Assembly (NCBI GenBank): GCA_947451935.1
Contig: CANGBH010000011.1
Location: forward strand, 1-57,772
Direction of reading: 5' to 3'
DNA: 57,772 bases
Source of the DNA: Chitinophagaceae bacterium
GTDB taxonomy: Bacteria > Bacteroidota > Bacteroidia > Chitinophagales > Chitinophagaceae
Position 1 is the first letter of the stretch. The number at the start of each line of letters is the position of its first letter. Of the stretch, positions 1 to 57,772 are shown in pieces. The translations under genes were made by a program, and so were the position numbers. The notes under the pieces were generated by a model. That model was given only the letters and a program-made list of their open reading frames with translations, was not told the origin of the DNA and did not search any database.

Positions 1-1
1 A

Positions 2-349
2 TTTAATGTTACATCCGACAAGCGTTTAAAAACTGACATTAAACCATTATCTAATGGTGTTGAAGCAATTATGAAATTAAATCCAGTGAGCTATAAAAAG
101 AAAGCGACACTAAGCTCAACAGATTATTCAATTAAAGAAAATGGGTTCATCGCACAAGAGCTACAAAAGGTAATGCCAATTCTAGTACAAGAAGGTGCTG
201 ATGCAAGTAAAATACTTACCGTAAATTATATTTCGATTATTCCTGTGCTTACAAAAGCTATTCAAGAACAACAAAAACAAATAGCCGATCAGCAAAAACA
301 AATAAATGATCTTAAGGTATTGGTTGAAAAATTAATCAACAAAAAGTAA
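2..349 (+). CDS. S74-type tail-fibre/chaperone domain protein, C-terminal end (partial)
   Basis: The reading frame is open from the first bases of the window, so the gene begins outside it. The visible part starts with FNVTSDKRLKTDIKPL, the typical opening of the intramolecular chaperone (Peptidase_S74) domain found at the end of phage tail fibres and many Bacteroidetes surface proteins. This domain helps the fibre trimerise and may then cut itself off. The last 35 or so residues are rich in Q, K and I in heptad spacing (IQEQQKQIADQQKQIND), as expected for the terminal trimeric coiled coil. The gene ends 4 bp from the convergent transporter gene. The passenger part cannot be judged from here. 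Confidence 0.8.
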   Translation, partial: FNVTSDKRLKTDIKPLSNGVEAIMKLNPVSYKKKATLSSTDYSIKENGFIAQELQKVMPILVQEGADASKILTVNYISIIPVLTKAIQEQQKQIADQQKQINDLKVLVEKLINKK

Positions 350-353
350 TTTC

Positions 354-1544
354 TTAAAAACTTAATGCTGCTTTTAGACCAACAAATATTGTTGCTGCCA
401 TAACTAGCAGTCCAAAAACAGTTAACCATAGGGGATGTTTATAATCCCCTATTATTTTTTTATTGCGTATAGAAAGTAGTACTATCCCTAATGCAAGAGG
501 GAGTATAAACCCATTTAACGCGCCAACAAAGACTAATGTTTTCACTGGTTTCCCAACATAAATAAAAATCGAAAGTGAAACCAATACAAATCCAACTAGT
601 AATCCCTTCTCATATTTTTCAATCATGGGATGAAATGATTTTAGAAAAGAAATCGAAGTATAAGCAGATCCCACTACTGAAGTGATTGCAGCACTCCACA
701 TAATTACCCCAAATATTACATAACCTATGTTTCCTGCAGCTAGCTGAAATACAGATGCAGCTGGATTTGCAATGTCCAGTGATAGCCCTTTGGATACAAC
801 TCCTAGCGCAGCTAGGAATAAAAGTATGCGCATGGTTGAGGCAATAAGAATAGCTGAGATGGCAGACCGACCCACTTCTTTTGTATGTTCCGCTCCAGTA
901 AGTCCGGCATCTATTAATCTATGTGCTCCTGCAAAACTTATATATCCGCCAACTGTTCCGCCTACTAAGGTGATGATTGCAAAAAAATCAATTTTATCTG
1001 GTAGAATACTTTTTTGTAAGGCCTCTCCTAGAGGGGGTTTTGATATGAATACCACATAGAGTGTTAGTGCTATCATAATCATGCCTAACGCTTTTGCAAA
1101 AATATCCATCCACTTAAGTGATTCTTTATTTATGAAAATAATTATTGCAATGATTGCACTGATTAGTGCACCTGTTTCTGTAGTCCATCCTGTTATTACA
1201 TTTAAGCCAAGTCCTGCACCTCCCAAATTTCCAGTATTGAATGCAATACCACCAATTACAATTAGTAACGTTAAGATATAACCTGACCCTGGAATAATTT
1301 TATTGGCAAGAACTTGTGCTCGCAATCCACTTGCGCCTAAGATTTTCCAAATATTCAACTGAGCTCCGATATCAAGTAAAATGGATATGAGAATAATAAA
1401 TCCAAAGCTGGCTAATAAGGTATTGGTAAAAACGGCTGTTTGTGTTAGGAATCCTGGGCCAATTGCTGAAGTTGCCATTAAAAAAGCTGCAGCAATGATT
1501 GGAGAGTGTATAAAATAGTTAAAGCTTAATTTTTTACTTTTCAT
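354..1544 (-). CDS. NRAMP-family-like membrane transporter linked to 5-oxoprolinase genes
   Basis: A 396-residue integral membrane protein with about 11 hydrophobic segments and the NRAMP-type opening IGPGFLTQTAVFT. The metal-binding DPGN motif of helix 1 and MPH motif of helix 6 are both absent; the corresponding stretches read GPGFLTQTAVFTN and LVGGTVGGYISFAGAH. A divalent-metal substrate is therefore doubtful. It overlaps the end of pxpA by 4 bp (ATGA), so the two are translationally coupled. In Bacillus subtilis the NRAMP-like ycsG also sits among ycsF-kipI-kipA. I infer uptake of 5-oxoproline or a related organic acid; the substrate is not shown by the sequence. Confidence 0.85.
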   Translation of the reverse strand: MKSKKLSFNYFIHSPIIAAAFLMATSAIGPGFLTQTAVFTNTLLASFGFIILISILLDIGAQLNIWKILGASGLRAQVLANKIIPGSGYILTLLIVIGGIAFNTGNLGGAGLGLNVITGWTTETGALISAIIAIIIFINKESLKWMDIFAKALGMIMIALTLYVVFISKPPLGEALQKSILPDKIDFFAIITLVGGTVGGYISFAGAHRLIDAGLTGAEHTKEVGRSAISAILIASTMRILLFLAALGVVSKGLSLDIANPAASVFQLAAGNIGYVIFGVIMWSAAITSVVGSAYTSISFLKSFHPMIEKYEKGLLVGFVLVSLSIFIYVGKPVKTLVFVGALNGFILPLALGIVLLSIRNKKIIGDYKHPLWLTVFGLLVMAATIFVGLKAALSF

Positions 1545-2287
1545 TTTATGCTGCTTATTAATATTTCATTTTTAATCAATCCAAGATGTATTTGTGTTGC
1601 AAATTCTAAGGCCTTATCAGCATCTCCATGTATACAAACTGTTTCTATCTGAATTGGAATAGCATCTCCAGAAATTGGCTTTACTTTATTCTGAGTTATC
1701 ATATCTATTACCTGATATAATGCATGATCAATGTCTTCTATCATAGCATTCTTTTCAGTACGAGGAGTTAAACTACCATTAGACTGATATGTTCTGTCTG
1801 CAAAGCCTTCTCTCCAAAAAATCAGCCCTTCTCGATTTGCCGCTTGTTCAGATTCACTATTTGGCAATCCATATAGATACAAATTTTCATCAATTTGTCT
1901 TACGGCTTTTGCAATAATTGTTGCAACATTTTCATCTATAGCAGACCGATTATATAATGCTCCATGGGGTTTAATATGTTTTAATCTCGCTCCCATGCTC
2001 TCTGCAATTGATTTAACTAGCATAATTTGTTCAATTATTGAACTGCTTAAAGCTTCTTCCTCTATTTCTATTGACTTTCTCCCAAAATTTTCTCGATCTG
2101 GGTAAGAGGGGTGTGCTCCTATGGCCACATCAAATTGCATGGCCAACTTTATCGTATTTTTTATTATTTCTTCATCTCCTGCATGAGATCCGCATGCGAT
2201 ATTAACAGAACTGATGAAAGGCATGATCAACGAATCTGTTGGGTAGCCTTCTCCCATATCACAATTGAGGTCGATTGTTTTTTTCAT
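1541..2287 (-). CDS. pxpA: 5-oxoprolinase subunit A (LamB/YcsF family)
   Basis: PxpA works with PxpB and PxpC to open 5-oxoproline to glutamate using ATP, in the cytoplasm. The sequence has the family signatures DLNCDMGEG near the N-terminus, NIACGSHAGD, GAHPSYPDRENFGR and KPHGALYN. The frame is open upstream to a GTG at 2332, but the family normally begins directly before the IDLNCDMGEG motif, so I choose the ATG at 2287 (an ATG at 2290 is equally possible). Length is about 248 residues, normal for the family. The stop overlaps the start of the NRAMP-like gene. pxpB and pxpC lie on the same strand but are separated from it by a gene of opposite orientation. Confidence 0.93.
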   Translation of the reverse strand: MKKTIDLNCDMGEGYPTDSLIMPFISSVNIACGSHAGDEEIIKNTIKLAMQFDVAIGAHPSYPDRENFGRKSIEIEEEALSSSIIEQIMLVKSIAESMGARLKHIKPHGALYNRSAIDENVATIIAKAVRQIDENLYLYGLPNSESEQAANREGLIFWREGFADRTYQSNGSLTPRTEKNAMIEDIDHALYQVIDMITQNKVKPISGDAIPIQIETVCIHGDADKALEFATQIHLGLIKNEILISSIK

Positions 2288-2396
2288 CATGTACAAGATA
2301 AGAAAGATCATTGCTCTCTGTTCGCTAAACACTTTATAAAGTATAAAATTAATTGCCTCTGAGTATAAAAATCAGAAAAATCATTATATTCATAAT

Positions 2397-3506
2397 ATGA
2401 AAACAAGAAGAACTTTTATCCAATCAACAGCTGTAGCATCAGCTAGTTTGCTTGCCAGCAAATCGTTTGCCTTTTCAATTTTAAATAAAAACAGACAGCC
2501 TGAAGAATTAATCCTTGGGCACAATGGCTTTACTTATAAAGTAGACCATGGCTGGGCAAAAATTAGTTCTAGCACTCATCCTGTAAACAATTGTCATGAA
2601 ATGGTTCAGGATAGTCAGGGTCGCTTGATTATGATTGGAGATGACACGCATAATAATATTTTGGTGTTTGATAAATCTGGGCAATTGTTGGATTCTTGGG
2701 GTGCATCTTATCCTGCAGGGCATGGGCTTACCATTAGCAAAGAAAATGGTGAAGATTTTCTATTGCTTGTTGATAATGGGTTTTATACAAACCTTGCAGG
2801 CGAGTCAAAATCTCAGCCTGGTAATGTAGTTAAGACCAATATTAAAGGGAGAATTATTTTTTCATTGCCACAGCCTCATGCAATAGGTATATATAAAGAT
2901 GACGAAGCGTATCATCCAACTGAAACGGCGGTAGCTCCTAACGGAGATATTTATGTGGCTGATGGGTATGGTTCAGATTACATCATTCATTTTGATAGCA
3001 AAGGCCGCTTTATCAGAAAATTTGGTGGTCATAATAATGCTAATCCAGATCATAATCTTGAATGTGCTCATGGTGTTGTTGTTGATGATCGGGATAAAAG
3101 TAATCCAGTATTAGTTTGTACCTCTAGAGGTGAATGCTGTTTCAAAGTATTTACACTTGATGGCAAGTTTATTAAGCGAATTGATACACCTGGTATGTAT
3201 GTATGTAGACCTGTTATACATGGTCAAGTACTTTATGCTGGAGTTTGTTGGTCGAAAGATACTCAAGGAAAACAAATTGACGATGGCTCTGGGTTTCTAA
3301 CCATATTAGATACAAATTATAAAGTATTGGCAAGTCCAGGTGGAACTGCCCCTGTTTATAAGAATGGCATTCTTCAACAAACCTTTCAACACGAGTCTAA
3401 AGTATTTAAACATGGACACGATGTGTGTATTGATGAAGATCAAAGCATCTATGTATGTCAGTGGAATGCAAATCGCACTACACCAATTAAATTGACTCGC
3501 GTATAA
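2397..3506 (+). CDS. Tat-exported NHL/six-bladed beta-propeller protein
   Basis: 369 residues. The N-terminus has a twin-arginine signal (TRRTFIQSTAVASASLLAS, RR at residues 4-5), so the folded protein is exported. The rest has recurring propeller-blade phrases such as PNGDIYVADGYGSDYIIHF and KGRFIRKFGGHNN, like NHL repeats and the peptidylglycine alpha-amidating lyase-like propellers. There are several Cys and His residues (ECAHGVVV, HGHDVCID) but no catalytic set I can assign. It lies between pxpA and pxpC on the opposite strand and ends in a clear terminator at 3529. The function is unknown; a binding or lyase role would be a guess. Confidence 0.8.
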   Translation: MKTRRTFIQSTAVASASLLASKSFAFSILNKNRQPEELILGHNGFTYKVDHGWAKISSSTHPVNNCHEMVQDSQGRLIMIGDDTHNNILVFDKSGQLLDSWGASYPAGHGLTISKENGEDFLLLVDNGFYTNLAGESKSQPGNVVKTNIKGRIIFSLPQPHAIGIYKDDEAYHPTETAVAPNGDIYVADGYGSDYIIHFDSKGRFIRKFGGHNNANPDHNLECAHGVVVDDRDKSNPVLVCTSRGECCFKVFTLDGKFIKRIDTPGMYVCRPVIHGQVLYAGVCWSKDTQGKQIDDGSGFLTILDTNYKVLASPGGTAPVYKNGILQQTFQHESKVFKHGHDVCIDEDQSIYVCQWNANRTTPIKLTRV

Positions 3507-3528
3507 TATTTCAAGGCTAACTATGCTG

Positions 3529-3561
3529 TCCCTGACTCATAATGGTGTCAGGGATTTTTTT
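3529..3561 (+). terminator. Rho-independent terminator of the beta-propeller gene
   Basis: A perfect 8-bp stem (tccctgac at 3529-3536, gtcaggga at 3547-3554) with a 10-nt loop is followed by seven T residues. It lies 23 bp after the stop of the propeller gene and 10 bp before the end of the convergent pxpC. Confidence 0.9.
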
Positions 3562-3570
3562 AAATGGATT

Positions 3571-4566
3571 TTATCGATTTGTCATTTCTACACTGATCTT
3601 TAGTTGATCGATTTTTTTCTGTAGTCCACTTAATTTATGTAAAGACTCATTTTCTGAAATGTGATTGAATGAGATTACATCACCTGGTCTACATTGTGCA
3701 AGTTTTGGTAGGTCAGCGCTACAGACCCTTGCAATTCGCGGATATCCACCAATAGTTTGTGAGTCTGCCATCAAGATAATGGGTTGTCCTTTTGGAGTGA
3801 CTTGGATAATTCCCATTGCAACTGCTGAAGAGATCATTTCCTGTTTTTGGATTAGTGAAAGCTCATTACCTTCTAATCGATAGCCCATTCTGTTTGAGTC
3901 ATTTGCAACTGTAAAGGATGTATTGAATAAAGAGAGTTGTGATGATTCATTAAATAGACTCCACTCAGGGCCTTTGATACAATCTATCGAAGTCTCATTT
4001 GAGTCATTATGTTGATGTGCAATATTAATATGCCAGTTGGCATACGCAAAATCATTTTCACTTATTTGTATGGTATTATCTTTTTGTGTTTTATTTATTT
4101 TATGAGTGAAGTGTATTATATCTCCCGTAATTAGGTTTCTCCCATTTATTCCACCAATACTAGAAGGGATATAGGTTGATACTGAACCCATAATTTTATT
4201 TAGATGAAATCCACCAGCAATAGCTATGTAGGCTCTGCATCCATAACGTTTCGGCTTTGTTTTTAAAATACTAAATGCTTTGATTTTTATCAGTCTATCA
4301 AATTCAATTTTAGTGTCATTGATATATGCAGTGCACCCTTGTCCAGAAATACAACAATAAGCATCTTCATTAAATACTATTTCAGTTCCATGAAGAGTCA
4401 ATTCTATAATTGCTTCATTAACTTCATTGCCGCAAATAATGTTTGCTGCACTTGCTGAAAATTTATCCATAACACCTCCAACAGGTATACCAAATTTTTG
4501 GTAATGCCATCTACCCAAGTCTTGAATACTCGCTGAGATACCTGGTTTTAAAATGGTGATGCTCAT
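3571..4566 (-). CDS. pxpC: 5-oxoprolinase subunit C (KipA / biotin-dependent carboxyltransferase-like family)
   Basis: 331 residues, normal length for PxpC. Family features are the opening ITILKPGISASIQDLGRWHY, GIPVGGVMDKFSASAANIIC, the SNRMGYRLEG motif and, near the end, QTIGGYPRIARVCSADLPKL. It forms a complex with PxpB, related to KipA-KipI and to the two halves of allophanate hydrolase-type domains, and with PxpA hydrolyses 5-oxoproline. Its ATG overlaps the pxpB stop in an ATGA junction, which indicates coupled translation. Confidence 0.93.
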   Translation of the reverse strand: MSITILKPGISASIQDLGRWHYQKFGIPVGGVMDKFSASAANIICGNEVNEAIIELTLHGTEIVFNEDAYCCISGQGCTAYINDTKIEFDRLIKIKAFSILKTKPKRYGCRAYIAIAGGFHLNKIMGSVSTYIPSSIGGINGRNLITGDIIHFTHKINKTQKDNTIQISENDFAYANWHINIAHQHNDSNETSIDCIKGPEWSLFNESSQLSLFNTSFTVANDSNRMGYRLEGNELSLIQKQEMISSAVAMGIIQVTPKGQPIILMADSQTIGGYPRIARVCSADLPKLAQCRPGDVISFNHISENESLHKLSGLQKKIDQLKISVEMTNR

Positions 4567-5258
4567 TGAAATTGATCAAATTCTTTTTTTGTAATAGGGA
4601 TAAACTTCACATGATCTCCTGCTTTTAGAAGGCATATTGATTCACTTGATTTATCAAAAATCGTTAGTGGTGTTTTTCCAATAATATTCCATCCTCCAGG
4701 AATTTCTGCTGGGTAAATGCCCGTTTGTTTTCCTGCTACTCCAATACTTCCTGCAGGAATTTTCAACGATGGATTTTGTTTTCTTGAAGTCTCTAATTGA
4801 GCAGGCAATACTCCCATGTAAGGGAACCCAGGTATAAAACCTATCATATATACCCTATAAATATGTTCTGAGTGAATTTGTATGATTTCTTCAATACTCA
4901 ATTTTAATACGTTAGAAAGCCAAGGCAAATCAAAACCAAACTCACTATCATAACATACTGGTATTTCTATGGTTTTTGCATCTTGATTGTTTGAGAATGT
5001 GTTAAAGTGATTTTTATTTTCAGTTATGTTTATTTTCTTCTGTAAATGATTTTTAAGGTCATCAATATTGCAATCTGAATTAACATAAATGGTTAAGCTA
5101 CTGTAAGCGGGAACGCATTCGATAAATCCTGGGAAAGGATTGGATTCAATTTCGTGTTGCCATGCAATGACTTGCATGTTGATCTGTTCATCAATTGTTT
5201 GAGAAAATTCGATGGTTATCGCTTGATCATGTATGCTATATATTCTCGGAATGATCAT
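4563..5258 (-). CDS. pxpB: 5-oxoprolinase subunit B (KipI family)
   Basis: About 231 residues from the ATG at 5258. The frame extends five codons further to a GTG at 5273, but the family begins with a motif like PRIYSIHDQAITIEF, which favours the ATG. Family signatures present are IGFIPGFPYMGVLP, RKQNPSLKIPAGSIGVAG and QTGIYPAEIPGGWNIIGKTP. It is the partner of PxpC in the 5-oxoprolinase complex. The gene is 60 bp downstream of mqnC on the same strand and may share its transcript. Confidence 0.93.
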   Translation of the reverse strand: MIIPRIYSIHDQAITIEFSQTIDEQINMQVIAWQHEIESNPFPGFIECVPAYSSLTIYVNSDCNIDDLKNHLQKKINITENKNHFNTFSNNQDAKTIEIPVCYDSEFGFDLPWLSNVLKLSIEEIIQIHSEHIYRVYMIGFIPGFPYMGVLPAQLETSRKQNPSLKIPAGSIGVAGKQTGIYPAEIPGGWNIIGKTPLTIFDKSSESICLLKAGDHVKFIPITKKEFDQFQ

Positions 5259-5318
5259 ACTCGAAAGTAGCACTAATTATGATAGTTGATTGTTCACGAA
5301 TGAACATACTATGATGTA

Positions 5319-6446
5319 TTAGTAATTGATTACCTGTTCTTGTATCGCAGCAGGAATCTCCCTCCATTCATATTCTTGATTACGTAGTTGTGGTTCAAAC
5401 CCAGCTTCAGTTATTGCTTCTTGGATTGATTTATAGGTAAATCGATGCGGGGCACCTGCTGCACTTACAACATTTTCTTCAAGCATGATGCTTCCAAAAT
5501 CATTAGCACCAGCATGTAGGCATATCTGAGCAATTTTTTTCCCAACAGTAAGCCATGAAGCTTGAATGTTTTTAATGTTAGGGAGCATGATTCGACTGAT
5601 TGCTATCATTCTAATATACTCTTCACCTGTCGTTAAATTCTGTACTCCTCTAATTTTTGTGAGTAATGTATCTACATCTTGGAATGTCCATGGAATGAAA
5701 GCCAAAAATCCTTTTGCCTTTTCCGGCTTTTTAGATTGTACTTCGCGAAGCTTTATCAAGTGTTCAAATCGTTCTTCAAGTGTTTCTACATGGCCAAACA
5801 TCATTGTTGCAGATGTTGTGATATTAAGTTGGTGAGCAGCAGCCATCACATCAAGCCATTCTTGCGCACCACACTTTCCATTACTCACTAATTTACGAAC
5901 ACGATCAACTAATATTTCAGCTCCAGCACCTGGAAGAGAATCCATTCCTGCTTCTTTGAGTGCCATTAGTACTTCGGTATGGGTGGACTTTTCTAGTTTG
6001 GTAATATGAGCAACTTCAGGTGGACCAAGCGTATGAAGTCTAATGTCTGGGAACTCATTTTTTATTTCCCTGAATATTTTTGTGTAAAAATCAAGTCCGA
6101 GTTCTGGGTGGTGCCCTCCTTGTAAAAGCAACTGATCTCCTCCCCATTGTAGTGTTTCACGGATCTTTTGCCTATAGGTATCCATGTCTGTAATGTAAGC
6201 CTCGGCATGTCCTGGTATTCTATAAAAATTGCAAAACTTACAATTTGCGATGCAAACGTTGGTTGTATTAACGTTGCGATCAATTTGCCAGCTTACTTTT
6301 CCATGAGGTACTTGTTTCTTTCTCAGCTGATCAGCAACATGCATTAGTTCTGTAAGAGGAGCTTCTTTGAACAGGAATAAACCTTCTTCGGCAGAAAGAA
6401 ACTCCAAATTCAGTGCTTTTTCGTAAAGATTATTTATTTCACTCAT
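5319..6446 (-). CDS. mqnC: Cyclic dehypoxanthinyl futalosine synthase (radical SAM)
   Basis: MqnC cyclises dehypoxanthinyl futalosine in the futalosine route to menaquinone, the quinone that feeds the alternative complex III encoded downstream. The radical-SAM cluster motif is CIANCKFC (cysteines at about residues 65, 69 and 72 from the ATG at 6446). The C-terminal motifs ASWLTVGKKIAQICLHAG and NDFGSIMLEENVVSAAG are typical of MqnC, rather than MqnE or CofH. The open frame begins at a TTG (6461), but the ATG at 6446 gives the usual start (MSEINNLYEKAL). A TACCTTTG box 21 bp upstream is a plausible -7 promoter element. Confidence 0.9.
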   Translation of the reverse strand: MSEINNLYEKALNLEFLSAEEGLFLFKEAPLTELMHVADQLRKKQVPHGKVSWQIDRNVNTTNVCIANCKFCNFYRIPGHAEAYITDMDTYRQKIRETLQWGGDQLLLQGGHHPELGLDFYTKIFREIKNEFPDIRLHTLGPPEVAHITKLEKSTHTEVLMALKEAGMDSLPGAGAEILVDRVRKLVSNGKCGAQEWLDVMAAAHQLNITTSATMMFGHVETLEERFEHLIKLREVQSKKPEKAKGFLAFIPWTFQDVDTLLTKIRGVQNLTTGEEYIRMIAISRIMLPNIKNIQASWLTVGKKIAQICLHAGANDFGSIMLEENVVSAAGAPHRFTYKSIQEAITEAGFEPQLRNQEYEWREIPAAIQEQVINY

Positions 6447-6466
6447 AATTTTCAATAACAATACAA

Positions 6467-6474
6467 CAAAGGTA
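6467..6474 (-). promoter_or_regulatory. Candidate Bacteroidetes -7 promoter box for mqnC
   Basis: TACCTTTG on the minus strand matches the Bacteroidetes -7 consensus TAnnTTTG and lies 21 bp upstream of the mqnC ATG. I see no clear TTG at the -33 spacing, so the call rests on one box. Confidence 0.4.
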
Positions 6475-6564
6475 GGGCAACAATAGTTTAAAATAAAGCT
6501 AACTTGAGAGAAGCTATTTGTATTCTATTTACTAGACTTGTTTTGAATATATGGCTATTTACCT

Positions 6565-7791
6565 ATGAGGAGAACTAAAGTCAATATATTGACCCATTTT
6601 ATTAAAGCAGTTGGATTGATTTCCCTCTGTTTATTAATCAATAAAAGAAGCTTTTCACAAGAACAATTTCTTGAGGGCCCCGCTAAACAACTTACTTCTT
6701 TCCAATTTAAGTTATTATCTGGTGGGGTTATATTAATCCGTGCTTCAGTTGATGAGTATCCTGATAGTATGAATTTTATTTTGGATACAGGAAGTGGTGG
6801 TATTTCATTAGATTCTACAACTGTGAGAGCGTTAAACATAAACACAGTACCTTCTGATAAAACGATAAAAGGAATTGGTGGAATTCGCAAAGTGTCATTT
6901 TTGTATGGATCTACTTTACACCTACCTAATTTGGATGTTAAATCATTAGACTTTCATGTTAATGATTATGAATTATTAAGCTATTCTTATGGAATTCATA
7001 TTGATGGTATTATAGGGTATAGCTTTTTAATTCGATATATAGTTAATATAAACTATGACAATAGAGTAATAACGGTTTACAGTAATGGAGACTTCAATTA
7101 TCCTAGTGGGGGACACATATTATATCCTGCATTTACAACATTACCAATACAAAGCATACAATTTCGGGAAAGTAAAAATTTTTCGCAACGATTTTATTTT
7201 GATACAGGAGCGGGATTAAATTTTTTGCTATCAGAAGACTATGTAACTGATAGTTCTGTATTGCGAAAGAGAAAGAAAACACCTATGCTTACTCAGGCAG
7301 AAGGCTTAGGAGGTAAATTGATCATGCGACTTACTACTGTTAAAAGTATTCAGTTTGGGCCTTACAAATTTCGAAAAGTGCCAACATTACTTTTTCAAGA
7401 CAATAGTAATGTTACAGCTTATCCATTTTTAGGTGGTTTAATAGGGAATGATCTGTTGCGCAGATTTAATGTGACGTTAAATTATAATAGACATGAAATT
7501 CACATTATACCAAACAGTCATTTCAATGATTTTTTTGATTATGCCTACTCTGGGTTATCTATTTATTTTATTAATCAGCATATTGAAGTAGATGAAGTAG
7601 TTCCTGATTCTCCCGCTGCAAAAGCCGGATTAAAAAAAGGCGATATCATTCTTTCGGTAGATAATGATTTTAGTAATAATATTCAAGCCTATAAAAGTAT
7701 TATTCAGTCTACGCTAAGCAAAATAAAATTTCTTATTCTTCGTAATGGTTCACCTGAAGTTATTATGATGAAAACCGTAAGTATCTTATAA
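6565..7791 (+). CDS. Exported retropepsin-like aspartic protease with C-terminal PDZ domain
   Basis: 408 residues. A signal peptide (LISLCLLINKRSFSQ) leads to two aspartic-protease half-sites: FILDTGSGGISLD near residue 75 and FYFDTGAGLNFLL near residue 213. Both have the DTG catalytic triplet, so the two lobes are present in one chain. A PDZ domain occupies about residues 320-400 (VVPDSPAAKAGLKKGDIILS). The protein is probably periplasmic or outer-membrane associated. It is divergent from mqnC and followed by the M16 peptidase pair, all in the same direction. Substrate unknown. Confidence 0.88.
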   Translation: MRRTKVNILTHFIKAVGLISLCLLINKRSFSQEQFLEGPAKQLTSFQFKLLSGGVILIRASVDEYPDSMNFILDTGSGGISLDSTTVRALNINTVPSDKTIKGIGGIRKVSFLYGSTLHLPNLDVKSLDFHVNDYELLSYSYGIHIDGIIGYSFLIRYIVNINYDNRVITVYSNGDFNYPSGGHILYPAFTTLPIQSIQFRESKNFSQRFYFDTGAGLNFLLSEDYVTDSSVLRKRKKTPMLTQAEGLGGKLIMRLTTVKSIQFGPYKFRKVPTLLFQDNSNVTAYPFLGGLIGNDLLRRFNVTLNYNRHEIHIIPNSHFNDFFDYAYSGLSIYFINQHIEVDEVVPDSPAAKAGLKKGDIILSVDNDFSNNIQAYKSIIQSTLSKIKFLILRNGSPEVIMMKTVSIL

Positions 7792-7856
7792 GAATAACAT
7801 GGTATAACCTTAATTTTAAGTGTTCAGTATTCCTTTTATTTAAAGATATTTGTAAC

Positions 7857-9095
7857 ATGATAAAATTTGATAGGTTTCTTTTGCCAAATGGACTAAAAGT
7901 GCTGGTACATCCAGACAAAAGTACTCCTATGGCAGTTGTTAATGTTTTGTATGATGTTGGGGCAAGAGATGAGAATCCTAATCAGACAGGCTTTGCCCAT
8001 TTGTTTGAACACCTCATGTTTGGAGGATCAATCAATATACCAGATTATGATGATCCACTTCAGAATGCAGGTGGTGAGAATAACGCATATACAACCAATG
8101 ACTTAACTAATTACTATTGTCAATTACCTGCTGAAAATGTCGAAACTGCATTTTGGCTTGAGAGTGATAGAATGCTAAGTCTGGCCTTTAGTAAAAAAAG
8201 TTTAGATGTCCAACGTAAGGTAGTCTGCGAGGAATTTAAAGAACATTACATTAATAAGCCATATGGAGATGTATGGCACATTATGAGGGAATTAGCGTAT
8301 AAGGAACATCCTTATAGATGGATGACAATAGGGAAAGAATTGTCTCATGTTGAAGATGCACAATTAGAAGACGTAAAAAACTTTTTCTTCAAGCATTACA
8401 CTCCTTCAAATGCTATTTTAGTTGTTGCAGGTGATGTGTCTACAGAACAAGTTAAATCACTTTCTGAAAAATGGTTTGGTGATATTCCTTCAGGGAATAA
8501 ATACACTAGAATGATTCCTCAAGAAAAAATTCAAGAAGAAGAACGAAGAGTGACAGTTCATCGAAAGGTCCCAATGGATGCCATCTACAAGACATGGCAT
8601 ATGTGTGCTCGAAATGACGATGATTATTATGCAACAGACTTGCTAATAGATATAATTGGTGGTGGTGCATCTTCTCGATTATATCAAAAATTAGTAAAAG
8701 AAGATCAGTTATTCGTTCATATAACTTGTTATCATTTTGGTAGTTTAGATAAAGGTCTACTTACCATTGAAGGTCAATTAGTAAAAGGTGTGGACATCCG
8801 TTTAGCCGAAGATGCTATTGAAAAAGTGTTAGATAAAGTAAGAAATGAAATGATTGAAGAGCGTGAACTACAGAAAGTTCAAAATAAAACCGAAAGCGTA
8901 ATGGCATTCGAAGATATGAGTGTGATGAACAGAGCTGGAAGTCTTGCTTTTTATGAATTACTTGGTGATGGAGAAAAGATGAATGAAGAGTTTAAACGTT
9001 ATCAGGCAGTAACAGTAGATGATTTGCATAGAATTGCATCAACCGTTCTCAAGCCTTCCAATAGCAACACCCTCTGGTATCTTGCTGAACAATAA
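7857..9095 (+). CDS. M16 (pitrilysin-type) zinc peptidase, catalytic subunit
   Basis: 412 residues, the length of a single M16B half. The inverted zinc motif HLFEH is at residues 48-52 in the context TGFAHLFEHLMFGG, and the third ligand glutamate lies about 75 residues later in VVCEEFKEHY. There is no signal peptide, so it appears cytoplasmic unless processed differently. The next gene, 23 bp downstream, encodes an M16 homologue without the zinc motif. Such pairs in other bacteria form heterodimers in which one chain is catalytic and the other helps bind the peptide. Confidence 0.93.
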   Translation: MIKFDRFLLPNGLKVLVHPDKSTPMAVVNVLYDVGARDENPNQTGFAHLFEHLMFGGSINIPDYDDPLQNAGGENNAYTTNDLTNYYCQLPAENVETAFWLESDRMLSLAFSKKSLDVQRKVVCEEFKEHYINKPYGDVWHIMRELAYKEHPYRWMTIGKELSHVEDAQLEDVKNFFFKHYTPSNAILVVAGDVSTEQVKSLSEKWFGDIPSGNKYTRMIPQEKIQEEERRVTVHRKVPMDAIYKTWHMCARNDDDYYATDLLIDIIGGGASSRLYQKLVKEDQLFVHITCYHFGSLDKGLLTIEGQLVKGVDIRLAEDAIEKVLDKVRNEMIEERELQKVQNKTESVMAFEDMSVMNRAGSLAFYELLGDGEKMNEEFKRYQAVTVDDLHRIASTVLKPSNSNTLWYLAEQ

Positions 9096-9118
9096 TTTTT
9101 AATATTACAAACATTAAC

Positions 9119-10399
9119 ATGCTCGATAGAAAAAAGGCACCGCATATTAAAGATGCGGTAGAGTACGGAATAGAGTTGAAAAAACCTGATGTGTTTAAGC
9201 TCGACAATGGTGTTTCTGTTTATAATATACAAGCCGGGACAGAAGAAGTGGTTCAAATTGAATGGGTTTTTAAGGCGGGTAATTGGTATGAGAAACTAAA
9301 GAATATTGCATCCGCCACCAATTTTTTAATTAAAAATGGCACATCAACAAAGTCAGCCTACGAGATTAATGAATTTGTTGATTTCTATGGTGCTTATTTA
9401 AATCGCTCATGTTATAATGAAACGGCTGTAGTAAGTCTCCATTGCCTTACAAGGCAGCTTGAACATATTTTACCTGTAGTGCAAGAAATATTTCTAGATG
9501 CATCATTCCCAGAAGATGAACTGAGTATTTATAGACAAAATATGCAGCAAAAACTTGCTGTGAACTTGAGAAAATGCGATTTTATTGCTGGAAGGAAAAT
9601 TGATGAACTCTTATTTGGGGCATCACATCCTTATGGGGTTTACTCTGCAGCAACCGATTATGATGCGATATCAAGTGCTGATGTAAAAAAATATTATAAT
9701 CAGTATTATCGTAATGGACACTGCACCATATTTTCTGCAGGCATTTTGCCTGCTAACTATCAGCAATTGTTGAATACTTATTTTGGATCAATTCCATTTA
9801 ATCAAGTTGAATTAGAAGAGCCCAATCATTCAATCAATCCTGCTCAACAAAAGAAATGGAATATTATAAATGATGACCAAGGAGTACAAGGAGCTATTCG
9901 TATTGCTCGTCCATTCCCTACACGGAAAGACCCAGATTTCCCCAAAGTTCAAGTTCTTAATGCATTGTTTGGAGGATTTTTTGGATCTCGGTTAATGAAT
10001 AATATTCGAGAAGATAAGGGATATACCTATGGCATTTATAGCTTTTTAGTAAATCATGTCCATGCCGGTGCATGGATGATTAGTACAGAGGCTGGTAGGA
10101 ATGTTTGTGAAGCTACAATCAATGAAGTGTATAACGAAATGCAGCAGTTGAGAGAGGGGGATATAGATTCGGAAGAACTGTTGTTAGTTAAGAATTATCT
10201 TATAGGAACCTTGCTTGGAGATTTAGATGGTCCTTTTCAGATAATTGGAAGATGGAAAAATCTGATTTTAAATGGACTTGATGATCAATTTTTTTATACT
10301 TCAGTCAATACAATTAAAAATATTTCATCTGAGGAGTTAAAAGCACTCGCTAATAAATATTTAAATCCTGATGATTTTTATGAGTTGGTAGTTGTATAA
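9119..10399 (+). CDS. M16 peptidase-like partner subunit, zinc motif absent
   Basis: 426 residues. The region equivalent to HxxEH reads IASATNFLIKNGT, so this chain cannot bind catalytic zinc. The substrate-binding arginine-tyrosine signature of the partner chain is intact (FGSRLMNNIREDKGYTYGIY, about residue 290). This is the pattern of the non-catalytic half of an M16B heterodimer. It begins 23 bp after its catalytic neighbour and is very probably made with it. No signal peptide is visible. Confidence 0.9.
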   Translation: MLDRKKAPHIKDAVEYGIELKKPDVFKLDNGVSVYNIQAGTEEVVQIEWVFKAGNWYEKLKNIASATNFLIKNGTSTKSAYEINEFVDFYGAYLNRSCYNETAVVSLHCLTRQLEHILPVVQEIFLDASFPEDELSIYRQNMQQKLAVNLRKCDFIAGRKIDELLFGASHPYGVYSAATDYDAISSADVKKYYNQYYRNGHCTIFSAGILPANYQQLLNTYFGSIPFNQVELEEPNHSINPAQQKKWNIINDDQGVQGAIRIARPFPTRKDPDFPKVQVLNALFGGFFGSRLMNNIREDKGYTYGIYSFLVNHVHAGAWMISTEAGRNVCEATINEVYNEMQQLREGDIDSEELLLVKNYLIGTLLGDLDGPFQIIGRWKNLILNGLDDQFFYTSVNTIKNISSEELKALANKYLNPDDFYELVVV

Positions 10400-10438
10400 T
10401 ACAACAGCAAATTATTATTTTCAGTGAATATAAAAGTC

Positions 10439-11461
10439 ATGAAAAGATTCTGGATTCCTTTCATTTTAGTTTTTTTATTGATTTCTTGTCAGAAAAAGAC
10501 AACACCAATCAGTAATATAATTAATCCTACAAGTAATTTTTCCAAAGGAGCAGATGTGAGTTGGGTTACTGAGATGGAATCAGCTGGAGTAAAATTTTAT
10601 TCTACTGCGGGAACAGAAATGGAGTGCATGGCACTTCTAAAATCACTCGGCATGAATACCATACGACTAAGGGTTTGGGTAAATCCCTCTCCAATGTGGA
10701 ATGATGTATCTGATGTGGTAGTTAAGGCACTCCGAGCAAAGCAATTAGGGATGCGCATTCTAATCGATTTTCATTATAGTGATTCATGGGCAGACCCCGG
10801 TAAACAAACTAAACCCCTTGCTTGGGAGTCGTATAATTTTGATGAATTAAAAGCTGCCTTAGCAAATCATACAAAGACTACGTTAACGACGTTAAAGCAA
10901 AGTGGTATAACACCTGAATGGGTTCAAGTTGGTAATGAAACAAATGATGGGATGTTATGGCCTGATGGGCGTGCTTCAACTTCAATGAATAATTTCACCC
11001 AGCTCATAAATGCTGGATATGATGCAGTAAAAGAAGTATTCCCTACATCTAAAGTAATTATCCATGTTTCAAATGGTTGGGATAAAAATTTATTTCAATG
11101 GATGTTTGCAGGATTAAAAGCAAATGAAGCAAAATTTGATGTTATAGGCATGTCTCTATATCCTACTGCATCGAACTGGGCATCTTATAATCAGCAATGC
11201 TTTCAAAACATGAATGATATGGTTAGCCTATACAACAAGGAAGTTTTTATAGTTGAAGTTGGTATGCCCTCAAATAATGTTTCGGAGTGCAATTCTTTTT
11301 TAACGGATATTATTGACAAGACAAAGCATGTAACATCTAACAAGGGATTAGGGGTTTTGTATTGGGAACCTCAGGCATACAACGGTTGGAAGGGCTATGA
11401 ATTAGGTGCTTTTGATATTTCAGGGAAACCTACAAACGCCCTTCTCGCTTTTTCAAAGTAA
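10439..11461 (+). CDS. Arabinogalactan endo-beta-1,4-galactanase (GH53), lipoprotein
   Basis: 340 residues from the ATG at 10439; an in-frame GTG at 10424 would place charged residues before the signal. The N-terminus MKRFWIPFILVFLLISCQ is a lipoprotein signal with lipobox LISC. GH53 features follow: FSKGADVSWVTEME, GMNTIRLRVWVNPSP, ILIDFHYSDSWADPGKQ, the acid/base glutamate in WVQVGNETNDGMLWP and the probable nucleophile glutamate in FIVEVGMPSNN. The enzyme cuts beta-1,4-galactan side chains of pectin. No SusC/SusD pair or other glycan genes are adjacent, so it is not part of an evident utilisation locus. Confidence 0.92.
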   Translation: MKRFWIPFILVFLLISCQKKTTPISNIINPTSNFSKGADVSWVTEMESAGVKFYSTAGTEMECMALLKSLGMNTIRLRVWVNPSPMWNDVSDVVVKALRAKQLGMRILIDFHYSDSWADPGKQTKPLAWESYNFDELKAALANHTKTTLTTLKQSGITPEWVQVGNETNDGMLWPDGRASTSMNNFTQLINAGYDAVKEVFPTSKVIIHVSNGWDKNLFQWMFAGLKANEAKFDVIGMSLYPTASNWASYNQQCFQNMNDMVSLYNKEVFIVEVGMPSNNVSECNSFLTDIIDKTKHVTSNKGLGVLYWEPQAYNGWKGYELGAFDISGKPTNALLAFSK

Positions 11462-11559
11462 GTAGCTTTACCATGTTATTTTTGCCATTCTAGGGGGTAA
11501 AAATTTAATTTTTTACTGATTTTTTTTTGCAGAACAACATAACTTATCTTTAATGCATC

Positions 11560-13560
11560 ATGCATTTTGATCGCAAATATTTATCAGACGAGCAGCTTAT
11601 TTCTTTTTACCGAGAACTTCTTTATCCAAGGATGATCGAGGAAAAAATGCTTGTACTATTACGACAAGGCAAAGTGGGTAAATGGTTTAGCGGTATTGGA
11701 CAAGAAGCAATTTCAGTTGGCGCTACCCTAGCATTAAAATCCGAAGAATGGATATTCCCTCTACACAGAAATTTAGGAGTATTTACCGTAAGGGGGATGT
11801 CATTGGAAAAGCTTTTTTTACAATGGCAAGGCAGCAAAGAGGGCTTTAGTAAGGGACGTGAACGAAGCTTTCATTTTGGATCTAAAGAACATTTTATCAC
11901 TGGTATGATATCTCACCTCGGCCCCCAACTTGCATTGGCAGATGGTGCTGCGTTAGCCTATAAGTTGAAGCAGGAAGGAAAAGTTGCCTTAGCCTTTACC
12001 GGTGATGGAGGAACTTCTGAAGGTGATTTTCATGAAGCCTTAAATTTAGCTGCGGTATGGGATCTTCCTGTGATTTTTATTATTGAAAATAATGGGTATG
12101 GATTAAGCACTCCAGTAGATGAGCAATATCGATGTGACGCTTTAGTTGATAGAGCCAAAGGATATGGTATGGAGGGGATACAAATTGATGGTAATAATAT
12201 TTTAGAAGTATATGATACCATCAAAGGAGTTCGCGAGTATTGTATTGAAAATCAAAAACCATATCTTATTGAGTGCATTACGTTCAGAATGCGCGGTCAT
12301 GAAGAAGCTAGTGGTACAAAATATGTTCCCAAAGAATTGTTTGAGGAGTGGGGTAAGAAGGATCCAGTGGCTTGTTATGAAGAATGGCTCTTGCATAGTG
12401 AAATTGCCTCAGTAGACGAAATTCGAAAAATAAATGAAGAAATTAGAGTAAAAATAGAATTAGAACTGAAAGCAGGATTATCCTTTGAAGGGAATAAGGT
12501 GAATACAGAAGAGGAGATACATGATCTGTTCGCTATGCCAAAATCATCCAATCTTAATGAATCTTCATCTCTAGATTTGTTTGTACCAAATAGGACTGAT
12601 CCAATTCGTTTTATTGATGCTATTTCAGAAGCATTAGATCAATCTCTAGCTATACATGATAACCTAATTATCATGGGTCAAGATATTGCCGAATATGGCG
12701 GAGCCTTTAAAGTTACCGCAGGGTTATCTACTAAATATGGAAAGCATAGAGTAAGGAATACACCTATTTGTGAAAGCGTTATTGTTGGGGCAGCTTTGGG
12801 ATTGAGTTTAGAAGGATTTAAATCAGTTGTTGAAATGCAGTTTGCCGATTTTGTTTCGGTTGGATTTAACCAAATTGTCAATAATTTGGCCAAGATTCAC
12901 TATCGTTGGGGACAAGAATCGGATGTAGTTATACGGATGCCCACAGGAGCAGGGGTAGGTGCTGGCCCTTTCCATTCTCAAAGTAATGAAGCTTGGTTTT
13001 TTCATGTGCCCGGACTTAAAATTGTCTATCCTTCAAATCCAGAAGATGCTAAAGGATTATTGATGGCTGCAATAAATGATCCTAATCCTGTACTCTTTTT
13101 TGAGCACAAGGCACTATATAGAAGTATTTCTGGAATTGTAAATCCTGAACCTTTTGAAACTAGTATTGGTAAAGCTAGGACTCTTAAGGCTGGAGAAGAT
13201 TTAAGCATCATTACCTATGGCGCAGGAGTACATTGGGCAACTGATTTTGCTGATGTACATCCCGATATATCAATTGAAATAGTAGATCTAAGGACATTGA
13301 TGCCTCTTGATTATGATGCTATTCGATTGACAGTAGAAAAGAATAATCGTGTACTTATCTTACATGAAGATAATCTTACCGGAGGTATTGGTGCTGAAAT
13401 TGCAGCATGGATTTCAGAGCATTGTTTTCAATTTCTTGATGCACCAGTAATGCGATGTGCTAGCCTCGATACTCCTATACCATTTGCCCCAGAACTTGAA
13501 TCACAATACCTCGCAAAGTCAAGACTTGAAAAATATATAGTTGATCTATTGAAGTATTGA
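11560..13560 (+). CDS. 2-oxoacid dehydrogenase E1, alpha and beta subunits fused
   Basis: 666 residues. The first half (to about residue 320) is an E1-alpha subunit with the thiamine-diphosphate motif GDG at residues 148-150 and NN at 177-178. The second half, from about residue 345 (FIDAISEALDQSL), is an E1-beta subunit with MGQDIAEYGGAFKVT, FADFVSVGFNQIVNN and RMPTGAGVGAGPFHSQ. Fused E1 chains of this kind are common in Bacteroidetes and act on branched-chain 2-oxoacids or pyruvate. The E2 and E3 genes are not in the window, so the substrate cannot be fixed. Confidence 0.92.
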   Translation: MHFDRKYLSDEQLISFYRELLYPRMIEEKMLVLLRQGKVGKWFSGIGQEAISVGATLALKSEEWIFPLHRNLGVFTVRGMSLEKLFLQWQGSKEGFSKGRERSFHFGSKEHFITGMISHLGPQLALADGAALAYKLKQEGKVALAFTGDGGTSEGDFHEALNLAAVWDLPVIFIIENNGYGLSTPVDEQYRCDALVDRAKGYGMEGIQIDGNNILEVYDTIKGVREYCIENQKPYLIECITFRMRGHEEASGTKYVPKELFEEWGKKDPVACYEEWLLHSEIASVDEIRKINEEIRVKIELELKAGLSFEGNKVNTEEEIHDLFAMPKSSNLNESSSLDLFVPNRTDPIRFIDAISEALDQSLAIHDNLIIMGQDIAEYGGAFKVTAGLSTKYGKHRVRNTPICESVIVGAALGLSLEGFKSVVEMQFADFVSVGFNQIVNNLAKIHYRWGQESDVVIRMPTGAGVGAGPFHSQSNEAWFFHVPGLKIVYPSNPEDAKGLLMAAINDPNPVLFFEHKALYRSISGIVNPEPFETSIGKARTLKAGEDLSIITYGAGVHWATDFADVHPDISIEIVDLRTLMPLDYDAIRLTVEKNNRVLILHEDNLTGGIGAEIAAWISEHCFQFLDAPVMRCASLDTPIPFAPELESQYLAKSRLEKYIVDLLKY

Positions 13561-13677
13561 TTTTAACTCTATAAATCATTGAGTTTATTGTATATAATAT
13601 TAAACTTGAATAGTTATTCGAGATGTTGTAATTTATAGTTTGTTTTAGATTCTCTTATTTTTAATCTGTTGTATTTA

Positions 13678-14148
13678 ATGAAAGTTGAAAGCAATAAAGT
13701 AGTTACCATTCATTATACATTGAAAGATGAATTGGGAAATATACTTCAAGGAGATGATGCTCATATAGTGGAAGAATACCTGCATGGCGCAGATAATATT
13801 ATACCTGGTTTAGAGCGTGCACTTGAAGGATTACAAGAAAGTCAGGTAATAGAAGTGGTGATTTACGAAGACGATGCTTATGGCCCCAAGGAGAAAAGTT
13901 TAATCATTGAAGTAGGTATTGATGAATTTGAAAATGTTGATACCATTCAAGAAGGCCAATATATTCAGTTATTTGATGGGACTGATGCCGTAGTTGTAGA
14001 GAAAGCAGATGAATATATTATTGTTGATGCAAACCACCCTTTTGCTGGGAAGACTCTTTTTTACACCATAAAGATTGCCGGAATACGGGATGCTACCGAA
14101 GAAGAATTATTATTTGGTTCACCTAAACGTGTTGAAGATTTAATATAA
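13678..14148 (+). CDS. FKBP-type peptidyl-prolyl isomerase, SlyD-like
   Basis: 156 residues from the ATG at 13678 (a TTG lies three codons upstream). The order is the SlyD order: an FKBP strand (VVTIHYTLKDELGNIL), the insert-in-flap domain in the middle, and the closing strand DANHPFAGKTLFYTIKI. LIPG-like NIIPGLERALEGL contributes to the active site. The His/Cys-rich metal tail of E. coli SlyD is missing, as in many Bacteroidetes homologues. Cytoplasmic folding helper. It is followed 29 bp later by a lipoprotein gene on the same strand. Confidence 0.88.
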   Translation: MKVESNKVVTIHYTLKDELGNILQGDDAHIVEEYLHGADNIIPGLERALEGLQESQVIEVVIYEDDAYGPKEKSLIIEVGIDEFENVDTIQEGQYIQLFDGTDAVVVEKADEYIIVDANHPFAGKTLFYTIKIAGIRDATEEELLFGSPKRVEDLI

Positions 14149-14177
14149 TATTTGTTTACTGTTATCAAATTTTTACC

Positions 14178-15407
14178 ATGAATCGAATTTACATTTCAAT
14201 CGTTTTTCTTTTATTTATATCATGTAACGGGTTGAATAATAACAAAACTGATAAATCGTTAACTATGGATTACAAAAAAGGTACGTTTGGGTATGATCTT
14301 GATTTTTTAAAAAAGTGTCATAAAGATCTTATTGTTTTAGGGGATGATTCTACCGGTGCCCAAATAATTGTACTTCCTGCTTATCAAGGTCGAGTCATGA
14401 CTAGTACTGCAGAGGGAAGTGAAGGAGCTAGTTTTGGTTGGCTCAACCATGAGCTAATTGCTTCTGGAAAATTTTCTGAACACTTCAGTGCATTTGGTGG
14501 GGAGGAACGCATTTGGCTTGGTCCTGAAGGTGGTCAATTTTCAATATATTTTAAAAAAGGTGCTGAATTTAAATTCGACAATTGGTATGTTCCAAAGGAA
14601 ATTGATACAGAATCATTTGAACTAATATCTTCTAGTAAAACAGAAGCAAAATTTGAAAAAGCAATTCACCTTGAAAATTATTCCGGTACTAAATTTGATT
14701 TGATGGTTAATCGTAACATTCATTTGATGAATAGTGAAAGTATTCAAAAATCAATTGGAGTTATTCCTTCTAGTATAAAAGCAGTTGGATTTGAATCTGA
14801 TAATGTGATTAGGAACACAGGACAAGAAAAATGGTCTAAACAAAATGGCTTACTGTCTATATGGATTTTGAGCATGCTTAATGCGGCTGATGGAACAACC
14901 ATTGTTTTGCCTTACCGTAAAGGGGATTCATCTGAGTTAGGTAAAATAGTTACTGATGATTATTTTGGTAAGGTTCCAGGGGATAGATTAAAAGTTGACA
15001 ATGGAATTATATTATTGAAAGCCGACGGGAATCATAGAAGCAAAATAGGCATATCTCCCTCTAGAGCATTGCCTATAGCTGCTAGTTTTGATGCAAAGCA
15101 AAATGTGTTGACTATTGCTGAATTTAGTTTACATGAGAACGTACATGACTATGTAAACTCATTATGGCAAATTCAGAAAGAACCATTCAAGGGCGATGCT
15201 GTAAATGCCTATAATGATGGTCCTATTGATGGCAAGCAAATGGGTAAATTCTATGAAGTAGAAAGCTCTTCACCAGCTGCCGCCTTAGCTCCTGGAGAAC
15301 AGATGCAGCATATTCATCGAACCATACATCTTAAGGGAAGTAAGGAAGACCTAAATACTATTGCATTAAGATTATTTGGTATTGGGCTTGATGCAATGAG
15401 TTTATAG
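14178..15407 (+). CDS. DUF6786-like lipoprotein, possible mutarotase-type fold
   Basis: 409 residues. The signal MNRIYISIVFLLFISCNG has a lipobox ending at Cys16. The body has phrases such as QIIVLPAYQGRVMTSTAEG, FGWLNHELIASG, FSAFGGEERIWLGPEGGQF and a late MQHIHRTIHLKG. I associate these with the DUF6786 family and with aldose-epimerase-like beta-sandwiches, from memory of the pattern only. The catalytic His and Glu of a mutarotase cannot be assigned. It ends next to the stop of the convergent TIM-barrel gene with no gap, which suggests compact or overlapping transcription ends. Confidence 0.7.
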   Translation: MNRIYISIVFLLFISCNGLNNNKTDKSLTMDYKKGTFGYDLDFLKKCHKDLIVLGDDSTGAQIIVLPAYQGRVMTSTAEGSEGASFGWLNHELIASGKFSEHFSAFGGEERIWLGPEGGQFSIYFKKGAEFKFDNWYVPKEIDTESFELISSSKTEAKFEKAIHLENYSGTKFDLMVNRNIHLMNSESIQKSIGVIPSSIKAVGFESDNVIRNTGQEKWSKQNGLLSIWILSMLNAADGTTIVLPYRKGDSSELGKIVTDDYFGKVPGDRLKVDNGIILLKADGNHRSKIGISPSRALPIAASFDAKQNVLTIAEFSLHENVHDYVNSLWQIQKEPFKGDAVNAYNDGPIDGKQMGKFYEVESSSPAAALAPGEQMQHIHRTIHLKGSKEDLNTIALRLFGIGLDAMSL

Positions 15408-16238
15408 CTAGTTTTTTAACGACTTTAAAAACGTTAGACTAGGAGGGAGTTGACTTATCACTCTTGAGGATTCGTCTTCAATAAAATAATGTTTTACAGC
15501 TGAAGATTTAGCTGCACTCATTATGTCCTTTATATTCACATCCCCTTTGCCTAATATCACATTTGTTTCTTCATCTGCACTTCCTGTGTCATTAGATACC
15601 GTGCCTACCAATCGATCTTTTAGGTGTAATAGGGAAAAACGTTTCGGATATTTTTTTATGAGTTCAACAGGGTCTACACCACCTTGCTTTGCCCAATATA
15701 CATCAAGCTCATAATTTACATATGCAGGAATCGTTTTAGCTATTAAGTCATCAAATAAGGTGCCATTTTTTGAAGGCCTAAATTCGAATCCATGTGGGTG
15801 ATAACAAAACTCTAGTCCATTTTCTTTAAATATTTTTCCTGCCTTGTTGAATACTACTGCTGCATCTACTACATTTTTTATATTGAATTCATTTCCTTCA
15901 TGTGGTATCCAATAGCAAATCACATAGGTTGCTCCAAGTGTTTTTGCATTGTAAATTACTTGTGTCAGGTCTTTGCTAAGATCTCCATAGTCCACACCAA
16001 ATCCTACAAACTTGAAATCTAATTTATCTAGTAGCTTTTTATAATCACTTACACTTTTCCCATACAAGTCAATCCCTTCTAATTCACGGATACCCATTGC
16101 GCGAATTTTTTTCAGGGTTCCTTCTAAGTCTGTCTTGGTTTGGTTTCTTACAGAATATAGTTGAAGACCAATTTCTTGTGCATTGATAACTGCACTAGTT
16201 GAAAAGCAGATAATTAGTATAAGTAGACTCTTTTTCAT
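15408..16238 (-). CDS. Exported sugar phosphate isomerase/epimerase-like TIM barrel
   Basis: 276 residues with a cleavable signal (LLILIICFSTSAVINAQ). The AP-endonuclease-2/xylose-isomerase-like barrel is indicated by IGLQLYSVRNQTK, GIRELEGIDLYGKSV, FCYHPHGFEFRP, YVNYELDVYWAKQGGVDP and FSLLHLKDR, which hold the usual His, Glu and Asp metal-ligand candidates. Secreted members of this family are frequent in Bacteroidetes and often act on modified sugars; the substrate is unknown. It lies tail to tail with the DUF6786-like gene and may belong together with it functionally (mutarotase plus isomerase), which is inference. Confidence 0.85.
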   Translation of the reverse strand: MKKSLLILIICFSTSAVINAQEIGLQLYSVRNQTKTDLEGTLKKIRAMGIRELEGIDLYGKSVSDYKKLLDKLDFKFVGFGVDYGDLSKDLTQVIYNAKTLGATYVICYWIPHEGNEFNIKNVVDAAVVFNKAGKIFKENGLEFCYHPHGFEFRPSKNGTLFDDLIAKTIPAYVNYELDVYWAKQGGVDPVELIKKYPKRFSLLHLKDRLVGTVSNDTGSADEETNVILGKGDVNIKDIMSAAKSSAVKHYFIEDESSRVISQLPPSLTFLKSLKN

Positions 16239-16269
16239 ATGGGGAAATTATGATTTATTGCTTGATTTA

Positions 16270-16764
16270 TTAACTCAGTTTATCATTTTTCCGTTTGTAT
16301 AAAGGAATAGATGTAATATTCGAGATGGTTTCAGCACCAAGATCACCTTCTTTACTGAACGACCAAACAAAAAGTCCATGTATTGAATGGTCTTTACGAA
16401 TCTTGTCGATTGCGTTAAGAACAAGATTTTTTGCGATTCCTTTATTTCTATACTCCTCTAGAACCATTGCGGAGCAGAGGTATATGGCATCATATGTTTT
16501 TTCGATTTTTGTTAGTTCAAATAGTTGTTTTTCTGAAATCTCACCATCTATAAATTGGTTCATTAATTTTAAGGTAGTCGGAATAAGTAATACCCATGCA
16601 ATTGGGCCCTCTCCATTATCATATTCAGAAACAGTTGCTGGGTGTATGTGTAGTAATTCATCTATAATATCCTCATTGACGTCTAATTGTTCTGGGTCCT
16701 CTTTTGAAGCAAAGACCTCATCAGCTAGTTTTATCATTCGTTCGTAGTTGCTCAATGCCATCAT
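16270..16764 (-). CDS. GNAT-family N-acetyltransferase-like protein
   Basis: 164 residues. The acetyl-CoA-binding loop is visible in AMVLEEYRNKGIAKNLVLNA, the R/Q-x-x-G-x-A type motif A of GNAT enzymes, placed in the second half as expected. The first third is acidic and helical. No signal peptide. It lies 31 bp upstream of the TIM-barrel gene on the same strand. The acceptor is unknown. Two adjacent ATG codons (16764 and 16761) could each be the start. Confidence 0.75.
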   Translation of the reverse strand: MMALSNYERMIKLADEVFASKEDPEQLDVNEDIIDELLHIHPATVSEYDNGEGPIAWVLLIPTTLKLMNQFIDGEISEKQLFELTKIEKTYDAIYLCSAMVLEEYRNKGIAKNLVLNAIDKIRKDHSIHGLFVWSFSKEGDLGAETISNITSIPLYKRKNDKLS

Positions 16765-16781
16765 ATTTATTATTTCATTTA

Positions 16782-16990
16782 CTAATTAATGAACTTAGTT
16801 CTTAGTTTCAAAAATGGCTTTTCAACTACTTTGTTTAGCAATATTGCACCAATTTTAGAAGCGATAAGAGATGCTATTAGAATTAAATTTCCGTCTCGAT
16901 TAATATCTGATAAAAGATTATTTGTTATATGAATCAATCCTTTATGGCTAAGGTTCTTAAGTGATCTAATTCGTAAAGCTTCTCTTTCAT
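16782..16990 (-). pseudogene. Acyltransferase-3 family remnant with internal deletion
   Basis: On the minus strand an ATG at 16990 opens MKEKLYELDHLRTLAI, the hallmark start of acyltransferase-3 (OafA-like) membrane proteins, but the frame stops two codons later. In a second frame the sequence continues as ASLIASKIGAILLNKVVEKP and then FLKLRTKFIN to a stop at 16782; VEKPFLKLR is the usual end of this family. A full gene would be about 1.1 kb, so nearly all of the middle is gone and only the two ends remain, joined by about 90 bp of unclear sequence. This is a dead gene. Confidence 0.75.
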
Positions 16991-17082
16991 TTTATCCTAA
17001 TAGATTTATACTATCAATTTTAAGCATTATTCATTAATGTTCAATAAAGAAAATGAGTTGGTTATATTATTTTTTCATGCAC

Positions 17083-17433
17083 TTAATCAGTACTTTTTCC
17101 ACCTTTATTATACCATTTTACAATTACTTCTATGTCGCTTGCAGAAAGTTCGCTTCCTAATGGCATTCTTTTATTTGAAAATGAAGCTGGGTCAGCTATG
17201 GATGCTTTTATATTACTGTATTGTGATGTAAGGTCATCGTCACTATCCAGTTTTACAGGTCTTCCACTCCATGAATTGAATGGGTCAGTTGAGTTGTGAC
17301 ATTGTAAACAATTTGTGGCAATAATTTGTTTAACTATAGAAAAGTACTTGATGTCCTGAGGAACTGCTGTTTCTTTTTTACATGAGATCATTAAAATACA
17401 GAGTAGAGAATATGTCAAAATACTTTCTTTCAT
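17083..17433 (-). CDS. Small c-type cytochrome-like lipoprotein
   Basis: 116 residues. The signal ends in a lipobox (LCILMISC, Cys18). One haem-attachment motif CLQCH follows TN, and a candidate distal methionine lies in NKRMPLGSEL before a final helix (ASDIEVIVKWYNKGG). This is the layout of a small class I-like or planctomycete-type cytochrome c domain, here of unusually short length. The gene starts 4 bp after the stop of the acylase gene on the same strand, so the two are probably translated together. The electron partner is unknown. Confidence 0.85.
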   Translation of the reverse strand: MKESILTYSLLCILMISCKKETAVPQDIKYFSIVKQIIATNCLQCHNSTDPFNSWSGRPVKLDSDDDLTSQYSNIKASIADPASFSNKRMPLGSELSASDIEVIVKWYNKGGKSTD

Positions 17434-17437
17434 TTTC

Positions 17438-19612
17438 TTATTTTTTTCTCATTCCAGGATTATATTGCTCTTCCATATTCTTGAGAATATCTTCTTTGTA
17501 GTAAAGTACTTCTTTGAATTTTCCCTTTGTATACATGTCAGCTTGATCTTTAAAATGTTTTGAAGTAAGATCCCCACTTTCGCCACCAGCAAGAAGTGAT
17601 TTTGCTTTAATTTTTTTTCCAAATTCAACTGCACAGACAAAGCTATTTCCACCATAGCCATAACGTTTTTTGCTTTCTTGGTATGTTTTGCTATTAAATG
17701 ATGGAAGTGTTCCCCAAGCAGAAGATGCAAATGGAGAAGGTATACTCGATTCCTTGTCTGAAAATGTTGCATCTATTTTATTATCGATTCGTTGGAATCT
17801 ATTAATCTCACCCCATGCAACTTCCCAAGTACCAAAATCAGATTTGAGTTTTTTAAGCACTTCATTTAGGAATGAAATTTTTGCGGCATCTGGCATCTCT
17901 TTTAACATACGTGGTAATTCAAACGGTAGATCAATTAACCCTTTTCGTCCTCTTGTTAAGTGGGCAACTACCTTTTCTGCCCAATGAATAGCAATTGTAG
18001 TAGCTATAGAATTACTTGCTGTTCGCCTATCCCAATCGCGTAATATTTGTATTGCCTTATTAATGTCAGGCTTAATGTCGTTTGCAATCAATGTTTGATT
18101 TGCACTAAATAGAGGAGGTAGTAGGACATCAAAAGCAGACATATAGTTATCGTATCCTGCTTCAATTAGTCCATTAATATCAAATTTATCCTTAGCGGCT
18201 AGAACCCGCACAGCATTAATGCCCCGAAAATTTTCAGGATCTGGAGCCATATAAGTTGGATATTTTTTTTTGTTTATACTTCCATTTCCGGAAACGGTAA
18301 ATGGGGTCGCATTACAATTTTGTAACCATCCATTTGAGGGATTATAAAGGTGAATTGTTTCTTCAACGGTATGCAAACCCTTCCAATCTGTTGCTTCAAG
18401 GCTTCCGTCAACTGGATTTTTCCAATCATATTTTGTGTCCCTTTTTGGCATAAAATTACCATGCCAATAGGCAATATTTCCTTGATCATCGGCATAGACG
18501 GTATTGTTAGAAATATTTGATCTGAGGTCCATAATACTTTTGAATTCCGTAAATGATTTTGCTTTTGTTCTTCTCCAGGATTGAATTAATCCATTGAGTG
18601 ATCTATTATTCGACTGCATAGCTATCCATTTTCCAGCCTGCATTGCCATGATTGGACCGTGATGTGTTTTATAAATCTTAAACTCTTTTTTTGCTATGCC
18701 ATTTTTGGATTTATATGCTATTGTAGTTGGTTGAATATTGACTGGTTTTAATGTATTGTTATGCGAATAGAAAATCCCATTACTATTTTTTTCAATGGTT
18801 TCTTCGTATAGGTCTGCTACATCTGCTTCACTTGATGTGTGCATCCATCCGCAATGCTCATTGAATCCTTGATAAACAAAAAATTGCCCCCATGTAACGG
18901 CTCCATACGTATTTAATCCTTCCTCACTTATCATATGTACTTCAGGCCTGAAATAGAAAGTAACATGTGGATTGATATAAAGCATGGCATTACCAGTAAT
19001 ACTTTTGAAGGGTGCTATCGCGAATCCGTTTGATCCAATAAGTTGTTCAGGATCTTTCTTTTTTAGTTTGGCAAGATCTGTTGAAATTCCTTGATAGAAT
19101 TTTTTGATATCGTCTGCAGTTAAATCTGCTGTTTGAATAGCAGATATGCTTCCATCAGTATAAGTTAATGCATACCATGGTTGAAAGTTATTCAGTAATG
19201 CTGGTTTTACATTTGGGTTTTTGTATAGGTAGTAATTAATTCCATCTGCAAATGCATTCAATAATTTTTTCATCCAATCCGGACTTACTTCGTAATCTTT
19301 TACGGCATCGGCCGAATCAATAACCATCTTTACCAGAAGGTCTTCGTAAATATCTTTTTCTCCTGTTACTTCGCTAGTTCTCCCTAGCATGGTGATGTAA
19401 TTCATTTCAACACGCTTAAAATCATCTTCACATTGTGCATACATTAATCCGAAAACACAATCTGCATCAGTTTTGCCATAAATATGTGGAATACCCCAAT
19501 TGTCTCGTATGATGTTTACGCGTTTTGCAGTCTCTTGCCATCTTATGATATCTGATTTTGATTGTGCAAAAATTAATGAGGGGATGAATAAAAGAAAAAT
19601 CAAGTATTTCAT
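17438..19612 (-). CDS. Penicillin-acylase-family N-terminal nucleophile hydrolase
   Basis: 724 residues with a signal peptide (MKYLIFLLFIPSLIFAQ). The alpha chain begins with VNIIRDNWGIPHIYGKTDAD. The autocatalytic cleavage site is LIGSNGFAIAP with the predicted nucleophile Ser194, and the beta chain carries TGNAMLYINPHV and NEHCGWMHTSSEADVADLYE. The family covers penicillin, aculeacin and acyl-homoserine-lactone acylases; none of these substrates can be chosen from sequence. The enzyme is probably periplasmic. The next gene, 4 bp downstream, is the small haem lipoprotein. Confidence 0.92.
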   Translation of the reverse strand: MKYLIFLLFIPSLIFAQSKSDIIRWQETAKRVNIIRDNWGIPHIYGKTDADCVFGLMYAQCEDDFKRVEMNYITMLGRTSEVTGEKDIYEDLLVKMVIDSADAVKDYEVSPDWMKKLLNAFADGINYYLYKNPNVKPALLNNFQPWYALTYTDGSISAIQTADLTADDIKKFYQGISTDLAKLKKKDPEQLIGSNGFAIAPFKSITGNAMLYINPHVTFYFRPEVHMISEEGLNTYGAVTWGQFFVYQGFNEHCGWMHTSSEADVADLYEETIEKNSNGIFYSHNNTLKPVNIQPTTIAYKSKNGIAKKEFKIYKTHHGPIMAMQAGKWIAMQSNNRSLNGLIQSWRRTKAKSFTEFKSIMDLRSNISNNTVYADDQGNIAYWHGNFMPKRDTKYDWKNPVDGSLEATDWKGLHTVEETIHLYNPSNGWLQNCNATPFTVSGNGSINKKKYPTYMAPDPENFRGINAVRVLAAKDKFDINGLIEAGYDNYMSAFDVLLPPLFSANQTLIANDIKPDINKAIQILRDWDRRTASNSIATTIAIHWAEKVVAHLTRGRKGLIDLPFELPRMLKEMPDAAKISFLNEVLKKLKSDFGTWEVAWGEINRFQRIDNKIDATFSDKESSIPSPFASSAWGTLPSFNSKTYQESKKRYGYGGNSFVCAVEFGKKIKAKSLLAGGESGDLTSKHFKDQADMYTKGKFKEVLYYKEDILKNMEEQYNPGMRKK

Positions 19613-19715
19613 TAAATTATTTTTATGAACAGCTATAATGTTTAATATCTTTTTAGCTCTTTATACGGGTAAAAAAATAATTAATCCTAAGTGATGGATG
19701 GGGACCCCCATAAAT

Positions 19716-20903
19716 TTAGCGACACAGATTTGCCTTAAAGGCACGTATGAAATTTCCACCCAGAATTTTAAATATATCATTTTTGCTATACCCTCTTTTC
19801 ATAAGTTCTTTAGTAATCAATGGCATATCTGTTACATCATTTAATTCTCTTGGTGATGAATTAATTCCATCAAAATCAGATCCAATACCAACATGTTCTA
19901 CTCCTATGAGTTTAACAATATGATCTAAATGGTCAATAAGTAAACTCAATGTTGGTCTTGTACTATCCATTTCATCCTTGTATTTTTCATGAATAAATAG
20001 ATTAGCATAAAAATCACTTGGATTTGTTTTTAGAATAGAATCTTTCTCTGCTTGATGCTTTGCAATAAAGGTGTTGTTTTTTTCTCGAAATGATGGATCA
20101 ACAAATCCTGAATAAAAATTTAACTGTATTACACCGTCGTTTTCCCCTAGTGCTTTTATCTGATCGTCTGTCATATTCCTAGGAACTGGACAGATTGAGT
20201 AAGTACAACTATGTGATGCAATCACTGGTTTTGTAGAAATTCGCAGTGCATCATAAAATGTTTGTTCACCAACATGTGAAATGTCAACTATCATTCCAAT
20301 TTTATTCATGTGGGTAACCACTTGTTCACCAAATGAATTTAATCCATATGGGTGTCCGATATCATTCTTTGCTCTTTCGTCTGTTGCTGAGCTTGCCCAT
20401 GATGTGCTATTGTTCCAAGTAAGAGTCATATAACGTACACCTCTTTTGTATAAGCTATCAAGATAGTCTATACGATCTTCTATCATATGTCCCCCCTCTA
20501 CTCCCATCATTGAACCAAGTTTCTTTGATTTTATTGCTTGTTCAATATCTTTAGGTGATGTCACAATCATCATCTTACTTGGATTTCGCTTAACTACGGC
20601 ATATAGAGAATCTATTTCTCTGTTTGCGAAGTTGAATGCCGAACCTGTTCCATAGCTACCATCACAAAAAATTGAAAAAACTTGTATATCTATTCCACCC
20701 TTTATCATTCGATTTAGATCAGAATGTGTAATGCCATGTAGATCTTGGTCGAAACTTTTATTTTTTTCAATGCCTGTACTGATGAAATCATTATGGGTGT
20801 CAATAACAATAGCTTCTTTATGAACCGATTTATACAACTGTCCTTGAACAAATTGAATATTTACTAATGCCGATAAGAAAAAAGATAGAAATAAAAATTT
20901 CAT
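19716..20903 (-). CDS. Membrane dipeptidase, peptidase family M19 (renal dipeptidase-like)
   Basis: 395 residues with a signal peptide (FLSFFLSALVNIQFVQG). The di-zinc ligands of the family are visible: VIDTHNDF, the bridging glutamate in MGVEGGHMIED, and the histidines in VDISHVGEQTF and VIASHSCTY, plus GIGSDFDGI near the end. It hydrolyses dipeptides, including some with a D-residue. It starts 2 bp after the stop of the serine hydrolase gene and is followed on the same strand by the acylase, forming a run of exported amide-bond hydrolases. Confidence 0.95.
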   Translation of the reverse strand: MKFLFLSFFLSALVNIQFVQGQLYKSVHKEAIVIDTHNDFISTGIEKNKSFDQDLHGITHSDLNRMIKGGIDIQVFSIFCDGSYGTGSAFNFANREIDSLYAVVKRNPSKMMIVTSPKDIEQAIKSKKLGSMMGVEGGHMIEDRIDYLDSLYKRGVRYMTLTWNNSTSWASSATDERAKNDIGHPYGLNSFGEQVVTHMNKIGMIVDISHVGEQTFYDALRISTKPVIASHSCTYSICPVPRNMTDDQIKALGENDGVIQLNFYSGFVDPSFREKNNTFIAKHQAEKDSILKTNPSDFYANLFIHEKYKDEMDSTRPTLSLLIDHLDHIVKLIGVEHVGIGSDFDGINSSPRELNDVTDMPLITKELMKRGYSKNDIFKILGGNFIRAFKANLCR

Positions 20904-20905
20904 AA

Positions 20906-22231
20906 TTAATCCTTAATTGCTTGATATGCTAAGACGCGAAATCTATCGCTGATATCACCATTTTGTGTTGGGTATACGTTACGGAAGAAAAGGCCAACTA
21001 GGTTTTCTTTTGGATCTACCCAATAGGATGTTGCAAACATTCCACCCCATTCAAAGGTTCCTTCTTGTGATTGGATTCGTGCACTTCCTCTTTCTGTTGT
21101 GATGCCGAAACCTAGACCAAATTTATTATCACCATTATCAATATCTCCTATTTGGTTCATTGTCATCATCCTCACTGCATTTCTGCTTAATAGGCGAACA
21201 CCGTTGTATTCCCCTTGATTCAACATCATCTGTAGAAAAATTCCATAGTCCATTATAGTGGATGAAAGTCCACCGCCACCGCTATGCATTTGAAGGTCTA
21301 AGTTTGGATAGTCTCTATAGAATGTTCCGTTAATGCGTATCACCTCATCCATTAATTTAAGTTTCCCATCTTCTTGAGAATACAGACTTACTAGACGACT
21401 CTTTTTTTCAGTTGGTAGATAAAAGTAAGTGTCTTTCATTCCAAGCGGAGTGAAAATTCTCTTTTGAAAAAATTCTGCTAGACTCATTCCAGAAACAACT
21501 TCAACTAAGTATCCTAGCACATCTGTATTAAGTCCATATGTAAATTTTTCTCCAGGATTGTGAAAGAGAGGCAACGTACCAAGCCTTCTTATATTTTCTG
21601 CAAGCGTTATATTTTTTACTCCAATGCCTCCAACAACGCCATTTTTTGCATAGATCGCATTTGCAGTTGCAGAGCCAATTTGTGCATAAGCAATACCTGA
21701 TGTATGTGTTAATAAGTCGCGTATGGTTATTTCACGTGATGCAGGTACTGTAGTATAGCTTGAGTCAGCTGGATTGAACTTATCTAATAGTTTTGGGTTT
21801 TTAAATTCAGGAATAAATTTTGAAATAGGTTCATCAAGCAAAAATTTTCCATCTTCATATAGCATCATAACTGCAGTGCTAGTTATGGCTTTTGTTTGAG
21901 ATGCAATTCGAAAAATCTGATCTGGCTGCATAGGTGTTCTTTGGTCAATATTATTATAACCAAATGCCTTATAGTAGGCAACCTTACCGTCTTTAATTAT
22001 TAACCCTACACCTCCATTCATCCATCCTTTATCAACCCAACTTTGAATTACATCATCTGCTATTTTTAATCGATCAGCAGATAATGATGATTGATCAAAA
22101 GGAATACTTCCTGATTTGGAGGTTGTGCGAGCAGTTTGTCCAGTTAATTTAGCGAGTTTGGTATTTAGTGATTGTGCATTAACAATTACTAAATTGAATG
22201 CAAGCAGTTGGAGGAAAATTATTTTTTTCAT
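20906..22231 (-). CDS. Exported serine hydrolase, class C beta-lactamase/esterase-like
   Basis: 441 residues from the ATG at 22231, which gives the signal peptide MKKIIFLQLLAFNLVIVNAQ; the open frame upstream adds 15 residues that do not resemble a signal. The SxxK motif is IASQTKAITS with Ser111 and Lys114. The second-motif tyrosine is in KFTYGLNTDVLGYLVE (about residue 232), and WGGMFATSYWVDP is typical of the family near the end. Such proteins act as D-amino-acid peptidases or esterases. It is followed 2 bp later by the dipeptidase. Confidence 0.92.
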   Translation of the reverse strand: MKKIIFLQLLAFNLVIVNAQSLNTKLAKLTGQTARTTSKSGSIPFDQSSLSADRLKIADDVIQSWVDKGWMNGGVGLIIKDGKVAYYKAFGYNNIDQRTPMQPDQIFRIASQTKAITSTAVMMLYEDGKFLLDEPISKFIPEFKNPKLLDKFNPADSSYTTVPASREITIRDLLTHTSGIAYAQIGSATANAIYAKNGVVGGIGVKNITLAENIRRLGTLPLFHNPGEKFTYGLNTDVLGYLVEVVSGMSLAEFFQKRIFTPLGMKDTYFYLPTEKKSRLVSLYSQEDGKLKLMDEVIRINGTFYRDYPNLDLQMHSGGGGLSSTIMDYGIFLQMMLNQGEYNGVRLLSRNAVRMMTMNQIGDIDNGDNKFGLGFGITTERGSARIQSQEGTFEWGGMFATSYWVDPKENLVGLFFRNVYPTQNGDISDRFRVLAYQAIKD

Positions 22232-22334
22232 ATTTGAATTGTGTTGGTTGAAGTTAATAAAAAAGACAATAGGCAAGTAGGGGATATATAAAACCTATAG
22301 GGTTGATCAGTACCTATTAGAAAATTTGACATCT

Positions 22335-23081
22335 CTATTCTTTCACTTTTGCTTTCGGCAATATTCCTTGTTTGAAATATTTCGATGCATTTAAAATGTA
22401 TTGGTGAAACTCGTACTCTTCACTGAATGCAATAAATTCATAGGGGGGTCTGTATACCACCATAAATTTTTCTAGGTCTCTGCCTTGCATTCCGGTTATT
22501 TGTTGTACCAACTGTTTGGTGAAGCGATGATTGACAAACTTCTCTTGTTCCTCTTCGATCAATCTATTCTGCAGGCTTCGCATGCTTTTGTTTTTTCTGA
22601 ATTGGAAGGAGCTAATTAAACTTCCTAAATCCAAACCGGGAGTTCCACCCATTGTGCCAGTCTCTGAAATACGAAGCCCTCGTTCAAAATTGAACACTTT
22701 TGAATAGCGTTCTCTATTTTCAAGTGAATCTTCTTTGTAGGATTTTCCGATCACTACTACTTCCTTTAGTGTTTGATATCTATCCTGCACCCTTACTTGA
22801 AGTGCTATATCAAAACCAGCGGGGTACCGAATATCGTTTACTGGGAAGTTAATGGTTGATTTACCTCGGTATGAGAAAAATATAGAGTCTGATTTTTCAA
22901 CCGTCATACTATATCGTCCAATAGAATCAGTAAAGGTTATCACTCCTTTTTTTGAACTCACCTTCACCGATGGTATAGCCACCATTCGGGTAGTATCAAA
23001 AACCCTTCCTGAAATCCATACTTGAGATCTCAGCAGTGTGCTAGCTAGTAAAAGGAGGGTTATTAGGAGAATTTTGTTCAA
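22335..23081 (-). CDS. Exported protein with carboxypeptidase-regulatory-like N-terminal domain
   Basis: 248 residues with a signal peptide (MNKILLITLLLLASTLLRSQ). The first 85 residues of the mature protein form a carboxypeptidase-regulatory-like beta-sandwich (WISGRVFDTTRMVAIPSVKV, ITFTDSIGRYSMTV). The rest is charged and helical (LQNRLIEEEQEKFVNHRFTK) and similar proteins are common, but of unknown role, in Bacteroidetes. It is not followed by a barrel, so it is not a TonB receptor start. It lies about 100 bp upstream of the serine hydrolase on the same strand. Confidence 0.8.
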   Translation of the reverse strand: MNKILLITLLLLASTLLRSQVWISGRVFDTTRMVAIPSVKVSSKKGVITFTDSIGRYSMTVEKSDSIFFSYRGKSTINFPVNDIRYPAGFDIALQVRVQDRYQTLKEVVVIGKSYKEDSLENRERYSKVFNFERGLRISETGTMGGTPGLDLGSLISSFQFRKNKSMRSLQNRLIEEEQEKFVNHRFTKQLVQQITGMQGRDLEKFMVVYRPPYEFIAFSEEYEFHQYILNASKYFKQGILPKAKVKE

Positions 23082-23199
23082 TGGAAATTCAGCGCTTGAA
23101 GTTGTAGTTAGAATTTAGAGGCTTAAAGTAGTATATGTGAGTCCAAATGAAATGTTAATCTGCTCTTTTTCTGCTTCTTATTTAGTGATCCTGGGATAT

Positions 23200-24078
23200 T
23201 TATTCAACCCCAAGCCATTCTTCAATTACTTTAGGATAGTGTTCATGTTCAAGGATATGTATTTTTTCGGCTAAGGTATCTGGGGAATCAGCTGAGGTGA
23301 TTTCAGTTTTTACCTGGAAAATGGTTTTTCCGTGATCATAATGTTCATCAACCAGATGTATGGTGATTCCACTTTCTTTTTCTCCTGCTGCAATGACCGA
23401 CTGATGTACTTTCTCTCCATACATTCCTTTACCTCCAAAATTGGGTAGTAAGGCTGGATGGATGTTAAGAATTTTATTTGGGTAGGCTTTGATTAGGTTT
23501 TGAGGAATTTTCCAAAGGAATCCGGCTAAAATAATATGTGTAATTCCTTCATTTTTAAGGTATTCTATATATTCATCAGATTCTGTGAATGCTTTTTTTT
23601 CGATTAGCAATGTATTTATTTTCCAGGCATTTGCAATATCAAGCACTCCGGCTCCTGCTTTATTGCAAACAATAAGTTTTACATGTATAAGTGGTTCTTT
23701 ATCAAAGTATTGTATTATTTTTTCTGCATTACTTCCTTTTCCAGACGCAAAAATGGCCAGCCTGTAAGGCGTCACGACTTCTTTAGTATTATTAATGAAC
23801 CCCATTCTTTTTAAGATCTTTTTCTCGTAGTTCCAGAAAAAGCGAAATTGTCCAAAAAAAAATGAAACAATTAGTATAATTACTTGATAACCAAATACTA
23901 ATACAAGTATTCGCACCAAGATTTTCCAAATTAAGGAGGTAGTTTCATCAAACCCAAGCCATGAGGTTATACCTCTAGAAATGAATGCAGTTAAGGTGCC
24001 TGTCACTGCAAAAGTGCAAAGAATCAGCACCAATTGTGCTCCATTTACTTTCCATTTCTTTTGTAATGAGTTTAGCAT
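23200..24078 (-). CDS. purN: DUF6787-like membrane domain fused to phosphoribosylglycinamide formyltransferase
   Basis: PurN transfers a formyl group from 10-formyl-THF to GAR in purine synthesis. Residues from about 114 of the long frame onwards are complete PurN: RLAIFASGKGSNAEKIIQYF, the catalytic region NIHPALLPNFGGKGMYG, SGITIHLVDEHYDHG. The first 95 residues form a two-helix membrane domain (LQKKWKVNGAQLVLILCTF, FGQFRFFWNYEKKILKRM) that resembles the stand-alone Bacteroidetes DUF6787 proteins. I start at the ATG at 24078 (a TTG lies at 24102). The valine codon directly before TPYRLAIF is GTG (23775-23773), so an internal start giving soluble PurN is possible. Confidence 0.88.
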   Translation of the reverse strand: MLNSLQKKWKVNGAQLVLILCTFAVTGTLTAFISRGITSWLGFDETTSLIWKILVRILVLVFGYQVIILIVSFFFGQFRFFWNYEKKILKRMGFINNTKEVVTPYRLAIFASGKGSNAEKIIQYFDKEPLIHVKLIVCNKAGAGVLDIANAWKINTLLIEKKAFTESDEYIEYLKNEGITHIILAGFLWKIPQNLIKAYPNKILNIHPALLPNFGGKGMYGEKVHQSVIAAGEKESGITIHLVDEHYDHGKTIFQVKTEITSADSPDTLAEKIHILEHEHYPKVIEEWLGVE

Positions 24079-24235
24079 GCTGCAAAGAGAAGAAAAAAAC
24101 AAATGCGCAGTTAATTTCTTTCATTTAATTATTTTAATGGCTGTGTATGTTGATTTTAATGATGTTTTATGCATTCAACAAAATACAATCCTCTGAAACT
24201 CAATATGGGTCTATATTAAATTTTTTTTCAGGATG

Positions 24236-24268
24236 TTGATATTATGTTAAAATCCTGTCTTAAATTTG
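24236..24268 (+). promoter_or_regulatory. Promoter of the alternative complex III / oxidase operon
   Basis: TTG at 24236-24238 and TAAATTTG at 24261-24268 match the Bacteroidetes -33 and -7 elements (TTG, TAnnTTTG) with 22 bp between them, close to the usual 17-23 bp. Transcription would start near 24275, about 40 bp before the ATG of actA. The intergenic region to the divergent purN gene is about 240 bp. Confidence 0.6.
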
Positions 24269-24316
24269 CACGGAATTTCGGGAGTGTCTTCCATTTCAAC
24301 ACAATTCAATGCGGGT

Positions 24317-25573
24317 ATGAATCAGACAAGAAAAATAGCTCAGCAACTTTATTCAGCACTCATTTTTACGGCCTTATTAACTATCGCACAATTGGCTCAA
24401 AGCCAGGATGGGAAGGCGCTTTTTAACCAAAAGTGTGCTTCATGTCATGCGATAGATAAACAGTTGGTCGGTCCAGCTCTTAAGGGAGTTGAAGATCGTT
24501 GGGATGATAAAAAAATGATCTATGAGTGGGTCAGGAATAGTGCATCTGTCATAAAGAAAGGCTACCCTAGAGCGGTCGCTGTGTATGCAGAATTCAATAA
24601 GGTGCAAATGACTGCATTCCCAGAGTTAAAAGATCAAGATATTGATGCTATTCTTGGATATATCAGTACTGGTGGCGCAAAGGCAGCTGCACCCGGTGCT
24701 TCAACTACTTCACAAGATGCGTCAGATACAGAATCTGGGTCAGATTCTAACTTTCTATATGGTATCTTAACATTGATACTTGCAGTTATTGCATTGATAC
24801 TTCTTCAAGTTAACAGCAACCTGCGTAAGATTGCAGATGAAACAGAAGGCTTTAAAACTGCTGAACCGATCCCATTCTACAGGAATAAGGCATACATCGC
24901 TATACTTGCTATCATATTGTTTCTAGTAGGTGGATTTTATACATTCCAGGGTGCACAAGGTTTAGGAAGATCTAAGAATTATCAGCCTGAGCAACCAATC
25001 TTCTACTCTCACAAAGTACATGCCGGCATAAATCAAGTTAACTGTCTTTATTGCCATGGCGGTGCTCAAGAAAGTAAGCATGCAAACATTCCTTCTGTTA
25101 ATATTTGTATGAACTGTCATATGGGTATTAATGAATATGCTAAAGGTCCAAAACTTTATCGTGCTGATGGTTCGTTGGTAGATGGAACTGCAGAGATTCA
25201 AAAGATATATGAATATGCAGGATGGGATCCAGCTGCAAAAAAATATACTAGTAAAGGGAAGGCTATAGAGTGGGTTAGAATTCACAATTTACCAGACCAC
25301 GTATATTTCAATCACTCACAACACGTGAATGCTGGTAAGCAACAATGTCAAACCTGCCATGGTGAAATTCAGAAGATGGACGAAGTGTTTCAGTTCACTG
25401 ATTTAAGCATGGGCTGGTGTGTAAACTGCCACAGGGAAACTAAGGTGCAGTTCACGGAGAATAAGTTTTACAGTATTTATGAGAAGTTTCATGAAGATCT
25501 GAAGAACAAAAAAATGGATAGTGTTACAGTTGACAAGATTGGTGGAACAGAGTGTCAGAAATGCCACTATTAA
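24317..25573 (+). CDS. actA: Alternative complex III, multihaem cytochrome c subunit ActA
   Basis: 418 residues from the ATG at 24317, which gives a clean signal (IAQQLYSALIFTALLTIAQ); the open frame runs back to a TTG at 24266. Six CxxCH motifs are visible: CASCH in an N-terminal monohaem domain, then after a membrane helix CLYCH, CMNCH, CQTCH, CVNCH and CQKCH. The usual pentahaem ActA is thus fused to an N-terminal monohaem cytochrome, as in other Bacteroidetes. It passes electrons from menaquinol through the haems on the periplasmic face. First gene of a 12-gene operon ending at 38546. Confidence 0.95.
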   Translation: MNQTRKIAQQLYSALIFTALLTIAQLAQSQDGKALFNQKCASCHAIDKQLVGPALKGVEDRWDDKKMIYEWVRNSASVIKKGYPRAVAVYAEFNKVQMTAFPELKDQDIDAILGYISTGGAKAAAPGASTTSQDASDTESGSDSNFLYGILTLILAVIALILLQVNSNLRKIADETEGFKTAEPIPFYRNKAYIAILAIILFLVGGFYTFQGAQGLGRSKNYQPEQPIFYSHKVHAGINQVNCLYCHGGAQESKHANIPSVNICMNCHMGINEYAKGPKLYRADGSLVDGTAEIQKIYEYAGWDPAAKKYTSKGKAIEWVRIHNLPDHVYFNHSQHVNAGKQQCQTCHGEIQKMDEVFQFTDLSMGWCVNCHRETKVQFTENKFYSIYEKFHEDLKNKKMDSVTVDKIGGTECQKCHY

Positions 25574-25633
25574 AAATTAGTTAGAGCGCTCTAGATAAAA
25601 GAAGTTTATACTATTTACAACTTTACAACGGAT

Positions 25634-28600
25634 ATGAAGCAAAAAAAATATTGGCAGAGTTTCGGTGAATTGCAACACAGCGAAAGCTACCAAGACGGAG
25701 TACAGGATGAATTTGGCGAAGATTTGCCAACATCAGCACCTCAAGACAGTATGCTTGAAGCAAAGGCACCGCGTAGGGATTTCTTAAAATTCCTAGGTTT
25801 CAGTACAGCTGCTGCCGCAGCTGCAGCTAGTTGTGAGATGCCCGTTAAAAAAAGCATTCCATATCTAAACAAACCAGACACCATTACTCCTGGGGTTGCG
25901 AATTATTATGCTACTACCTATATCCAAGATGGTGATGCAATTCCTGTAGTAGCAAAAGTTCGTGATGGCCGTCCAATTAAAATAGAGGGTAACGATTTAT
26001 CGTCAATTACAAATGGTGGTACATCTGCAAGAGTTCAAGCTTCAGTTCTTGGTCTATATGATACTGCTCGTTTACGTTTCCCTATTGCTAATGGTAAAGA
26101 GGTAAGCACATTCGAAGCATTTGATAAGATGATTGCTGAATCACTTGCTAATTTGGGTGGTAAGCCTATCGTGTTACTAACTGAAACAATTACATCTACT
26201 ACATCGAAAAATATTATCAGTTCATTTATTGCGAAGTATCCTGGATCACGTCATGTGGAATATGATGCGCTTTCAGTAAATGGGATACTTAATGCCAATG
26301 CTTCTTCATTTGGTAAGAGGGCAATCCCTTCATATCAATTTGATAAAGCAAAGACTATTGTAAGTCTTGCTGCAGATTTCCTTGGAACATGGCTTAGTCC
26401 AGTTGAATACGCAAGGCAATATGCCGTGGGTAGGAAAATCGATCAGAAGAATCTTGAAATGAGTAGGCATATTGTTTTTGAAAGTATGCTTAGTCTAACC
26501 GGTGCTAATGCTGATGATCGTTTCGTTCATCTTCCTTCTGAAGAAGGAGCTGTTGCATTAAATTTATATGCTGCATTAGGTGGACAAGTTACTGCTCCTG
26601 CACTGGCAGATGAGCGTTTGAAAAAAGGAATTCAATCTGCAGCTGAAGCACTAAAAAAATCAGGTGCTGAATCACTTGTAGTGAGTGGTAGCAACAACAG
26701 TGATGTGCAGGTGGTTGTCAATGCAATAAATCAAATCTTAGGTGCATACGGTAGTACCATCAATTGGGGTACTACGTTGAATACACGTAATGGTAATGAT
26801 GCTGCTATGGTTCAACTTGTGCAGGACATGAACGATGGCAAAATTGGAGCCTTATTAGTACATGGAGTAAATCCTGCTTATGATTATTTTGATTCGAAGA
26901 AATTTGCAACTGGTCTTGCTAAGGTTGCTGTTTCAGTTTCGTTCAATGATAGAGAAGACGAAACAACTTCATTGTGTAAATATGTAATTTCTGATCATCA
27001 TTACTTGGAAAGTTGGGGAGATGCTGAAATGAAGTCAGGTTATTTAAGTTTCATTCAACCTACTATCGCTCCATTGTTTAAAACAAGACCATATCAATCA
27101 TCTCTTTTAAAATGGAGTGGTGATGATACGTCTTATGGCGATTATTTTAAAAAATATTGGTTAGGTCATTTTGGATCTCAATCAGCATGGGATAAAGCAT
27201 TACAAGATGGAGTAGTAGAAACTCCTGCTGCTGCATCTGCTGGTAGTTATGCTGGAAGCGCCTTGTCTGCCTCGGTAGCAGCGCTTGCTTCAATAAAAAC
27301 AACTGGCAAAGCTGAATTGGTTGTTTATCCAAAGGTTTCTATGGGGTCTGGAAAGGATGCAAATAATCCATGGCTTCAAGAAATGCCTGATCCAATCACA
27401 AAAGCAACTTGGGATAATTACGCAATTATTTCATTTGCAATGGCTAAAGAATTGGGTATCGCAGTAGATGATAATTATGAGGTTGAAGTAGCTAAACCCG
27501 TAATCAAGATTAAAGTCTCAGGTGCAACATTAACTCTTCCTGTTTTAGTTATACCAGGAATGCATAAAAATGTCATTGCACTAGCCTTAGGGTATGGACG
27601 TTCTGAAAAAACAGGTAAAGCAGCAGCAAATGTTGGACAAAATGCTTTCCCGTTGGTTGGTTTTGATGGGAAAAGTTTTACCTACAGCGCTACCAATGTG
27701 TCGTATGAAAAAGTAAACGAAACATATAAGATTGCATATACTCAATCACACAATCAATATGAAGGTCGTGATCAAGTAGTTCGCGAATATTCATTGGAAG
27801 AGTTCAAAAAGAATCCAACCATTTTGTCGGATGAGCGTCATGAGATGGTTGAGACCTATGCAAAGAACACAAAAGATTTTGCTGCAGAAGGAACACTTTA
27901 TCCAAGTCATCCTTACCCAGGTCCAAAATGGGGTATGAGTATTGATTTAAATTCATGTATAGGATGTGGTGCTTGTACAGTTGCATGTACATCTGAAAAT
28001 AACGTTGCAGTTGTTGGTAAATCAGAAGTAATGCGTTCACATGAGATGCATTGGCTTCGTATAGACCGATATTTCGCTACATACAGAGATAATACTGGTG
28101 CTGATAACCTTGATGATTTGAATGTTGTCTTTATGCCAATGCTTTGTCAACATTGTGATAACGCTCCTTGTGAGAATGTTTGTCCGGTGAATGCTACAAA
28201 CCACAGCAGTGAAGGTCTTAATCAGATGACATATAATCGTTGTATTGGTACACGTTATTGCGCAAACAACTGTCCTTATAAAGTAAGGCGTTTTAACTGG
28301 GCTGATTATATGGGAGCAGATAGCTTCCCAGATAACCAACGTGAAGTGCTTGGTGATGCAGTCATGATGATGAATGATGACCTTACAAGAATGGTATTAA
28401 ATCCAGATGTAACGGTTCGTTCTCGTGGTGTCATTGAAAAATGTTCATTCTGTGTACAACGTTTACAAGAAGGAAAGTTAAAAGCTAAAAAAGAAAATAG
28501 GCCTTTAGAAACGGGTGCTGATGGTAAATGGGATATTAAGACTGCTTGTCAACAAGCTTGTCCAACCAATGCCATCGTATTTGGTAATGTACATGATAAG

Positions 28601-28780
28601 AAGAGTCCTGTTAGTGTGATTCGCAATGAAGAGCAAACAAATAGGTTGTTCTATGTACTTGAGGAAATCCATGTACTTCCTAATGTAAACTATCTTGCAA
28701 AAATTAGGAATACAGAGAGAAAGGTTGGTGTTGCTGAAGAAACTCACCAAGAGGAAAAGAAAACAGAGGCAGCCCATTAA
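25634..28780 (+). CDS. actB: Alternative complex III, iron-sulfur subunit ActB
   Basis: 1048 residues. A Tat motif (APRRDFLKFLGFS, RR at 47-48) precedes an alanine-rich stretch and a lipobox-like AAASC (Cys67), so it may be exported folded and lipid-anchored. The large middle region is molybdopterin-oxidoreductase-like without a recognisable cofactor site. From Cys775 there are four cysteine groups for Fe-S clusters: CIGCGACTVAC, CQHCDNAPCENVCP, CIGTRYCANNCP with CSFC, and ACQQACP. Together these are the fused B1-B2 form of the ACIII family. It lies 60 bp after actA. Confidence 0.95.
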   Translation: MKQKKYWQSFGELQHSESYQDGVQDEFGEDLPTSAPQDSMLEAKAPRRDFLKFLGFSTAAAAAAASCEMPVKKSIPYLNKPDTITPGVANYYATTYIQDGDAIPVVAKVRDGRPIKIEGNDLSSITNGGTSARVQASVLGLYDTARLRFPIANGKEVSTFEAFDKMIAESLANLGGKPIVLLTETITSTTSKNIISSFIAKYPGSRHVEYDALSVNGILNANASSFGKRAIPSYQFDKAKTIVSLAADFLGTWLSPVEYARQYAVGRKIDQKNLEMSRHIVFESMLSLTGANADDRFVHLPSEEGAVALNLYAALGGQVTAPALADERLKKGIQSAAEALKKSGAESLVVSGSNNSDVQVVVNAINQILGAYGSTINWGTTLNTRNGNDAAMVQLVQDMNDGKIGALLVHGVNPAYDYFDSKKFATGLAKVAVSVSFNDREDETTSLCKYVISDHHYLESWGDAEMKSGYLSFIQPTIAPLFKTRPYQSSLLKWSGDDTSYGDYFKKYWLGHFGSQSAWDKALQDGVVETPAAASAGSYAGSALSASVAALASIKTTGKAELVVYPKVSMGSGKDANNPWLQEMPDPITKATWDNYAIISFAMAKELGIAVDDNYEVEVAKPVIKIKVSGATLTLPVLVIPGMHKNVIALALGYGRSEKTGKAAANVGQNAFPLVGFDGKSFTYSATNVSYEKVNETYKIAYTQSHNQYEGRDQVVREYSLEEFKKNPTILSDERHEMVETYAKNTKDFAAEGTLYPSHPYPGPKWGMSIDLNSCIGCGACTVACTSENNVAVVGKSEVMRSHEMHWLRIDRYFATYRDNTGADNLDDLNVVFMPMLCQHCDNAPCENVCPVNATNHSSEGLNQMTYNRCIGTRYCANNCPYKVRRFNWADYMGADSFPDNQREVLGDAVMMMNDDLTRMVLNPDVTVRSRGVIEKCSFCVQRLQEGKLKAKKENRPLETGADGKWDIKTACQQACPTNAIVFGNVHDKKSPVSVIRNEEQTNRLFYVLEEIHVLPNVNYLAKIRNTERKVGVAEETHQEEKKTEAAH

Positions 28781-28816
28781 TTAAAGTAAGAACGAATTCT
28801 CATAAATGACCATCAA

Positions 28817-30292
28817 ATGAGTGCAACAAAGTACGAATCGCAGTTAAGAGAACCATTGGTAAATGGCAACAAGACCTACGGTCAAGTTACCCAAGACATC
28901 GTGCATACTATAGAGGCAAAACCTACCAGGTTGTGGTATATTGGGTTTTACATCTCAGTTGCCTTATTGATGTTTGGTGCCTATTCTGTTTACCGGGAAG
29001 TAACATATGGTATTGGACAGTGGAACGTAAACAGAACTATTGGATGGGGTTGGGATATCACCAACTTCGTTTGGTGGGTTGGTATTGGTCATGCTGGTAC
29101 ATTGATTTCAGCGATCTTATTGTTGTTTCGTCAAGGATGGAGAACAGGTGTTAACCGTGCAGCAGAGGCAATGACAATTTTTGCTGTAATGTGTGCAGGT
29201 CAGTTTCCAATCTTCCATATGGGAAGAGTTTGGATGGCATTTTTTACTTTACCTTATCCAAATACACGTGGTCCATTGTGGCCTAACTTTAACTCACCTT
29301 TGTTGTGGGACGTATTTGCCATCTCAACTTATTTTACTGTTTCCTTGCTTTTCTGGTATTCAGGTTTATTGCCAGATTTGGCAACAGTGAGGGATCGTGC
29401 CAAAACGAAATTGCGCAAGCATTTATATGGAGTTGCTTCCTTCGGTTGGTCAGGTAGTACAAAACATTGGCAGCGTCATGAAAGTCTTTCACTTGTATTG
29501 GCTGGACTTTCAACTCCACTAGTATTATCAGTACACACTATTGTATCGTTTGACTTTGCTACATCAGTTGTACCAGGTTGGCACACTACAATATTCCCTC
29601 CGTACTTTGTTGCTGGTGCGATCTTCTCAGGGTTTGCTATGGTGCAAACGCTAATGTTGATTTTACGAAAAGTAATGGGGCTACATGATTACATTACATT
29701 GGGCCATATTGAGGCGATGAATAAGGTTATTGTTTTAACCGGTTCAATTGTAGGTTGTGCATATCTTACCGAATTGTTCATGGCATGGTATAGTCAAGTA
29801 CCTTTTGAGCAGGACATATTCTTTAAATACCGTATTGCTGGTCCTTATGGATGGAGCTATTGGTTAATGATGACCTGTAATGTGGTTTCTCCTCAGTTAT
29901 TTTGGTTTACTAAACTTAGAAGAAATGTATTGTTCACGTTCATCATGAGTATTGTGGTGAATATTGGTATGTGGTTTGAGCGTTTTGTAATTATCGTTTC
30001 TTCTTTATATCGCGATTACCTTCCTTCTTCTTGGTCAATTTATTACAGACCATCAATTTGGGAAGTTGGTTTCTACCTTGGAACTTTTGGGTTGTTCTTT
30101 ACTTGTTTCTTCCTTTTCTCTAAATATTTCCCAGTTATAGCTATTGCAGAAATTAAGTATGTATTGAAAGGAACTGGTGAGAGCTTTAAGAATGATATGG
30201 AAGGATTAGAGTCGAAACAGCTTGGTGAGTTTGTAGAAGAAATGCACCATGGACATCATGAGGAAGGAACGGTTAAAATTGCGCATCACTGA
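28817..30292 (+). CDS. actC: Alternative complex III, NrfD-like membrane subunit ActC
   Basis: 491 residues with about ten membrane helices, of the NrfD/PsrC type. The helices begin at LWYIGFYISVALLMFGAYSV and the C-terminal tail is His/Glu rich (HHGHHEEG). ActC provides the quinol-binding site next to the Fe-S subunit. Family phrases such as WWVGIGHAGTLISAILLLF and VPGWHTTIFPPYFVAGA are present. It starts 36 bp after actB and is followed by actD at 26 bp. Confidence 0.95.
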   Translation: MSATKYESQLREPLVNGNKTYGQVTQDIVHTIEAKPTRLWYIGFYISVALLMFGAYSVYREVTYGIGQWNVNRTIGWGWDITNFVWWVGIGHAGTLISAILLLFRQGWRTGVNRAAEAMTIFAVMCAGQFPIFHMGRVWMAFFTLPYPNTRGPLWPNFNSPLLWDVFAISTYFTVSLLFWYSGLLPDLATVRDRAKTKLRKHLYGVASFGWSGSTKHWQRHESLSLVLAGLSTPLVLSVHTIVSFDFATSVVPGWHTTIFPPYFVAGAIFSGFAMVQTLMLILRKVMGLHDYITLGHIEAMNKVIVLTGSIVGCAYLTELFMAWYSQVPFEQDIFFKYRIAGPYGWSYWLMMTCNVVSPQLFWFTKLRRNVLFTFIMSIVVNIGMWFERFVIIVSSLYRDYLPSSWSIYYRPSIWEVGFYLGTFGLFFTCFFLFSKYFPVIAIAEIKYVLKGTGESFKNDMEGLESKQLGEFVEEMHHGHHEEGTVKIAHH

Positions 30293-30318
30293 TAATTCAA
30301 TAAAGTAAAAAGTATAAA

Positions 30319-30903
30319 ATGGCGTTGAAAAAATTTGTTGTAGGTTGCTTTGAGGATGAGAAAGTTCTCTTTCCTGCCGTTGCCAAAGTGAGAAAAGCAG
30401 GTTATAAATTTCATGACATCTATACTCCTTTCCCTGTACATGGACTAGATAGTGCCATGGGCTTAAGAGAAACGAGTATACATACTGCAGGATTTTTATA
30501 TGGTTTGATTGGTACTACTACGGCGGTAACCTTCATGACATGGGTTTTTACAAAAGATTGGCCAGTGAACATTGGGGGTAAGCCCAATTTTGCATTGCCA
30601 GCCTGGATTCCAATAACGTTTGAGTTGACTGTATTATGTGCGGCTGTAGGTATGGTACTTACTTTTTGCTATATATGCCAACTTGCTCCATTCGTAAAAA
30701 AACACACTTTCCATGCACGTGCTACAGATGATCTATTTGTAATGGTTATAGAATGTGGTGAAAAAACAAATGAAGATGAATTGAAAGCATTGCTTACTAG
30801 TGTTGGCGCTCAGGAAGTTAATACTCAAATAGCAGAAGAAGGATGGTGGATAGGCCGCTACGATCAAGAACAAGCGCTTTATAAAGAACCAAATATTGCT
30901 TAA
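30319..30903 (+). CDS. actD: Alternative complex III subunit ActD (DUF3341)
   Basis: 194 residues. A soluble N-terminal part (FVVGCFEDEKVLFPAVAKV, YDIYTPFPVHGLD-like motif HDIYTPFPVHGLD) is followed by two membrane helices and a cytoplasmic C-terminal domain. This is the DUF3341 family, the small membrane subunit ActD of complex III. Its role is structural as far as is known. It is placed between actC and actE as in other genomes. Confidence 0.93.
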   Translation: MALKKFVVGCFEDEKVLFPAVAKVRKAGYKFHDIYTPFPVHGLDSAMGLRETSIHTAGFLYGLIGTTTAVTFMTWVFTKDWPVNIGGKPNFALPAWIPITFELTVLCAAVGMVLTFCYICQLAPFVKKHTFHARATDDLFVMVIECGEKTNEDELKALLTSVGAQEVNTQIAEEGWWIGRYDQEQALYKEPNIA

Positions 30904-30952
30904 TTAATTAAGAGAAAAGGGGAAGAGGAGAGATTATAAAACAACTAAAGAG

Positions 30953-31591
30953 ATGAAAAGATTAACATTCGTTTTCTGTGGACTGGCCACATTGCTTATG
31001 GCAGTGGTGGGTTGCAGCGATGTAAAAAGAACTCGTGGCAAAGTATATATGCCAGATATGGCTGATAGCCGGGCATATGAAACGTATTCTGCTAATCCTG
31101 TTTTTGCCGATGGTAGAACAAGCCAAGGGCCAGTAGCCGGTACAGTTAAACGTGGCGATGAGTATCCAGTGCACATTGAAAAGGATGAAATTGGTGATAC
31201 AGCTAATTATGTTGCTTCTAAGCAACTGCCCAATCCATTTACAAGTTTGACTGCTGATCAATTAAAAGAAACAGAGAGATTATACTTAATCAATTGTGCA
31301 ATTTGTCATGGTCCTAAATTGGATGGTAATGGCCCATTATGGAAAGATGGTGAAGGGCCATTCCCTGCAAAACCTGCTGCATTAGTTGGTGACAGTAAAT
31401 ATGAATCAATGCCTGATGGACAAATGTTCTATTCAGTTACATATGGTAAAAATTTGATGGGTAGTTATGCATCACAACTAAATGCAAAGCAGCGTTGGAT
31501 GGTAATTAGCTATATAAAAATTAAGCAAGGAAAGTTGAAGCCAGCTGGTAATGCAGACACTACGGTTGTTGCAGCAGCAGTAATAAAATAA
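30953..31591 (+). CDS. actE: Alternative complex III, monohaem cytochrome c lipoprotein ActE
   Basis: 212 residues. The signal ends at the lipobox VVGC (about residue 21), so the protein is membrane-anchored by lipid. One haem motif CAICH is at residues 115-119, in the order expected for a class I cytochrome, with a methionine candidate in GKNLMGSYASQL. ActE carries electrons from ActA towards the terminal oxidase. It lies between actD and actF. Confidence 0.94.
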   Translation: MKRLTFVFCGLATLLMAVVGCSDVKRTRGKVYMPDMADSRAYETYSANPVFADGRTSQGPVAGTVKRGDEYPVHIEKDEIGDTANYVASKQLPNPFTSLTADQLKETERLYLINCAICHGPKLDGNGPLWKDGEGPFPAKPAALVGDSKYESMPDGQMFYSVTYGKNLMGSYASQLNAKQRWMVISYIKIKQGKLKPAGNADTTVVAAAVIK

Positions 31592-31613
31592 ACAACGCAT
31601 TAAATAATTAGGG

Positions 31614-32834
31614 ATGAGTAAGCAACAATTTGAGATTTCAGCAGGGTATAAAAAATGGACTAACGCGCTTTTGGGCGTAGGTATATTGACCCTAGTGTTG
31701 GGATTCATTTTTCTAGCGACGAGTAAAGACGAGCTTAATCAAACAAGATTTTGGGCTGTGCTTTTACAAAATAGTGTTTTCTTTTTGTTGGTTGTAAATG
31801 CAAGCATGTTCTTTATATGTGCTACAACACTCGCTATGGGTGGTTGGCAAATGGCTTTTCGTAGAGTACCTGAAGCTATTTCAAGTGTAGTTCCTGTCTT
31901 TGCTGTATTAGCCCTACTTGTATTTCTCGGAATAATTTTTGGTCATCAACATGGTATCTACCATTGGTTAGATAAGGAACATGTTGAACATGATCCAATT
32001 TTGAAAGGCAAAAGTCCATTCCTGAATCCAACGTTTTTCTTGACCTGGACAATTATATCACTTTTCATGTGGTCTTGGGTTGGTGCTAAGATGAGAAAAC
32101 TTTCATCAAAGGCAGATGAGAAAATGGATAAAGAGCAGTCAAAGAAATTCATTTGGACTAACACTGTTTGGGCATCTATTTTTATTGTATTCTTTGCATT
32201 GACTGTAGGTTCTACTATTCCTTGGTTATGGTTAATGAGTATTGATGCACATTGGTTTTCAACTATGTACAGTTGGTATACATTAATCAGCTCATTTGTT
32301 GCAGGTATGTCACTTGTTGCTATCTACGTGATTTACCTTAAGAATCAAGATTACCTTGAATATGTAACAGAAGAACATCTTCATGATATAGGTAAATTCA
32401 TGTTTGCTTTCTCTGTATTTTGGACATATCTATGGTATTCTCAGTTTATGTTGATTTGGTATGCCAACATTCCTGAAGAAACTATTTATTTCAAACCTCG
32501 TATGCAAGGGGTGTATAGAGGTATTTTCTTCCTCAATTTGATTACAAACTTTGCAGTACCATTCTTATTGTTAATGAGAAGAGGTTCGAAAAGAAATTTT
32601 ACTACCGTTACCTTTTTGGCTGTACTCATCATATTAGGACATTGGGTTGATTTTTACCAAATGGTTATGCCTGGTACAGTACATGAACATTATACACTTG
32701 GGTGGTTTGAATTTGGAATACTTGCTCTTTATGCAGGACTTATCATGTTCTTTGTAGGAAGAGGGTTAGCTAAAAAACCATTGGTTGCAAAGTATCATCC
32801 TTTTATTAAGGAGAGTACAATTCATCATACCTAA
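31614..32834 (+). CDS. actF: Alternative complex III, membrane subunit ActF
   Basis: 406 residues with about ten membrane helices, a second NrfD-type subunit distantly related to ActC. Signature stretches include FWAVLLQNSVFFLLVVNASM, WLMSIDAHWFSTMYSWYTLI and WVDFYQMVMPGTVHEH. It completes the ACIII core. It starts 22 bp after actE and is followed by the oxidase genes, which fits the ACIII-aa3 supercomplexes known from Bacteroidetes. Confidence 0.94.
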   Translation: MSKQQFEISAGYKKWTNALLGVGILTLVLGFIFLATSKDELNQTRFWAVLLQNSVFFLLVVNASMFFICATTLAMGGWQMAFRRVPEAISSVVPVFAVLALLVFLGIIFGHQHGIYHWLDKEHVEHDPILKGKSPFLNPTFFLTWTIISLFMWSWVGAKMRKLSSKADEKMDKEQSKKFIWTNTVWASIFIVFFALTVGSTIPWLWLMSIDAHWFSTMYSWYTLISSFVAGMSLVAIYVIYLKNQDYLEYVTEEHLHDIGKFMFAFSVFWTYLWYSQFMLIWYANIPEETIYFKPRMQGVYRGIFFLNLITNFAVPFLLLMRRGSKRNFTTVTFLAVLIILGHWVDFYQMVMPGTVHEHYTLGWFEFGILALYAGLIMFFVGRGLAKKPLVAKYHPFIKESTIHHT

Positions 32835-32885
32835 GAAATTGATACTAGTAGAAAAAACATTATTTAACATTATATACGAAAGCAC

Positions 32886-33950
32886 ATGTCGGGTTATTTC
32901 ATTTTAGCAATATTGGCTCTCGCGTTTGTGGTTACATTTCAAATCGCAAAAGCTAGCGAATACGTTTCTGTGTTGAAGGGAGAAGAAAAAACATTCAAGC
33001 AGAATAACCGTATCAATGCTTTTTTATTCATAGCTTTTTTAGTGCTTGGCTTGATAGGAGCTTGGTGGTGTAACAGCATGTATTATGGTAAAACCTTATT
33101 AGCTCAACCAGCAGCTTCAGATCATGGAGAAAAAATCGATTTCATGCTAATGCTGACTATCGCTGTCACTGGCGTGGTATTTCTCCTCACTCAAATATTA
33201 CTTTTTTGGTTTGCCTACAAGTATCAATATACTGAAAAGAGAAAGGCATACTTTTTTGCACATGATAATAAGTTAGAATTGCTTTGGACAGTTGTACCAG
33301 CTATATTTTTAACTGTATTGGTGGGATTTGGTATGTTTTACTGGTTTAAGATCACCGGTGATTCTCCAAAGGATTCACAAATTGTTGAAATAACTGGTAA
33401 ACAATTCAACTGGATGATCAGGTATCCAGGTAAAGACAAAGTTTTAGGAAGGAAAAATTATAGACTTACTGATGCATCTAATGGTAATGCTCTTGGTGTT
33501 GATTGGGAAGATGGTGCTAGTCATGATGATATCGAAGCAACAGAAATGCATCTAGTTGTAAACAAACCAGTTCATTTGGTTATAAATGCTCAGGATGTAA
33601 TTCATGATGTAGGATTAGTACATTTTAGGTTGAAAATGGATGCTGTTCCTGGTATTCCAACAACATTATGGTTTACTCCAAAGTATACCACTACAGAAAT
33701 GAAAAAGATTACAGGAAATAAAGATTTCGTGTATGAAATTTCTTGCGATCAAATGTGTGGAAGCGGTCACTATTCAATGCGTGGTGTGATAGTTGTTGAA
33801 ACTCAAGAAGAATATGATGCATGGATGTCTTCCAAGAAGCCACAGTATGTAACTGTACAAGAAAGTGCAAATCCAGCAGCCTCAACACCAGACAGCACAA
33901 CGGTTACTAAAGTAGCTGAAGTAAATAAACCTATTGCCAAACTCAATTAA
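32886..33950 (+). CDS. ctaC: Cytochrome c oxidase subunit II
   Basis: 354 residues. An N-terminal helix (about 1-25), a further helix near residue 45-62 and two canonical helices precede the CuA cupredoxin domain. The ligands are His240 and the cluster CDQMCGSGHYSM with Cys287, Cys291, His295 and Met298. The residue that is normally Glu between the cysteines is Gln289; it contributes only a backbone carbonyl, so function should survive. There is no C-terminal cytochrome c domain, so it receives electrons from the ACIII cytochromes or a soluble carrier. Confidence 0.95.
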   Translation: MSGYFILAILALAFVVTFQIAKASEYVSVLKGEEKTFKQNNRINAFLFIAFLVLGLIGAWWCNSMYYGKTLLAQPAASDHGEKIDFMLMLTIAVTGVVFLLTQILLFWFAYKYQYTEKRKAYFFAHDNKLELLWTVVPAIFLTVLVGFGMFYWFKITGDSPKDSQIVEITGKQFNWMIRYPGKDKVLGRKNYRLTDASNGNALGVDWEDGASHDDIEATEMHLVVNKPVHLVINAQDVIHDVGLVHFRLKMDAVPGIPTTLWFTPKYTTTEMKKITGNKDFVYEISCDQMCGSGHYSMRGVIVVETQEEYDAWMSSKKPQYVTVQESANPAASTPDSTTVTKVAEVNKPIAKLN

Positions 33951-33976
33951 AGAATCAACGAGAAAAACGAATTACA

Positions 33977-35794
33977 ATGAGTAGCGAAACAATTTTACAC
34001 GGACATACAGCAGGAGAAGCAGTTCACACACATGACGACCATGCTGATCATGGCCATCATCATGAGGAGTCGTTTCTGACTAAGTATATTTTCAGCCAAG
34101 ATCATAAAATGATTGCAAAGCAATTCTTGATTACAGGAATTATTTGGGCCATCATTGGAGGATTATTTTCTGTGTTGTTCCGTTTGCAGCTTGGTTATCC
34201 TGATATGAGTTTTCCTGTGCTTGAAGATATTTTTGGTCGTTGGGCAAAGGGTGGACGTATCAGTAATGAATTCTATTATGCATTGGTTACTATGCATGGA
34301 ACAATATTGGTGTTCTTTGTATTAACAGCAGGATTGAGTGGAACGTTTGCAAACCTACTCATTCCACTTCAGATTGGAGCTCGTGATATGGCTTCTGGTT
34401 TCTTGAATATGCTTAGCTATTGGTTTTTCTTTTTAGCAAGTGTTGTTATGTTTGCTTCTCTTTTCATACAAACTGGTCCTGCAGCTGGCGGTTGGACAAT
34501 CTATCCTCCATTGAGTGCATTAGGTCAGGCAAGTGAAGGATCGAAATTGGGTATGGACTTTTGGTTGATTTCTATGGCATTATTTATTGTCTCTTCACTT
34601 TTGGGGGGCTTAAATTATATCTCTACCATTCTAAATCTTCGTACGAAGGGGATGAGCATGACAAGAATGCCGCTTACGATGTGGGCGATATTTTTTACTG
34701 CTGTGTTAGGTGTTCTTTCTTTCCCTGTACTTTTATCTGGAGCAGTTTTGTTGTTGTTTGATCGCAACTTGGGTACTAGTTTTTACCTTTCTGAAATTGT
34801 TGTGAAAGGTGAAATATTGCCGAATGAAGGTGGAAGTGCAATTCTATTCCAACACTTATTCTGGTTCCTTGGTCACCCTGAAGTATACATCATCCTTCTT
34901 CCTGCAATGGGAATGGTTTCTGAAATCATGTCTGTGAATTCTAGAAAACCAATTTTTGGATATTTGGCGATGGTAGGATCTTTGTTTGCTATCACAATCT
35001 TAGCATTCCTAGTATGGGCTCACCATATGTTCGTAACAGGTTTGAATCCATTCCTTGGTGCTTTCTTCGTATTGTTAACATTACTGATTGCCGTTCCTTC
35101 AGCTATTAAAGTATTCAACTGGTTAACGACATTGTGGAGAGGTAATATTCGTTTAACACCAGCAATGCTTTTTGCTATTGGATTTGTAAGCTTATTTATC
35201 TCTGGTGGATTGACTGGTATATTTCTTGGTAATTCAACGTTAGATATTCATTTGCATGATACCTATTTTGTTGTTGCACACTTCCATATTGTAATGGGTG
35301 TTGCTTCCTTCTTCGGAATGTTTGCAGGTGTTTATCATTGGTTCCCTAAAATGTATAGCCGCTATCTAAACAATACTATGGCGTATATTCATTTCTGGGT
35401 TACACTTGTTGGAGCATACCTAATATTCTGGCCAATGCACTATCAAGGGTTAGCAGGATTGCCACGTCGTTATACAGATTTTAGTAACTGGCAATCATTC
35501 AATCAATTTGCAGGTATGAATAAATTCATAAGTACTGTAGCCATGATTGTATTTGCTGTTCAACTTTTATTTGTATTTAATTTCTTCTACTCAATTTTTA
35601 AAGGTCGCAAAGTTAAATCTCAAAATCCATGGGGTTCAAATACATTGGAGTGGACAACACCAATTACACCTGGACATGGAAACTGGCCTGGCGAAATTCC
35701 AGAAGTTCATAGATGGGCATATGATTATGGTAAAGATGGTAGAGAGTTTATACCACAAGTTGAACCGGTGGGTGCGGATGAGTCTAAGCACTAA
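33977..35794 (+). CDS. ctaD: Cytochrome c oxidase subunit I (aa3-type, A1-like)
   Basis: 605 residues with twelve or more membrane helices. Haem and copper ligands are present: low-spin haem His107 in TMHGTILVFF and His437; CuB ligands His300 of HPEVY (with cross-link Tyr304), His349 and His350 of WAHHMF; high-spin haem His435 in VVAHFHIVMG. The Glu of GHPEVY indicates an A1-type proton path. A His-rich N-terminal tail (HTHDDHADHGHHHEE) precedes helix 1. It is the proton-pumping core of the terminal oxidase fed by ActA-F. Confidence 0.97.
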   Translation: MSSETILHGHTAGEAVHTHDDHADHGHHHEESFLTKYIFSQDHKMIAKQFLITGIIWAIIGGLFSVLFRLQLGYPDMSFPVLEDIFGRWAKGGRISNEFYYALVTMHGTILVFFVLTAGLSGTFANLLIPLQIGARDMASGFLNMLSYWFFFLASVVMFASLFIQTGPAAGGWTIYPPLSALGQASEGSKLGMDFWLISMALFIVSSLLGGLNYISTILNLRTKGMSMTRMPLTMWAIFFTAVLGVLSFPVLLSGAVLLLFDRNLGTSFYLSEIVVKGEILPNEGGSAILFQHLFWFLGHPEVYIILLPAMGMVSEIMSVNSRKPIFGYLAMVGSLFAITILAFLVWAHHMFVTGLNPFLGAFFVLLTLLIAVPSAIKVFNWLTTLWRGNIRLTPAMLFAIGFVSLFISGGLTGIFLGNSTLDIHLHDTYFVVAHFHIVMGVASFFGMFAGVYHWFPKMYSRYLNNTMAYIHFWVTLVGAYLIFWPMHYQGLAGLPRRYTDFSNWQSFNQFAGMNKFISTVAMIVFAVQLLFVFNFFYSIFKGRKVKSQNPWGSNTLEWTTPITPGHGNWPGEIPEVHRWAYDYGKDGREFIPQVEPVGADESKH

Positions 35795-35837
35795 TTGATA
35801 TACGCCATCTCATTATTGAGAAGGTCAATATAAAACG

Positions 35838-36737
35838 ATGCACATGAATGAAGCGAATCAGGAAGGAGCATCACCAAGGCCTAATAAGCTAAAAGATTAT
35901 TATCAGCTGATGAAGTTTACACTAAGCTTTACAGTTGTTTTCTCTTCAGTAGTTTGTTATCTCCTTGTTCCTGGAATTAAATTTGACTTCATTTCAGTTC
36001 TTTTACTTTTTGTAGGTGGTATGCTTGTAACAGGAGCAGCAAATGCCATAAACCAGATCGCAGAAAAGGAAACCGATGCGATAATGAAACGTACTGCATC
36101 GAGGCCTCTGGCTTCTGGCAGAATGAGTATGGATGAAGCAGCTACATTTTCTGTAGTGGCTGCTGTGTTCGGAATTTTCATTATTGGATTAAATTTCAAC
36201 TGGACTGCTGCTGGTATTTCTGCATTCAGTTTATTTTTATATGGGTTTATTTATACCCCATTAAAAAAAATTCACTCAATTGCAGTGTTGGTAGGGGCTA
36301 TTCCCGGTGCACTTCCTTGTTTAATTGGTTGGGCAGCAGGGGATCCGTCTTTAGGAGTTGGTGGATGGATTTTATTTACACTTCAATTCTTTTGGCAGTT
36401 TCCACATTTTTGGGCTATAGCCTGGGTTTCTCATGAAGACTATACCAAGGCAGGATTTAGATTATTGCCCTCAGCTGGTGGTCCAACAAAACACGCCGCA
36501 GTTCAAGCAATACTCTATTCAGTATTATTGATTCCTATAGGATATTTGCCTTTTGCATTTGGAATGAGTGGAATAGTGAGTATGGTGATTATTGCCCTTG
36601 CAAATTTAATTATGCTTTGGCAGTGTGTAAGATTGTTTAAAGAAATGGATGTTAAAGCTGCTCGTAGGGTAATGTTCGGTTCTTATATTTATCTTCCTGT
36701 GGTGTTATTGTCACTTTTAGCCAATAAACTCGGGTAA
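35838..36737 (+). CDS. cyoE: Protohaem IX farnesyltransferase (haem O synthase)
   Basis: 299 residues with about nine membrane helices of the UbiA prenyltransferase fold. The aspartate-rich site is NQIAEKETDAIMKRTASRPL. It farnesylates haem B to haem O, the precursor of the haem A in the oxidase encoded around it. A haem A synthase gene is not in the window. It is the ninth gene of the operon, 43 bp after ctaD. Confidence 0.95.
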   Translation: MHMNEANQEGASPRPNKLKDYYQLMKFTLSFTVVFSSVVCYLLVPGIKFDFISVLLLFVGGMLVTGAANAINQIAEKETDAIMKRTASRPLASGRMSMDEAATFSVVAAVFGIFIIGLNFNWTAAGISAFSLFLYGFIYTPLKKIHSIAVLVGAIPGALPCLIGWAAGDPSLGVGGWILFTLQFFWQFPHFWAIAWVSHEDYTKAGFRLLPSAGGPTKHAAVQAILYSVLLIPIGYLPFAFGMSGIVSMVIIALANLIMLWQCVRLFKEMDVKAARRVMFGSYIYLPVVLLSLLANKLG

Positions 36738-36746
36738 TAATAATAA

Positions 36747-37325
36747 ATGATGATAGACGTGTTGAGTGATCAAAAAAGAAAAATACATCCACATAAATTT
36801 ACGTTGTGGGTGGCAATTGGCAGTATCTTGATGATGTTCGCTGGATTAACTAGCGCTTTCATTGTGAAAAGAAGTCAAGCCAATTGGCTTATGTTGGAAA
36901 TACCAGTTATTTTTTGGTATTCAACTGCAGCGATTCTTTTTAGTAGTGTTGCCATACAGCTTTCCTTGAAAGCGTTGAAGCAACGAAATATGTTAGGGTA
37001 TAGAAGATGGTTAGTGATAACCGCAGTGCTTGGAATTATATTTCTTGTTTTACAAATTATTGGATTTATTCAGTTTGGAGATCAAGAGATTAAATTAATA
37101 GGAGCAGGATCAAATGCTTCTTATTCATTTTTACTAGCTATATCTGGTCTTCACGGACTACATGTACTAGGTGGAGTGATAACTTTGATCGTAATAGCAA
37201 TTAGGGCAGTTAGTATTTCCAATAGGAACTACAGTAGCGTGCCACTTGAAATTGCAGCAACGTATTGGCATTTTGTAGATGCATTGTGGATCTACTTATT
37301 TATATTTTTTAACTGGATGAAATAA
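36747..37325 (+). CDS. Haem-copper oxidase subunit III, first copy
   Basis: 192 residues with five membrane helices. The family end AATYWHFVDALWIYLFIFF and the LHGLHVLGGVITL helix are clear. It starts 9 bp after cyoE and precedes a second, longer subunit III gene. Two subunit III genes in a row are common in Bacteroidetes oxidase operons. Confidence 0.92.
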   Translation: MMIDVLSDQKRKIHPHKFTLWVAIGSILMMFAGLTSAFIVKRSQANWLMLEIPVIFWYSTAAILFSSVAIQLSLKALKQRNMLGYRRWLVITAVLGIIFLVLQIIGFIQFGDQEIKLIGAGSNASYSFLLAISGLHGLHVLGGVITLIVIAIRAVSISNRNYSSVPLEIAATYWHFVDALWIYLFIFFNWMK

Positions 37326-37362
37326 GTTCAGTTTAATTGAAACCTTAAAACAAGTTAACGAC

Positions 37363-38109
37363 ATGTCAACAGCCCAAGCACAAATGCAGACCAAATGGTG
37401 GAGTGGCGGTAAAAGTCCCTTCAACGTTGAATACGGTAAGCTAATGATGTGGTATTTCTTAATGAGTGATACCTTTACTTTTGGCGCATTCCTAATTTCT
37501 TATGGAACGATTCGTTTCAGCCAAAATTATTGGCCTGATCCAAACCAAGTGTTTAACGCATTCCCTTTTGCTGGTCATGCGAACTTGCCACTTGCATTTG
37601 TTAGTTTAATGACGTTCATTTTGATTGTGAGCTCGGTTACTATGGTGTTGGCAGTGCATGCTGGACATAAGAATGACAAACAAGGCGTAATCAAGTGGAT
37701 GATTTGGACCATATTAGGCGGTCTTGCTTTCTTGAGTTGTCAGGCTTGGGAATGGGCTCACCTTATTACTGGTGAACATGCTGTACTTATCAATGGACAA
37801 ATTCAGCATATAGGTACTACAGTTACCATGAACCCTTGGGGTCCAGCTGCTAATGTACCCATGATTGATGGTCATCATGTAACAACTACTGGTCCAGTTG
37901 CATTCGGAGGCTACTTTTTTGGTATCACCGGATTTCACGGATTTCACGTGTTATCAGGAGTAGTAATTAATATTGTCATGTTGATTATGGCAATCAATGG
38001 AACTTTTGAAAGAAAGGGACATTATTGGATGATTGAAAAGGCTGGTTTATACTGGCACTTTGTGGATTTAGTATGGGTATTTGTATTCCTTTGCTTCTAT
38101 CTGATTTAA
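37363..38109 (+). CDS. Haem-copper oxidase subunit III, second copy
   Basis: 248 residues. The core matches subunit III (FFGITGFHGFHVLSGVVINI; GLYWHFVDLVWVFVFLCFYL at the end), with an extra loop of about 45 residues between helices around GEHAVLINGQIQHIG. The paralogue 38 bp upstream lacks this loop. The two may form one stacked subunit III assembly; that is inference from their adjacency. Confidence 0.93.
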   Translation: MSTAQAQMQTKWWSGGKSPFNVEYGKLMMWYFLMSDTFTFGAFLISYGTIRFSQNYWPDPNQVFNAFPFAGHANLPLAFVSLMTFILIVSSVTMVLAVHAGHKNDKQGVIKWMIWTILGGLAFLSCQAWEWAHLITGEHAVLINGQIQHIGTTVTMNPWGPAANVPMIDGHHVTTTGPVAFGGYFFGITGFHGFHVLSGVVINIVMLIMAINGTFERKGHYWMIEKAGLYWHFVDLVWVFVFLCFYLI

Positions 38110-38132
38110 TTTAAATTTTTAAAAGTCTTACT

Positions 38133-38546
38133 ATGGAACATAGCGCTAGTTCAGAAATAACATTTCATCATGAAGCAGGTGGAGATGATTTTGTAAAAAA
38201 AATCATTAAAACAACTGTACTTCTATCAGTAATTACCATGATTGAATTGGGCCTCGGTCTTACTATGTATGCATTCCCGATAGCTGCAGGATTGAAATTG
38301 TTTTTGAAAGGAGTGATTGTCATTTTATCACTTGCAAAGGCATTTTATATCGTTGGGATTTTTATGCATCTTGGTGATGAGATTAAAAATCTTATCATGA
38401 CCATTTGTGTTCCTTTGATGCTATTCATATGGTTTATTGCAGCATTCTTAATGGATGGTAATTCTTGGAAAAATTTGAGAAATTCTCGCGGCAAATCTAT
38501 TGTACCAATCGAACAACATAGCCCTGCTGCAGAAGGACATCATTAG
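38133..38546 (+). CDS. Cytochrome c oxidase subunit IV family protein
   Basis: 137 residues with three membrane helices (TVLLSVITMIELGLGLTMY, GVIVILSLAKAFYIVGIFM, LMLFIWFIAAFLMDG), preceded by a short charged N-terminus. This is the prokaryotic subunit IV family (DUF-type COX4). It is the last gene of the operon; a strong terminator follows 21 bp later. Confidence 0.88.
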   Translation: MEHSASSEITFHHEAGGDDFVKKIIKTTVLLSVITMIELGLGLTMYAFPIAAGLKLFLKGVIVILSLAKAFYIVGIFMHLGDEIKNLIMTICVPLMLFIWFIAAFLMDGNSWKNLRNSRGKSIVPIEQHSPAAEGHH

Positions 38547-38567
38547 AAATTAGTTTAATTTCACCTG

Positions 38568-38606
38568 AAGCATCGTTATGGATTAAACCTTAATGATGCT
38601 TTTTTG
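38568..38606 (+). terminator. Rho-independent terminator after the respiratory operon
   Basis: An 11-bp stem (aagcatcgtta at 38568-38578, taatgatgctt at 38591-38601, one G-U pair) with a 12-nt loop is followed by a run of T residues. It separates the operon from the Sco gene, which starts 18 bp later and may be reached by partial readthrough. Confidence 0.9.
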
Positions 38607-38623
38607 TTTATACATTACGCATA

Positions 38624-39322
38624 ATGAAAAAAAGAACATTCGTCGCTTTTCTTGTTGTACTTATATTGCCAGTTGTCAGCTATTTTATAGTTAACAGTTA
38701 TAGCAAAGATGCGATTGCTATGCCTAGGCACTATTTTTATGATACCGTGGTTACAAAATTGCAAAATGGAAAGCCAGTAGATGATACAATCTGGCATAAG
38801 ATTAAGTCTTTTAAATTGCTCAATCAATTTGGTGATTCTGTTGGCATAGATGATTGGGGAGGTAAAATAATAGTGGCTAATTTTTTCTTTACTTCTTGCC
38901 CTTCAATTTGCCCAACCCTCACTCGAAATATGAAAATGCTTCAGACGGCTTTTATTAAGACGGACACAATAGTTCGATTTATTTCTTTTACTGTAGATCC
39001 TTCGAGGGACACAGTTCAAAAAATAAAAGCATTTGGTGACAAATATGGTATTAATCACGATACATGGTGGATGCTGACTGGCCCCAAAAAAGAAATTTAT
39101 GATATAGCTTTTAATGAGTTTAAAGTATATGCTAACTCTGTTGAAAAGGTAGATTCAAGTTTTATTCATACGGATAAATTTATTCTCATCGATAGAGATA
39201 AAGTAGTTAGAGGTTTTTATGATGGACTTGATAGTAATCATTTGGATCAGTTGATTAAGGATATTGTCTTGTTGAATATGGAGCGAGACAAAAAAAGAAA
39301 AAGAAATTTATTCAGAAAATAA
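38624..39322 (+). CDS. SCO/SenC family copper chaperone for oxidase assembly
   Basis: 232 residues. A single N-terminal membrane helix anchors a thioredoxin-like domain with the copper site CPSIC (Cys92 and Cys96) and the third ligand His182 (FIHTDKF). Sco proteins deliver copper to CuA of subunit II, here ctaC of the operon upstream. The gene is separated from that operon by a terminator and is followed 10 bp later by the DUF420 gene. Confidence 0.94.
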   Translation: MKKRTFVAFLVVLILPVVSYFIVNSYSKDAIAMPRHYFYDTVVTKLQNGKPVDDTIWHKIKSFKLLNQFGDSVGIDDWGGKIIVANFFFTSCPSICPTLTRNMKMLQTAFIKTDTIVRFISFTVDPSRDTVQKIKAFGDKYGINHDTWWMLTGPKKEIYDIAFNEFKVYANSVEKVDSSFIHTDKFILIDRDKVVRGFYDGLDSNHLDQLIKDIVLLNMERDKKRKRNLFRK

Positions 39323-39332
39323 ATGTAAAACT

Positions 39333-39875
39333 ATGTTAGAAGCAAGTATCAAAAAAAACGACAAAAAAGCCACCCTATTAATTTTTATTTTTTCAGCAAT
39401 TGTTTTTGTAGCTGTAGTCTTTTTGTCTAGGATTAAGCTTGAAGTTGAACTGCCATTTAATGTACATGTATTTGCCAAGATCAATGCTGTTATCAATTCA
39501 TTGGTTTCATTTTTATTGCTGGTAGGTTTGTTGTCAGTTAAAAGGGGGAATTATAGGTTACATAAAAAAGTTATGATCACTGCAATGGTACTTTCACTCC
39601 TATTTTTGGTTTCATATATTTGTCACCATCTTTTTTCAGATTCAACTTCTTATGGCGGGGATGGCTTTGTAAAGGGGATATATTATTTTATTCTAATAAC
39701 GCACATTATATTGGCCGCAATAATTTTGCCTTTCATTCTTTTTACTTCATACAGGGCTTTAGTGGCGGAGTGGCCTGGCCATCGTAAGCTAGCAAAAATT
39801 ACTTGGCCTATCTGGTTTTATGTATCTGTTACCGGGGTAATTGTATATTGGATGATTAGTCCATATTATGTGTAG
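39333..39875 (+). CDS. DUF420 family membrane protein
   Basis: 180 residues with five membrane helices. Motifs include NAVINSLVSFLLLVGLLSV, RLHKKVMITAMVLSLLFLVS, YHLFSD-like CHHLFSD and HIILAAIILPFIL. DUF420 proteins accompany Sco and oxidase genes in many bacteria and are thought to help oxidase assembly; the exact role is unknown. It ends shortly before the convergent alkyltransferase-like gene. Confidence 0.88.
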   Translation: MLEASIKKNDKKATLLIFIFSAIVFVAVVFLSRIKLEVELPFNVHVFAKINAVINSLVSFLLLVGLLSVKRGNYRLHKKVMITAMVLSLLFLVSYICHHLFSDSTSYGGDGFVKGIYYFILITHIILAAIILPFILFTSYRALVAEWPGHRKLAKITWPIWFYVSVTGVIVYWMISPYYV

Positions 39876-39915
39876 TGCCTGAAAAAAAACCGATAGCCTA
39901 TATCCTTTTTACAGT

Positions 39916-40287
39916 CTATAACAATTCTTGTTCTGGATCCCAATACCTTTTTTTAAATTCAACGACTTTATCATCTACTACTTGTACCCCGTCTTTTTCG
40001 AGTAATTCTTGCATTTTTGTTGGAGTAGCAAAGTGGTGTTTTCCTGTGAGTAAGCCATTTCTGTTTACAACTCGTTGTGCGGGTATCGGTGGTTTTACGC
40101 CGTGGGAGGCATTCATTGCCCACCCAACCATTCGTGAAGAAAGACCAGACCCTAAATATTTTGCTATGCTTCCGTAATTTGTGACCCTACCTTTAGGTAT
40201 TTGCCGAACTACATCAAATACATCTTCGAAGAAATTTCTATTATTTGGGATTGTAGGTTTATCGATTTTGTTCGATTTTGATTTCAT
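39916..40287 (-). CDS. Alkyltransferase-like protein (MGMT family, active-site Cys absent)
   Basis: 123 residues, one MGMT DNA-binding domain: FFEDVFDVVRQIPKGRVTNY, GSIAKYLG, RMVGWAMNAS. The active-site motif that is PCHR in true methyltransferases reads PAQR (IPAQRVVNRNG), so it cannot accept an alkyl group. Alkyltransferase-like proteins of this kind bind O6-alkylguanine and hand it to nucleotide-excision repair. The start overlaps the end of the DUF5522 gene by 29 bp, in a three-gene run with trmB. Confidence 0.9.
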   Translation of the reverse strand: MKSKSNKIDKPTIPNNRNFFEDVFDVVRQIPKGRVTNYGSIAKYLGSGLSSRMVGWAMNASHGVKPPIPAQRVVNRNGLLTGKHHFATPTKMQELLEKDGVQVVDDKVVEFKKRYWDPEQELL

Positions 40288-40462
40288 CCCTTACTGTTTT
40301 TTTAAGTATAGATCGTTTTGGTTCAGGTACATTTATATGATCATATGGGCAATTAATACATCCATTTCCACAGCATTTTCCATTTTCCAAATGGTATAGA
40401 GCAGTCAGTACCATATATCCATGTTCGTTGTAATTAAAATGTTTGCCCTCAATTAGTTTCAT
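40259..40462 (-). CDS. DUF5522 small protein with cysteine motif
   Basis: 67 residues. The conserved core GKCCGNGCINCPYDH has four cysteines that could bind a metal or an Fe-S cluster. The family is a small, uncharacterised one of bacteria. The gene overlaps trmB by 14 bp at its start and the alkyltransferase-like gene by 29 bp at its end, which argues that it is translated. Confidence 0.85.
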   Translation of the reverse strand: MKLIEGKHFNYNEHGYMVLTALYHLENGKCCGNGCINCPYDHINVPEPKRSILKKTVRDEIKIEQNR

Positions 40463-41186
40463 ATTCAGTCTGTTCTTCCGTGGTCTTTTTTTCTATTAAT
40501 TTCACTTGTTCTAAAAGCCAGTCATCTTTTGAAGCATCAAGGTCACCCAGTATTGAAAATTTAAGATAGTGTACCCTGTTGCTCTTTGCTATGTCTAAAC
40601 TTTCATAATGTGTCCTAATTTGTAATGCTTTATTATCAGGTAATTCCTTGTTTACATCGTTGCTGTCTTCATGCAATGTCAATCCATATGCCTCGATCAC
40701 TAGTTTTGTGAATCTATACAAAACAGGAGAATCTGTCTTTAGATGTATATAACCGCCCGGGCGTAGTATTTGTTTATATTTTCTAAGAAAAATAGGATGG
40801 GTCAGTCTGTTTTTTGTTTTTGAAATTCTAAGTTGAGGGTCAGGGAAAGGGAGCCATATTTCCTCTACTTCATCAGGAGCAAAGTAGGCATTAATCATAC
40901 CAATTTGGGAACGAAGAAATGCAACATGTTTCATCGATTGTTCAAGCGCTTTTTTTGCTCCAACCCAGATTCTATTTCCTTTTACATCTACTCCTATAAA
41001 ATTCTTATCGGCGGATTGTTGCCCTAACCCTATGGAGTATTCACCTTTACCACAAGCTAATTCTACAATAATGGGATTTGAGTTATTGAAATATTCATGC
41101 CATTTTCCAGCAGTTCCTTCGGGGTATTGAAGGACATTCTTAAACGTTGTGATTTCGGCAAAGCGAATAAGTTTTTTTTGAGCCAT
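40449..41186 (-). CDS. trmB: tRNA (guanine-N7-)-methyltransferase
   Basis: 245 residues. It methylates G46 of tRNA to m7G. SAM-binding motif I is VELACGKGEYSIGL; the family motif LPFPDPQLRISKTKNRLTHP and the following FLRKYKQILRPGGYIHLKTD are present. It starts at the ATG at 41186. A TAACTTTG box nearly abuts the start, which would give a very short leader. It is the first gene of the trmB-DUF5522-ATL run. Confidence 0.94.
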   Translation of the reverse strand: MAQKKLIRFAEITTFKNVLQYPEGTAGKWHEYFNNSNPIIVELACGKGEYSIGLGQQSADKNFIGVDVKGNRIWVGAKKALEQSMKHVAFLRSQIGMINAYFAPDEVEEIWLPFPDPQLRISKTKNRLTHPIFLRKYKQILRPGGYIHLKTDSPVLYRFTKLVIEAYGLTLHEDSNDVNKELPDNKALQIRTHYESLDIAKSNRVHYLKFSILGDLDASKDDWLLEQVKLIEKKTTEEQTEYETN

Positions 41187-41194
41187 ATTGCTTA

Positions 41195-41202
41195 CAAAGT
41201 TA
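41195..41202 (-). promoter_or_regulatory. Candidate -7 promoter box for trmB
   Basis: TAACTTTG on the minus strand fits TAnnTTTG and ends 9 bp before the trmB ATG, which would make the mRNA almost leaderless. No -33 TTG is evident at the right distance, so this is a weak call. Confidence 0.3.
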
Positions 41203-41381
41203 AATCATGAAATGCTATTCCTATTACTTTTTGTATTTATAATAATATATTCTTAAATGATGATTTACACGTTTTGCAAGTGTATTAATCTTCATTAATT
41301 CTGTTTACTTCCACTTACCTATATTTTCTGGCTGCTTTACTTTCATACTGCAGGAGCCCGTAAGCTGTTGCTGTGATTTGG

Positions 41382-41396
41382 CATAACACCCGCCGG
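41382..41396. repeat. Left arm of a 15-bp inverted repeat flanking the small secreted protein gene
   Basis: The sequence cataacacccgccgg occurs here and, exactly inverted, at 41743-41757. It lies 31 bp upstream of the 103-residue gene and is strikingly GC-rich in an AT-rich region. See the right arm. Confidence 0.9.
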
Positions 41397-41426
41397 TCTA
41401 TTATTTAACTTTTAAAAATTATCATA

Positions 41427-41738
41427 ATGAAGAGATTAATCATTGTATTGTGTTTTGTAACTACAGGCCTTATGAGCATGGCCACAGAGAAGTCTGGCAT
41501 AAAAAATAGTTCTGATTTTTCAGAGTTAAGTGATTTTCGTAATAATGGAGTGCAGTTAGACATTGATAAGGCGCAGATTGAAAATTGTACAGTAACGCTT
41601 AAGGCTTCTGTTTTTTTAGGATTTTTTTCGATTGAAGTTAGTTGTTCTGGTACGGGGTCTACATGTCAGATAGCGACGCAAAAGGCAACCTCTTGCCTTA
41701 ACACTGCAATTAATACCGTGAAAAAGAGTGTAACGTAA
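41427..41738 (+). CDS. Small secreted cysteine-containing protein next to a GLPGLI locus
   Basis: 103 residues, not a family I recognise. A signal peptide (MKRLIIVLCFVTTGLMSMA) is followed by a low-complexity N/S/D stretch and a C-terminal part with four cysteines: IENCTVTLKASVFLGFFSIEV, split as ENC, VSCSGTG, STCQ and SCLN. It could be cleaved into a small disulfide-bonded peptide. It is flanked by an exact 15-bp inverted repeat and followed by GLPGLI and outer-membrane barrel genes in the same direction, so it may be a peptide that these handle; this is inference. Confidence 0.75.
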   Translation: MKRLIIVLCFVTTGLMSMATEKSGIKNSSDFSELSDFRNNGVQLDIDKAQIENCTVTLKASVFLGFFSIEVSCSGTGSTCQIATQKATSCLNTAINTVKKSVT

Positions 41739-41742
41739 AAAT

Positions 41743-41757
41743 CCGGCGGGTGTTATG
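41743..41757. repeat. Right arm of the 15-bp inverted repeat
   Basis: Reads ccggcgggtgttatg, the exact reverse complement of 41382-41396. It starts 4 bp after the stop of the small protein gene and is followed by a short T run. The two arms enclose the whole gene (346 bp between them). They could be binding sites, or pair in the transcript; no target-site duplication is visible outside them. Confidence 0.9.
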
Positions 41758-41784
41758 TATTTTTTTACTCTTAAATATACAATT

Positions 41785-42540
41785 ATGAAATACGTGTTGA
41801 CTTTTATTATTAGTATAGTTTCATTTAGTAGCCATGCACAAGAAAATGATAAGGCTTATGTTGTTCGCTATCAAGGAATTTTTAATTCCTTATTTGAGCG
41901 GAGTAACAATAGTCGTGAAATAACTGCAACTTTATTTATCCAGGGTGATCGATCATTGTTTACTATGAAAGAAAATGGCAGTGAAGTAGTTGACCCTTCT
42001 AACATTGCAATAAATCTTTCGCCAGATAGTTTATTTACGGTGTATAAGGATATCGAATCCAACTCGCTTGTATTTGATTTTATGGATTTAAATCAACGTC
42101 CTCTATATTTTGCCGATACACTTTACCCGATGCAGTGGGAAATTAAAGATGTAGAAAAAAGTATTCATGGCATTTTATGTAAGCAAGCAATAACATCTTT
42201 CAAAGGGAGAAATTATACTGCTTGGTTTGCACCAACCCTTCCTATTTCAAATGGTCCTTGGAAGTTGGGCGGATTGCCAGGATTGATACTTGAGGCATAT
42301 GATGATGAGATGCAGTGGAATCTAACATTTGACTCCATGGAGCAAACTAAACCTATGACTTTCACTCGATATGATCGAATCATTTCAAGTGGGATTAAAG
42401 GGTATGATGGATTTACTGACTATTTGAAAAAAATGCATACTAGGCTCCAGCATGCATTTTCTGCTCAAGCAACTGGTGATTGTCTGACCTGTGATACTAA
42501 ATCAGTTGTCAAATTATATTCTTGGGAAAAAATTAACTGA
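41785..42540 (+). CDS. GLPGLI family protein
   Basis: 251 residues from the ATG at 41785 (signal peptide MKYVLTFIISIVSFSSHA). The open frame extends ten codons upstream without any sign of use. The family signature is PWKLGGLPGLILEAYDD near residue 160, with the preceding YTAWFAPTLPISNG. GLPGLI proteins are exported, of unknown function, and usually sit beside a TonB-type barrel; here the barrel gene begins 2 bp after the stop. The sequence is AT-rich, like the barrel. Confidence 0.9.
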   Translation: MKYVLTFIISIVSFSSHAQENDKAYVVRYQGIFNSLFERSNNSREITATLFIQGDRSLFTMKENGSEVVDPSNIAINLSPDSLFTVYKDIESNSLVFDFMDLNQRPLYFADTLYPMQWEIKDVEKSIHGILCKQAITSFKGRNYTAWFAPTLPISNGPWKLGGLPGLILEAYDDEMQWNLTFDSMEQTKPMTFTRYDRIISSGIKGYDGFTDYLKKMHTRLQHAFSAQATGDCLTCDTKSVVKLYSWEKIN

Positions 42541-42541
42541 T

Positions 42542-45022
42542 ATGCTGAATGGCTATATGTTCATTCTTATGAATGTAATTAATTCTTGCCTGACTCTAAT
42601 TTCAGGTGGCGGAAATGAATTTTATACAAAATACAATACAATCATTTATTCCACTACAGATACGATGAGTCCTACTCCTTATATCATCAAGTCTTTGAAA
42701 GAAGTTAAGCTAACAGCTCCAAAGATTCCATATGAATTGAGCGGAGACACCATGACGTATGATGTGAATAAATATAAGTCTATAGAAACGGTTAAACTAG
42801 AGGATGTTTTAAAAAAAATAGACGGATTTTCAGTTGATCCAAATGGTAAAATATCATTTCTGGGGAAAGAAATTAAAAAAATATATCTCGATGGAGAGGA
42901 CTTATCTGGGAACCACTATACTTTATTGTCCAAAGTTGTTCAGGCAAATTCTGTTTCTAAGATTCAACTAATTAATAATTTTAATGAGAACCGATTGCTT
43001 AAGGAAATTAATTCCTCATCGGATATAGCATTAAACTTGAGAATGGCTGATGATGTTAAAAATAGATTGAGTTCAACTATCAAAGCTGACTATTCCTTCA
43101 ACAATTATGGAGGATTTGATGCCTCACTTCTAGCATTATATAAAAAAATTAAAGCAGTCTCCTCTGCAACAGCTAATAATATTGCTAAAGAAAAAATAAA
43201 TCAAATTAATGATCAGTTGGACTTATCATTTGACAAAATGTCATCAGACAATGAGTTTAATCTAATTAGTGATTTTATTCAAAATGGTAAGATTATACCC
43301 CCTAACTTAAATTTCACATATACTCTTTTTAACTATGACAAACAATTATCAACTTGTTTTACTGTTAAGCCAAGTGCGAATAGTCATCTTCGCATAATAG
43401 GATCTGGGAGTAATCTGAAATTATCATTACAAGACTTTTCAAATCAAACGATAAAGTCCATTCAAGATTCTTGGAAATTCGACTCTAATAGAAAAACCAA
43501 AGATCATTCAAAATCATCTGATTACGCTATTGAATATAAGGTGGATAATACCAGAAATAGAATCTTCACATACAAAGTGTATTTAACAAGTAATCATATG
43601 ATGAATGACTATAATGAAAAACGTATGACCAATTTATTCGATACAATAAATCAAAAAATGATTCTAATTGATAAAGATTATTTCATCAGTTTAAATGAAA
43701 CGTATAAAATAAAACAAAATCATCTTCTTAATCTTGAATATTCTTTTGGAAAACGAGAAATCGCGAATGATTCATATGTACTGTCAACTCTACCTGAACG
43801 AATGATTTATCAATCTGTTATTTTATCATCCTACAAGCAGTATCATGCAACTCGAGTATATTCTCATCAATTCAATTTGTATATATTGAGTAAGAAAAAG
43901 TTTGGGAGTTTGAAATATGGCGTCAATTTCAAAAAATTCAATTCAAATTCATGTAATAAAATTAATAATGATTTGTTTCAAGATCATACTTTATTAGTCA
44001 ATTTACCATACCAATATGGTATGTATACTTCATCATTATATACTCATATCATACTACAGAAGTATAAATATTTTACTTATTCTTTATATTCTTCCCTTGG
44101 GTATTCATATTCATTTATATCTCCTCGAAGTAAGTCAAGTTCTTTGCTATATAATTATCACTTGAGCTTATCCTATAAAAGAAAGCCGTTGAGTGTTTTT
44201 TCATTTGAAATCGAGGGCAAAAATTCTATCACTGATTTATATACTAATTTTTCCTATCCTTTATTAACTGGAATATCTTCTACGTTGTTTGGGTCTAACA
44301 ATATGACTCTACCTAAAATAGTACTTTTTATGACAAACTATAATTATACAAATCTATATAAGGCATTTTCATTTAGTTATTCGATTTCAAGCATCTATTC
44401 TTCCGGGGACAATATCTTATCAAGTAATTTAAATCCTAATAACACTATCTTAACGTTTTTCAAAAATACTGGCACAAACTACTTATCAGTATTTTGTAAA
44501 ATAGATAAATACATTCATCCTCTTAAGTTAAAACTTGCGTATATATTTCAATTCAATAGTTCTAAAATCCCAAATTTAATTGATGGAGTATTGGATAAGC
44601 CATCCATGTTAAATACTTCGAATAATATTGGTTTGACTACTGCTTGGGATTCAAAAATTCAGATGGAATTTAATTTACAAGAATCTAATTTATCTTATCA
44701 TAGTAAGTATCTAAATTCAATTATTGGCAAGTCTTTGGTTAATTTTGAAATTGGGCAGAAGATAAACTATCATTTTTCAAAAAATGCTATGATAGTAGTA
44801 CGTGCTAAGCATCTCAAGAGCAAGATGCTTCAAAGTCTAAATTTATTAGACGGAATTATTCAATTTCAAAATAAAAAAAATATGCTTTTTACATTCACTC
44901 TCCATAATCTCCTAAATAATAAATCATTTACTGAGAATATTATATCACAAAATTCAATATCTGAAAGAATATTTTATCTTGTACCTCGCTACATACTTTT
45001 CGGAATAAATTATAGTTTTTAA
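42542..45022 (+). CDS. TonB-receptor-like outer-membrane beta-barrel protein lacking the regulatory domain
   Basis: 826 residues from the ATG at 42542, 2 bp after the GLPGLI stop. The plug-like region has VKLEDVLKKIDGFSVDPNGK and ISFLGKEIKKIYLDGEDL, as in the large GLPGLI-linked receptors, but the N-terminal carboxypeptidase-regulatory domain those normally have is missing; only a short hydrophobic start (MFILMNVINSCLTLI) is left. The rest is barrel-like, with many Y, N and S and a C-terminal aromatic strand (YILFGINYSF). Base composition is clearly more AT-rich than the neighbours. Ends 1 bp from the convergent GH10-like gene. Confidence 0.8.
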   Translation: MLNGYMFILMNVINSCLTLISGGGNEFYTKYNTIIYSTTDTMSPTPYIIKSLKEVKLTAPKIPYELSGDTMTYDVNKYKSIETVKLEDVLKKIDGFSVDPNGKISFLGKEIKKIYLDGEDLSGNHYTLLSKVVQANSVSKIQLINNFNENRLLKEINSSSDIALNLRMADDVKNRLSSTIKADYSFNNYGGFDASLLALYKKIKAVSSATANNIAKEKINQINDQLDLSFDKMSSDNEFNLISDFIQNGKIIPPNLNFTYTLFNYDKQLSTCFTVKPSANSHLRIIGSGSNLKLSLQDFSNQTIKSIQDSWKFDSNRKTKDHSKSSDYAIEYKVDNTRNRIFTYKVYLTSNHMMNDYNEKRMTNLFDTINQKMILIDKDYFISLNETYKIKQNHLLNLEYSFGKREIANDSYVLSTLPERMIYQSVILSSYKQYHATRVYSHQFNLYILSKKKFGSLKYGVNFKKFNSNSCNKINNDLFQDHTLLVNLPYQYGMYTSSLYTHIILQKYKYFTYSLYSSLGYSYSFISPRSKSSSLLYNYHLSLSYKRKPLSVFSFEIEGKNSITDLYTNFSYPLLTGISSTLFGSNNMTLPKIVLFMTNYNYTNLYKAFSFSYSISSIYSSGDNILSSNLNPNNTILTFFKNTGTNYLSVFCKIDKYIHPLKLKLAYIFQFNSSKIPNLIDGVLDKPSMLNTSNNIGLTTAWDSKIQMEFNLQESNLSYHSKYLNSIIGKSLVNFEIGQKINYHFSKNAMIVVRAKHLKSKMLQSLNLLDGIIQFQNKKNMLFTFTLHNLLNNKSFTENIISQNSISERIFYLVPRYILFGINYSF

Positions 45023-45023
45023 T

Positions 45024-46709
45024 TTACATAGGAATAGAAATAATTTTTTGAATACTTTCATTCCCAACCCTATTCACTGCAGTTACTATTATGTTTTTTA
45101 GAATTTTTTCGTTACCTGAATTATCTTTTACTTTTTTCTTCAATGAAAATGAAATTTCGTTTAGCGTACATATTTTGTATTCCCATGTATTTTCATATTC
45201 GTAGTATAATACCCATTTGAATATAGATTCATTTTTCTTTTTTTCTTTCCATTTTATATTAATCATTTCATCATCATTAGAAATAAACACATTTGGTATA
45301 TCTGGTATTTGGTCATCTAACCAACTGCTTTTTGGTATAAGTGCTTCATACTTATATGGGCCATCTAATAAATTACTAGAAAGAATACTATTTTTTTTCA
45401 GTGAGGAAATATTCCAATGGACAGCTCCTATACTCTTTGGAATTAACTCATGCGTTAATGCAATTTCATCTAACACTTCCTGATTGCTTTCTGCACTTGG
45501 ATTTTTGTTAACTACATTTATTCCAGGCCATAGATGACGTTGAAATGTATTTTCACTTTGCCACCATTTAAGTAAATCTGGAAAGCGTTGTCCATCTTTG
45601 TTGATGGGCCAATAGAGTTGTGGAGAGAAATAATCAATCCATCCTTTATTCAACCAAAGCTTAGCATCAGCATATAATTTATCATATTGATCAAATCCTT
45701 TAACGGTTGATGGATAGCCCGGTCTGTATATTCCAAAAGGACTCAAGCCAAATTTTACATACTTCTTTTCAGCCTTTATTTCTTTATATAATCTTTCTAT
45801 TAATGTGTTTACTGCATTTCGTCTCCAATCACCTCTAGATAAATTTCCTCCATTATTTATGTATATGTTCCAACTTTTATCATCAGGGAAATCTTTTCCA
45901 CCATTGTATGAGGGGTATGGATAAAAATAATCATCAAAATGAATTCCATCAACATCGTACCTCTTAACAATGTCCATAACCACTTCTGATGTCTTGTCTT
46001 GTGTTGCTTTTAGGGATGGATCCATCCACCAATATCCTTCCTCAAGTTGATACACCATTTCTGGGTTCTTTTTTATAATTGATTCTTGACTGATGGTTTT
46101 ACCTTTTACATGATAAGCCCTATATGGGTTTAGCCAAGCATGCAATTCCAATCCCCGTTTATGGGCTTCTTCAATCCAAAATGTAAGTGGGTCGTAAAAG
46201 GGTTCTGGTGGAATGCCTTGCTCTCCCGTAAGAAAATAAGACCATGGTTCAAGTTTACTTTTGTAAAGAGCATCAGCCTGAGGGCGTACTTGTAGAATGA
46301 CTGCATTGAATTGATTCTTTTTCAAAAAATCAAGTAGTTCGATCGCTTCAGCTTGTTGCTCATAAGAGGAGAGTCCTGGTCTACTTGGCCAATCAATATT
46401 GTCTACTGTAGCAATCCATGCTGCTCTGAATTCTCTAATTGGAACTATTGTTGGATTAGAATGTATAACAGAAGTAATTAATACATGCTCTTGTTTATCT
46501 TCTTTGTTGGTTGTGGGTGTACTTTCTCGATTTATATTTTTCTCTTGCTTTTGGGTTGTTGGCATTGGCTTTATCAAAACCTCTTCCTGGCTTTTAACCC
46601 TTTTAAGTTGTATTTTTTCACTAAGTTCTTTAATTGCTGAGCAACCAGTTAGTAGACAAAACAGGATAATTAGGAGTATTGGACTTTTTTTACAGCTCAT
46701 GAATGTCAT
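45024..46709 (-). CDS. Family 10-like glycosylhydrolase (GHL10/DUF187) lipoprotein
   Basis: 561 residues from the ATG at 46709 (another in-frame ATG lies at 46700; upstream only a TTG). The signal has a lipobox (LLTGCS). The TIM-barrel domain starts at about 75: EFRAAWIATVDNIDWPSRPG, FNAVILQVRPQADALYKS, GLELHAWLNPYR, DVDGIHFDDYFYPYPSY, WIDYFSPQLYWP. A fibronectin-like domain ends it. The family is linked to peptidoglycan or polysaccharide cleavage. A decayed copy of residues near the LELHAW motif lies at 51391-51510. Confidence 0.92.
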   Translation of the reverse strand: MTFMSCKKSPILLIILFCLLTGCSAIKELSEKIQLKRVKSQEEVLIKPMPTTQKQEKNINRESTPTTNKEDKQEHVLITSVIHSNPTIVPIREFRAAWIATVDNIDWPSRPGLSSYEQQAEAIELLDFLKKNQFNAVILQVRPQADALYKSKLEPWSYFLTGEQGIPPEPFYDPLTFWIEEAHKRGLELHAWLNPYRAYHVKGKTISQESIIKKNPEMVYQLEEGYWWMDPSLKATQDKTSEVVMDIVKRYDVDGIHFDDYFYPYPSYNGGKDFPDDKSWNIYINNGGNLSRGDWRRNAVNTLIERLYKEIKAEKKYVKFGLSPFGIYRPGYPSTVKGFDQYDKLYADAKLWLNKGWIDYFSPQLYWPINKDGQRFPDLLKWWQSENTFQRHLWPGINVVNKNPSAESNQEVLDEIALTHELIPKSIGAVHWNISSLKKNSILSSNLLDGPYKYEALIPKSSWLDDQIPDIPNVFISNDDEMINIKWKEKKKNESIFKWVLYYEYENTWEYKICTLNEISFSLKKKVKDNSGNEKILKNIIVTAVNRVGNESIQKIISIPM

Positions 46710-46900
46710 TTGGGCAAATTTACCAATCAATAATCTAATTTGAACTTGTCCAAATAAAAAATTGAATGATATTGTAAGTTGGCTATATGTTAAATAAGTG
46801 TTTTAAGAAATATTGCTTAGCTTTTTATCATTTGGTGAAAGTTGTTTTTTGATTAACAGATCTACTGCTTTTATATTGATTTTAAATTATAATTTCTGTT

Positions 46901-47032
46901 ATGGCTAAACATAATCCATCTACTCGAAGGAAGTTTATGTTTACTTCCATTTCAGGTATTCTTGGGGCAACTATAAAAACAGGTATTTTACTTTTAGATT
47001 TAACACCACAAAATAACCACTGTACTATTTGA
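46901..47032 (+). pseudogene. Stub of a Tat-exported protein (43 codons)
   Basis: A short frame MAKHNPSTRRKFMFTSISGI begins with a twin-arginine signal (STRRKFMFTS) and then runs into ILGATIKTGILLLDLTPQ before a stop at 47030. Tat signals normally precede domains of several hundred residues, and nothing recognisable follows in any frame. I read it as the N-terminal remnant of a lost gene, but a small real protein cannot be excluded. Confidence 0.5.
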
Positions 47033-47347
47033 TTTAATAGAAAGGGGGATTGAAGTATACACAAATATCCATCATTCTATCCTTTTGGGTATAATATAGT
47101 TAACTAGTCAGCTTAAAATGGTTATATGTGCTCATATAACGTTTGAAAGTGTAATACACTGAAAAGCTATCCATTTCTTTATTGTTTCTGACTTATTAAA
47201 ATTCTAGCATACTTTTTAATATCCCTAATATTTGTTAGATATAAGTGATAAAAAATGTAATTACTTTGATAGAATCTCAAAGCAAGAATTATCAATTTTT
47301 AATGCTATTTCTAAAGGGCATTGAACAATTGTACGCATCATCACTCT
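47033..47347. other. AT-rich intergenic stretch without recognisable features
   Basis: Between the Tat stub and the M43 protease gene I see no gene, repeat, terminator or promoter box that fits TAnnTTTG. The stretch is very AT-rich and presumably contains the promoter of the protease-porP pair. Confidence 0.5.
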
Positions 47348-50300
47348 ATGAACATTTCAGTAAAAAATATATTCATTGCTTTTTTGTTTTTTATTTTTTC
47401 TGAGGCACAATCACAGGCACAGAATCAATCGATAGGGGTTGATAAGTGTGGGTTCGACTTATATATGAACAATCTTAGGCTAAATGCAGCCTATTCTGCT
47501 AATGAAAAGACAATTAATGCACTTATAAAACAAAAAAATCAAGCGAAAGTTGATTCAAGTTCAGCGAAGATGCATCCAAACAATAGTGGGCTTTCTCAAA
47601 CTCCATTTGATTCGTCAGCACCTGATTCGATTTATTCAATTCCAATTGTATTTCATATTATAAACAATAATCCTGAATCCACCACCAATCAAATGATTGC
47701 CAATGTTGTAAAGGAGTTAAACGACGCCTTTGCACACAGGGGTAATTATGGATTTGATGCATTAGGTGTTCACACGGGTATCGAATTTTGTTTGGCAAAG
47801 ATTGCACCAGATGGAGGCAAATCGACTGGCATAGACAGGATAAAAAGTTATTATGAAAATATTGATTTTGATCTTGATGGAAGGGAACTTAACAAATTGG
47901 TTCAGTGGGATAGCACCAAATATATAAATGTATGGCTGGTGAACTCCGTTGTGGGTGAATTACCAGGCAGCACATTTGAATGTGGCGGATGGGTAAGGTA
48001 TGGAATAATTGGATATGCCAGTACCGGAGGAGGAATTGTCATTAACAGCTTAGACATTCCTATACTAGTTCACGAGTTAGGGCACTCCCTTTCTCTTCTC
48101 CATACCTTTGCTGGGGGATGTTCCAACAATGATTGTACCATAGACGGAGATTTGGTATGCGATACTCCTCCTGATCAAACAACTAGAAATGTCGCTTGCA
48201 ATAGTCCAGACAATTCATGTAGCAGTGATACAGCATCAGGTTCATTTTACATAGATGTTCCTGATAACGTGACTAATTTTATGGATTTTGGAGGATCATG
48301 TCCATCAGTCTTCACGCGTGGTCAGGCAGATAGGATGCGGGCTTTTGCTGAAATTCTTTTCGGTAATGGGCTATTCAAAAACAATCTCTGTGTTTTGCCA
48401 TGCGACACAACAACTGAAGCCAAATTCAATTGGGATAAAAATCCATATCCAACAAAGGGTGATCTAGTTCAATTCAACAACATTTCAAATGGTTCTTCAG
48501 ATTTTAATTGGTACTTGAATGGTGTGCTGGTATCATCAGCCAAAAACTACTCCCATGTTTTTGCCGATACAGGAAGGTACGAAGTGAAGTTGGTAGCTTA
48601 CAGCCCAGGCAGAACCTGCAGCAATACCTACATCGGTTATGTTATAGTGAATTGCGGCGTCGACGCTCGATTCTCCCCAAACGAACGAATTATTGCATCT
48701 AGAAAGGGTATTTACAAAGACGCTGGCTTATTTATAAACACATCGAATGGGGCAAATAACTACAACTGGTATGTTACAGAAATTGCAACAAGTACTAAAA
48801 CAATGGTGAGTACTCAGAAAGACTTGTTGTATGATTTTTTAACTCCTGGTTTTTATTCCATTCGACTTGTAGCGTCAAAAGGAAGTTGTATTGACACATC
48901 AAATACATACACACTCCGTGTGTTAGATCCTGCACCAGAAGGGTCTGTCAATATACGTTCTGTTAATTGTTATAAGGATGATTTTATACGGATTGTTTTT
49001 ACTGTTAATAACAATGGATTCGACACGATACCAAAAGGAACATCCATTCGTTTTTACGACAAGCTACCAGGTGAGGCAGGAAGGCAGTTGGTTGACAAAC
49101 CATTTCTGATAAACTACAACATCCTTGGCAACTGCCAGATAGAATTCACGCAAATCATTAAGGCCAATAGGCCCAAGCAAGATACGCTTACCTTAGTTTT
49201 TGATGAAGAAAATAAAGTTGCTGAAAGCAATGAATTAAACAATAACTCTGCAACTAGTATTTTTCAATATAGAATTTCTATTAATCCTGGTGACACAACA
49301 GTATACAGCAATACAGACTTACAGTTCAACTTAATCAATCAACATGATGCAGTGTTGAATATAAAATGGACAACCCCTGCACAAATAAATTGTGTAACAT
49401 GTTCCAATCCCATCATAAAAATAAAAGACACAACTCTTGTCAAGGTAGACACCCGAAGCATCTATAATTGCACTGGCTCCGCAGAAACTATTGTCAACGT
49501 TATTCCTATAGATATTTCAATCACAAAAGAAAATATTTTTTGTTATCAAATTGACAGTTTGATGATTGAGTCCACAGTTTGCTTGGGTAACAATTATACG
49601 GAATTAAAAAAGAATATCGAAGTGCGATACTATGATGCGGACACTAGTTCTTCAGAAGAAAAATATCTTGGTTCTGGATATATTGACAAAACAACTGTCT
49701 TTGATAAAGGATGTGTGAAAATAAAGCATTTAATTCGCCGATCAGAAACAGGCAATGTTTTTATGTATTTGAACAGTGATCAAGTTCAGTTTGAGTTGAA
49801 TTTGAATAACAACAGTGCCAGCATTTCATACAAACCCATTTCCATTCAAGTAAATCCGATGGTGTCTAATGTATACAGAGGTGATCCTGTACAGCTAACG
49901 CTTACGAATACAGGCGAACCATATATAAGCTTAAAATGGACACCGGATTCCATATTGAATTGCAAAAATTGCCCGACACCAATTTCAATTACAAATTCAG
50001 GTATATTAATAAAGGCCTATGCAACTACAGTATACAACTGTGTTGATTCAGCAGAAATAAAAATAAATACTTTTTACAAATCACATATTGCGATACCCAA
50101 TGTATTTACACCAGATGGCGATGGATTAAATGATTATTTCTACATTATTGGTGGCATGGATGTGGTAACAGTGAAATTGCTTCAAGTATTCAACAGGTGG
50201 GGAGAGCGAGTATTTGAATCTAAAAACACGAAGGCCAATGAATACAGTACTGGTTGGAATGGCAACTTCAAGGGCAATAAAGCCCCCTTGGGGACCTATG

Positions 50301-50374
50301 TTTATTTTACAACTGTTACCACACAATCAGGGAAAGAAGAATCGTATAAAGGAACAATCACACTTATTAGATGA
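47348..50374 (+). CDS. M43 metalloprotease with PKD/CARDB domains and T9SS type B sorting tail
   Basis: 1008 residues from the ATG at 47348 (the frame is open to a TTG at 47321). After the signal peptide (FIAFLFFIFSEAQSQA) comes a pappalysin-type (M43) zinc site HELGHSLSLLH at His242, Glu243, His246 and His252, with the Met-turn in NFMDFGGSCP. PKD-like domains (FNWYLNGVLVSSAKNYSHVF) and CARDB-like domains follow. The C-terminus IPNVFTPDGDGLNDYF and FNRWGERVFES is the gliding-motility-associated (CHU_C, type B) sorting domain. It is secreted by the T9SS, and its stop overlaps the start of porP/sprF. Confidence 0.93.
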   Translation: MNISVKNIFIAFLFFIFSEAQSQAQNQSIGVDKCGFDLYMNNLRLNAAYSANEKTINALIKQKNQAKVDSSSAKMHPNNSGLSQTPFDSSAPDSIYSIPIVFHIINNNPESTTNQMIANVVKELNDAFAHRGNYGFDALGVHTGIEFCLAKIAPDGGKSTGIDRIKSYYENIDFDLDGRELNKLVQWDSTKYINVWLVNSVVGELPGSTFECGGWVRYGIIGYASTGGGIVINSLDIPILVHELGHSLSLLHTFAGGCSNNDCTIDGDLVCDTPPDQTTRNVACNSPDNSCSSDTASGSFYIDVPDNVTNFMDFGGSCPSVFTRGQADRMRAFAEILFGNGLFKNNLCVLPCDTTTEAKFNWDKNPYPTKGDLVQFNNISNGSSDFNWYLNGVLVSSAKNYSHVFADTGRYEVKLVAYSPGRTCSNTYIGYVIVNCGVDARFSPNERIIASRKGIYKDAGLFINTSNGANNYNWYVTEIATSTKTMVSTQKDLLYDFLTPGFYSIRLVASKGSCIDTSNTYTLRVLDPAPEGSVNIRSVNCYKDDFIRIVFTVNNNGFDTIPKGTSIRFYDKLPGEAGRQLVDKPFLINYNILGNCQIEFTQIIKANRPKQDTLTLVFDEENKVAESNELNNNSATSIFQYRISINPGDTTVYSNTDLQFNLINQHDAVLNIKWTTPAQINCVTCSNPIIKIKDTTLVKVDTRSIYNCTGSAETIVNVIPIDISITKENIFCYQIDSLMIESTVCLGNNYTELKKNIEVRYYDADTSSSEEKYLGSGYIDKTTVFDKGCVKIKHLIRRSETGNVFMYLNSDQVQFELNLNNNSASISYKPISIQVNPMVSNVYRGDPVQLTLTNTGEPYISLKWTPDSILNCKNCPTPISITNSGILIKAYATTVYNCVDSAEIKINTFYKSHIAIPNVFTPDGDGLNDYFYIIGGMDVVTVKLLQVFNRWGERVFESKNTKANEYSTGWNGNFKGNKAPLGTYVYFTTVTTQSGKEESYKGTITLIR

Positions 50375-51387
50375 TCATGTTGAATAGATTTTTTTTACTC
50401 TTTATACTAACTGTTTTCGTCTATACAACTAACGCACAGGACCCTCATTTTTCGCAATTTTTTTCCTCACCCTTAACCTTGAATCCTGCTAATACAGGAA
50501 ATTTCACTGGCCATTTTAGGGCTGTTGGTAACTATAGAAATCAGTGGCCAACCTTTGCTGATGCTTATACAACTTCTACCCTTTCTATAGATGGTTCGGT
50601 ATTTAAAAAACTCACTCCAAGTAACGACAAAATAAGCGTAGGCTTAATGATGCATTCAGACAAATCAGGGAATGGCATTTTAAAAGAAAATTTTATTGCA
50701 CTGTCGATATCTTATGCAAAGCGGCTTGATGATAAGGGCAGACATACCATCATAACAGGATTTCAAGGTGCTTTTTCAAAAATGAGTTTTGATGAAACAA
50801 AGGCAGATTTTGAAGATGAGTTAACGGCATCGGGATTTACACTGCGGTCGTCAGAATATTTTTTGACAAAAAAACTGGGGAAATCATCAGTTGACATGAG
50901 TGCAGGAATTCTCTACAAAGCCTCTACCACGGATAAAAATCTTTTTTATTTTGGCACATCAATTTATCACTTAATGAAACCGAAGATTGGATTCATTGAC
51001 AAAAACTATTTTATCGAACCACGGATTAATCTGCAAGCGGGTAGTTATTTTCCCATTGGATATTTTACGACCTTGCATTCAAGTGTTCAATTTCAACATC
51101 AATCACGATACAATGAAATAATTCTAGGTTCAGCAATCAGCTATTTTTACAGCACACACCCATCAAATTATTACGAGTTCTATGCGGGCCTCTGGTTGCG
51201 AAATAAAGATGCAATCATACCTTATATAGGCATCGAATGGAATAATGTTAGGGCCGGATTTTCCTATGATGTCAATTATTCAAAGACCAAACCACTGTCT
51301 AGGTTGTATCAAAGCAGTGAATTTTCGTTGTTATATATAATCCGAGGTGAAGATGATGTAAATGGTGCCCAATGTGCAAAATTCTAA
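50371..51387 (+). CDS. PorP/SprF family type IX secretion membrane protein
   Basis: 338 residues. The signal peptide (FFLLFILTVFVYTTNA) is followed by the family start QDPHFSQFFSSPLTLNPANTG, which is diagnostic, and the rest is barrel-like. PorP/SprF proteins act with T9SS type B cargo, probably as the surface anchor or secretion partner. The start overlaps the protease stop (ATGA), so the pair is co-translated; the protease upstream is the likely cargo. Confidence 0.93.
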   Translation: MIMLNRFFLLFILTVFVYTTNAQDPHFSQFFSSPLTLNPANTGNFTGHFRAVGNYRNQWPTFADAYTTSTLSIDGSVFKKLTPSNDKISVGLMMHSDKSGNGILKENFIALSISYAKRLDDKGRHTIITGFQGAFSKMSFDETKADFEDELTASGFTLRSSEYFLTKKLGKSSVDMSAGILYKASTTDKNLFYFGTSIYHLMKPKIGFIDKNYFIEPRINLQAGSYFPIGYFTTLHSSVQFQHQSRYNEIILGSAISYFYSTHPSNYYEFYAGLWLRNKDAIIPYIGIEWNNVRAGFSYDVNYSKTKPLSRLYQSSEFSLLYIIRGEDDVNGAQCAKF

Positions 51388-51390
51388 ATC

Positions 51391-51510
51391 CAAACGTGCA
51401 ATTCCAATCCACGTTTTTGTGCATCTTCAATCCAAAATGAAAGTCAATCATACTAAGGGTTGGATGGTATACCTTGCTGCCCCAGTAAGAAAATAAGGCC
51501 ATGGTTCAAA
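51391..51510 (-). pseudogene. Decayed duplicate of part of the GH10-like glycosylhydrolase gene
   Basis: This 120-bp stretch aligns with 46132-46252 inside the intact GH10-like gene. On the minus strand it reads WIEDAQKRGLELHVW, against WIEEAHKRGLELHAW in the intact gene, and EPWPYFLTG against EPWSYFLTG. A one-base insertion and in-frame stops have destroyed the frame. The rest of the gap to 51734 shows nothing recognisable. Confidence 0.85.
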
Positions 51511-51734
51511 AACCTCTTCTTTTCACCTATTACGTATATTTTGACTCAATATTTCAATAAAACCATTCGAAGCGCTTCCTAAACTGATAAGTTTACGCCA
51601 AAGTACAATTTTTAGGGCCTCTTTTCGTTTAATATTTCGCACTATCCCTTGTATCTTAATGAATTAGACTATAATTTTAGCCTTCTTCTTGATGTTTTTG
51701 ATAACTATTATCCGATAAACAAAGCTCGTTTATT

Positions 51735-54700
51735 ATGAATCTTAATCTTACCCTATCTACTAAAAAGCACCTTTACAGTCTTTTTATGGCAACGTTTTTG
51801 GTTAGCCTTATGCTTATAATGACGGGCTGCCCATCCAAATCTACAACTACCCCTATTGTAAATAACAACAATCTTCCACCAAACGCGAATGCTGGTGCAG
51901 ATCAAACAATTACCTTGCCTACAACTTCGGTGAATTTATCAGGCACTGGTACAGATTCTGATGGCTCAATTGCATCCTATGCATGGTCTAGTGTGAGCGG
52001 TCCTGCATCGATTAGTTTCAGCTCAGCTACAACTGCTTCCACAACTGTAAATGGACTTACCGTTGCGGGTACTTATGTAATTCGACTGACCGTAAAAGAT
52101 AATAAAGGCGCATCTGCAACGAATGATGTAAATATTGTGGTTAATGCTAATCCAAATCTTGCCCCTTCTTCTAATGCTGGTATAGATAAAAATATTACAC
52201 TCCCAACCAATTCAACAACCTTAACTGGATCCGGTACGGATACGGATGGAACCATCGCATCATATGCTTGGACTTCCGTTAGTGGACCAGCCGCTATTAG
52301 TTTTGGTTCAGAAAATGCAGCAACAACAACCGTATCTGGATTAACCATAGCAGGTGTTTATGTTTTGAGGTTAACTGTTACTGATAATGATGGGGCTGCA
52401 GCTAGTGATGATGTTTCTGTTTTTGTAAACCAACCTCCCACTGTTAATGCCGGTAGTGATCAATTAATTAGTTTACCAACATCCTCTACAACTTTGACTG
52501 GATCGGGCACTGATGCTGATGGAATAATTGCATCGTATGCTTGGTCAAAAGTAAGTGGTCCATCAGCTATTTCATTTGGATCAGCTTCAAAGGCTTCTAC
52601 TAGCGTTTCAGGTTTAGCAGTTGCAGGTGTTTATGTATTTAGGTTGACCATTACTGATAACAAAGGTGGAATCTCAACTGATGATATCAATGTTCTAGTA
52701 AATCAGCTTCCTGCTGCAAATGCAGGGATTGACAAAACTATTATTCTCCCTACAACTACCACTAGCTTAACTGGTATCGGTTCAGATGCTGATGGAACTA
52801 TTGCAACATATGCATGGTCTAGTATTAGTGGACCATCAGCAATTGCGTTTGGCACGCCGTCACTAGCGAATACAGCTGTTAATGGATTGACTGAAGTGGG
52901 AACATATGTTATTAGATTAACCGTTACAGATAATAGAGGTGCAAAGGCAACGAACGATGTGAATATTATTGTACTTCCAAAGCCAAAGCCAATTGCTAAT
53001 GCAGGTGCAGATCAAGTAATTACTCCGCCTGTTTCAAGTGTTTCTCTTTTAGGGGTTGGTACTCCTTCTTTCAATACCGGTTCAATACTTTCTTATACAT
53101 GGACTTTCATAAGTGGTCCGACAGTTCCAACATTGTCATCACCTTCAACTCCATCAACAGATGTATCTGGCATGACTGTTAAAGGTGATTATTTATTTAA
53201 ACTTACTGTATTAGATGATACAAATGATTCTGCATCGGATACCGTTGGTATTCATGTAACTCAAGTGCCTACTGCTGATGCTGGTGTTGATCAATACATC
53301 AACTTACCATTAAGTAGTACAACATTAACTGGTTCTGGTTCTGATCAAGATGGAACTATAGTTGGTTATGGTTGGTCTCTTGTTAGTGGGCCCGCTGCTG
53401 CAACAATCACTTCTCCTTCGCAGGCGTCAAGTGGTGTGACTGGTATGACAATTGGAGGTAATTATGTTTATAGACTTACTGTAACTGACAATAATACTGC
53501 AACTGGAATTGACGATATGACTGTTTTTGTCAATAAGCAGCCAGTACCTAATGCTGGTGTTGATCAAATTGTGAAATCAGGCATTAGTACTACTACATTA
53601 TCTGGTTCTGGAACTGATGCCGATGGCACAGTTGTAACATATGCATGGAGTTTTGTTAGTGGACCTGCAACCCCAAGTATTACATCATCTTCAGCATCAA
53701 CAACTGGTATTACTGGTATGAGCGCTGTAGGGAATTATGTTTTTAGGTTAACACTTACAGACAACCAAGGTGCTATTGGAACTGATGACATAACCGTGAT
53801 GGTTAATCAAAATCCTACAGCCAATGCGGGGTTGGATACAACTTTATTTTCTTCAGTTAGTACAAGTCTTTTAACAGGTAGTGGTTCGGATGTTGATGGA
53901 ACTATCATCGGATATGCATGGTCGCTTGTGAGTGGTCCTGCAATTGCATCAATTATTTCACCTTCTGCTGCATCAACTTCTATTTCTGGAATGACTGCAG
54001 CAGGTACTTATATATTTAGACTTACTGTTACTGATAATGCCGGAGATACGGCATTTGATGATGTAAATGTCATTGTTAACCATGTACCAATTGCCAATGC
54101 AGGAGTTGATCAATCAATCACATTACCTACAAGTAGGGCTAATTTATTTGTCGCTGCAAATGATTTAGATGGAAGAGTTGTTTCTTATGCTTGGTCAAAT
54201 GTAAGCGGTCCTAACCCAGTTATTTTTGGATCAACGAATTCAGTGAATACAGGTGTTTGGGGCATGACAGTAGCAGGCACTTATGTATTTAGGGTGCAAA
54301 TAAAAGATAATAAGGGCGACTCTACAACTGATGATGTAAGTATTGTAGTGAGTGCTGCTAAATCAGACTACGCCACTATATTGCCGTTCAATGATTCTTG
54401 GAAATATAATGACCTAGGAACTGATCAAGGTACGTTATGGAGAAATGTTGGTTTTGACGATGCCACTTGGTCTAGCGGTAATGCTGAATTTGGATATGGC
54501 GATAATCCAGTAACAAAAATAAAATATGGATTAGACTCGTTGAAATACACAACCTATTATTTTAGGAAAGTATTCAATTTTGCCAATCCTTCTTTATATA
54601 AAGGAGTGCGATTGAATATCCGTAGAGATGATGGTGCTGTTGTATACCTTAATGGTGTAGAAGTATATAGATCTAATATGGGATCAGGTGTAGTTGATTT

Positions 54701-56621
54701 TAATACATTTGCTGTCGACGCTACAGATGATGGTGCAGATATTCAAACAAACATCATCCCAATAACATCATTTGTTCAGGGCAACAATACTATTGCAGTA
54801 GAAATACATCAAGCAACAAAGACTAGTACAGATGTTACATTTGATATGGAACTTATTGCATTAACAAGTGCAAATCAAACACTATTGAGGGAGCCATATC
54901 TTCAAATGGCAAGTGGAAGTGAAATAACGATTAAGTGGAGAACTGGCGTGCCCGCCGATTCAAAAGTTGAAGTAGGGAGTAGCTTTGGCACTTACGATAT
55001 TTCTGCATCAGAGCTTATTGATACTACTGAACATGAGATACGTTTAACAGGGTTAACTCCAAACACTAAATATTATTATCGTTATGGAAGTTCAGATGTT
55101 TCACTTGATGGTGATGCAACAAATTATTTCATGACTGCTCCATCAACAGGAGTAGCAAGAAAAATTGGTGTTGCGGTTTTTGGAGATCCCGGTACAGCAG
55201 ATAATGGATTTAACCATAATTCCATCTCCCCATATGTAAATTATGTTGGAGCAAATACTGCTGATCTTATGTTGGTTTTAGGAAACAATGCATATGAAAA
55301 AGGATCAGATGAAGACTATCAATCAAACTTCTTCAACCCAGCAAGCAATAGTATTTTAAAAAATCATGTATTGTATTCTGCGCCTGGTAATCATGATTAT
55401 GCTGATACATCAATTAGGCAATCGGATAAAAAAATACCATACTATTCTATTTTCACTTTACCTCAGCATGCTGAAAGTGGTGGTGTTGCATCTAACTCAG
55501 AATCATATTACTCATTTGATTGGGGAGATATTCATTTTATTAGTCTTGATTCCCACGGATTTGAATCTGGAACATTGAGGTTATATGATACAACTAGTCC
55601 GCAAGTGATATGGTTAAAACAGGATTTAGCAGCTAATACTAAAAAATGGACAGTTGCATTTTTTCATGAACCTCCATTTACGTTGGGCAGTCATAGTTCT
55701 GAAACAGATCAAGATTTGATTTTGATTAGGCAGAGATTAGTTAAAATACTTGAACGAAATGGTGTAGACCTTGTTCTCTCAGGCCATAGCCATGATTATG
55801 AGCGGTCTTATTTATTAAATGGATATTCTGGCAGTGAAGCATCATTCGATATTACAACTCATGCCTTGAGTAGCTCAAGTGGCAAGTATGATGGTACAAC
55901 AAATTCATGTGTATATAAAACTGTTTCAGGTCAAACTGCACATGGTACAGTATATGTGGTAGCAGGCTCTGCTGGAGGAGCTGTTGATGGTGTGCAAGTT
56001 GGATATCCTCATAATGCTATGCCTTTTTCTATGTATCAAGGTGGAATGTTTTATTTCGAAGTAGAAGGGAATCGATTAGATGCTAAATTTATTCGTAATG
56101 ATGGCGTAATTGGTGATAATTTTACCATTATGAAAGATGTTGGTGTAAAGTCTGAAGTAACCATCATCTCTGGACAATCCACTACGTTGACTGCATCATG
56201 GAAAGGAAATTATAATTGGTCAACCTCTTCAACTCAGCAAAGTATAACTGTTAGTCCAACTACAGATAGCGTATTTACTTGCACAGATAGTTATGGTTGT
56301 ATCATTGACACTTTCACTGTTAAAGTAACACCACTGCCACCAGGAATGGGATCCTTGCCAATGCCCGTTGAGAATATTAAGTCGTTAAAAGTGTTTCCTG
56401 TTCCAGTTGCTAAAGGAGAGTTATTGCATATAACAACAGCCAAGATTGATGCCGTGGATTTTGTGCTTGTCAATATGAGTGGGCAAACCATAAAGAAGTT
56501 AAAGATTCAAGGGAATGCAGATATTAATACCTCAGATTTATCACCAGGGTTATACATACTCCGTGTAGTAGGTGGAGGACTTAATGACTTTAGAAAAATT
56601 ATGGTAATGGATCGACGTTAG
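51735..56621 (+). CDS. Nine-repeat PKD-like metallophosphoesterase, T9SS type A cargo
   Basis: 1628 residues with a signal and lipobox-like start (LIMTGC). Nine PKD/REJ-like repeats of about 90 residues follow (each like NAGADQTITLPTTSVNLSG). A beta-sandwich domain (residues about 875-1050) and a purple-acid-phosphatase N-domain lead to the phosphoesterase: GDPG with Asp1151, GNNAY with Asn1184, GNHD with Asn1219, His1311, and GHSHDYE with His1351 and His1353. The metal-bridging Asp of the usual GDNAY is Asn here. The tail (LKVFPVPVAKGE, NMSGQTIKKL) is a type A sorting domain, so it is secreted by the T9SS. Confidence 0.92.
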   Translation: MNLNLTLSTKKHLYSLFMATFLVSLMLIMTGCPSKSTTTPIVNNNNLPPNANAGADQTITLPTTSVNLSGTGTDSDGSIASYAWSSVSGPASISFSSATTASTTVNGLTVAGTYVIRLTVKDNKGASATNDVNIVVNANPNLAPSSNAGIDKNITLPTNSTTLTGSGTDTDGTIASYAWTSVSGPAAISFGSENAATTTVSGLTIAGVYVLRLTVTDNDGAAASDDVSVFVNQPPTVNAGSDQLISLPTSSTTLTGSGTDADGIIASYAWSKVSGPSAISFGSASKASTSVSGLAVAGVYVFRLTITDNKGGISTDDINVLVNQLPAANAGIDKTIILPTTTTSLTGIGSDADGTIATYAWSSISGPSAIAFGTPSLANTAVNGLTEVGTYVIRLTVTDNRGAKATNDVNIIVLPKPKPIANAGADQVITPPVSSVSLLGVGTPSFNTGSILSYTWTFISGPTVPTLSSPSTPSTDVSGMTVKGDYLFKLTVLDDTNDSASDTVGIHVTQVPTADAGVDQYINLPLSSTTLTGSGSDQDGTIVGYGWSLVSGPAAATITSPSQASSGVTGMTIGGNYVYRLTVTDNNTATGIDDMTVFVNKQPVPNAGVDQIVKSGISTTTLSGSGTDADGTVVTYAWSFVSGPATPSITSSSASTTGITGMSAVGNYVFRLTLTDNQGAIGTDDITVMVNQNPTANAGLDTTLFSSVSTSLLTGSGSDVDGTIIGYAWSLVSGPAIASIISPSAASTSISGMTAAGTYIFRLTVTDNAGDTAFDDVNVIVNHVPIANAGVDQSITLPTSRANLFVAANDLDGRVVSYAWSNVSGPNPVIFGSTNSVNTGVWGMTVAGTYVFRVQIKDNKGDSTTDDVSIVVSAAKSDYATILPFNDSWKYNDLGTDQGTLWRNVGFDDATWSSGNAEFGYGDNPVTKIKYGLDSLKYTTYYFRKVFNFANPSLYKGVRLNIRRDDGAVVYLNGVEVYRSNMGSGVVDFNTFAVDATDDGADIQTNIIPITSFVQGNNTIAVEIHQATKTSTDVTFDMELIALTSANQTLLREPYLQMASGSEITIKWRTGVPADSKVEVGSSFGTYDISASELIDTTEHEIRLTGLTPNTKYYYRYGSSDVSLDGDATNYFMTAPSTGVARKIGVAVFGDPGTADNGFNHNSISPYVNYVGANTADLMLVLGNNAYEKGSDEDYQSNFFNPASNSILKNHVLYSAPGNHDYADTSIRQSDKKIPYYSIFTLPQHAESGGVASNSESYYSFDWGDIHFISLDSHGFESGTLRLYDTTSPQVIWLKQDLAANTKKWTVAFFHEPPFTLGSHSSETDQDLILIRQRLVKILERNGVDLVLSGHSHDYERSYLLNGYSGSEASFDITTHALSSSSGKYDGTTNSCVYKTVSGQTAHGTVYVVAGSAGGAVDGVQVGYPHNAMPFSMYQGGMFYFEVEGNRLDAKFIRNDGVIGDNFTIMKDVGVKSEVTIISGQSTTLTASWKGNYNWSTSSTQQSITVSPTTDSVFTCTDSYGCIIDTFTVKVTPLPPGMGSLPMPVENIKSLKVFPVPVAKGELLHITTAKIDAVDFVLVNMSGQTIKKLKIQGNADINTSDLSPGLYILRVVGGGLNDFRKIMVMDRR
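51882..54357 (+). repeat. Nine tandem PKD-like repeats within the secreted phosphoesterase gene
   Basis: Nine units of about 90 codons, each opening with N/D-AG-x-D (NAGADQ, NAGIDK, NAGSDQ, NAGIDK, NAGADQ, DAGVDQ, NAGVDQ, NAGLDT, NAGVDQ) and containing DxDGxIxxYAW-type and SGP motifs. The repeats differ enough in DNA to show old duplication. They probably form an extended stalk that holds the phosphoesterase away from the cell. Confidence 0.9.
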
Positions 56622-56642
56622 GAATTGATACACTATTTTAAT

Positions 56643-56675
56643 AAAGGCTGTCTATTAAAGGCAGCCTTTTCTTTT
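56643..56675 (+). terminator. Terminator of the PKD-phosphoesterase gene
   Basis: An 8-bp stem (aaaggctg at 56643-56650, cagccttt at 56662-56669) with an 11-nt loop and a T-rich tail, 21 bp after the stop. Confidence 0.8.
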
Positions 56676-56712
56676 ATACAAAATAGAAGAACGAAATGTG
56701 AGATTGTAGAAA

Positions 56713-56752
56713 CAAAAAATCCCTACTCAATTGATTTACAATTAAATAGGGA
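56713..56752 (-). terminator. Strong terminator of the minus-strand tRNA-like RNA
   Basis: On the minus strand a 14-bp stem (arms 56752-56739 and 56733-56720, two G-U pairs) with a 5-nt loop is followed by six T residues and TTTTTTG. It lies 11 bp beyond the 3' end of the tRNA-like element on its strand, which indicates that the element is transcribed as a separate unit. Confidence 0.88.
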
Positions 56753-56762
56753 CTTAATAATG

Positions 56763-56932
56763 CTGTAGGGGGAGGAGTCGAACCTCCACGAGGCAGTTAG
56801 CGATAGCGCAAAGTTGAGTGGTCGACCCTGGTCGCTCAAATATTGCTATTTAAGCGGCTCTACACTATGTTTATCCTGTTATCCCCACCCCCGAGACAAG
56901 AGGGTATGTCTGCCAAATTTCATCACCCCACA
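56763..56932 (-). ncRNA. tRNA-like RNA with an expanded variable region
   Basis: 170 nt on the minus strand. The 7-bp acceptor pairs TGTGGGG (nt 1-7) with CCCTACA (163-169), with one G-U pair and discriminator G. A T8, a short D stem with AAATTTGGCAGA loop (leucine-type) and an anticodon-like stem CCCTC/GGGGG around the loop TTGTCTC (anticodon position GTC) follow. The T arm GGAGG-TTCGACT-CCTCC is canonical. About 100 nt sit in place of the variable arm, with a 9-bp hairpin closed by GCAA (nt 78-99) and further possible helices. CCA is not encoded. It has its own terminator and a promoter box. tmRNA motifs are not seen. Confidence 0.65.
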
Positions 56933-56949
56933 ATTTTAAAGAGCGGAGA

Positions 56950-56957
56950 CAAATTTA
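56950..56957 (-). promoter_or_regulatory. Candidate -7 promoter box for the tRNA-like RNA
   Basis: TAAATTTG on the minus strand, the same 8-mer as in the respiratory operon promoter, lies 17 bp upstream of the tRNA-like 5' end. Transcription would begin a few bases before the acceptor stem. A -33 TTG at the right distance is not evident. Confidence 0.5.
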
Positions 56958-57065
56958 GGGTTTTATCTCATTTCATTGATAATATTTCAACGTATATTTT
57001 TTATTTATAGAAAATGTTCAATAAATTAGATTATTAATTGAAAATCATTAAAAATACCAACCGCC

Positions 57066-57533
57066 ATGGCCGGAAAATTAAATCTTGACAAACTAGACCT
57101 CCAAATCATCCAAATCATGATGGAAGATGCCGGTATTTCATATGCCGACCTAGGTAAACAACTCTTCGTCTCCGGTGGCACCATTCATGTCCGCATAAAA
57201 AAACTACAAGAAATCGGCATCGTTAAAGGAACAAAGTTAAATGTAGACCTAAAGCTGCTTGGATACGACATCACCGCATTTGTAGGAGTCTTCCTGGAAA
57301 AAAGTTCTCTCTATGATCAAGTTGCAGAAGACCTAAAAAAAATTTCAGAAATCATTAGACTGAATTATACCACCGGAAACTATAGCATGTTCATTGAAGT
57401 CGTTGCAAAAGACATCAATCAACTTCGTTATGTACTGCATGATGAACTTCAAAAAATAAAAGGAATCGAACGCACCGAAACATTCATTTCACTCTCTGAG
57501 AGTTTCAATAGGAATGTGATGGTAGCGAGCTGA
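57066..57533 (+). CDS. Lrp/AsnC family transcriptional regulator
   Basis: 155 residues. An N-terminal helix-turn-helix (LDKLDLQIIQIMMEDAG, VSGGTIHVRIKKLQEIGIV) is followed by an alpha/beta RAM ligand-binding domain (FVGVFLEKSSLYDQVAEDL). Such regulators respond to amino acids as dimers or octamers. The targets cannot be deduced; the neighbours are the tRNA-like RNA on one side and a membrane protein on the other. Codon use is more G/C-ended (for example gacctcc, gtcttcctgg) than in the surrounding genes. Confidence 0.95.
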   Translation: MAGKLNLDKLDLQIIQIMMEDAGISYADLGKQLFVSGGTIHVRIKKLQEIGIVKGTKLNVDLKLLGYDITAFVGVFLEKSSLYDQVAEDLKKISEIIRLNYTTGNYSMFIEVVAKDINQLRYVLHDELQKIKGIERTETFISLSESFNRNVMVAS

Positions 57534-57535
57534 GT

Positions 57536-57672
57536 TAGTTGAAGAGTTGAAGAGTTGAAGGGGTTTAAGATGTTGAAGTCAATTAACTATCTTAATTGCT
57601 GATTTCAATTTTCAAAATAGCATAAATATTTTTGTATTTTTTCAACTCTTCAACTCTTCAACTCTTCAACTA
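57536..57672. repeat. Long inverted repeat of gttgaaga units
   Basis: Arms of 25 bp at 57536-57560 and 57648-57672 are perfectly complementary and built from tandem copies of agttgaag / cttcaact, with an 87-nt spacer. The right arm covers the stop codon (57670-57672) of the partial minus-strand gene. In RNA it would form a long hairpin that may act as a terminator or mRNA-end stabiliser for the two convergent genes. Confidence 0.85.
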
Positions 57673-57771
57673 CTTCAGCCTCCTCCCTTTCCACGTGTAG
57701 GTAGAAAATATTCCGAAAAATCCAGCGATTACAGTATAGGTGTTATGAACAGGTTGAATAGGCAAAAACCA
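57670..57771 (-). CDS. Membrane protein, C-terminal end (partial)
   Basis: The minus-strand frame is open from the window edge to the TAG at 57672-57670 and encodes 33 visible residues: WFLPIQPVHNTYTVIAGFFG and then IFSTYTWKGRRLK. It has one hydrophobic segment and a basic tail, typical of the last membrane helix of a larger protein. The family cannot be recognised. The stop codon lies in the inverted repeat. Being the only frame without stops in this stretch, it is likely but not certain. Confidence 0.55.
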   Translation of the reverse strand, partial: WFLPIQPVHNTYTVIAGFFGIFSTYTWKGRRLK

Positions 57772-57772
57772 A

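Follow-up and report, generated by a model that had tools for sequence, protein, structure and literature searches.

In Deinococcus, Thermus, Bdellovibrio and Staphylococcus asparagine is made on tRNA-Asn by AspRS and GatCAB, and the first base pair U1-A72 is recognised by bacterial GatCAB, as stated in the accessible part of PMC4206432. According to the same excerpt, this system uses a decoding tRNA-Asn and a non-discriminating AspRS, and some of the genomes concerned also encode AsnRS and GlnRS. RNA-dependent asparagine synthesis itself is already known in this form, on decoding tRNA-Asn. A second system with an asparagine theme is the asnC-asnA locus of E. coli. There, the available portion of PMC8707732 describes AsnC as an activator of asnA, the divergent gene for asparagine synthetase A, with less activation when asparagine is present.

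The locus described here lies in a window of 57,772 nucleotides, the whole stretch of DNA that was analysed, from a Chitinophagaceae bacterium. It has in common with asnC-asnA an AsnC-type regulator, a divergent target and the asparagine theme, but here the gene opposite the regulator encodes an RNA and takes the place of asnA. Like the tRNA-dependent pathway it offers a U1-A72 RNA on which we predict aspartate to be placed and to be amidated by GatCAB, and AsnRS and GlnRS are found next to GatCAB here as well. The difference is that a separate, apparently non-decoding RNA would take the place of the decoding tRNA-Asn. As this separate RNA carries the Asp anticodon set, an ordinary AspRS should suffice. 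As far as we searched, a separate non-decoding RNA for asparagine synthesis is undescribed. To our knowledge, tRNA-dependent amino-acid synthesis otherwise takes place on decoding tRNAs. The staphylococcal peptidoglycan tRNA-Gly is a charged tRNA that is withdrawn from the ribosome. The likeness to the RNA studied here would be that of a charged tRNA kept off the ribosome, charging being a prediction in our case; tRNA-Gly is not known to have such an extra domain or the GatCAB pair, and it serves another amino acid with another fate.

The RNA has a length of 170 nt and is encoded on the minus strand, from its 5' end at position 56932 to G73 at 56763. The cloverleaf features listed in the original prediction, which had left the strand unstated, are all present. 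In RNA order the 5' half reads UGUGGGG-UG-AUG...GG...CAU-A-CCCUC-UUGUCUC-GGGGG-U and is followed by a 97-nt arm; the 3' half reads GU-GGAGG-UUCGACU-CCUCC-CCCUACA-G, with an encoded C next. The acceptor stem of 7 bp is formed by UGUGGGG (56926..56932, including U1 and G2) and CCCUACA (56764..56770, including C71 and A72) and is 100% paired in 41 aligned sequences. U8 is present. The D arm (56906..56923) with its 3-bp stem AUG/CAU and the central GG is of the tRNA-Leu type, as judged by comparison with the tRNA-Leu genes of the source genome. The anticodon arm (56888..56904) has a 5-bp stem and the loop UUGUCUC at 56899-56893, with GUC at 56897-56895 followed by U37 and C38, and the T arm (56771..56787) consists of a 5-bp stem and the loop UUCGACU. 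Position 56790..56886 is occupied by an extended variable-arm domain. In the alignment this domain comprises covarying stems of 4 bp and 3 bp, a conserved internal loop GAUAAA/GCUAA, a long distal helix, a variable hairpin and a conserved GGGUYGACCAC. A GNRA-type hairpin of 9 bp had been postulated in it. Its loop GCAA was indeed found, but in the minimum-energy fold the stem comprises 10 bp, and many homologues lack the hairpin or have one of other size. The folding energy of the RNA is modest (z -2.11), with 7 of 200 shuffled sequences folding equally well. At the 3' end G73 and C74 are encoded (56762..56763), C75-A76 are not. In lacking a full encoded CCA the RNA resembles 26 of the 28 tRNA genes examined in the source genome, and the accessible section of PMC5143459 states that CCA is not templated in most tRNA genes of the Bacteroidetes/Chlorobi group.

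Searches against known RNA families did not place the RNA. ARAGORN called no tRNA at the locus, Rfam 15 gave no match at gathering score in the window, and the 8 matches of a relaxed Rfam search were all far below their gathering scores. When the source genome (95.9% complete) was searched with RF00005, 29 places were obtained, none of them on the window's contig. The loci from this search contain 28 distinct ARAGORN tRNAs, including Asp-GUC and Leu UAA/UAG/CAA. An RF00023 search likewise located the ordinary tmRNA of this genome on another contig and none on the window's contig, which excludes a tmRNA and agrees with the earlier statement that tmRNA features are lacking. With tmRNA the RNA shares tRNA-like ends and probably stability; it differs by its anticodon arm, and no tag reading frame was noted. 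A group I or group II intron in a tRNA was excluded as well, since the insert lies between the anticodon stem and the T arm, varies in length and has no Rfam match. Of the outcomes named in the original prediction as speaking against it, a lack of homologues and a match to a tmRNA, an intron or an Rfam family were looked for, and none occurred. No description of the RNA was found in the literature covered, of which most subscription papers are not part, so that an earlier mention is possible; the accessible part of PMC2864571 contains none.

BLASTN revealed homologues in 57 of 99 genomes, source genome included. Over the family the whole RNA measures between 108 and 210 nt. From 41 aligned homologues RNAalifold recovered the acceptor, anticodon, first variable-arm and T helices unprompted; the D stem was not drawn. 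A structure of 39 pairs, named from the alignment, is 97.2% paired in these 41 sequences. Seventeen of its pairs changed on both sides, with 116 cells showing such two-sided changes, and none of 500 shuffles attained these values. Slid versions of the structure pair at 44-58%, a control that flatters the structure because it was derived from these same sequences. A chance cloverleaf is ruled out by the RNAalifold helices and the covariation. The first variable-arm stem covaries (GGGG/CCCC, GAGG/CCUC, GAAG/CUUC), and so does the next stem of 3 bp (CAG/CUG, ACG/CGU, CGG/CCG, CGA/UCG), after which the conserved internal loop GAUAAA/GCUAA follows. The distal arm with GGGUYGACCAC and the variable hairpin is missing from the shortest copies. 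Thus, both the homologues and the covarying helices in the insert that had been called for were found. The features of a functional tRNA fold are present, i.e. the cloverleaf helices, U8, A14, the GG in the D loop and a T loop UUCRA; U8 and A14 occur in 191/191 cellular copies, and the T loop deviates in isolated copies. The alternative of an unusual tRNA or an undescribed class, offered in the original prediction, is borne out by a tRNA-Leu-like family that has homologues and covarying helices and no match in Rfam 15.

The letters of the loop were counted in 104 distinct copies obtained by BLASTN or with the model. Sets fetched by sequence patterns were not used for these statistics because the patterns fix the loop. 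The counts are not independent trials, as the copies share ancestry and were retrieved through their likeness to the family. U1, A72, G2, C71, U35, C36, C38, G73 and C74 are invariant (104/104). G34 was observed in 101 copies; the exceptions, CUC twice and UUC once, are of the Glu type, the other substrate of GatCAB. The two CUC carriers belong to one genus and are without GlnRS (f29, genomes G260 and G480; L138:1932-2046 and L139:2072-2186, both on the minus strand). At position 33 we counted U 84, C 12, A 7 and G 1, and at position 37 U 94, C 8, G 2 and never A. All 28 tRNA genes of the source genome have A or G at position 37, and 27 have U33. The T at position 37 that had been noted as unlike normal tRNAs is consequently a trait of the family. 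The marks of a decoding tRNA, U33 together with a purine at 37, are not kept across the family. Further copies agree well with these counts: among 97 additional distinct copies, mostly of named genomes, there was one A1 and one A34. Eighteen distinct viral copies agree at positions 1, 2 and 71-74. They also have the loop GUC with C38, having been fetched by a pattern that contains the loop; three further viral contigs from a pattern without the loop carry GUC too.

These letters were compared with known identity elements. In the accessible part of PMC9976931, G73, G34, U35, C36 and C38 are listed as strong Asp determinants, the second pair is given a minor role, G1-C72 and G2-C71 are described as strictly conserved in bacterial tRNA-Asp, and G10 is named as a bacterial Asp determinant. 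The family carries G73, G34, U35, C36 and C38 of this AspRS set; G10 is mostly absent, with G in 12/104 copies. G2-C71 of tRNA-Asp is retained, but U1-A72 stands in place of G1-C72. In PMC4206432 the determinant of GatCAB is U1-A72, and this pair occurs in all 104 copies. Among the 28 tRNA genes of the source genome U1-A72 was seen only in those for Asn and Gln. The tRNA-Leu genes of that genome have G1-C72 and A73, so the acceptor end and the loop of the RNA differ from those of a tRNA-Leu ancestor. With tRNA-Leu it has in common the D arm, the long variable arm and the core tertiary positions; acceptor end, discriminator, anticodon loop and size of the variable arm are different. Judged by its letters, the RNA joins a tRNA-Asn acceptor end (U1-A72, G73) and tRNA-Asp anticodon determinants on a tRNA-Leu-like body. 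It appears to have lost positions needed by the ribosome, with the synthetase-read loop positions frozen.

Divergent from the RNA an Lrp/AsnC-family regulator of 155 aa is encoded on the plus strand (57066..57533; Pfam AsnC_trans_reg and HTH). Its best NCBIfam model is AsnC with 155.5 bits, below the cut-off of 227 that marks the E. coli equivalog. Of the 166 cellular loci fetched, 126 have a homologue of this regulator divergent from the RNA, at a distance of 122-271 nt (median 152) to the nearest RNA. After removal of 8 places reached twice, the count is 119 of 158 distinct loci. No regulator was nearby at the other 39/158 distinct loci, four of which have less than 150 nt of contig on that side. 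The named loci without regulator are mostly from Saprospiraceae and Cyclobacteriaceae among the matches listed. The other neighbours vary between genera, and the AsnC-like regulator was the sole recurrent one seen at the few loci annotated; ten neighbouring proteins at regulator-less loci had mixed functions and included no second recurrent partner. A dyad TTG N9-10 CAA was present in 57/119 intergenic regions between regulator and RNA versus about 10 after shuffling, and would fit a candidate AsnC site. A leucine identity with Lrp-leucine regulation, the first idea drawn from the tRNA-Leu body, was abandoned in view of G73, U1-A72 and the stronger match to AsnC. Downstream of the asnC-like gene, at 57540-57670, repeated units of the type TTGAAGAG are followed by an inverted counterpart.

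The promoter box and the terminator of the original prediction are both seen in the sequence. A promoter-like box TAAATTTG (56950..56957, minus strand), which we take to be a promoter element of the Bacteroidota -7 type, lies upstream of the RNA, and TANNTTTG occurs within 70 nt upstream in 101/208 distinct copies versus about 10 after shuffling. The leader contains the element GCTCTTTAA (56936..56944, minus strand), which resembles the rRNA antitermination boxA; GYTCTTT was found at most 45 nt upstream in 45/209 distinct copies, versus about 1.2 after shuffling. Downstream, a terminator-like hairpin with a T run is located at 56714..56752 (minus strand). A T5 run within 60 nt downstream was counted in 131/207 copies, a raw count without shuffled control.

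Homologues were found in Chitinophagaceae, Saprospiraceae, Cytophagales and 28 IMG/VR viral contigs. Among the matches listed (80 of 119 stretches) the carriers include Chitinophaga, Ferruginibacter, Niabella, Saprospiraceae, Algoriphagus, Cyclobacterium, Echinicola, Dyadobacter, Spirosoma and Emticicia. More than one copy of the RNA was present in 36/158 distinct cellular loci. The window's copy matched model R1 with 183.7 bits, being itself one of the 41 sequences used to build it. A covariance model was run on 395 genomes of the phylum with stricter filters, under which weak members may be lost. True members scored from 187.7 down to 89.7 bits, ordinary tRNA genes at most 58.6 bits, and matches of at least 85 bits were counted, the lowest being the one at 89.7 bits. 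A plain tally of 255/395 genomes was discarded, as it includes ordinary tRNA genes, mostly of 82-86 nt and at most 58.6 bits. By the threshold, the RNA is present in 40 of the 395 genomes; 37 of these belong to the window's class and 3 to another class. Incomplete or redundant rows were dropped from the model sets: 7 from a set of 116 matches (1 cut at a contig end, 4 repeats, 2 weak fragments), 4 from a set of 104 matches (2 cut, 1 repeat, 1 weak) and 9 from the 33 matches in viral contigs (1 cut, 8 weak matches to other tRNA-like genes).

The viral contigs were retrieved with two sequence patterns. The model matched in 28/28 of them, one match being cut at the contig end, and 18 distinct complete copies were analysed. 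Twelve of these contigs supplied 20 proteins for a scan; 14 of the proteins had a PHROG match, and together they cover 11/12 contigs. The clearest matches were to a portal protein and a large terminase, seen in two contigs, and to a DNA polymerase in two others; the viral origin of the remaining contigs rests on IMG/VR. No AsnC-like protein is encoded in the examined stretches of 25 viral contigs, and BLASTN against named phages and plasmids gave no match to the RNA. One RNA-carrying viral contig encodes a protein matching an amidoligase PHROG (L276:5255-6700, plus strand). The same group of contigs contains other tRNA-Leu-like RNAs of 119-162 nt with the acceptor AGTCAGG/CCTGACT, A73 and large inserts (L273:4343-4504, 4588-4706 and 9980-10112, all on the minus strand; L289:3170-3298 and L291:5951-6099, plus strand). 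They match model R1 weakly and possibly represent a second oversized tRNA type.

The presence of the RNA was then compared with that of GatCAB, scored by GatB alone. GatB was detected in 314/395 genomes of the phylum sample and in 40/40 carriers of the RNA (37/37 in the class, 3/3 outside), whereas the RNA was found in 0/81 GatB-negative genomes. In the class, 37 of 41 genomes with GatB carry the RNA; counted over the individually named class genomes, 37/4 with GatB against 0/20 without GatB corresponds to 1.7e-12 in Fisher's test, which includes no phylogenetic correction and leaves out 61 further unnamed GatB-negative genomes of the phylum. Two of the four class genomes that have GatB and no RNA, G136 and G166, are without GlnRS and thus need GatCAB for Gln-tRNA; G248 and G296 are unexplained. 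The latter two belong to family f25, have GatB E-values of about 1e-105, weaker than those of the other class members listed, and their GatB was possibly acquired; other listed members of f25 are without GatB. GatB and RNA are jointly absent from G114 and G209 of the window's family and from G100 and G216 of family f23, while the other listed sampled members of both families have both. When the covariance model was applied to the asnC loci of G100 and G216, it gave no RNA match. G114, which shows no AsnA match and no convincing AsnB, may on this ground be an asparagine auxotroph. Outside the class GatB occurs without a counted RNA in 270/273 genomes, a number obtained with the stricter filters that can lose weak matches.

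In the class, 34 of 36 genomes with both GatB and GlnRS carry the RNA, and AsnRS was over its cut-off in 28/29 carriers tested, the single miss being the incomplete source assembly. GatCAB consequently has no evident decoding role in these genomes. The co-occurrence says little in six carriers (G260, G480, G367, G369, G377 and G434), as they are without GlnRS. AsnB was over its cut-off in 25/29 carriers tested and AsnA in 2/29; with AsnB in so many carriers, the RNA route is rarely the sole source of asparagine. One carrier (G244) has the RNA, GatB and AsnRS, with no match for AsnA and nothing convincing for AsnB.

Family, structure, invariant letters, adjacency of the regulator and co-occurrence with GatB are computed results. 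As we read them, the RNA is probably a tRNA that was retired from translation and dedicated to tRNA-dependent asparagine formation, with tRNA-Leu as its likely ancestor. It would be transcribed divergently from the asnC-like regulator and probably controlled by it, and G73-C74 suggests that it is processed like the other tRNAs of the genome, with addition of CCA. AspRS would read G34-U35-C36-C38-G73 and charge the RNA with aspartate, and GatCAB would read U1-A72 and convert Asp-RNA to Asn-RNA. The pyrimidine at 37 and the relaxed position 33 may bar the Asn-RNA from the decoding site. Such a loop would be sensible, as a GUC tRNA charged with Asn would insert asparagine at Asp codons. The extended variable arm may, as a guess, dock a partner or hinder the ribosome. 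Asparagine would finally be freed into the pool or passed on, the least certain step of the scheme. Against this explanation stand the mostly absent G10, the AsnB found in most carriers tested, G248 and G296 with GatB and no RNA, the many GatB genomes outside the class with no counted RNA, the loci lacking a regulator nearby, and U33, which is still kept in most copies. Moreover, the large arm might clash with AspRS, since class II synthetases approach the tRNA from the variable-arm side. More tentatively, and with rather less confidence than in the retirement itself, we propose that the gene opposite asnC is here a non-decoding tRNA in place of asnA, and that AspRS and GatCAB make asparagine on a reusable covalent scaffold outside translation.

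Other explanations have to be weighed against this one. A normal decoding tRNA-Asp whose variable arm has become enlarged could account for GUC at the anticodon position, G73 and the intact T arm. However, this reading is made extremely improbable by position 37, which throughout the family is a pyrimidine or rarely G, by the variable position 33, by U1-A72 where tRNA-Asp has G1-C72, and by the normal tRNA-Asp(GUC) encoded in the genome. Scarcely more credible is a tRNA-derived RNA with a general regulatory role, antisense or protein-binding, that resembles Asp and GatCAB substrates by coincidence. It would give a place to the variable-arm motifs GAUAAA/GCUAA and GGGUYGACCAC, which have no known role in tRNA, but leaves the co-occurrence with GatB unexplained, and positions 1-72, 35, 36, 38 and 73 are invariant while 33 and 37 drift. 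The suggestion of a regulatory RNA in the original prediction is therefore not favoured: conservation falls on the letters of AspRS identity and on the pair recognised by GatCAB, and the presence of the RNA tracks GatB, which points to an aminoacylated and amidated carrier.

The identity evidence would also fit an RNA that, charged with Asp or Asn, serves a non-ribosomal ligase for the modification of cell wall, lipids or peptides, much as the staphylococcal peptidoglycan tRNA-Gly does, rather than the asparagine pool; and with AsnB already in 25/29 carriers tested free asparagine need not be limiting. We regard such a donor as improbable, since no linked aminoacyl-transferase gene was noticed (neighbours annotated at few loci) and a donor for wall modification would be of little use to viruses. 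A decoy or sensor that has kept the Asp and GatCAB identity in order to bind, titrate or report on AspRS, GatCAB or AsnC is a little easier to defend, though still unlikely. The large structured extra domain and the linkage to the regulator gene are in line with it, and viral copies could act on host enzymes. On the other hand, C74 is invariant and the 3' end is entirely that of a tRNA, which suggests that CCA is added and the RNA charged, and a mere binder needs neither both identity sets nor an invariant usable 3' end.

If the RNA is indeed a retired tRNA on which asparagine is formed, this dedicated non-decoding RNA would give RNA a novel part in metabolism. The fact that many Bacteroidota have kept GatCAB beside AsnRS and GlnRS would be explained as well; for some delta-proteobacteria, the accessible part of PMC4206432 considers that such retention may be vestigial. 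For phages, a copy of the RNA would then serve to safeguard the supply of asparagine while they infect a cell, and the capture of the RNA by likely phages suggests that it is valuable at this stage. Should the predicted chemistry hold, the family would represent a new kind of metabolic RNA.
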